Virus record (IMG/VR): IMGVR_UViG_3300020220_000336
Span: 1-23,895 of that record
Source: a virus
Reading direction: 5' to 3' (one strand)
Length of the DNA stretch: 23,895 nucleotides
Below the pieces are notes generated by a model. That model did no database searches. It was given only the letters and a program-made list of their open reading frames with translations, and had not been told where the DNA came from. Shown in pieces: positions 1 through 23,895 of this stretch. The position numbers were made by a program, and so were the translations under genes. The first letter of the stretch is position 1, and each line of letters starts with the position of its first letter.

Positions 1-198
1 TTTCAGAGCACGAATAACTTTAACACTACTGCCACTAGTTACTCCACTATTAAATGCCAATGGGTCTGGAATGCTAGGATTGGCATCTACAATTTTTCTA
101 TAGAAGGTAATGATTCCCCATCTATATTTTTGGTCTATATGGTTACCAGCAGCTGCTCTCATCTCTGTGAGATTTTTTGGTATTACATTAAATGCCAT
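1..198 (-). CDS. Unrecognised protein, N-terminal 66 residues only
   Basis: The gene is cut by the window edge, so only its first 66 codons are visible. The protein starts MAFNVIPKNLTEMRAAAGNH and continues with a basic/aromatic stretch (QKYRWGIITFYRK). I see no signal peptide or motif and do not recognise the family. The start is well supported: a strong Shine-Dalgarno (GGGAGG, 208-213) precedes the ATG at 198, and a late-type CTAAATACT element lies about 20 nt upstream. That promoter type suggests a late, possibly structural, gene; this is inference only. The reading frame stays open to position 1. Confidence 0.7.
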   Translation of the reverse strand, partial: MAFNVIPKNLTEMRAAAGNHIDQKYRWGIITFYRKIVDANPSIPDPLAFNSGVTSGSSVKVIRALK

Positions 199-216
199 AT
201 AAAAAACCTCCCTACT

Positions 217-225
217 AGTATTTAG
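217..225 (-). promoter_or_regulatory. Late-type promoter element CTAAATACT
   Basis: On the minus strand the sequence reads CTAAATACT, which resembles the T4 late -10 element TATAAATA and its reported cyanophage variants. It sits 18 nt before the ATG of the gene at 198. The same 9-mer lies before the tail-tube-like gene at 22976. Late promoters of this type are recognised by a gp55-type sigma factor, which this phage encodes. No -35 is expected or seen. Confidence 0.45.
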
Positions 226-235
226 AGAATTAAAT

Positions 236-853
236 TTATGCACTCTTCAATCCAGTAAAGCAAGAAATAGTATACCTGCCATAATTTTTTCCTATAAATT
301 CTTCATTAACATTGACAGTAGAAACAGCGTGTTGTTCTGGACCCAAGAAAATAATTGCTCGATTATTTTTGCACTCTACAGAATAATCATGGTCTGAAAA
401 CATAAAGTCTCCTCCCGTAAATTGTTTTGGTTCTTTCCATAACCAAATCAATGCAGTAAATACAGATATATCTCGATGAGGTTTGTAGTAGTGTTCTTTC
501 TCGTAGTAACTAAGTAGAACGCTAATCCAATTGCACATTCTATACAAATTAACAAACCAATGATTAGTCGGTAGAAGTTCTACAATATTTTCATTAAACA
601 ATCTGCTTTGGGTTTTACTAATGATTGCTGAAATATTTGGAACATTATACATCTGATGTAAGAACATCCCAAGATTTTTTTTCTTCAAAATTTTTTCATC
701 ATACACTTCTGTTGCTGCCCCAGTTTCAGATTCATCAAGAAGATTTGGTGTTAATATCTCTATTTCTTTCCAGATAAAATTTAAATCATCTTCTGTAAAG
801 ATTTTATCGATGATAATATGAGGGGTTGGAGTTTCAAAAAAAGTTAGTTCCAT
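236..853 (-). CDS. 2OG-Fe(II) oxygenase, prolyl-4-hydroxylase-like
   Basis: This is a 205-aa protein with the double-stranded beta-helix iron site of 2-oxoglutarate-dependent oxygenases. The HxD pair is in KPHRDIS (H126, D128), the distal histidine in GPEQHAVST (H175), and the arginine that would bind the 2OG carboxylate is in YGRYTIS (R193). All ligands are present, so it should be active. Family members hydroxylate amino acid side chains or other small substrates with O2 and 2OG; the substrate here is unknown. Such genes are common in cyanomyoviruses. The gene begins only 17 nt after the tRNA-Ala 3' end and has no clear Shine-Dalgarno, so it may be read through from the tRNA transcript. Confidence 0.85.
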   Translation of the reverse strand: MELTFFETPTPHIIIDKIFTEDDLNFIWKEIEILTPNLLDESETGAATEVYDEKILKKKNLGMFLHQMYNVPNISAIISKTQSRLFNENIVELLPTNHWFVNLYRMCNWISVLLSYYEKEHYYKPHRDISVFTALIWLWKEPKQFTGGDFMFSDHDYSVECKNNRAIIFLGPEQHAVSTVNVNEEFIGKNYGRYTISCFTGLKSA

Positions 854-870
854 TTTATAATATATTCATA

Positions 871-943
871 TGGAGAATAGCGGACTTGAACCGCTGGCAT
901 CCTGCTTGCAAAGCAGGCGCTCTACCAACTGAGCTAATTCCCC
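871..943 (-). tRNA. tRNA-Ala (anticodon UGC)
   Basis: The minus strand folds into a complete cloverleaf: a 7-bp acceptor (GGGGAAT with ATTCTCC, one G-T pair), anticodon stem CCTGC/GCAGG around loop TTTGCAA (anticodon TGC), and T arm AGCGG-TTCAAGT-CCGCT. The discriminator base is A and CCA is not encoded, so the host must add it. It reads GCA (and likely other GCN) codons, used heavily in AT-rich phage genes. Confidence 0.95.
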
Positions 944-947
944 GAAG

Positions 948-1032
948 CGGAAGGGGTGGGATTTGAACCCACGGATGCTTGCACATCGCTGGTTTTCAAG
1001 ACCAGTGCCATAAACCACTCGACCACCCTTCC
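948..1032 (-). tRNA. tRNA-Ser (anticodon UGA)
   Basis: This is an 85-nt tRNA with acceptor GGAAGGG/CCCTTCC, anticodon stem CTGGT/ACCAG around CTTGAAA (anticodon TGA), a long variable arm (GATG-loop-CATC) typical of serine tRNAs, and T arm GTGGG-TTCAAAT-CCCAC. The discriminator is G, as expected for tRNA-Ser. CCA is not encoded. It is only 4 nt from tRNA-Ala and 9 nt after the stop of the 58-aa gene, so both tRNAs are probably processed from the replication-operon transcript. Confidence 0.95.
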
Positions 1033-1041
1033 AAAAAAACA

Positions 1042-1218
1042 TCAATAAGATGCATCGTAGTATCTATTCATTTCTAGTTCTTCATACTCATGTTCTTCTG
1101 GATTATAGATTAAATCTAAATCTTCTTTTGAAAGACTATGAGCAACTACAAAATTTTTTTTATAAACATGATAGATTTTATCTATCGTTTGCTGATCGAT
1201 TTTCTGAATGGAAGACAT
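1042..1218 (-). CDS. Small acidic protein overlapping mazG 3' end
   Basis: This is a 58-aa frame starting MSSIQKIDQQTIDKIYHVYK and ending in a Tyr/Glu-rich tail (EEHEYEELEM, then NRYYDASY). It overlaps the 3' end of mazG by 41 nt in another frame. A Shine-Dalgarno (GGAG, 6 nt before the ATG, in GGCGGAGAATTCAATG) favours real translation. Its stop falls just before tRNA-Ser, filling the space between mazG and the tRNAs. I do not recognise the family. The protein looks helical and acidic, with no membrane segment. It is short enough to be missed by length-filtered gene callers. Confidence 0.6.
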   Translation of the reverse strand: MSSIQKIDQQTIDKIYHVYKKNFVVAHSLSKEDLDLIYNPEEHEYEELEMNRYYDASY

Positions 1219-1585
1219 TGAATTCTCCGCCTGGGTAACGTTTTTTAAGTTTATTTACGTTGATTGAAATAACATCATCAAAAGAAACTCCCAATGCAAT
1301 ACATGCTTGTGCAACATACCACATGATATCACCTAGTTCAATAATTAGATGTTCTCGATTATCTCGATTCCAAGGTTTTCCTTGAAAGATCATCTTCTTA
1401 ATGATCTCAAGAAACTCCCCACCTTCAGCATTAATGCCAACGCCAGCAGTAAGCAGTCGTTCAATATTGGCACCCTCACGATCAAGTTCGCCAATCCGAT
1501 CAGCAAAGTCAACAAAATTTGTAGAAGCATCGCTAGTAACGGCAGAAACAAATTCTTGATAACGATCAAAGTTGATTTTAGACAT
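1178..1585 (-). CDS. mazG: MazG-like nucleotide pyrophosphohydrolase
   Basis: This is a 135-aa, all-alpha, single-domain MazG. The metal-binding acidic motifs are visible: EGGE followed by FLEIIKK (E54, E57), and ELGD followed by IMWYVAQ (E83, D86). Family enzymes hydrolyse NTPs or dNTPs to the monophosphate plus pyrophosphate. In cyanophages it has been proposed to act on ppGpp, or more plausibly to recycle host nucleotides for phage DNA synthesis. It begins 5 nt after the gp41 helicase stop and is thus part of the gp43-uvsX-gp41 operon. The 3' end overlaps a 58-aa gene. Confidence 0.92.
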   Translation of the reverse strand: MSKINFDRYQEFVSAVTSDASTNFVDFADRIGELDREGANIERLLTAGVGINAEGGEFLEIIKKMIFQGKPWNRDNREHLIIELGDIMWYVAQACIALGVSFDDVISINVNKLKKRYPGGEFNVFHSENRSANDR

Positions 1586-1590
1586 AAAAA

Positions 1591-2985
1591 TTACACAATA
1601 AAATTAGAAAACTTACTCAATCGAGACTGTTTATTTGATACATCTTCAAGATAATCAAAGGTATCTTCATCACTAGTATCGGTAAGAAGATCAGAAGCAT
1701 CTGTATCTTCAACATTATACAACTTCATCTTTGCTCTGTCAATACCTACAGTAAATCTTTTATTGAAGGTAGGATCATTATATCTGTTCTTTAGTTGCTT
1801 CAACATAATACGTCCAGATTGTTCCAGTTCTTCAGTGCTGATAAGAGCAAACATAAAATCTGCAGTAGCAGGCAAACCAAAGCTTTCAGAAGTGTCCGTA
1901 AGATCTGGATCGCTATTTCCAAATCCACTTCTTGTAGTTTGAGTTGCAGAAACTAGAGGAACATTACACTCAACTGCAAGTCCACGCAGTTCTTCAGCAA
2001 TCGCCTTGACATACGTGTAACTGTTTACAATATGTCCTTTGTATCGTGATGAGGCACAAATATTTAGATAATCAATAAAGATAATATCTGGTTTAAAATA
2101 TTTTTTCAATGATAATTCATTAATCAAAGATTTAAAATGACCTACATGAGCAGAAGCTGTAGGATATTCTTTGATAATTAATCTACCTTGTGTCTTCCTA
2201 CCAATTTCTGTAACCCTGGATCTAAAAATTTGTTCAGGAATAGTATTAATATCTTTAATATTCACATTCAAAAGATTTGCGTCAATCCTTTCTGCAATTT
2301 TTTCTTCTGCCATCTCAAGAGTAATGTATAAAACATTCTTTCCTTGTGATAAACAGTTGGCAGCACAGTGACACATGAATAAAGATTTACCAACACCAGT
2401 GCCAGCAAGACCAATATTCAAAGTCTTATTAGGAAGACCACCCTTAGTAATAAGATTTAGTTTATCGATATCAAACGGTATCTTATCTTCTTTCTTATGA
2501 TAGAAATCATATCGATCTTCTACGTTTTCAATATAATCGTGACCTACATGCTCGTCAAAAGATACTGCTAATGCTTCTTGGAGAATGCTTGGAATCGCAT
2601 CAGTTGATACTTTCTGATTGCCGCCATCTGCGATTTTGATAGACTCCAAGAGTGCGAGATAGATTGCTCTGTCTTTACACCACTTCTCTGTGGTGTCGAG
2701 CAACCAGTTATATTCAACTGGGTCTTGACTAAGTTCTTTAATAGTTTTAACTGCGCTTTGATATACCTCTTCATTAATATCTTTCCTTGCTTCTAGATTA
2801 ATAATAAGAATTTCTTTAGTTGGAGTGAGTTCATAACTACTTGCAAAGTTCCAAACCTCTTCATAGATCACACGTTCATGTAAATCATTAAAGTAATCTG
2901 GTTTAACAAAAGGAACTACCTTTCTATAGAAAGGTTCATTGCACAAAAGATTACGTAGAATAGTAGTTTCAATCCTCTCACTCAT
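1591..2985 (-). CDS. gp41: gp41 replicative DNA helicase (DnaB-like)
   Basis: This 464-aa hexameric 5'-3' helicase has a DnaB/RecA-type motor. Walker A is GTGVGKS (195-201), Walker B is IIFIDYLN (301-308), and a motif H3-like SATQTTR follows. The N-terminal ~150 residues are the helical primase-interacting domain. Length is close to T4 gp41 (about 475 aa). It unwinds the fork ahead of gp43. The start overlaps the uvsX stop by 8 nt, so the two are probably translationally coupled. The gp61 primase partner is not in this window. Confidence 0.95.
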
Positions 2986-4000
2986 CGCTCACACCATAAA
3001 GAAATTCTTTGGATGCTTGATTATTCAATTGTTCAAGTACTTCTTCAGTAAAATACAATTCTGGTTGTGCAAGAATTTGCTTAGCATACAACTTTTTTCC
3101 GCCAATTTCATATCGACCTGCAGTATTTTTCCAGATACCTGCACGCTCTCCTAATTCTAACAAACCATAGTATCGTTCTAGTCCACGTTCATCAAAGAAC
3201 AAACGAGTTTCTACTTTAGATCCTTCTCGTGTTAAACGGGACTTCTTCGCCTCACATTTAATAATGTTTCCGACCAAATCGGTTCCATCCTTTTCTTTTT
3301 TCTTTGAGAGATAAATGATTGTGCTAGCAGAATACTTAAGACCACTACCACCGCCCATCTCTTTTGTAGGAACATAAGAGCCAATAACTTCATAGGTATG
3401 ATTTGTTACTAACATTGGAATATTTGCTTTACCAAGTTTCAGTGTCAGAATTCTAAACACCGATTTGGTAAGCTGCGCCTTGGTCATGTCACGAACATTT
3501 TTGTCGTCGGACGCATCTTGAACTTCTTTGTTTGTGGCAAGCATACCAAGAGAATCTAGAACGAACATAAGAGGTTTACGTTCCTCTTTAGGTTGTTCCA
3601 TATATTTATCAATGATACGCACTGCCTGTGTACGAAACTCTTCGATAGTATCTACAGGAAAAATAACCATACGTTTACTATCAATTCCTCTACTTTCAAT
3701 CATCTGTTTACTAATAGCAGATTCAGTTTCAAAGTAAATGACGCCACTGTTAGGATCAGTATCAAGAAAATTACGAACGACAGACAAACAAAAGAAAGTC
3801 TTTCCAGTGCCGCTCTCTCCTGCCAGAGCCGTAATTTTATTTGAGGGAATGCCTCCGTGAATAGAACCGCTAACAAGGGCATTAAAAATGTAAGACCCAG
3901 TATCAACAAAAGTCTCAATATCACCAGCGGCAATACCATCACTAACCAAAGAAGCAAATTCATTTTTGCTATCCTTAATAACCTGAGATAAGAAATCCAT
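2978..4000 (-). CDS. uvsX: UvsX RecA-like recombinase
   Basis: This 340-aa RecA-family strand-exchange protein has Walker A GESGTGKT (61-68) and Walker [10 protein letters not shown] (144-152). A glycine-rich loop ([12 protein letters not shown]) corresponds to DNA-binding loop L2. It forms filaments on ssDNA with UvsY and starts recombination-dependent replication. Length is somewhat below T4 UvsX (about 390 aa), mainly at the C-terminus. It starts 2 nt after the gp43 stop and overlaps gp41, in the compact polymerase-recombinase-helicase order of T4-like cyanophages. Confidence 0.95.
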
Positions 4001-4002
4001 AA

Positions 4003-6495
4003 TTATAAAAAGCTAAGTATACTAAGTTTACGTTCGTAGTTCCAACCAATACATTCTAGCACATTTTTCAGCGGATCAAGAAAAGACTTTTCAAACTGTA
4101 AGTTATAGTCTATATACTTTTCAATTCCAAACTCCTTTGGAATTTCACCGAAAAAACTAATACAATTTTCATGTAATGGATTGGGAGTTTTCAGATAAAT
4201 GAATTTAATTTTTTCACCTTCCTGAATAAGTTGATGCTTGTTTTCAATTTTATGCTTTCGTACATAGTAGTTGTACAATAAAGCACCTCTTACGTGTATG
4301 GGGGTTTTTGATTTGTAGATTTCTGTGGGATGACGATACTTTGCCAAATTGTTAACACCTCTAGGGAAAGCAACTTCTTCATAGGGTCTAATTTTAGTTT
4401 CTGATTTGACAGTATTGATGAAATCGATGAGGTCATTATTTGTTTTGCTGATAATAATCTTAAATGCTTCATAAAGTTTATCTCTAAAGTAAGAAGGAGT
4501 TGAAGATCTTGCAGTTTCTAGTCCCATAATTTTCATCTTGGGTTCAGAATATCTAACGCCCTCGCTATCCCAGACATTTAAAATATATCGTTTTTTAGCT
4601 GTCCAGATGCCACGATCAGCGATGTTCTCTCGCTTCATCTGCATCTTCTGGTCGTAAGCATTTACATACTCTGCCAGTTCTTGGTAAGAACTTTCAATAT
4701 AAGGCTCAAGTTCCATTTGACAGATCTTGTCAAGGAACCCCACAACTTTCTCATTAGTTTTCTCTCTTCCCGTGAATACACGTTCAACCAGAGGACCCAT
4801 ATTAAGATAAATTGAATCAGTATCAGAAGCAATAACATAATCAACACTATCAGTTTTTAGAACTTTATTGAGATAAGCATTCATCTTGTTCTCAATCCAT
4901 CGGATGGATACCTGACCAGACAAGGTGATTGCTTCAGCATTCGCTAGTTTATAGTAACGAAAGTGCTCGTTACCAATAGCACCATAGGCAGAGTTCAAAG
5001 AGATTTTCCTTGCCATCTGAATATTATTACAGCGGGCAATCTCTTTCATCAGTTCAACAGTAGGAGTTTTCTCATACTGCTGCTTTGCCTCAAGCATCTT
5101 TTTCTTGTAGATAACACGACCATCATACATCTTCTGCATCATCTGTGGCAGAAAACCGTGAATGTCTTTGCGATACATTGCACCGTTGGCACAAACAGTT
5201 TCGTTATCAAGATCAAAAAGATCAACTTCTTTATTCAAAATTCGATCAACGTTTACAGTTGAATGTCGTTTATCCAAAAGAGTTTCTGGAGAAATATTGT
5301 ACTGCATAATTAAATGTGGGTACAAAGAATTTAAATCAAATGAAACTACCCAGTCGTAAAATCCTGGTTTGGGTTCTTTGACGTATGCTCCTGCATATTT
5401 TGCATCTTTTGTTGATTCTTTTTTTGGTGGAATAGCAATCTTTCTCTTGAGGAGTTCACAGTAAATATAATTGTCCCACATACGAACCTGTGAGAATACA
5501 TCCTCATAGTTTACTTTGGCATCATATGCCATGGTATATGCAAGATCAAGTAACTTCATTTTATCGTCTAATTGATCAACCAGACGAACGTCAATGATAT
5601 TGTACTCTACAAATTTTTTCCAGTTTTTTGTGTAGAACTCCTTAAAAGTATCGTACTCACTATGATCTAGTTTTTTGGCACCAAGTTCTACACTGCAAAT
5701 ATGATCTAGTCGATAACTTTCTTGATTAGTATACGTAAATTTTTTGTATAGTTCTAAGTAATCCAAAATTGAAATGCCCATGATGTCATAGGCAATCTGC
5801 TTACGACCCTTAATATAAATCTCCCTGAAAAGAATAGATTTCCATGGAGAAATTAGTTTTGTTTCTTTTTCTCCAATTACTCGTTCAATTCTACGAATGA
5901 TATATGGAATATCGAATAGTTGAACATTCCAACCAGTAATTACATCTGGAAAATTATTCATCCACCAATTAATAAAAGCTTTTAGAAGACCGCTTTCGGT
6001 TTCAAAATGCATGTAATCTACATCATCATAGTTATGATCAAAAGATTTGCGACCAAAAACAATAATTCTATTATTATGATTGTCTTTGATAGAGATAAGC
6101 AAAATTTCCTGATCGGCAGATTCTACGTCAGGAAATCCATTCTCTGCTGATGTTTCAATATCCAACGTAAAAGTTCTGATCATATGAGGATCAAACTTAA
6201 TTTCATCATCTGGATATTCTTCTGAGATGTATTGATTTAAATACCGAGTATTTCCACAGATCTCAAAATCATCTAAATTCTTGTGATTTTCAATAAACTG
6301 TTTTGCATCAGAAATAGATCCCTGTTTTACAGGTCTTACATATTTCCCATCAAGAGTTGTCCACTCTGATCTTGTCGGGGACGGAAGAAACAGAGTGGGA
6401 TTAAAAGCAACTCTTGACTTAAATTCTCTACCATTTTCATAACCACGAACATGAATGTGATTTCCAGATTGTTCAACACTGGTATAGAATTTCAT
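4003..6495 (-). CDS. gp43: gp43 family B DNA polymerase
   Basis: This is an intact 830-aa replicative polymerase. 3'-5' exonuclease: Exo I with D112 and E114 (TLDIET), Exo [10 protein letters not shown] (188-195), Exo III around YNIIDV (D302). Polymerase: motif [13 protein letters not shown] (from 385, D387), motif [10 protein letters not shown] (497-505), motif [11 protein letters not shown] (556-565). All catalytic aspartates are present, and the gene is not split or intein-bearing. The C-terminal tail LSILSFL is hydrophobic and is a probable gp45-binding peptide (inference from T4). It lies 2 nt downstream of the 83-aa Sm-like gene and 2 nt before uvsX. Confidence 0.97.
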
Positions 6496-6497
6496 AC

Positions 6498-6749
6498 TTA
6501 TTTTTTCTCAATAAACAAATTATAACGAGCAATCAACTTATCGTTTGGTTCACAAATAATAAAAATATTTGAGGATCTAACAATAAGTTCAGTGTCAGAT
6601 GAATGATATGGATATGAACTAAGTTCTAAATCATTACTAACTGCGACTGGATATTTTAGTATACAGTCAGGATCACCAAATTCTACATCTGGAATTTCTT
6701 CAATTGTTGCAACAATCCAATCACCATCATACTTAATTAATTTAATCAT
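6498..6749 (-). CDS. Sm-like small protein B
   Basis: This 83-aa all-beta protein lies directly upstream of gp43. Residues 46-76 align without gaps to residues 64-94 of the neighbouring 148-aa protein and 58-88 of the protein at 20130-20522. All three share an invariant Thr (T53 here) and Tyr (Y76 here) plus a conserved hydrophobic pattern. The N-terminal beta hairpin (MIKLIKYDGDWIVATIEEI) matches the [IV]xLxxGxxIxxxI start of Sm1-type strands. Sm/LSm-fold proteins of cyanophage origin are known from marine metagenomes; assignment here rests on this pattern. It overlaps the upstream gene by 4 nt (ATGA). An RNA-binding role is a guess. Confidence 0.7.
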   Translation of the reverse strand: MIKLIKYDGDWIVATIEEIPDVEFGDPDCILKYPVAVSNDLELSSYPYHSSDTELIVRSSNIFIICEPNDKLIARYNLFIEKK

Positions 6750-7192
6750 TGTACGTCATTGATTGCATTCTGAACTTCAATTTGCTGAAGTTGATCGTTA
6801 GTGGGACTATCTCCATCTTGAGAAAATTCTTCATTAATAATTTGCTGTACTTCTTCAGGAGGAGCAATTGCATCAGGAGGAATGACAGTAACCGCTTCCA
6901 CTTTGCGAATGTATGCTTCTTCCAGACCACTATCTGGAACTCCAATTGCTGTAACAACATCGTAAGGAATACGAAATTGTGTATCAATTGAATAGGGGCA
7001 CCAGCGACTAAATTTAACTTGAAGATCTTGCATAGGATCTGCTGGATTGTCAACTTTCACAAGTTCAAGAATATAAGGATGCACCATTACTAAACAGATA
7101 CCTTTCCTTTCTTCTCCTTCTCCTTCAAATGCTTCCTTAAGTTCGCAAATGATTTGTTCGCCAGTCTTTAAAATAACAATTGAGTTTGCCAT
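6746..7192 (-). CDS. Sm-like protein A with acidic Gln-rich tail
   Basis: This 148-aa protein has an N-terminal Sm-like beta core: SIVILKTGEQIICEL at residues 4-18, then the shared 31-residue block at 64-94 with T71 and Y94. The C-terminal tail (about 100-148) is rich in Pro, Glu and Gln and probably disordered. It is the first gene of the gp43-uvsX-gp41-mazG operon, behind an extended -10 element (TGCTATACT). No Shine-Dalgarno is visible before the ATG. If the fold is right, the core would form a ring that might bind AU-rich RNA; target unknown. It is one of three paralogues in this window. Confidence 0.7.
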   Translation of the reverse strand: MANSIVILKTGEQIICELKEAFEGEGEERKGICLVMVHPYILELVKVDNPADPMQDLQVKFSRWCPYSIDTQFRIPYDVVTAIGVPDSGLEEAYIRKVEAVTVIPPDAIAPPEEVQQIINEEFSQDGDSPTNDQLQQIEVQNAINDVQ

Positions 7193-7215
7193 AGATTTCT
7201 ATTGTACTTTTTATT

Positions 7216-7224
7216 AGTATAGCA
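7216..7224 (-). promoter_or_regulatory. Extended -10 promoter TGCTATACT
   Basis: The minus strand reads TGCTATACT between the hsp20 terminator and the Sm-like/gp43 operon, giving a start site about 16 nt before the ATG at 7192. No clear -35 is seen, which is usual with an extended -10. A second TACAAT hexamer lies at 7201-7206. This would drive the polymerase operon. Confidence 0.5.
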
Positions 7225-7226
7225 TG

Positions 7227-7253
7227 AAAATGAAATGGGGGCAACTGCCCCCA
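7227..7253 (-). terminator. Terminator after hsp20
   Basis: On the minus strand TGGGGGCA pairs with TGCCCCCA (7236-7253), a perfect 8-bp GC-rich stem with a very tight loop, followed by an interrupted T tract (TTTCATTTTC). It lies 17 nt past the hsp20 stop and separates hsp20 from the gp43 operon. Confidence 0.75.
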
Positions 7254-7269
7254 GACACTTTATTTATTG

Positions 7270-7710
7270 TCAGAACCAGTCCTTACGTTTGTGGTGTTCA
7301 GGAACGATTTTACCAATATTAATAGTCAAAAGTCCGTCTTCAAATTCAACAGATCTGATTTCTGTATCATCAGAAAGTGTCCATGCTCTTTTGAAAGATC
7401 GTTGAGCTAATCCTTTGTGGAGATATGTAGCATCAGTCTCTTTATCTTCTTTTTGTCCTTCAACAAAGAGTTTACCATCTTGAGTGTAAACATAAACTTC
7501 TTTCTTTTTAAATCCAGCAAGTGCAAGTTCAAGTCTTGATTCTACATTACTAACTTGAACTAAATTATACGGTGGATAGTTTGTAGTGGTTTCATGAAGA
7601 TGGAAAATGCGATCAAAATATTCATCCATTCCAATACTATATTTGTTAATCCTTTCCATCAAAGCAGGAATATCTGCAGATGTAAATCTAGAAGTTGCAA
7701 GGTTAGTCAT
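7270..7710 (-). CDS. hsp20: Hsp20 small heat-shock protein
   Basis: This is a 146-aa small heat-shock protein. The alpha-crystallin domain spans roughly residues 40-130, with the conserved LALAGFKKKEVYVYTQDGKL strand pair and a C-terminal DGLLTINIGKIVP, where IGKIVP is near the IxI/V anchor that mediates oligomer assembly. I chose the ATG at 7710 because AGGAG lies 7 nt upstream. A frame-extended ATG at 7758 would place 16 extra residues over this Shine-Dalgarno and is unlikely. Hsp20 is a hallmark of T4-like cyanophages and prevents aggregation of unfolded proteins, possibly helping capsid assembly or stress tolerance. It is a one-gene unit with its own -10 element and terminators on both sides. 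Confidence 0.93.
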   Translation of the reverse strand: MTNLATSRFTSADIPALMERINKYSIGMDEYFDRIFHLHETTTNYPPYNLVQVSNVESRLELALAGFKKKEVYVYTQDGKLFVEGQKEDKETDATYLHKGLAQRSFKRAWTLSDDTEIRSVEFEDGLLTINIGKIVPEHHKRKDWF

Positions 7711-7766
7711 TATAGTTCTCCTTTTAAAGCGAGTGTATTTTGGATCTCTAATGAGCATCCGTAATA

Positions 7767-7772
7767 ATTATA
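7767..7772 (-). promoter_or_regulatory. -10 element of the hsp20 promoter
   Basis: The minus strand carries a perfect TATAAT in TGTGATATAATTATTACG, just after the regA terminator and 56 nt before the hsp20 ATG. No TTGACA-like -35 is visible; the corresponding position lies in the terminator T run. The roughly 50-nt leader and strong Shine-Dalgarno suggest independent, strong expression of hsp20. Confidence 0.6.
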
Positions 7773-7781
7773 TCACAACAT

Positions 7782-7811
7782 AAAAAAAGTGGGGTGTTGA
7801 GTACCCCACTT
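7782..7811 (-). terminator. Strong terminator after regA
   Basis: The minus strand reads AAGTGGGGT, a 7-nt loop, ACCCCACTT and then five more T, giving a perfect 9-bp stem with a U tract. It is 11 nt past the regA stop and ends the clamp/clamp-loader operon. Confidence 0.92.
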
Positions 7812-7822
7812 AGTTGTTCGGA

Positions 7823-8245
7823 TTATACTTCAGTTTTTTTTCTACCAATATTGTACTTACTTTCTAAAGTCCAATCATCTTTTTCTTTAAACGATAAGAC
7901 TTTGATTTGATTGAGAGGAGCAACATCTTCGATCCTTGCTTCGTCTACAATTGTAATCAATCCCCAATCAAATAAAAGTTTTGCAATTCTATTTCTTCTT
8001 TGAATATCATTCAAAGTTAGATTTGTTTTCTTGCCATCAAGGGCAAACAATTCTTTAAAATGAACAATATAATATCTACCCTGCTTATGTAGGATGTGGC
8101 AAGATTGATATAATTTGTGTTCTTTTCTAGATGCAACACCGATACGAGTAAGCGTCTCACGAACCTTTAGAAAATCATCGGGTTCTGCCAGATGAACTTC
8201 CAGCATATCAGAAGGTTGCCATTGTATTTCAATGTCTGTAGTCAT
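7823..8245 (-). CDS. regA: RegA translational repressor
   Basis: This 140-aa protein resembles T4 RegA in length (122 aa in T4) and position (directly after gp62). Recognisable RegA blocks are FLKVRETLTRIGVASRK near 25-41, then CHILHKQGRYYIVHFKELFA around 49-68, and the basic LNDIQRRNRIAKLL segment at about 78-91. RegA binds AU-rich ribosome-binding regions of phage early mRNAs and blocks translation, including those of gp44/45 in T4. It overlaps the gp62 stop by 4 nt (ATGA) and is the last gene before a strong terminator. Confidence 0.9.
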   Translation of the reverse strand: MTTDIEIQWQPSDMLEVHLAEPDDFLKVRETLTRIGVASRKEHKLYQSCHILHKQGRYYIVHFKELFALDGKKTNLTLNDIQRRNRIAKLLFDWGLITIVDEARIEDVAPLNQIKVLSFKEKDDWTLESKYNIGRKKTEV

Positions 8246-8631
8246 TTCGTGTTCCCACCTTTATACAATAGTTTTTTTATTTGTTCAAGTTCAGATTTCG
8301 TGAGAATTCTCAAGGCGGCTAATGCTTTATTATGACTGTAACCATAATATTCCTTTACCAACTCAAGATGCTCAAGAGTTTCTTTTTTAATCCAGGGAGA
8401 AAATCTTTTCCTTGGTTTCAAACTATTTATAAAAAAATCGTATTGCATCTTTTTATCTAGATAGTGACACTTGTTCATTTCGTTAGCAAACAAAATGCTA
8501 TCGGTAAATCTAGATAAACATCGATTAATAATAAAAGGTGGATAATTTTTTTCTGCATCCTGATCTTCATCAATCAAATTTTTCTTTGATTGATTGATAC
8601 TGTAAAGATAATCCTTTAGTTCATACTTCAT
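8242..8631 (-). CDS. gp62: gp62 clamp-loader small subunit
   Basis: This 129-aa protein has the features of cyanophage gp62: N-terminal MKYELKDYLYSINQSKKNL, central YPPFIINRCLSRFTDSILFA with NEMN following, and RKRFSPWIKK near residue 90. gp62 holds the gp44 AAA+ subunits in the loader that places the gp45 clamp on DNA. It sits just before regA as expected, but is separated from gp44 by an HTH-like gene and a Dam gene. I use the ATG at 8631, which overlaps the dam stop by 11 nt; a longer in-frame start at 8685 would extend further into dam. Sequence identity to T4 gp62 is low, so the call depends on context and recalled cyanophage relatives. Confidence 0.78.
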   Translation of the reverse strand: MKYELKDYLYSINQSKKNLIDEDQDAEKNYPPFIINRCLSRFTDSILFANEMNKCHYLDKKMQYDFFINSLKPRKRFSPWIKKETLEHLELVKEYYGYSHNKALAALRILTKSELEQIKKLLYKGGNTK

Positions 8632-9460
8632 AATTAAATAAAACCAACTCTTTTCGTTCTGCTTGATCAGTATTATAGGAACCAACAGATCTCATAGTAT
8701 AAGTATGAGAAAACTCGGATGCTCTCCAATCAATAAATCTGTCTTTAACTAACTGGGAATTGTTGTACGATACCAGTTGAGAACAAAGATACCTATCGCA
8801 ATCGTTAGCAAACTTATCGTGATCAAATCCTTTGTGCATTGATCCTTTACGCCCATAGAGGTTATCCTTAATGTCATAAGGAGGATCCAGATACACAAAT
8901 ACACCCATATCATCGGTCAATAGTTTTTCATACGAATGGTTAGTAATCTTCCAGTCTTTGATAATCTCACCATACCCAGGAAGTTTTTCAATATTATTCA
9001 TAGAAAAATTATTGATACTTGCTTGTGGTGAGAAAGAAGAACTTTCAGTCAACCCAGAGAAACTACACTTATTGATAATGTAGAATGCTACAGCACGATA
9101 GAAATCTTCTGCTTCTGGATGATTGAGATGATCCTTCATCAAATTGAAAAGTTCTCTGGCAAGTTCAGGAGTGCCGTAGTCTTCTTTATATCCTTTGATA
9201 CATTCGTACAGTTCTTGTGGTTCATCACGAAGAATACACCAGAAGGTATACAGAGGATTGTATAGATCATTCACCCAGATATCCAAGAAAGGATAACGCT
9301 TGGCAACTTCAAGAGCTACAGAACCACCACCAAGGAATGGTTCACGATATTCATCAAAACATTTTAGATCAGGAATATATCTAAAGATATTAGCAAGTGC
9401 TCTACTTTTCCCCCCAGGATAACGTAGAGGTGTCTTCAGGGATTTGATAGTCTGCGGCAT
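8621..9460 (-). CDS. dam: Dam-type DNA adenine N6-methyltransferase
   Basis: This 279-aa D12-class methyltransferase has N-terminal PLRYPGGKSRAL (11-22), AdoMet-binding motif I PFLGGGS (41-47), and catalytic motif IV LDPPYD (DPPY 192-195). The order (motif I before IV) is that of Dam/DpnM enzymes, which methylate adenine in GATC. Specificity here is inferred from the family. GATC is not avoided in the window. The ATG at 9460 is chosen because conserved sequence begins close to it; the frame also extends to a TTG at 9478. It lies inside the clamp-loader operon, overlaps the 80-aa gene by 59 nt and gp62 by 11 nt. It may protect DNA from host restriction or mark phage DNA. Confidence 0.9.
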   Translation of the reverse strand: MPQTIKSLKTPLRYPGGKSRALANIFRYIPDLKCFDEYREPFLGGGSVALEVAKRYPFLDIWVNDLYNPLYTFWCILRDEPQELYECIKGYKEDYGTPELARELFNLMKDHLNHPEAEDFYRAVAFYIINKCSFSGLTESSSFSPQASINNFSMNNIEKLPGYGEIIKDWKITNHSYEKLLTDDMGVFVYLDPPYDIKDNLYGRKGSMHKGFDHDKFANDCDRYLCSQLVSYNNSQLVKDRFIDWRASEFSHTYTMRSVGSYNTDQAERKELVLFNYEV

Positions 9461-9644
9461 GATATTTAAGGTACTCAAAAAAAGTCAATTTCATTTCTTT
9501 CTGCGACATTCCACAATGTTTTGCCGCAGCTGGTAAGGTCATTTTAGCACGAAACAACCTCTCGTTTGCTTCAGCAACATTTTGAGGAGTTGTCTTTACT
9601 GGTACTTCGTATAAATTTTTCCTATCAATTTTATAAAGGTTCAT
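9402..9644 (-). CDS. HTH-like small protein between gp44 and dam
   Basis: This 80-aa protein has a probable helix-turn-helix around residues 36-62 (LPAAAKHCGMSQKEMKLTFF then EYLKYH). The N-terminus (MNLYKIDRKNLYEVPVKTTP) is basic. It starts within the gp44 stop (ATGA overlap, 9641-9644) and its last 59 nt also encode the start of Dam in another frame. I do not know the family. The HTH could bind DNA, or the protein could act with the clamp loader; both are guesses. The tight coupling to gp44 supports genuine translation. Confidence 0.7.
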   Translation of the reverse strand: MNLYKIDRKNLYEVPVKTTPQNVAEANERLFRAKMTLPAAAKHCGMSQKEMKLTFFEYLKYHAADYQIPEDTSTLSWGEK

Positions 9645-10585
9645 TTAAATTCACACCCCATCATAAGTTCTGTTAAACATGCAAGCAGATTAATTTCTTG
9701 ATCAGCAACAAAAGCAATCTGATATTGATACTTAGCAATGATCAATACTGCTTCTGGAATAGAACTAGATTTCAAATGATCATACAAACAATCATATATT
9801 TTCCTAAGAATGATGTTGGGATCGCAATCAATATTGTTAGTAATCCATTTGCCAACATTAGTAAACTCTTTATTCTTCAATGAAAGAATAAGAGTATCCA
9901 AATTAATATCAGAAACATCAGCAAGAATTGCAGATGAAATAGATCCAGTTGCAGCATAACGCTGACACTCATTAATCAATCTACGCCAATCTGGATAATA
10001 CTTTTTAACAAGTTTAGCAAGAACTTTATCTTCATAGTCAACCTTCTCAGAAGAAAGAATACTTTTTAAACGATTAAAAAATTCACCCTGTAGTTTTACA
10101 GATTGATCAGGTTTAATTCTAAAGTCAATCACTGTACACCGAGAATGAAGAGGATTGATAATCTTGTTGATAAAGTTGCAGGTAAAGATAAAGCGGCAGT
10201 TGCCGTGAAACTCCTCTACAGCGGTCCGCAGGGACAGTTGAACGTCGTTGGTGGTGTTGTCCGCCTCATCGATGATAACGACCTTGTGGGACGCCCCAGA
10301 GGTCAGAGAGATGGTTGTGGCAAATTGACGGACACGGTTTCGCACCGTATCCAAGAACCGCCCTTCGTCCGAACCGTTGATGACAATATATGATGCACCT
10401 AGTTGTTCACACAATGCTTTTGCAATTGTAGTCTTTCCGACGCCAGCAGGACCAGTAAGAAGAAGATTAGGAATTTCTCCTTGCTCTAGAAATCCACTGA
10501 AGATATCAATTGTAGTTTCAGGAAGAATACAATCATTAACAGTCTTTGGACGATACTTTTCAACCCACAAAAAATCTTTACTCAT
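9641..10585 (-). CDS. gp44: gp44 clamp-loader AAA+ ATPase
   Basis: This 314-aa AAA+ protein has N-terminal FLWVEKYRPKTVNDCILPE, Walker A GPAGVGKT (45-52), DEAD-box-like Walker B VVIIDEADN (102-110), and the SRC motif of clamp loaders (148-150) carrying the trans-acting arginine finger. T4 gp44 is 319 aa. With gp62 it loads gp45 onto primer-template junctions. The ATG at 10585 overlaps the speD stop by 8 nt. A block of about 190 bp (10193-10382) that includes Walker B is about 57% GC against about 30-37% on either side, a sharp composition change inside an otherwise normal frame. Confidence 0.96.
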   Translation of the reverse strand: MSKDFLWVEKYRPKTVNDCILPETTIDIFSGFLEQGEIPNLLLTGPAGVGKTTIAKALCEQLGASYIVINGSDEGRFLDTVRNRVRQFATTISLTSGASHKVVIIDEADNTTNDVQLSLRTAVEEFHGNCRFIFTCNFINKIINPLHSRCTVIDFRIKPDQSVKLQGEFFNRLKSILSSEKVDYEDKVLAKLVKKYYPDWRRLINECQRYAATGSISSAILADVSDINLDTLILSLKNKEFTNVGKWITNNIDCDPNIILRKIYDCLYDHLKSSSIPEAVLIIAKYQYQIAFVADQEINLLACLTELMMGCEFK

Positions 10586-10922
10586 AATTAAAATCAAAAG
10601 GACGTTCGTATTCTTTCACAGTAGAAGATTTACTTTGAAGCATAACCTTCATATAATCATATCCTAACATAGGAATTGCTTCGCCGCAAGTAAAAATATC
10701 ACACACTGCCATTTCTTTTTCTGGCCATGTATGAATACTAATATGACTTTCAGCAAGAAGTGTCACAGCAGTTACTCCTTGAGGGTCAAACTGATGTGAC
10801 ACTGTATTTAAAAATGTTGCCCCACACTTTTTTGCTGTATCGTACAACAAATTTTCTATAAACATTCTGTCATTTAAAAGATCAACATTACATTGATACA
10901 AAGTAAAAAGTACATGCTTCAT
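10578..10922 (-). CDS. speD: SpeD-like S-adenosylmethionine decarboxylase
   Basis: This 114-aa prokaryotic-type AdoMet decarboxylase proenzyme has the self-cleavage site LLAES in which S59 would become the pyruvoyl group, followed by H64 (ISIHTWPE) and C79 (DIFTCG). The spacing +5 and +20 from the serine matches the catalytic Ser/His/Cys set of the bacterial enzyme. It makes decarboxylated AdoMet for spermidine synthesis, and polyamines can compact DNA. It has a good Shine-Dalgarno (GGGGAG) before the ATG at 10922. It overlaps gp44 and so is expressed with the clamp loader. It is known as an auxiliary gene in cyanophages. Confidence 0.92.
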   Translation of the reverse strand: MKHVLFTLYQCNVDLLNDRMFIENLLYDTAKKCGATFLNTVSHQFDPQGVTAVTLLAESHISIHTWPEKEMAVCDIFTCGEAIPMLGYDYMKVMLQSKSSTVKEYERPFDFNYE

Positions 10923-10962
10923 TTCACTCCCCTGACAATAAACACTTATCTATGTAGTTCTA

Positions 10963-11475
10963 TTACACCCATTCAGGTTTTCGTTCTGGCATACGAAGAT
11001 AATTAGATGCAACCCAAGGTTTGGATGCGATATACATCTTGTAAGCAGTAAAAGTATCAATGCTTGTGTCAAATTTATATTCATCTGGCATTGCTCTCGC
11101 AAATGGTGTTACTTCAGTTATTTTACCTTTTGGAAACAAATAATATGCTTGAAGTAAGGTATTGTAACATGAGTGAATTTTTCCATATCGCAGACTATAC
11201 TCGTCACACAAGTTCATACCATGTTTAATCAACCAATAGGCATTATGGATACTATCCATCGCCCATTTGGTACAGGGATGATTACGAAACGCACCCTTTT
11301 CAGTTCTGTAGGGAATACCATTAGTCTTAGGCAAAGTGCCGTAGTTATGACCCCATTTTTGAGATGCAACAATGGAGAGCATTTGACAGCACTCCAGAGG
11401 CATCTTGACGATATGTTTGTCGGGGAGACAGACAGCACTCTCAGCAGGCCAAGGAGATGTTACAAAGATGTTCAA
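10963..11475 (-). CDS. Conserved phage protein, DKHIVKM/HPCTKW family
   Basis: This 170-aa protein belongs to a family I have seen in many phages: an N-terminal MNIFV strand, a conserved DKHIVKMPLECCQML helix (residues 19-33), NHPCTKW in the middle, and a C-terminal EYSLRYGKIHSC block. The invariant Asp, His, Lys and Glu in the first helix and the HPCT motif suggest a catalytic or nucleic-acid-processing role. A resemblance of the DKH/E helix to pyrimidine-dimer glycosylases (T4 DenV) is possible but weak, and I would not name a function. It overlaps the gp45 stop by 4 nt and is followed by speD after 40 nt. Confidence 0.8.
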   Translation of the reverse strand: MNIFVTSPWPAESAVCLPDKHIVKMPLECCQMLSIVASQKWGHNYGTLPKTNGIPYRTEKGAFRNHPCTKWAMDSIHNAYWLIKHGMNLCDEYSLRYGKIHSCYNTLLQAYYLFPKGKITEVTPFARAMPDEYKFDTSIDTFTAYKMYIASKPWVASNYLRMPERKPEWV

Positions 11476-12137
11476 GGTTCAAGAGCAATGTAATAAGTGA
11501 GATCTAGAGTTTGATTAGTCCACTCAGAAATCAGATGCTTAGAGATTTTAACATTGTAGTCACCTGGAAGCAAACGAATGTTCTCAATCTTAACATCCAA
11601 AGAATACTCGCCAGTAAAATCACCAGAAGTGGATTGCTCGTAAGTATTGCTGGTATCATTCTCTTTATCGCGTAGGATTAGTTTGATAGAATTTCCAGTA
11701 GTATCAAATGTAAGATCAGGAAGACCATAGACAGATGATGCTTTTTGCAGTGACATTAGTTCATCACCAGTAATGTTGAACTGAATATCAGCACCAGGAA
11801 ACTTTACATTTTTTTCTGGTGCAGACTTAAGGGTGATTTCTGGATCAGAAAAATAATACTTAGCAGACCTACCATTGCCACGAATACTAACAAAATTTTC
11901 GTTTGCAAATTCAAGCTGAGGATTGCTAAACAGAGTGATGCCAGAAAGAAACTGACTGAGATCATAAATCGCGAAGTCCACAGGAAATACTTCCTCGCCA
12001 GTAAACTTTGCAAGTATGTTCTCTGCATTGCTAACAGTGCGTACTGTGCTTCCTTGGCGGAATACGATTGAGGAATTGATTGTAGAAAAATTCTTGAGGA
12101 CATCAAGAGTTTTTTTGGATAGCGTAACTTTACTCAT
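11472..12137 (-). CDS. gp45: gp45 sliding clamp
   Basis: This 221-aa processivity factor (T4: 228 aa) starts MSKVTLSKKTLDVLKNFSTI and ends LTYYIALEP. The alternating amphipathic beta strands and DFAIYDLSQFLSGI segment match gp45 clamps. As a trimeric ring it tethers gp43 to DNA, and in T4-like phages it also contacts gp55 and the RNA polymerase to activate late transcription. It starts in the stop of the DUF3310-like gene (ATGA) and ends in the start of the 170-aa gene (ATGA), so translation is coupled on both sides. Confidence 0.94.
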   Translation of the reverse strand: MSKVTLSKKTLDVLKNFSTINSSIVFRQGSTVRTVSNAENILAKFTGEEVFPVDFAIYDLSQFLSGITLFSNPQLEFANENFVSIRGNGRSAKYYFSDPEITLKSAPEKNVKFPGADIQFNITGDELMSLQKASSVYGLPDLTFDTTGNSIKLILRDKENDTSNTYEQSTSGDFTGEYSLDVKIENIRLLPGDYNVKISKHLISEWTNQTLDLTYYIALEP

Positions 12138-12421
12138 CGGTTGTAATCTTCACGTTGGGCATTTTTATCATTGAAGTTCATAAGAAGAACAGCATAGTGT
12201 AGTACTTTCATAATGTCCATACGAGCACTACCCTTCTTATCATAGCGAGAAGCATACTTCAGGATGTTACTACGGCAGAAAGCTTCGCCGTCACCACATG
12301 CTTCAATCAAATCCAGAGTTTGGATTTTGTCATCACCCACAGAATAATGTTGGGTGTAGGTATTCATAATATATTGGCGCAATTCATTAAGAATTGCATC
12401 TTCGTTATACTTAAAGTTCAT
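12134..12421 (-). CDS. DUF3310-like small protein
   Basis: This 95-aa helical protein has the pattern of the DUF3310 phage family: QTLDLIEACGDGEAFCRSNI (about 37-56) then LKYASRYDKKG and a hydrophobic MKVLHYAVLLM helix. Family members occur in many phages near nucleotide-metabolism or replication genes, and their function is not settled. The ATG at 12421 forms an ATGA overlap with the preceding 58-aa gene. An upstream TTG at 12430 is less likely. It is directly before gp45. Confidence 0.75.
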   Translation of the reverse strand: MNFKYNEDAILNELRQYIMNTYTQHYSVGDDKIQTLDLIEACGDGEAFCRSNILKYASRYDKKGSARMDIMKVLHYAVLLMNFNDKNAQREDYNR

Positions 12422-12594
12422 TCTTTCCAAATAGTTTCAATAGTATCATGGTAGCATTCTTCAAGGTTTCCGTCAAGGTCCCTGACAAATAATTTCAAAC
12501 CCTCGCCACCTAGGATCCGAACAGTCCTGCCATCTTTGAGGATGGCAAGACAATTTACATAACCGTGGAATTCATTAGAAGGGATCTGCGGCAT
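12418..12594 (-). CDS. 58-aa protein between cobS-like gene and DUF3310 gene
   Basis: This 58-aa product starts MPQIPSNEFHGYVNCLAILK and has a beta-rich look with GRTVRILGGEGLKLFVRDLD. It overlaps the AAA+ gene's 3' end by 20 nt and the DUF3310-like gene by 4 nt. The start at 12594 is preceded only by a weak AAGCAAG. A longer open frame upstream to 12672 lies entirely inside the AAA+ gene and looks like shadow sequence. I do not recognise the family. The short hairpins might suggest a small beta-barrel, without proof. Confidence 0.6.
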   Translation of the reverse strand: MPQIPSNEFHGYVNCLAILKDGRTVRILGGEGLKLFVRDLDGNLEECYHDTIETIWKE

Positions 12595-13678
12595 CTTGCT
12601 TTTCTTCAGTAATAACATCGACATCAATCTTATCATACAGTTCGATGAAAGATTGCTTGGTCTCGTCATCAAAACGATTAATACAAACTTTAATTGCTTT
12701 CATGCGATCTTGCCAGATAGCATAAGCACGGATGATATGAACCAGACGACGGGTGGAAATCACCTCATCAATACCACCATCCTTGAAAGTCTTACGGATA
12801 ATATCTGCCCAGTTAGCAAGATTGATACAGAAATCTTCGTCAGGAATACCAAGACTTTCAGATGCTTTTTGAAGAATTCTAGTTTCAACTGAAGGAGTGG
12901 GATACTCTTGCTCAAACGTGAGAGCAAAACGCTCAAGGAATGCTTCGTTCAGCACGTTGGTGCCGATGAAACGTCCGTCATCAGAACCCTTACCTTTAGT
13001 GTTGGCAGTAGCAATCACGTTGAAACCAGCAGCAGGTTGAACGTAGCGACCAATCTTCTTCAGGAAGATGCCTTTACCTTCTAGCACGGATTGTAGACAA
13101 AGGATTTTGTTGGAGGCAAGGTCAACCTCGTCAAGTAGCAAGATCGCTCCCCTTTCAATGGCGTCGATGACTGGACCATTATGCCAAACAGTGGCACCAT
13201 CAACAAGACGGAAACCGCCAATAAGGTCATCTTCATCAGTTTCAATAGTAATGTTTACACGAATAAGTTCGCGACCAAGTTGAGCACAAGCTTGCTCTAC
13301 AGAAAAAGTCTTACCGTTACCAGACATACCAGTAATAAAAGTAGGATAAAAAATACCAGATTGAATAACTTTTTTCACGTCAGTAAAATTCCCGAACGGG
13401 ACATATCCAGTATCTTTAATAGGAACAAGGTTCTGTTGTTCCCGAGCAGTAACAGCAATAGCAGGAACAGCAGCTGCTGCCTGGTAGGTGTGTTCTAGTT
13501 TCTCTTGAACGGTCAGGTTCCAAGTGCCACGACCAACTTTATATTGCTCAAGTCGTTTGGTAACTGTAGGATAGGATAAACCGATTTCATCTGCAAACTG
13601 GCGAAGATTTACAGACGAAACAGTATTACCATAACGAGTTTGAAGATCGCTAATTTCAAAAGAGGATTTGGAAGACAT
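12575..13678 (-). CDS. cobS: CobS-like AAA+ ATPase with N-terminal HTH
   Basis: This 367-aa AAA+ protein of the MoxR/CobS group has Walker A GMSGNGKT (117-124), Walker B LLLDEVD (180-186), sensor-1 ATANT (223-227) and an arginine finger in FLER (R250). The N-terminal NLRQFADEIGLSYPTVTKRL (24-43) is a clear helix-turn-helix not found at the start of canonical CobS. Cyanophage homologues are usually annotated cobS (cobaltochelatase subunit), but no CobN or standard CobT is here. The neighbouring HExxH/VWA gene suggests an AAA+ and VWA pair instead. Start ATG 13678 is preferred over TTG 13699. A TGCTATAAT promoter lies 25 nt upstream. Confidence 0.85.
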   Translation of the reverse strand: MSSKSSFEISDLQTRYGNTVSSVNLRQFADEIGLSYPTVTKRLEQYKVGRGTWNLTVQEKLEHTYQAAAAVPAIAVTAREQQNLVPIKDTGYVPFGNFTDVKKVIQSGIFYPTFITGMSGNGKTFSVEQACAQLGRELIRVNITIETDEDDLIGGFRLVDGATVWHNGPVIDAIERGAILLLDEVDLASNKILCLQSVLEGKGIFLKKIGRYVQPAAGFNVIATANTKGKGSDDGRFIGTNVLNEAFLERFALTFEQEYPTPSVETRILQKASESLGIPDEDFCINLANWADIIRKTFKDGGIDEVISTRRLVHIIRAYAIWQDRMKAIKVCINRFDDETKQSFIELYDKIDVDVITEEKQDAADPF

Positions 13679-13703
13679 CCGTTTATTTCCCAAGAACAAA
13701 GTT

Positions 13704-13712
13704 ATTATAGCA
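13704..13712 (-). promoter_or_regulatory. Extended -10 promoter TGCTATAAT
   Basis: The minus strand reads TGCTATAAT, a perfect extended -10, between the 173-aa gene and the CobS-like gene, 25 nt before the ATG at 13678. No TTGACA is present upstream. It probably drives the CobS-like gene and the gp45 to regA operon behind it. Confidence 0.65.
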
Positions 13713-13747
13713 CTTCCAATCTATAGAAGGAAGGAAAAGAGACAGTT

Positions 13748-14269
13748 TCAAAACTGGACTTCCCATCCATCAGGAGACTTCAACTTAGCACCAGCCTGAG
13801 CAAGCGCGATCAAAATTTCTGCATTACTAGTTACAGAAGAAGAAGAAAAAGTTGTTTCTTTTTTATCATCGGCAAAAACAGGAGAATTAACTAGAAACTC
13901 TTCAAGAGCTTTATCTTTTTTCTTTGCTTTTACTGCAGTTGCTTGGTCCCTCTTGTTTTTATTTTTCTTTTTAATGGTAAGAAGATGCTTAAAAGTTTCA
14001 GCAAAAACTTTTGCTTTCTTTTCAACATCTGCTGGTTCTTTTGACAAAAGAGTAGAGACTTGAAGGCGAACATAAGATGCTTCCTTTTCCTCCAATCCAG
14101 CTTCGCGAAGAAAGCTAATAATACCCCATGGACTTGTAAAATACTCCAGAGGCATTACAGTAGAACCAACTCCAGTCTTGCATTTGTGCAAGTTTTGTGG
14201 AACCCATTGGGCATATTGATCCATAACTTGATACCAGTTACGCTGGTCAATAGAAGAAAGTAACGACAT
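13748..14269 (-). CDS. Lysine-rich 173-aa protein in the AAA+/VWA module
   Basis: This 173-aa protein of unknown family lies between the VWA-metallopeptidase-like gene and the CobS-like gene. The N-terminal half (SIDQRNWYQVMDQYAQWVPQ, later YFTSPWGIISFLREAGLEEK) looks like a folded helical domain. Residues 98-120 are very lysine-rich (IKKKNKNKRDQ, later KAKKKDK), then a Ser-rich linker (TTFSSSSVTS) leads to a short C-terminal helix. It could be an adaptor or nucleic-acid-binding partner. It has a consensus -35/-10 promoter but no Shine-Dalgarno. Confidence 0.75.
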   Translation of the reverse strand: MSLLSSIDQRNWYQVMDQYAQWVPQNLHKCKTGVGSTVMPLEYFTSPWGIISFLREAGLEEKEASYVRLQVSTLLSKEPADVEKKAKVFAETFKHLLTIKKKNKNKRDQATAVKAKKKDKALEEFLVNSPVFADDKKETTFSSSSVTSNAEILIALAQAGAKLKSPDGWEVQF

Positions 14270-14297
14270 AAAGTAAAATCGTATTGTACGTAAATTA

Positions 14298-14325
14298 ATT
14301 ATAACAGATAAAAGAGAATTGTCAA
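14298..14325 (-). promoter_or_regulatory. Consensus promoter TTGACA-16-TATAAT
   Basis: On the minus strand TTGACA (14325-14320) and TATAAT (14303-14298) are separated by 16 nt, and a TG precedes the -10 by one base. Both hexamers are perfect sigma-70 consensus. It lies 29 nt before the ATG of the 173-aa gene and overlaps the stop of the preceding VWA gene. Host RNA polymerase should recognise it, so early transcription is likely. Confidence 0.85.
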
Positions 14326-16421
14326 GAGACTAGAGTTGCAAATGAGTTGAGAATTTTCTTATTAACGGTTTTAGACCTTAACATTTTTTTAAATGCTTTT
14401 GTAATCTGGACTTTAGATGCTTCAGAATCTATTTCAAAATTATCTTTATCCTGTGACATACTGTGTGAAGCGATGTAGTAAACAGCGTCCCACCCAGAAT
14501 ACTTGAATACCCAAGACTTCTCTTTACGCCAAGATGCCATTGCCTGATTATCATTATAAGTATTATACACCGAGCGATAGGTGCGACCAAAATCAGATCC
14601 AGAAGAAATTCTAAATCCAATTAAGTTGACTTCTGGGAAACGATCTTTCAGATTTTGAATGAGAATGTTTGTAGTTCCAGAATCAAACGTTACTTCAAAT
14701 TCTTTATAAACCCTGCCAGTCTTACGGTCTCGAAGACACTTGCCATAGTCAACAGCATTCTTTCCAAGAATTTCTTTATCATGCCTAGTAATGCTTATAT
14801 CATGATGTATAGGATTAGATTCTCCATCAGTAAGAATACAGACTGTTACTTTTTCGGCATTAGTTTTTTTCTTAAAGTTAGGAATAATTTTACTGAGGGT
14901 AATGATTGTCTCATTCAAAGGAGTTCCACTCAGATCAAGTCCACAAGGAATACTCATGCCACTGTAGCGACTACGGTCTAAAGAAAATGCAGTCCTCCAA
15001 ATATTCTTACACTGTTCTTCAAATACTCGATTGTTACAATCTGAAGTAAAGAAGTGCAGTAAACTGAACAGTTCGTTGACACCAATTTTATTGTGTCCTC
15101 GTTCATATTTTTGCATATCACCATCTCGATAAGGATCTGCCCAGCAATATGTAAATGCATATACATCAAAAGGGATTTGAACTTTACGGCAGAACCACAT
15201 CAAATTTAAAAGTTGCTTAACAGTATCCATCAAGTATTCTTGCATGGATCCAGACCAGTCAAGAATAAAAATCATGCCATGATTTTTACCATCTGGAAGA
15301 ACAGTAACCTTCTTAAAAATATCTTCGTTGTACGTATAACTGTGGAGTTTTTGAGTATCAATAACTCCAGTTTTACTAGTGCTAGCACGAGCATACGCAC
15401 TAGCAGACTTACGACATTCAAATTCCTTGACAAGATAATTAACTTCTTTTTGTGCAGTTTTTTTGAAATCTTGATATTGACTATCTGCTACATGAAGACT
15501 TTCTTTATATGAAGTGTCATCAAGATGTTCCCAATGATCTGAACATCTTTTATGAACTTCTTCATTATTTACGATGATACGATCTTCGTAAACTTCTGCA
15601 AGTTCAAGATAAGTAATATCACGATGATGCCTATTACTACTGGTAAGTTCTTCTGTACTATCATCAAATGACCGTTGAGTTTGAGATACATTCTCATCTG
15701 CTAGCGATCCTCCACGAGAAGTATTTTCTTCTCTTTGATTATCTTCTGCTTCTTGTTTTTTTCCTTCGCCTTCTTTCTCTCCATCTGCTTCGTCAGATTG
15801 AGAAGATTCATAATTAGGAGAAGAAGAACCTTCTTGAGAACCAGAATTTTTTTTCTGAGGAATACTCTCCATAGGTTTTTCTGAAATATACTTTTTAAGT
15901 GCCTCACAAATTTTAATCACATCATCAAAAGTTTCTGCTTTTTCTGTTGCAATCACAAAAGCACGTTCTTCTTCAGTAAAGGGCATCATGATATGACTGC
16001 CAATCTTAAAATGAAGATTGATGCGATCGATCAAACTAAGAGTATTAAGATCAGTATCTTCAACACCAAAGAAATCTTCAGTGTGAAGTTCTTTGTATCC
16101 ACTAAAAAATGACTTAGCAAGACCAGGATACTTACGCTTCATCATCTTCTCGATACGAGCATCCTCAATCACGTTAATATAATCTTTAGGAATCTTCACA
16201 CGCTTAGTCCAATCCTCATTAGGTGTAAAGAGGGCATGACCCACCTCATGTCCCACCAGAAGATCGTACACAACGCTAGAAGCACGGTTCCAAACAGGAA
16301 GAACAAGCACCCTGTTCTGAACATCGAAGGAAGCAGTAGGGACCTGTTTGTGCTCAATTACAAGGTTTTCAGTAGCAAGCAGACGAGCAAGTTGACCTTT
16401 GATTTCTCGATTGATTGACAT
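14322..16421 (-). CDS. HExxH metallopeptidase-like plus VWA domain protein
   Basis: This 699-aa protein has two recognisable ends. The N-terminal part carries a zinc-peptidase signature: LVGHEVGHALF (HEVGH 58-62) followed by INVIEDARIEK (82-92), which could give the third ligand. A low-complexity Ser/Glu/Lys linker covers about 186-260. The C-terminal part is a VWA domain with MIDAS motif DWSGS (388-392) and a later LTDGESN. CobT-like and MoxR-associated VWA proteins share this HExxH plus VWA plan, which fits the nearby AAA+ ATPase. I use ATG 16421; the frame extends to a TTG at 16457 lying in the promoter region. The Shine-Dalgarno is weak. Confidence 0.85.
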   Translation of the reverse strand: MSINREIKGQLARLLATENLVIEHKQVPTASFDVQNRVLVLPVWNRASSVVYDLLVGHEVGHALFTPNEDWTKRVKIPKDYINVIEDARIEKMMKRKYPGLAKSFFSGYKELHTEDFFGVEDTDLNTLSLIDRINLHFKIGSHIMMPFTEEERAFVIATEKAETFDDVIKICEALKKYISEKPMESIPQKKNSGSQEGSSSPNYESSQSDEADGEKEGEGKKQEAEDNQREENTSRGGSLADENVSQTQRSFDDSTEELTSSNRHHRDITYLELAEVYEDRIIVNNEEVHKRCSDHWEHLDDTSYKESLHVADSQYQDFKKTAQKEVNYLVKEFECRKSASAYARASTSKTGVIDTQKLHSYTYNEDIFKKVTVLPDGKNHGMIFILDWSGSMQEYLMDTVKQLLNLMWFCRKVQIPFDVYAFTYCWADPYRDGDMQKYERGHNKIGVNELFSLLHFFTSDCNNRVFEEQCKNIWRTAFSLDRSRYSGMSIPCGLDLSGTPLNETIITLSKIIPNFKKKTNAEKVTVCILTDGESNPIHHDISITRHDKEILGKNAVDYGKCLRDRKTGRVYKEFEVTFDSGTTNILIQNLKDRFPEVNLIGFRISSGSDFGRTYRSVYNTYNDNQAMASWRKEKSWVFKYSGWDAVYYIASHSMSQDKDNFEIDSEASKVQITKAFKKMLRSKTVNKKILNSFATLVS

Positions 16422-16443
16422 GGTAGTTGTCTGAAGTCCTCTT

Positions 16444-16471
16444 ATTGTACACCACAAAAAAAGGGGATCAA
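16444..16471 (-). promoter_or_regulatory. Candidate promoter TTGATC-16-TACAAT
   Basis: The minus strand has TTGATC (16471-16466) and TACAAT (16449-16444) with a 16-nt spacer, giving a start about 15 nt before the ATG at 16421. The -35 lies in the gp46 terminator hairpin, so the assignment is moderate. Confidence 0.4.
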
Positions 16472-16477
16472 CTCCCC
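16456..16477 (-). terminator. Terminator after gp46
   Basis: The minus strand reads GGGGA-GTTGA-TCCCC followed by TTTTTTT (5-bp GC-rich stem, 5-nt loop, 7 T). It abuts the gp46 stop codon and separates the gp55-gp47-gp46 operon from the VWA gene. The stem is short but the U tract is perfect. Confidence 0.75.
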
Positions 16478-18208
16478 CTAGTCCACTTCTGAAACTGTCT
16501 CCTCACAAGCACTGTAGTTCTTGACTTTAGAAAATCGAATTGTTTTATCAAACTTTCCTTCAAGACTTTCTTTGTGACTGATAACAAATACATTTGTTTT
16601 CTCATCAAAGTTTCGTAAGATCCATCCCAATTCACCTGTACCAGTTTGGTCTAGGGAACCATCAAAGATTTCATCTAGGATCAGGAGGTTGGTATCTACG
16701 CTATTCTTGAGTTTAGCAATAGCTCTCCAAGTAAGCAACAAAGCAATATCAATTCTAGCTTTCTCCCCTTCACTAAAAGATTCGTAAGTGAAGATATCTC
16801 TATATCGTGATTTAATTGTTTCTTCAAAGTTTTCATCCAATGTAAAGTTTACATAAAAATCCATATTCTGAAGATACTGATTAATCAATTTATTCATCAA
16901 AGGAAGATACTTCTTGATAATCCTAGTTTTAATACCATTATCTTTCAGCAATTGAGATGCAACTAAAAGAACATCTCTATCTTTTTTTAGATCAGATAAA
17001 TTGTGTTTGACCGCCTTCTTGTCATTAACTAGAATTTGAAGTTTGTTGTATTCTGCTTTTTTATCTGGGTTGGATTCCTCAAGATTTTTGATTTCATTTT
17101 CTACATCTGAAATATTTTTACGAATACTTGAGACCTGAAAATTTAATTGAGTAATTTTAGAATTTAAATTTGTAATATTACTAGAAATTTCACAAAACTT
17201 TTTCTCTCGCTGTTCTTCTTGACTGATAGCGGAAAGAATATCCTGAAGTCCTGTCTGCAAATTTTCTAGTTCTGAACCACTAGTATCTAGTTTTTCTTTT
17301 CGGAAATCTTCGCTAAGATCTTGAGTGCAAGTGGGACAGACATGATTTTCATTAAAAAACTTATACTCATGCTGACATGTCCGAACTTTTAACTGGATCT
17401 TCATAAGATACTTATTTAACTTCTTAAGTTTTTCAGAAGAAGTTGATACAGTTTGAAGATTTTCTGTATGCTCAGAAATCTGTCTATTAAATTCTTCAAT
17501 AGCGTGATGATTTTCGTTCTCTTCTTCAAGTAGAGATTGAATTTTTTGATGCTTACGATCAATCTCTTCAGTATTCTTTTTTTCCAGTTCAAGCATATAA
17601 CTTTTTTGAAGATTAATTTTTTCATCTAAGATATTAATCTTATATTCAAAATCTTTTAGTTCTTCCGTATTGTCTTTTAGTTTATCTTTCAACCTCTGGT
17701 TCATCACAGAGAACACTTGAATATCAAGAATATCTTCAATAATCTCACGACGTTGAGCAAGAGGAAGACGCATGAAAGGAACAAATGTAGAAGACCCTAG
17801 AACCACAATCTGAGTGAAAGATTTGTAATTCATCTTCAAAATATTTTGTTCCAACTGTTTTTGATAGTCAACAGCAGAACTAGATTGATCTAGCATTACG
17901 CCGTTTTGCCAGACCTCAAAAATATTTGGTTTGATTCCCCTACGAATAAAAAAGTTGTTTTTGCCAATACAAAATTCTAACTCTGTCAAACAATCTTTTT
18001 CATTTACGCTGTTGACCAGCATAGGTTTGTTGATCTTACGAAACGGTTTTCCAAACAGCGAAAAAGTAAGAGCATCCAAGATTGTGCTTTTTCCTGCACC
18101 GTTTTGACCAATGATTAGATTAGTCTTGGTATCATTCAAATTTAATTCAGTGAATGTGTTTCCAGTACTTAGGAAATTTTTCCACTTAATTTTTTTAAAT
18201 ACAATCAT
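16478..18208 (-). CDS. gp46: gp46 recombination nuclease ATPase subunit (Rad50/SbcC-like)
   Basis: This 576-aa SMC-type ATPase has Walker A GQNGAGKS (34-41), two coiled-coil arms (about 165-280 and 310-415), zinc-hook CPTC (291-294), signature FSEGEKARIDIA (478-489), Walker B LLILDE (508-513) and H-loop ISHKE (H545). With gp47 it forms the Mre11/Rad50-like complex that resects DNA ends for UvsX-driven recombination and degrades host DNA. T4 gp46 is about 560 aa. It overlaps the DUF3110-like gene by 4 nt (ATGA) and is the last gene before a terminator. Confidence 0.95.
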   Translation of the reverse strand: MIVFKKIKWKNFLSTGNTFTELNLNDTKTNLIIGQNGAGKSTILDALTFSLFGKPFRKINKPMLVNSVNEKDCLTELEFCIGKNNFFIRRGIKPNIFEVWQNGVMLDQSSSAVDYQKQLEQNILKMNYKSFTQIVVLGSSTFVPFMRLPLAQRREIIEDILDIQVFSVMNQRLKDKLKDNTEELKDFEYKINILDEKINLQKSYMLELEKKNTEEIDRKHQKIQSLLEEENENHHAIEEFNRQISEHTENLQTVSTSSEKLKKLNKYLMKIQLKVRTCQHEYKFFNENHVCPTCTQDLSEDFRKEKLDTSGSELENLQTGLQDILSAISQEEQREKKFCEISSNITNLNSKITQLNFQVSSIRKNISDVENEIKNLEESNPDKKAEYNKLQILVNDKKAVKHNLSDLKKDRDVLLVASQLLKDNGIKTRIIKKYLPLMNKLINQYLQNMDFYVNFTLDENFEETIKSRYRDIFTYESFSEGEKARIDIALLLTWRAIAKLKNSVDTNLLILDEIFDGSLDQTGTGELGWILRNFDEKTNVFVISHKESLEGKFDKTIRFSKVKNYSACEETVSEVD

Positions 18209-18468
18209 TTCAAGGATGTCGGGGGGATTATAAAGTCATCTGGAGAGATTATAGCATACTTTTGATTTCTGTCTTCACATGCATTGACAATTAAATCATA
18301 ATCAATCTCACGTATTGCTAGGGGAACATAGTCGTCATCTTCTTCCAAAAAAAGATGGTATCTTTCAACATCATCTTCTTCTTCAAAGATGGGAATGATT
18401 TGTTCGCCATCATCGTCAACTATAGAAAAAACACCTTCTGGAGTTTGTTCTAGAGTAAGAATGAACAT
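18205..18468 (-). CDS. DUF3110-like small protein between gp47 and gp46
   Basis: This 87-aa protein matches the pattern I recall for DUF3110, a family found mostly in cyanobacteria and plants: a beta strand and glycine turn (EGVFSIVDDDGEQIIPIF), an acidic DDVERYHLFLEE helix, then AIREIDYDLIVNACE and a C-terminal SPDDFIIPP. It overlaps gp47 by 1 nt and gp46 by 4 nt, so it is locked between the two nuclease subunits and must be co-expressed with them. Function is unknown; a host-derived origin is plausible. Confidence 0.65.
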   Translation of the reverse strand: MFILTLEQTPEGVFSIVDDDGEQIIPIFEEEDDVERYHLFLEEDDDYVPLAIREIDYDLIVNACEDRNQKYAIISPDDFIIPPTSLK

Positions 18469-19508
18469 TAGACTACTTCACAACTTTCAATATATAGGTT
18501 TCTCATTAAGTTCTTTAAAACGGTTTTTTCTACGGATACCTCAACTTCATCAATATATTCGTTCAGTAAAGTAATAGTGTCTTTAACTTCTACTTCACAG
18601 TCGTCCATACTTTCTCCATCTACAAGATTTTCAACAATCTTAATATCATGAACGCCAACTTCATATAAATTTTCTATAACTTTCTCAAACTCATAGTAGT
18701 CATTCTTTTCTTCTACAATAACTTTTACATAAGTGTTAGTAAATTCACTAAAATCAAGTTGCATTTTATTACTATCATTGTAATATACTTTTTTGAAGAT
18801 CTCAAAAGGATTAACTATAAATTCAAGTTTATTCTTTTTAGGATCATAAAGATGAAATCCTCGCTGATCTTTGTAATCATTCCAGAACATCTGATAAGGA
18901 TTGCCCAAGTAGGTGATGTTACCTCTGGAAGATTTATGGTGATAGTGCCCAGAGAATACTTGTTTAAACTTAGAGAAGATGCTGGCATCCATGCCATGTT
19001 CCATTTTCATACCAGGAGTAACTTCAAAACCATTCAGCTCTAGGTGACCCATGGCAATCTCAGCACTAGTATCATTAATCAACGTCATTGTCTCTTCCAT
19101 GTTAGAAGAGTTAATCCATGGAAGCATAATAATATTAGTGCCATCAATACTGACTGTCTGTGGGCGAGAGTAAACTTGAATGTTACTAAAATCTTTTAGT
19201 AGCAAATCAGGTGAGTTAATGACGTTTGTATTCTTATAGTAAGTGCAATGATTACCAAGAATCATGTGGACGGCGATGCCCATGTCTTCAAGACGTTGAA
19301 AATAATGTTGACGCACCCTGCTCCAAACATTAAAATCAATCCCCTTACGGTTATCAAACGTATCACCAAGATCAATAATAGTTCTGATTCCGTGTTTTTC
19401 GAGAGTGGGGAAAAAGATGTCGTCGTAGAATTTTTTGAAGTATTCCCAAAACGCAACACTGCCTTTCCTCCCGTCTAAATGTTGGTCAGTGATTAATGCT
19501 ACTGTCAT
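18468..19508 (-). CDS. gp47: gp47 recombination endonuclease (Mre11/SbcD-like)
   Basis: This 346-aa metallophosphoesterase has motif I ITDQHLD (D8, H10), motif II DLGDTFDNR (D49), motif III LGNHCTY (N86, H87), motif IV MGHLEL (H155) and motif V SGHYHH (H188, H190). The metal ligands are all present. Motif III reads GNHC instead of the family-usual GNHD (C88 replaces the Asp that pairs with the catalytic His). The partner is gp46. It begins in the gp55 stop (4-nt overlap). T4 gp47 is 339 aa. Confidence 0.95.
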   Translation of the reverse strand: MTVALITDQHLDGRKGSVAFWEYFKKFYDDIFFPTLEKHGIRTIIDLGDTFDNRKGIDFNVWSRVRQHYFQRLEDMGIAVHMILGNHCTYYKNTNVINSPDLLLKDFSNIQVYSRPQTVSIDGTNIIMLPWINSSNMEETMTLINDTSAEIAMGHLELNGFEVTPGMKMEHGMDASIFSKFKQVFSGHYHHKSSRGNITYLGNPYQMFWNDYKDQRGFHLYDPKKNKLEFIVNPFEIFKKVYYNDSNKMQLDFSEFTNTYVKVIVEEKNDYYEFEKVIENLYEVGVHDIKIVENLVDGESMDDCEVEVKDTITLLNEYIDEVEVSVEKTVLKNLMRNLYIESCEVV

Positions 19509-19999
19509 CGGTTCATCCTCGTTTCAATATTTTCTTTAATGCTTCCCATATCAGAATAAGATGCATTCATACCTGCCATATCACCTTCATAAGTATCGGT
19601 GTGCATAATTTCTTGATATCCAGAACGTTCCAATATCTTAGCCTTAATTTCAAGCTGTTTCTTTTCTTTTTGAATACGACGTAAGAAAGCGTAATAAATG
19701 ATCTGAGTGAAGTAAGCGAAAGGATTGCTTGATTTTGCTGGATCAAAATTGTCAATATACTGTAAGCAATTTTCAATTCCATCACAAATCATATCATCCC
19801 TAAACATGTAGTTCACAAAATTAGGTTTGTATGATAGATGGGTGGCGATCTTCAAGAAACACTCACCAATATAATTTGGGACACGCGGACGAGGACTACC
19901 ATTAGCTTCAGCGGCAAGAACAGAATTTCTGTACTTTGTCATTTCTTCCAGAAATTCTTTGTTATTAACGTAATACTCTTTGTTCTTTGTTCTTGCCAT
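19505..19999 (-). CDS. gp55: gp55 late-transcription sigma factor
   Basis: This 164-aa minimal sigma factor (T4: 185 aa) has its region-2-like segment at about 60-115 (FRDDMICDGIENCLQYIDNF, then AYFTQIIYYAFLRRIQKEKK), with the aromatic/basic helix that binds the late -10 element. It directs host RNA polymerase to late promoters, with the gp45 clamp as activator. The late-type elements in this window (before positions 198 and 22976) are likely targets. It is the first gene of the gp55-gp47-gp46 operon and follows a strong promoter. No Shine-Dalgarno is seen. Confidence 0.92.
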   Translation of the reverse strand: MARTKNKEYYVNNKEFLEEMTKYRNSVLAAEANGSPRPRVPNYIGECFLKIATHLSYKPNFVNYMFRDDMICDGIENCLQYIDNFDPAKSSNPFAYFTQIIYYAFLRRIQKEKKQLEIKAKILERSGYQEIMHTDTYEGDMAGMNASYSDMGSIKENIETRMNR

Positions 20000-20033
20000 A
20001 GTTCATTTGACTACAAATTAATTCATGTACAAT

Positions 20034-20062
20034 ATTATACACGTTTACTAACCATTTGTAAA
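20034..20062 (-). promoter_or_regulatory. Promoter TTTACA-17-TATAAT of the gp55 operon
   Basis: The minus strand has TTTACA (20062-20057) and a perfect TATAAT (20039-20034) separated by 17 nt, with TG just before the -10. The start would be about 28 nt before the gp55 ATG. This is a host-type (early or middle) promoter, as needed to make the late sigma factor before late genes can be read. Confidence 0.82.
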
Positions 20063-20080
20063 GGGGGTTGACAAGATCTC

Positions 20081-20112
20081 AAAAACCCAGTAGGATAACT
20101 CTGTCAAGGGTT
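20081..20112 (-). terminator. Weak candidate terminator after the uvsW operon
   Basis: On the minus strand AACCC and GGGTT can pair across a 19-nt loop, and TTT follows. The long loop makes this a weak terminator. The same bases may form a different hairpin on the plus strand (20106-20141). Confidence 0.25.
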
Positions 20113-20129
20113 CAGATGAGTTATAACCT

Positions 20130-20522
20130 TTAGCTTTTTTTATAAATATCTTCTAAAAATTTTTTAGTTTCATTTACTGATCCTAAATATCCCATTTTTT
20201 TAGTTAAATTTCCAGGAGATACTTTTGGAGTATCTGGTTCTTCTTCTAAAGATTTTAGATAGAATCTTTTAATTCTATCGTCAAGTTCTACAAGAGTAAT
20301 AATTTGATCCATCTTTACGATAAACATTGTTTCGTAAGTTGAAGAAATCCAGTCTTTTAATATAAATCCTTCAATTTCCTTTCCGTGCTTTTTTTGTTTG
20401 ATTTTTTCAACTAGCATCGGTCGATCTAATAATATACAATTTTCTTCCGTAAGATAACAAATTTTTGCAATCAGTTCTTCTCCAGAAGTTAATTTTACTG
20501 TTGAATAAAATTCTTCTTCCAT
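20130..20522 (-). CDS. Sm-like protein C, downstream of uvsW
   Basis: This 130-aa protein has the Sm-like pattern: STVKLTSGEELIAKI (7-21), then residues 58-88 with T65 and Y88 aligning without gaps to the two proteins upstream of gp43. The C-terminal third (EEEPDTPKVSPGNLTKKMGY and on) is different from its paralogues. It follows uvsW after 5 nt, so it belongs to the gp3-uvsY-uvsW operon and may be expressed with the late genes, unlike the other two copies. Function is unknown. Confidence 0.7.
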   Translation of the reverse strand: MEEEFYSTVKLTSGEELIAKICYLTEENCILLDRPMLVEKIKQKKHGKEIEGFILKDWISSTYETMFIVKMDQIITLVELDDRIKRFYLKSLEEEPDTPKVSPGNLTKKMGYLGSVNETKKFLEDIYKKS

Positions 20523-20527
20523 AGCGT

Positions 20528-21988
20528 TTACAATCTAATGGTTATTATTTCATGCTTAAAGTTTTCTTCTTGATAAATTTTAATCCTTTCTAGCAAATGG
20601 TTGTATGTGTAATTAAATCTAGTAGTGCTAGAAATATCGTCGGCAATATCGTATAATGTTGCGGTATCTTTCCCTTCTCCTTTTCTTAGAACTCTACCAA
20701 TAGATTGTAAGTTTCTAATTCTTGATTTAGATGGAGATGCAAAAACAATATTGTGAAGACGTTTAATGTTAATACCAGTACTAAAGGTTCCGTAAGATGC
20801 AACAATGATTGCGTTATTTTCTTTTTCAGTGATAACCCTAACTTGTTCTCTATCCTCGATGTCAGTGGAACCGTGAACAAAAAATACTTTTCTGGTATCT
20901 TCAATGCTACTATTTATTAGTTCATAAAGTGGATCACCATGCTTTTCTACGTAGTTAAAAAGAACAAGAGTATTACCATCTAAATCTTTTACAAGATTTT
21001 TTATTAAATTATTACGTTTACGATTATTTACCAAATATTCAATTTCCGAATGATAGTCTTCAAAGTATTGATATTCATGTTTGCAAAGTAATACTTTAAT
21101 TCTAAGACTAGAAAGATATCCTTTTTTAATCAGATCATCTGTTTTAGTAACCTTTTCACATGCACCAAACAATCCTTCCAATACCCACTTATGAGTTTTA
21201 CTTCCATCCAATGTTCCAGTAAAACCAAAACGATATTTTGCATTATGAAGCTTTGTCATAATACCAGTCAATGATTTTGACTTAAACAAATGTGCTTCAT
21301 CTCCAATCACACAATCGATATCATCAAAATATCTTTTTGGAAATTTGTAAATAGATTGCCAAGTAGAAATAACAACAGACTTGTCGGTGTTCTTATCTTT
21401 CCCTGAATAAATTGTATGACAATGAGCATCCGCATCCCATCCATAGTCTTTAAAATCTTTAATCATTTGTTCAACTAGAGATGTAGTTGGAACAATCAAA
21501 AGAATTTTCTTTCCCGTAGAGACATAGTATCGAACAATACTATAAATCATCAGCGACTTGCCAGACCCAGTAGGAGATAGAAACAATCCTTTATTTTGTT
21601 TTAGTGCTTTATAGACTGTAAGATATTGATAGTCACGAGGTTTATACTTACAAATTTTATTCATGTAATGAACAACACCTTCTGGAGAAATGAAATTATT
21701 TTCATCCTCTACATCACCATACCAATCATTTTTTTCGTATGAGATTTTATAGTTTTTCTCATTGCACCACTCTTTTAAATGTGGTAATAATCCACCGTAT
21801 AATTCTCCAGTTCCAGGAGAATATAAATGAATTGTTCCATCCCAATAACGATACCTAGGATTTCTTTTTAAGAACTTTGCTTCTGGAACTTCAAATGTAA
21901 AATAATCCGATAACTCACGATGAACATGAGCTTCGGATTGAATAGTTAAATAAACTTCGTTCTTTTTCCTTACAATCAGATCGGACAT
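20528..21988 (-). CDS. uvsW: UvsW RNA-DNA and DNA helicase
   Basis: This 486-aa SF2 helicase (T4: 503 aa) has Walker A SPTGSGKS (138-145), DEAH (230-233), motif III FTGT (257-260), and motif VI QSIGRVLR (428-435). The N-terminal ~110 residues are the small domain characteristic of UvsW. It unwinds R-loops and branched DNA, and in T4 it switches replication from origin-dependent to recombination-dependent late in infection. It overlaps the uvsY stop by 1 nt and lies behind a late-type promoter, consistent with late expression. Confidence 0.95.
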   Translation of the reverse strand: MSDLIVRKKNEVYLTIQSEAHVHRELSDYFTFEVPEAKFLKRNPRYRYWDGTIHLYSPGTGELYGGLLPHLKEWCNEKNYKISYEKNDWYGDVEDENNFISPEGVVHYMNKICKYKPRDYQYLTVYKALKQNKGLFLSPTGSGKSLMIYSIVRYYVSTGKKILLIVPTTSLVEQMIKDFKDYGWDADAHCHTIYSGKDKNTDKSVVISTWQSIYKFPKRYFDDIDCVIGDEAHLFKSKSLTGIMTKLHNAKYRFGFTGTLDGSKTHKWVLEGLFGACEKVTKTDDLIKKGYLSSLRIKVLLCKHEYQYFEDYHSEIEYLVNNRKRNNLIKNLVKDLDGNTLVLFNYVEKHGDPLYELINSSIEDTRKVFFVHGSTDIEDREQVRVITEKENNAIIVASYGTFSTGINIKRLHNIVFASPSKSRIRNLQSIGRVLRKGEGKDTATLYDIADDISSTTRFNYTYNHLLERIKIYQEENFKHEIITIRL

Positions 21989-22464
21989 TAAGTATTTCCA
22001 TTAATAAATTTTTCCCACTCAATAGCATTCTTAATGTGATAATTTCTCTGTGAAATCATTCTTAGAACTTGATCAAGATAATTAAGTATCTGATCAATCA
22101 ATTTAATTTTTGCTTCTAAGTTGATAATATCTTCGTCTGATTCTAGGTAAACTTTCATTTTATCTGCCGTTTTGATGCTAAGACCAAATGGTTTTTCGGC
22201 ATATACTTTTGCTTCTGATTCTCCAGAATAGTATTCTCTTTTATGCTTTACAAGTTTACGGATTTCAAACTCTAAAGAAGTTTTAACAGCACTAAGATCT
22301 GAGTAGTGGTTTAAGTATTTATTATGCTGAAAAGGTATCTCTAGAGATAATTTTGCTAGATCTTCTGTATATTCTTTGTTCTTGAATTGAAAATCTATTT
22401 GAGTATCGTTTTTCCACTCTTCTTTTATTTGATCAAATAATCTAATAATATTCTCAAATTTCAT
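21988..22464 (-). CDS. uvsY: UvsY recombination mediator
   Basis: This 158-aa helical protein (T4: 137 aa) shares with UvsY the block HNKYLNHYSDLSAVKTSLEF, the basic KLVKHKREYYSGES and a C-terminal RNYHIKNAIEWEKFINGN. UvsY loads UvsX on ssDNA coated by the gp32 ssDNA-binding protein. Residues 1-40 are an extension relative to T4. It starts in the stop of the tail-tube-like gene (ATGA) and is next to uvsW as in T4. Confidence 0.9.
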   Translation of the reverse strand: MKFENIIRLFDQIKEEWKNDTQIDFQFKNKEYTEDLAKLSLEIPFQHNKYLNHYSDLSAVKTSLEFEIRKLVKHKREYYSGESEAKVYAEKPFGLSIKTADKMKVYLESDEDIINLEAKIKLIDQILNYLDQVLRMISQRNYHIKNAIEWEKFINGNT

Positions 22465-22976
22465 ATAGGTTTAAAGTTTTTGTTTCTAATAGTAAATCCA
22501 GTATACTTGAAAGTTACCTGTGCTGTAAAGTACTCAATGTCTGTAACAGTAGCATCAAATCTAACTTCCGATAAAGATATTGGAAATAATTTTTCGTAAT
22601 CTATAATAAATTGATTGTTAAAGTTTGACGTTGTAATAAACAACTGCCCATTTGAATATTGGATAGCGTCAATATTTGGATGCCCTTCAGAAGCACCGTT
22701 AATTTTTATCCATTTGTGAATAGAATTATAATTTTGTAAATCTTCATCAATTATAAAATTGACATTTAGATCTCCGTAAGTAACTCCACCACCAGCAATG
22801 ATAGGAAATCCACGAAATCTTGTTGGTACTTCGGTAAATGAAACACTGATATCTGGAAGATTTACACTTTGGCAAAAGAAGTCAGTTCCTTCAAATCTTT
22901 CTAAGTTTAATTTGAACCCAATAGGAGCTAGGAAGTTCCTGTTTTTAGGTTGTTTGTTGTACCATTCAGCAGCCAT
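22461..22976 (-). CDS. gp3: Tail-tube-fold protein, probable gp3 tail completion protein
   Basis: This 171-aa, beta-rich protein has the tail-tube-like pattern: NFLAPIGFKLNLERF, then CQSVNLPDISV, EVPTRFRGFPIIAGG and YGDLNVNFIIDEDLQNYNSI, followed by the C-terminal EVRFDATVTDIEYFTAQVTF strands. The segment order matches gp19/gp54-type tube proteins, and in T4-like cyanophages the gene between gp23 and uvsW is usually called gp3 (tail completion and sheath stabiliser; T4 gp3 is 176 aa). gp54 is an alternative. A late-type promoter is 19 nt before the ATG. Confidence 0.68.
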   Translation of the reverse strand: MAAEWYNKQPKNRNFLAPIGFKLNLERFEGTDFFCQSVNLPDISVSFTEVPTRFRGFPIIAGGGVTYGDLNVNFIIDEDLQNYNSIHKWIKINGASEGHPNIDAIQYSNGQLFITTSNFNNQFIIDYEKLFPISLSEVRFDATVTDIEYFTAQVTFKYTGFTIRNKNFKPI

Positions 22977-22994
22977 GACATCTTCCCAAGCATA

Positions 22995-23003
22995 AGTATT
23001 TAG
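22995..23003 (-). promoter_or_regulatory. Late-type promoter element CTAAATACT
   Basis: The minus strand CTAAATACT is identical to the element at 217-225 and overlaps the stop codon of the 55-aa gene. It is 18 nt before the ATG at 22976. It is probably read by gp55-programmed RNA polymerase and would drive gp3, uvsY, uvsW and the Sm-like gene. Confidence 0.5.
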
Positions 23004-23167
23004 TTGTAGTATTCATTGATGCTATCTAGAATTTTGCTGATTGTCTGACGCGATGATGTACGTTGCTCTTCACTCCATTCTGGATGAAAAGTTCGATCAT
23101 CTATTGATACCCGTATCTTCAAAACTTTTGCAAGGATATCGTTTTTGTTCAAAATACCTCGTGGCAT
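23000..23167 (-). CDS. Conserved 55-aa protein after gp23
   Basis: This small protein starts MPRGILNKNDILAKVLKIRV and ends KILDSINEYYN. It is mostly helical and charged. The frame continues upstream to 23467, but that part lies antisense to nothing and across the gp23 terminator and coding sequence, so I take the ATG at 23167. No strong Shine-Dalgarno is seen. Its stop overlaps the late element for the next gene. Function unknown; the position suggests a late or structural-accessory gene. Confidence 0.6.
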   Translation of the reverse strand: MPRGILNKNDILAKVLKIRVSIDDRTFHPEWSEEQRTSSRQTISKILDSINEYYN

Positions 23168-23195
23168 TATACTTTTGCAGTAATAATTTATGTAT

Positions 23196-23223
23196 AAAAA
23201 AAGAGGTCCCCCTAGGGACCTCT
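23196..23223 (-). terminator. Strong terminator after gp23
   Basis: The minus strand reads AGAGGTCCC-TAGG-GGGACCTCT followed by TTTTTT, a perfect 9-bp stem with a tetraloop. It sits 20 nt beyond the gp23 stop. A strong stop is expected after the most highly expressed late gene. Confidence 0.95.
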
Positions 23224-23243
23224 GTGAACTCTTGTGAAATGAA

Positions 23244-23895
23244 TCACATGAGATTGATAACTTGTACTCTTCTGTAGTACATGTTGGCATTAGCGGTGAG
23301 GGTCTCACCATCTGGAGTGCCACTGTATAGACCGTTGGTGGTAACGAATGGATTTGATACCATTCCGTAACGGGTCTTGAAGCCAATCTTAGGCTGGAAG
23401 GTGTTAGGATCGATAGAACGAACCATCTGGAGGGGAACATATGGGCAATAGAAGAGACCAGCGTCATAAGGTGAAGTACCCTTATAACCGATCACATAAT
23501 AGTGCTTGTCGCTGAGGTTAGCAGCATAAGGATCAATGAAGACCTTAATACGACCGTTGATAGTACCAACAGCGAGGTTACCAGTGTCATCTACCTGACC
23601 GATGGAAGGACCACCAGCACCAGTTAGACCTGAAGAGTAGTCAAGAACACCAGCCATCGCTAGAGCTGAAGCAACGTCAGCTGAGCAGATGAGGAAGTTG
23701 CCCTTACCTCTACGAGTTTCTTGAGCGATAGCGTTAGCATCGCGCTCAACCTGGAATAGAAGACCTTTGAACTTCTCTACTGACCAACGACCGTTGGAAT
23801 CAACGTCGAGGTCAAAGATGCCAGCGTTAGCAACGTTGTTCTGAGCACCTTTCTTAGCAACTCTATAAACGGTACGAACAACTTCGCGGTTGATT
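23244..23895 (-). CDS. gp23: gp23 major capsid protein, C-terminal part
   Basis: The frame is open from the window edge to the stop at 23244, giving about 216 residues of the C-terminal half. NREVVRTVYRVAKKGAQNN, then FDLDVDSNGRWSVEKFKGLL, later RGKGNFLICSADVASALAMA and the C-terminal YYRRVQVINLM are all classic gp23. It forms the hexameric HK97-fold head shell. The internal ATG at 23657 is not a start. Codons here favour C-ending forms and the DNA is more GC-rich than neighbours, as expected for a very highly expressed gene. The 5' end is outside the window. Confidence 0.97.
   Translation of the reverse strand, partial: INREVVRTVYRVAKKGAQNNVANAGIFDLDVDSNGRWSVEKFKGLLFQVERDANAIAQETRRGKGNFLICSADVASALAMAGVLDYSSGLTGAGGPSIGQVDDTGNLAVGTINGRIKVFIDPYAANLSDKHYYVIGYKGTSPYDAGLFYCPYVPLQMVRSIDPNTFQPKIGFKTRYGMVSNPFVTTNGLYSGTPDGETLTANANMYYRRVQVINLM

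Follow-up and report, generated by a model that had tools for sequence, protein, structure and literature searches.

A MoxR-type ATPase gene and a metallopeptidase-like VWA gene form a conserved pair among replication genes of T4-like cyanophages and unrelated viruses

Cellular CobS/CobT acts with CobN, and the substrates of NorQ/NorD and CbbQ/CbbO are NO reductase and Rubisco, respectively. NorQ/NorD and CbbQ/CbbO are not known to contain a metallopeptidase domain. A MoxR-vWA-metallopeptidase pair has already been named in the group 2.2 jumbo phages, for which a role in virion assembly was proposed (Iyer et al. 2021, PMC7824862); the cyanophages belong to group 2.1 of that study. Liu et al. 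(2021, PMC8651126) described cobST as core in cyanophages and widespread in tailed viruses, considered the name 'peptidase' a mistake and proposed hijacking of CobN. The CobST reading is the current literature view and is repeated in PMC13390420, and virome surveys enter cobS, a core cyanophage auxiliary metabolic gene, under B12 metabolism (PMC9301287, PMC9983427, PMC13390420). The pair is commonly taken for a vitamin B12 gene with a stray peptidase.

The gene pair and its neighbourhood

The locus was analysed in a window of 23.9 kb, the whole stretch of DNA studied, which carries a T4-like cyanophage replication cluster. The three ORFs that the initial annotation had joined into one module are present, all on the minus strand. 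The metallopeptidase-like VWA protein of 699 aa (14322-16421, minus strand) is annotated as 'peptidase', belongs to PHROG 459 and is a remote member of the CobT superfamily. The CobS/MoxR-type AAA+ ATPase is annotated as cobS or 'porphyrin biosynthesis'; its long ORF covers 12575-13699 with a TTG start, and since alignments with the homologues begin at the ATG at 13678, the gene is likely 12575-13678 (minus strand), coding for 367 aa. The lysine-rich protein of 173 aa exists as had been described (13748-14269, minus strand; 12.7% Lys).

The cobS-like gene and the peptidase gene were each detected by tblastn in 365 Synechococcus, 61 Cyanophage and 24 Prochlorococcus records. Of 87 loci, 76 have CobS after the peptidase gene and 11 end within 933 nt; in a second lineage, of the SSU5/Rhizobium type, the pairing holds at every locus with room (77/77). 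A VWA gene with a complete MIDAS adjoins a MoxR-type ATPase gene, and the two outer genes truly belong together; nearly every T4-like virus of ocean cyanobacteria carries them. The pair was also found in phages of SAR11 (HTVC008M, in the same gene order), Salmonella, E. coli and V. cholerae, as well as in unrelated phages and one archaeal virus (HVTV-1). The ATPase matches of Staphylococcus and Acinetobacter were not counted as pairs, as the adjoining gene has neither HExxH nor DxSxS.

The survey of co-occurrence gave a different result for the third gene. A tblastn search of 50,697 phage records gave no match to the 173-aa protein, which has relatives at only 3/87 loci, one of them weak; in most phages the two core genes are separated by a short interval, overlap or have unrelated genes between them. 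This unconserved protein was ruled out as a third subunit and is an optional neighbour outside the conserved pair, so that of the proposed three-gene module the AAA+ and VWA-metallopeptidase genes stand as an obligate syntenic pair and the lysine-rich protein is no member. A putative sigma-70 promoter (TTGACA-16-TATAAT with TG, 12/12; 14298-14325, minus strand) precedes the 173-aa gene and the ATPase gene. The interval between gene 46 and the peptidase gene holds a terminator-like hairpin (16461-16479, minus strand) overlapped by a promoter-like site (9/12; 16444-16471, minus strand), and all three signals are consensus matches only.

Motifs, fold and constraint of the two proteins

The motifs of the 699-aa protein were followed through 87 T4-like homologues having about 30-53% identity to it; Pseudoalteromonas phage XG4 was excluded from the alignments as it looked broken in an unverified record. 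The HEVGH motif (residues 58-62; 16236-16250, minus strand) lies on a predicted helix at 49-65, and the NVIEDARIE motif (residues 83-91; 16149-16175, minus strand), with Glu86 as the predicted third zinc ligand, lies on a predicted helix at 79-97. The residues H58, E59, H62, N83, E86, D87, R89 and E91 are each present in 87/87. The MIDAS motif DxSxS, here DWSGS (residues 388-392; 15246-15260, minus strand), is completed by T500 (14922-14924) and D532 (14826-14828), and in the same homologues D388, S390, S392 and D532 are each found in 87/87 and T500 in 86/87. HEVGH and DWSGS were located exactly at the residues given by the initial annotation. Conserved to this degree among homologues at that level of identity, the zinc and MIDAS motifs are not chance, and the zinc motif is strongly constrained.

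Profile search matched the 699-aa protein to PHROG_459 (E 7.9e-258), and its zincin region also matches a second phage family, phrog_1576 (E 7.6e-6). The VWA region joins the SSU5-type phage CobT-like proteins (hhalign E 4.7e-20), and the VWA of NorD was the top PDB fold match in Foldseek (E 5.8e-4). The motif-bearing helices of the N-terminal domain were predicted at a block pLDDT of about 85-92. Among the 50 best PDB matches that Foldseek listed for the full chain there was no zincin, and the case for a peptidase fold is built on the motif, the position of the helices and conservation. An HExxH with a conserved downstream Glu, as in a gluzincin-like zincin, is present, and Glu86 would serve as its ligand.

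The HExxH motif is found in 77/77 N-terminally complete SSU5/Rhizobium-type proteins and is kept in Gordonia UBSmoodge, Roseobacter CRP-810, the ICP2-type phages of V. cholerae and archaeal HVTV-1; a motif similar to NVIEDARIE occurs in SSU5, Gordonia, HVTV-1 and HTVC008M relatives. HExxH is gone from Stenotrophomonas phage BUCTxx99 and Thermus P74-26, which indicates that peptidase activity is dispensable in some lineages. These two losses, together with the lack of HExxH in each cellular CobT tested while the AAA+ and VWA parts are retained, speak for a pure MoxR-vWA remodelling chaperone whose metallopeptidase domain would bind zinc in a structural or recognition role and cut nothing. The catalytic Glu of HExxH is, however, not required for zinc binding, and here this residue, Glu59, is invariant in 87/87 and retained in several other lineages, which makes a purely non-cutting role unlikely.

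The ATPase matched AAA_5 (65.9 bits, E 4.8e-18) and CbbQ_C (21.2 bits against a cut-off of 20.6) in Pfam and PHROG_249 with E 1.2e-138, and its nearest PDB folds in Foldseek were NorQ and CbbQ (E 4e-15 to 2e-14). Both Pfam models being past the cut-off and NorQ/CbbQ being top in Foldseek, the fold is that of a MoxR-type ATPase. The Walker A motif GMSGNGKT (13307-13330, minus strand) is conserved at S126-G127-N128-G129-K130-T131 in 64 ATPase homologues. The N-terminal helix-turn-helix claimed for the ATPase is supported by a weak match to DUF2089-HTH (1e-4, under the curated cut-off) and by the AlphaFold model, in which residues 11-60 follow the order helix-strand-helix-helix-strand-strand (H16-23, E26-28, H29-39, H43-49, E54-56, E59-61) at a block pLDDT of 76-90. 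This predicted winged-helix-like domain covers residues 16-61 of the long ORF (13517-13654, minus strand). The winged helix was not recovered in SSU5-type ATPases, for which the alignment spans residues 81-322 only.

Two other identities were rejected. The ATPase is CbbQ-like, but phages of heterotrophs have the pair as well, and a cyanobacterial carbon role as a CbbQO-like Rubisco activase is unlikely. For a defence system, PADLOC gave mad1 alone (E 0.034).

The cobaltochelatase question

According to the viral CobST reading, the pair represents the CobS and CobT subunits and works with host CobN in cobalt insertion, giving more B12 during infection. A remote homology does exist: CobT (PDB 9uka) is matched with E 5.6e-63 by SSU5-type relatives, which also pass Pfam CobT/CobT_C, and the phage ATPase matches TIGR01650 weakly. 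CobN was found in the Synechococcus elongatus control, so the partner exists in cyanobacteria. The proteins of the window, however, do not reach the thresholds of the family. The ATPase obtained 70.0 bits for the CobS equivalog TIGR01650, whose cut-off is 558.55, and the VWA protein 11.5 bits (E 0.2) for Pfam CobT PF06213 against a cut-off of 26.1, with no Pfam match to CobT_C and no PDB CobT found at E<=1. The direct profile match between the cyanophage VWA protein and cellular CobT is weak and short (hhalign probability 1%, E 0.047), and the link to CobT runs via SSU5-type phage proteins and a Xenorhabdus zincin-region match (E 8.4e-7).

The distribution is also against cobalt insertion. HTVC008M carries the pair in the same order and the SAR11 host clade is B12-auxotrophic (PMC9296465). 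A search for CobN in a Xenorhabdus genome having the pair gave no match. Salmonella, E. coli and V. cholerae are not known to have a CobN-dependent pathway. HExxH is seen in 0/30 cellular CobT, yet it is kept in the phages (87/87), and the gene context of the pair is one of replication whatever the host. A cobaltochelatase role of the pair is unlikely, and the complete CobN-dependent scheme is given very little credence. The initial annotation had likewise suggested something other than a cobaltochelatase, and the missed TIGR01650 cut-off, the non-B12 hosts and the retained HExxH uphold this; its argument that no CobN is present carries little weight, as the window is a 23.9-kb fragment.

Replication context and known systems

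The gene order in T4-like phages is gp55-47-46-[pair]-45-44. In the SSU5/Rhizobium-type lineage, DNA polymerase III alpha lies 1.5-3.8 kb downstream of the pair in 66/68; primase, helicase and polymerase accompany it in ICP2, DnaB is near it in Thermus P74-26 and a Gordonia phage, and in HVTV-1 it falls within the DNA-metabolism arm. The new observation is that the pair in unrelated lineages is among replication genes, not virion genes. Replication synteny within one lineage may be inherited rather than functional; about six independent lineages stand behind the context argument. This position beside replication genes in unrelated lineages suggests remodelling or cleavage of replication-phase proteins. 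The text of a Prochlorococcus cyanophage expression paper has no mention of cobS.

The same architecture, MoxR with a vWA protein having an N-terminal metallopeptidase, has been interpreted by analogy with the ATV tail system as a possible virion-assembly chaperone and processing protease (PMC7824862), and the building of large complexes by MoxR-vWA systems and the phrog_1576 match are in accordance with it. In the lineages read, however, the pair is among replication and DNA-metabolism genes, away from the head and tail genes, and in the window no late box TATAAATA is close to the pair genes, so a virion-assembly role appears improbable.

With moderate confidence, the pair is regarded as a MoxR-type AAA+ motor and a VWA cochaperone with a zincin-type motif, which would remodel or cut replication-phase proteins. 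The putative sigma-70 promoter and the lack of a late box beside the genes also speak for this. Pairing, synteny, motif constraint, homology, the setting among replication genes and the presence in phages whose hosts make no B12 are observed; we infer the ring, the peptidase activity, the DNA placement and the substrate as follows. The ATPase would assemble into a ring, on which a cochaperone of the NorQ/NorD, CbbQ/CbbO and CobS/CobT kind, with its intact metallopeptidase motif at the N-terminus, would dock by the metal-bound MIDAS of its VWA domain, which would dock on the substrate too. ATP hydrolysis would then pull on or remodel the substrate, the tethered peptidase may cut it or trim a partner, and the winged helix of the ATPase may place the machine at DNA or a DNA-bound protein. 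The substrate would most likely be a protein, from phage or host, that belongs to the replication and DNA-metabolism phase, and not cobalt, corrin or the virion. The earlier suggestion of a 'chaperone or protease machine' was right in kind, though it is not new, being published for group 2.2 jumbo phages (PMC7824862), and the proteolytic step is putative.

A wider reading is offered tentatively: metalloproteases tethered through a VWA domain and driven by ATP would form a class that tailed bacterial and archaeal viruses keep beside their replication genes, where it would remove or process replication-phase proteins bound to DNA, and CobT would be a relative with a lost active site. Should the pair be a remodelling protease of the replication phase, the cobS tallies of virome surveys are no measure of viral B12 metabolism, and two core genes of abundant ocean viruses acquire a role that can be tested; the peptidase domain in CobT of cobaltochelatase would then also seem to be a dead one.

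Among known systems, NorQ/NorD and CbbQ/CbbO, each an AAA+ ring with a VWA cochaperone, provide the solved folds to which the ATPase and the VWA domain come nearest. CobS/CobT (PDB 9uka) has homologous AAA+ and VWA subunits with an acidic linker; the N-terminus of CobT can be aligned to the phage peptidase domain via SSU5-type proteins, though CobT, unlike the phage protein, is without HExxH, and the CobS match to the phage ATPase begins past the winged helix. The viral CobST of PMC8651126 is the same gene pair as here, and its zinc motif, hosts and gene context speak against the CobN hijacking proposed for it. In the group 2.2 jumbo phages, as here, a MoxR AAA+ gene adjoins that of a vWA protein with a fused N-terminal metallopeptidase domain, whereas the present pair is distinguished by its replication context and by the winged helix on the ATPase.

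Pairing of the ATPase and VWA genes

The best matches and the gene order of the 23.9-kb virus record were those of T4-like marine cyanophages (Kyanoviridae). The replication cluster (1591-21988, minus strand) carries genes for the replicative helicase, UvsX, DNA polymerase, RegA, a Dam-type methyltransferase, clamp loader, SpeD, pyrimidine-dimer glycosylase, clamp, the pair region, gp46, gp47, gp55 and a DNA helicase, of which the clamp, gp46 and gp47 were identified through synteny with a T4-like phage. The ORFs of the window were re-read, and the coordinates and motifs of the initial annotation were found correct; the ATPase start, from homologue comparison, is probably ATG 13678, not TTG 13699. 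A perfect sigma-70 promoter (14325-14298) and a terminator-like hairpin after gene 46, both consensus matches, suggest host-polymerase-type expression. The TATAAATA late box was looked for near the pair-region genes in the window and none was found. A short S-adenosylmethionine decarboxylase gene (speD, 10578-10922) lies between the clamp loader and glycosylase genes. The glycosylase gene varies in its position around the cluster (10963-11475 in the window, 8211-8741 in homologous locus L003, 3835-4347 in L077), and in L003 and L077 it sits between peptidase and CobS.

A three-gene module had been proposed initially, of which the pairing stood and the third member did not. The VWA-metallopeptidase gene (14322-16421, minus strand) and the CobS/MoxR-type ATPase gene (12575-13678, minus strand) gave equal tblastn counts over 50,697 phage records (365 Synechococcus, 61 Cyanophage, 24 Prochlorococcus), and the ATPase had many further distant matches in other phages. 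CobS was downstream of the peptidase in 76 of 87 loci surveyed (80 from IMG/VR and seven annotated phages), and the remaining eleven end within 933 nt. The spacing of the two genes was below 150 nt in about two fifths of loci, with a 4-nt overlap in four; the interval was empty or held a pyrimidine-dimer glycosylase or short unrelated proteins. The lysine-rich 173-aa protein (13748-14269, minus strand) had no match in the same phage collection and three relatives in the 87 loci, one of them weak. The peptidase and ATPase are a real pair, of which the third gene is not a member.

Another protein of 80-120 aa (MSRFGDLLGG... SMSKKELEEYGRTVGIELDRRHSK..LVKEL) recurs directly before CobS in loci L028, L049, L062, L065, L080, L089, L091, L003 and L039; it matched no Pfam family, and its C-terminus is SAP- or HeH-like in appearance. 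In an unverified record, Pseudoalteromonas phage vB_Psh_XG4 (L004), whose host is marine but not a cyanobacterium, has a diverged version of the pair that looks frame-broken.

Metallopeptidase motif and predicted folds

The identification of the pair as a MoxR-vWA system with an intact metallopeptidase motif was strongly supported. Despite an identity to the window protein of only about 30-53%, H58, E59, H62, N83, E86, D87, R89, E91, D388, S390, S392 and D532 were invariant among 87 VWA proteins, and T500 was kept in 86. In HExxH peptidases the Glu that corresponds to Glu59 is the catalytic residue and is dispensable for zinc binding; the invariance of Glu59 is the best hint of catalysis. In the AlphaFold model (mean pLDDT 77, pTM 0.73), helix 49-65 carries HEVGH and helix 79-97 the ED motif, the arrangement that a zincin should show. 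Foldseek matched the C-terminus to the NorD VWA domain, but no zincin was among the top 50 matches, and the peptidase fold is therefore a putative one. A search of predicted viral structures revealed the full-length architecture also in Gordonia, haloarchaeal and Thermus viruses.

HExxH was lost, with VWA and ATPase partner kept, in Stenotrophomonas phage BUCTxx99 (DREVS; L099, 3346-5331) and Thermus P74-26 (L218, 26358-28049), which read as natural losses of the putative peptidase site. The pair is also present in Vibrio cholerae ICP2-type phages (ICP2 and JSF27; L100 and L009), where the zinc motif reads HECYH and the motif downstream of it, NMVVDHNIEYK, is unusual.

The ATPase model showed a winged-helix-like N-terminal domain, in agreement with the helix-turn-helix annotated initially, and the nearest solved folds of the ATPase were CbbQ and NorQ, the latter also in complex with NorD. 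Since ATPases of the second lineage (SSU5/Rhizobium-type phages) align only from residue 81 onward, the winged-helix-like domain may be confined to T4-like phages.

Relation to CobT and cobalt chelation

The SSU5-type proteins, by sequence comparison, bridge the cyanophage family and CobT. They matched Pfam CobT and CobT_C and PDB CobT 9uka (E 5.6e-63), and the cyanophage family matched them over the linker and VWA region (E 4.7e-20); the cyanophage profile matched a Xenorhabdus relative in the zincin region (E 8.4e-7). HExxH was found in none of 30 cellular CobT proteins; these had been selected as the top hits of the CobT model, are therefore mostly of one kind, and include one read with a truncated N-terminus. 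As HExxH is absent there, SVALK, AFALR or similar align opposite phage HEVAH in the joint alignment, and the downstream E..R.E is mostly retained, CobT looks like a relative that may have lost the peptidase site. Of some 64 Pseudomonadota genomes with a strong CobT match, about 13 lacked any match to CobN, and Caulobacter vibrioides matched CobT and not CobN; this may reflect another role for cellular CobST or incomplete genomes.

Related pairs occur in Salmonella SSU5, E. coli and Klebsiella phages and V. cholerae ICP2, whose hosts are not known to synthesize corrin by CobN. CobN is present in cyanobacteria (S. elongatus), therefore cyanophages alone cannot settle the cobalt question. The doubt about a cobaltochelatase in the initial annotation was supported: the window pair did not reach the family cut-offs for cobaltochelatase subunits, a Xenorhabdus genome with a related pair gave no match when searched for CobN, and the pair recurs, in identical gene order and with its zinc motif intact, in Pelagibacter phage HTVC008M, SAR11 being B12-auxotrophic (PMC9296465). 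That the pair is not a cobaltochelatase is well supported. Sullivan et al. 2010 counted cobS among the core genes of cyanophages (PMC3037559); CobN hijacking was later proposed, the 'peptidase' label being deemed a misannotation (PMC8651126), and the CobN idea was repeated (PMC13390420). Retention of the host function by phage cobS has been stated as unknown (PMC9983427).

Replication context and known systems

The pair sits between genes 46 and 45 in T4-like phages, except in S-CRM01 and S-CREM2, where it is relocated. In the second lineage (about 105-120 kb), DNA polymerase III alpha lies 1.5-3.8 kb downstream in 66 of the 68 loci with room, loci within one lineage being non-independent and the lineages numbering about six. 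The pair is followed by primase, helicase and polymerase in ICP2, lies near DnaB in Gordonia UBSmoodge and in Thermus P74-26, where the terminase and portal genes are encoded on the other strand, and is on the DNA-metabolism arm of archaeal HVTV-1. We infer that the pair acts in the replication phase, by cleavage.

A search of an open-access library found no paper testing the CobN or virion-chaperone reading, or noting the zinc-site contrast with CobT. A MoxR-vWA-metallopeptidase virion chaperone was proposed for group 2.2 jumbo phages (PMC7824862), whereas cyanophages belong to a separate group, 2.1. This kind of system is already known; the additions are its reach into cyanophages, a peptidase site absent from CobT and the link to replication.
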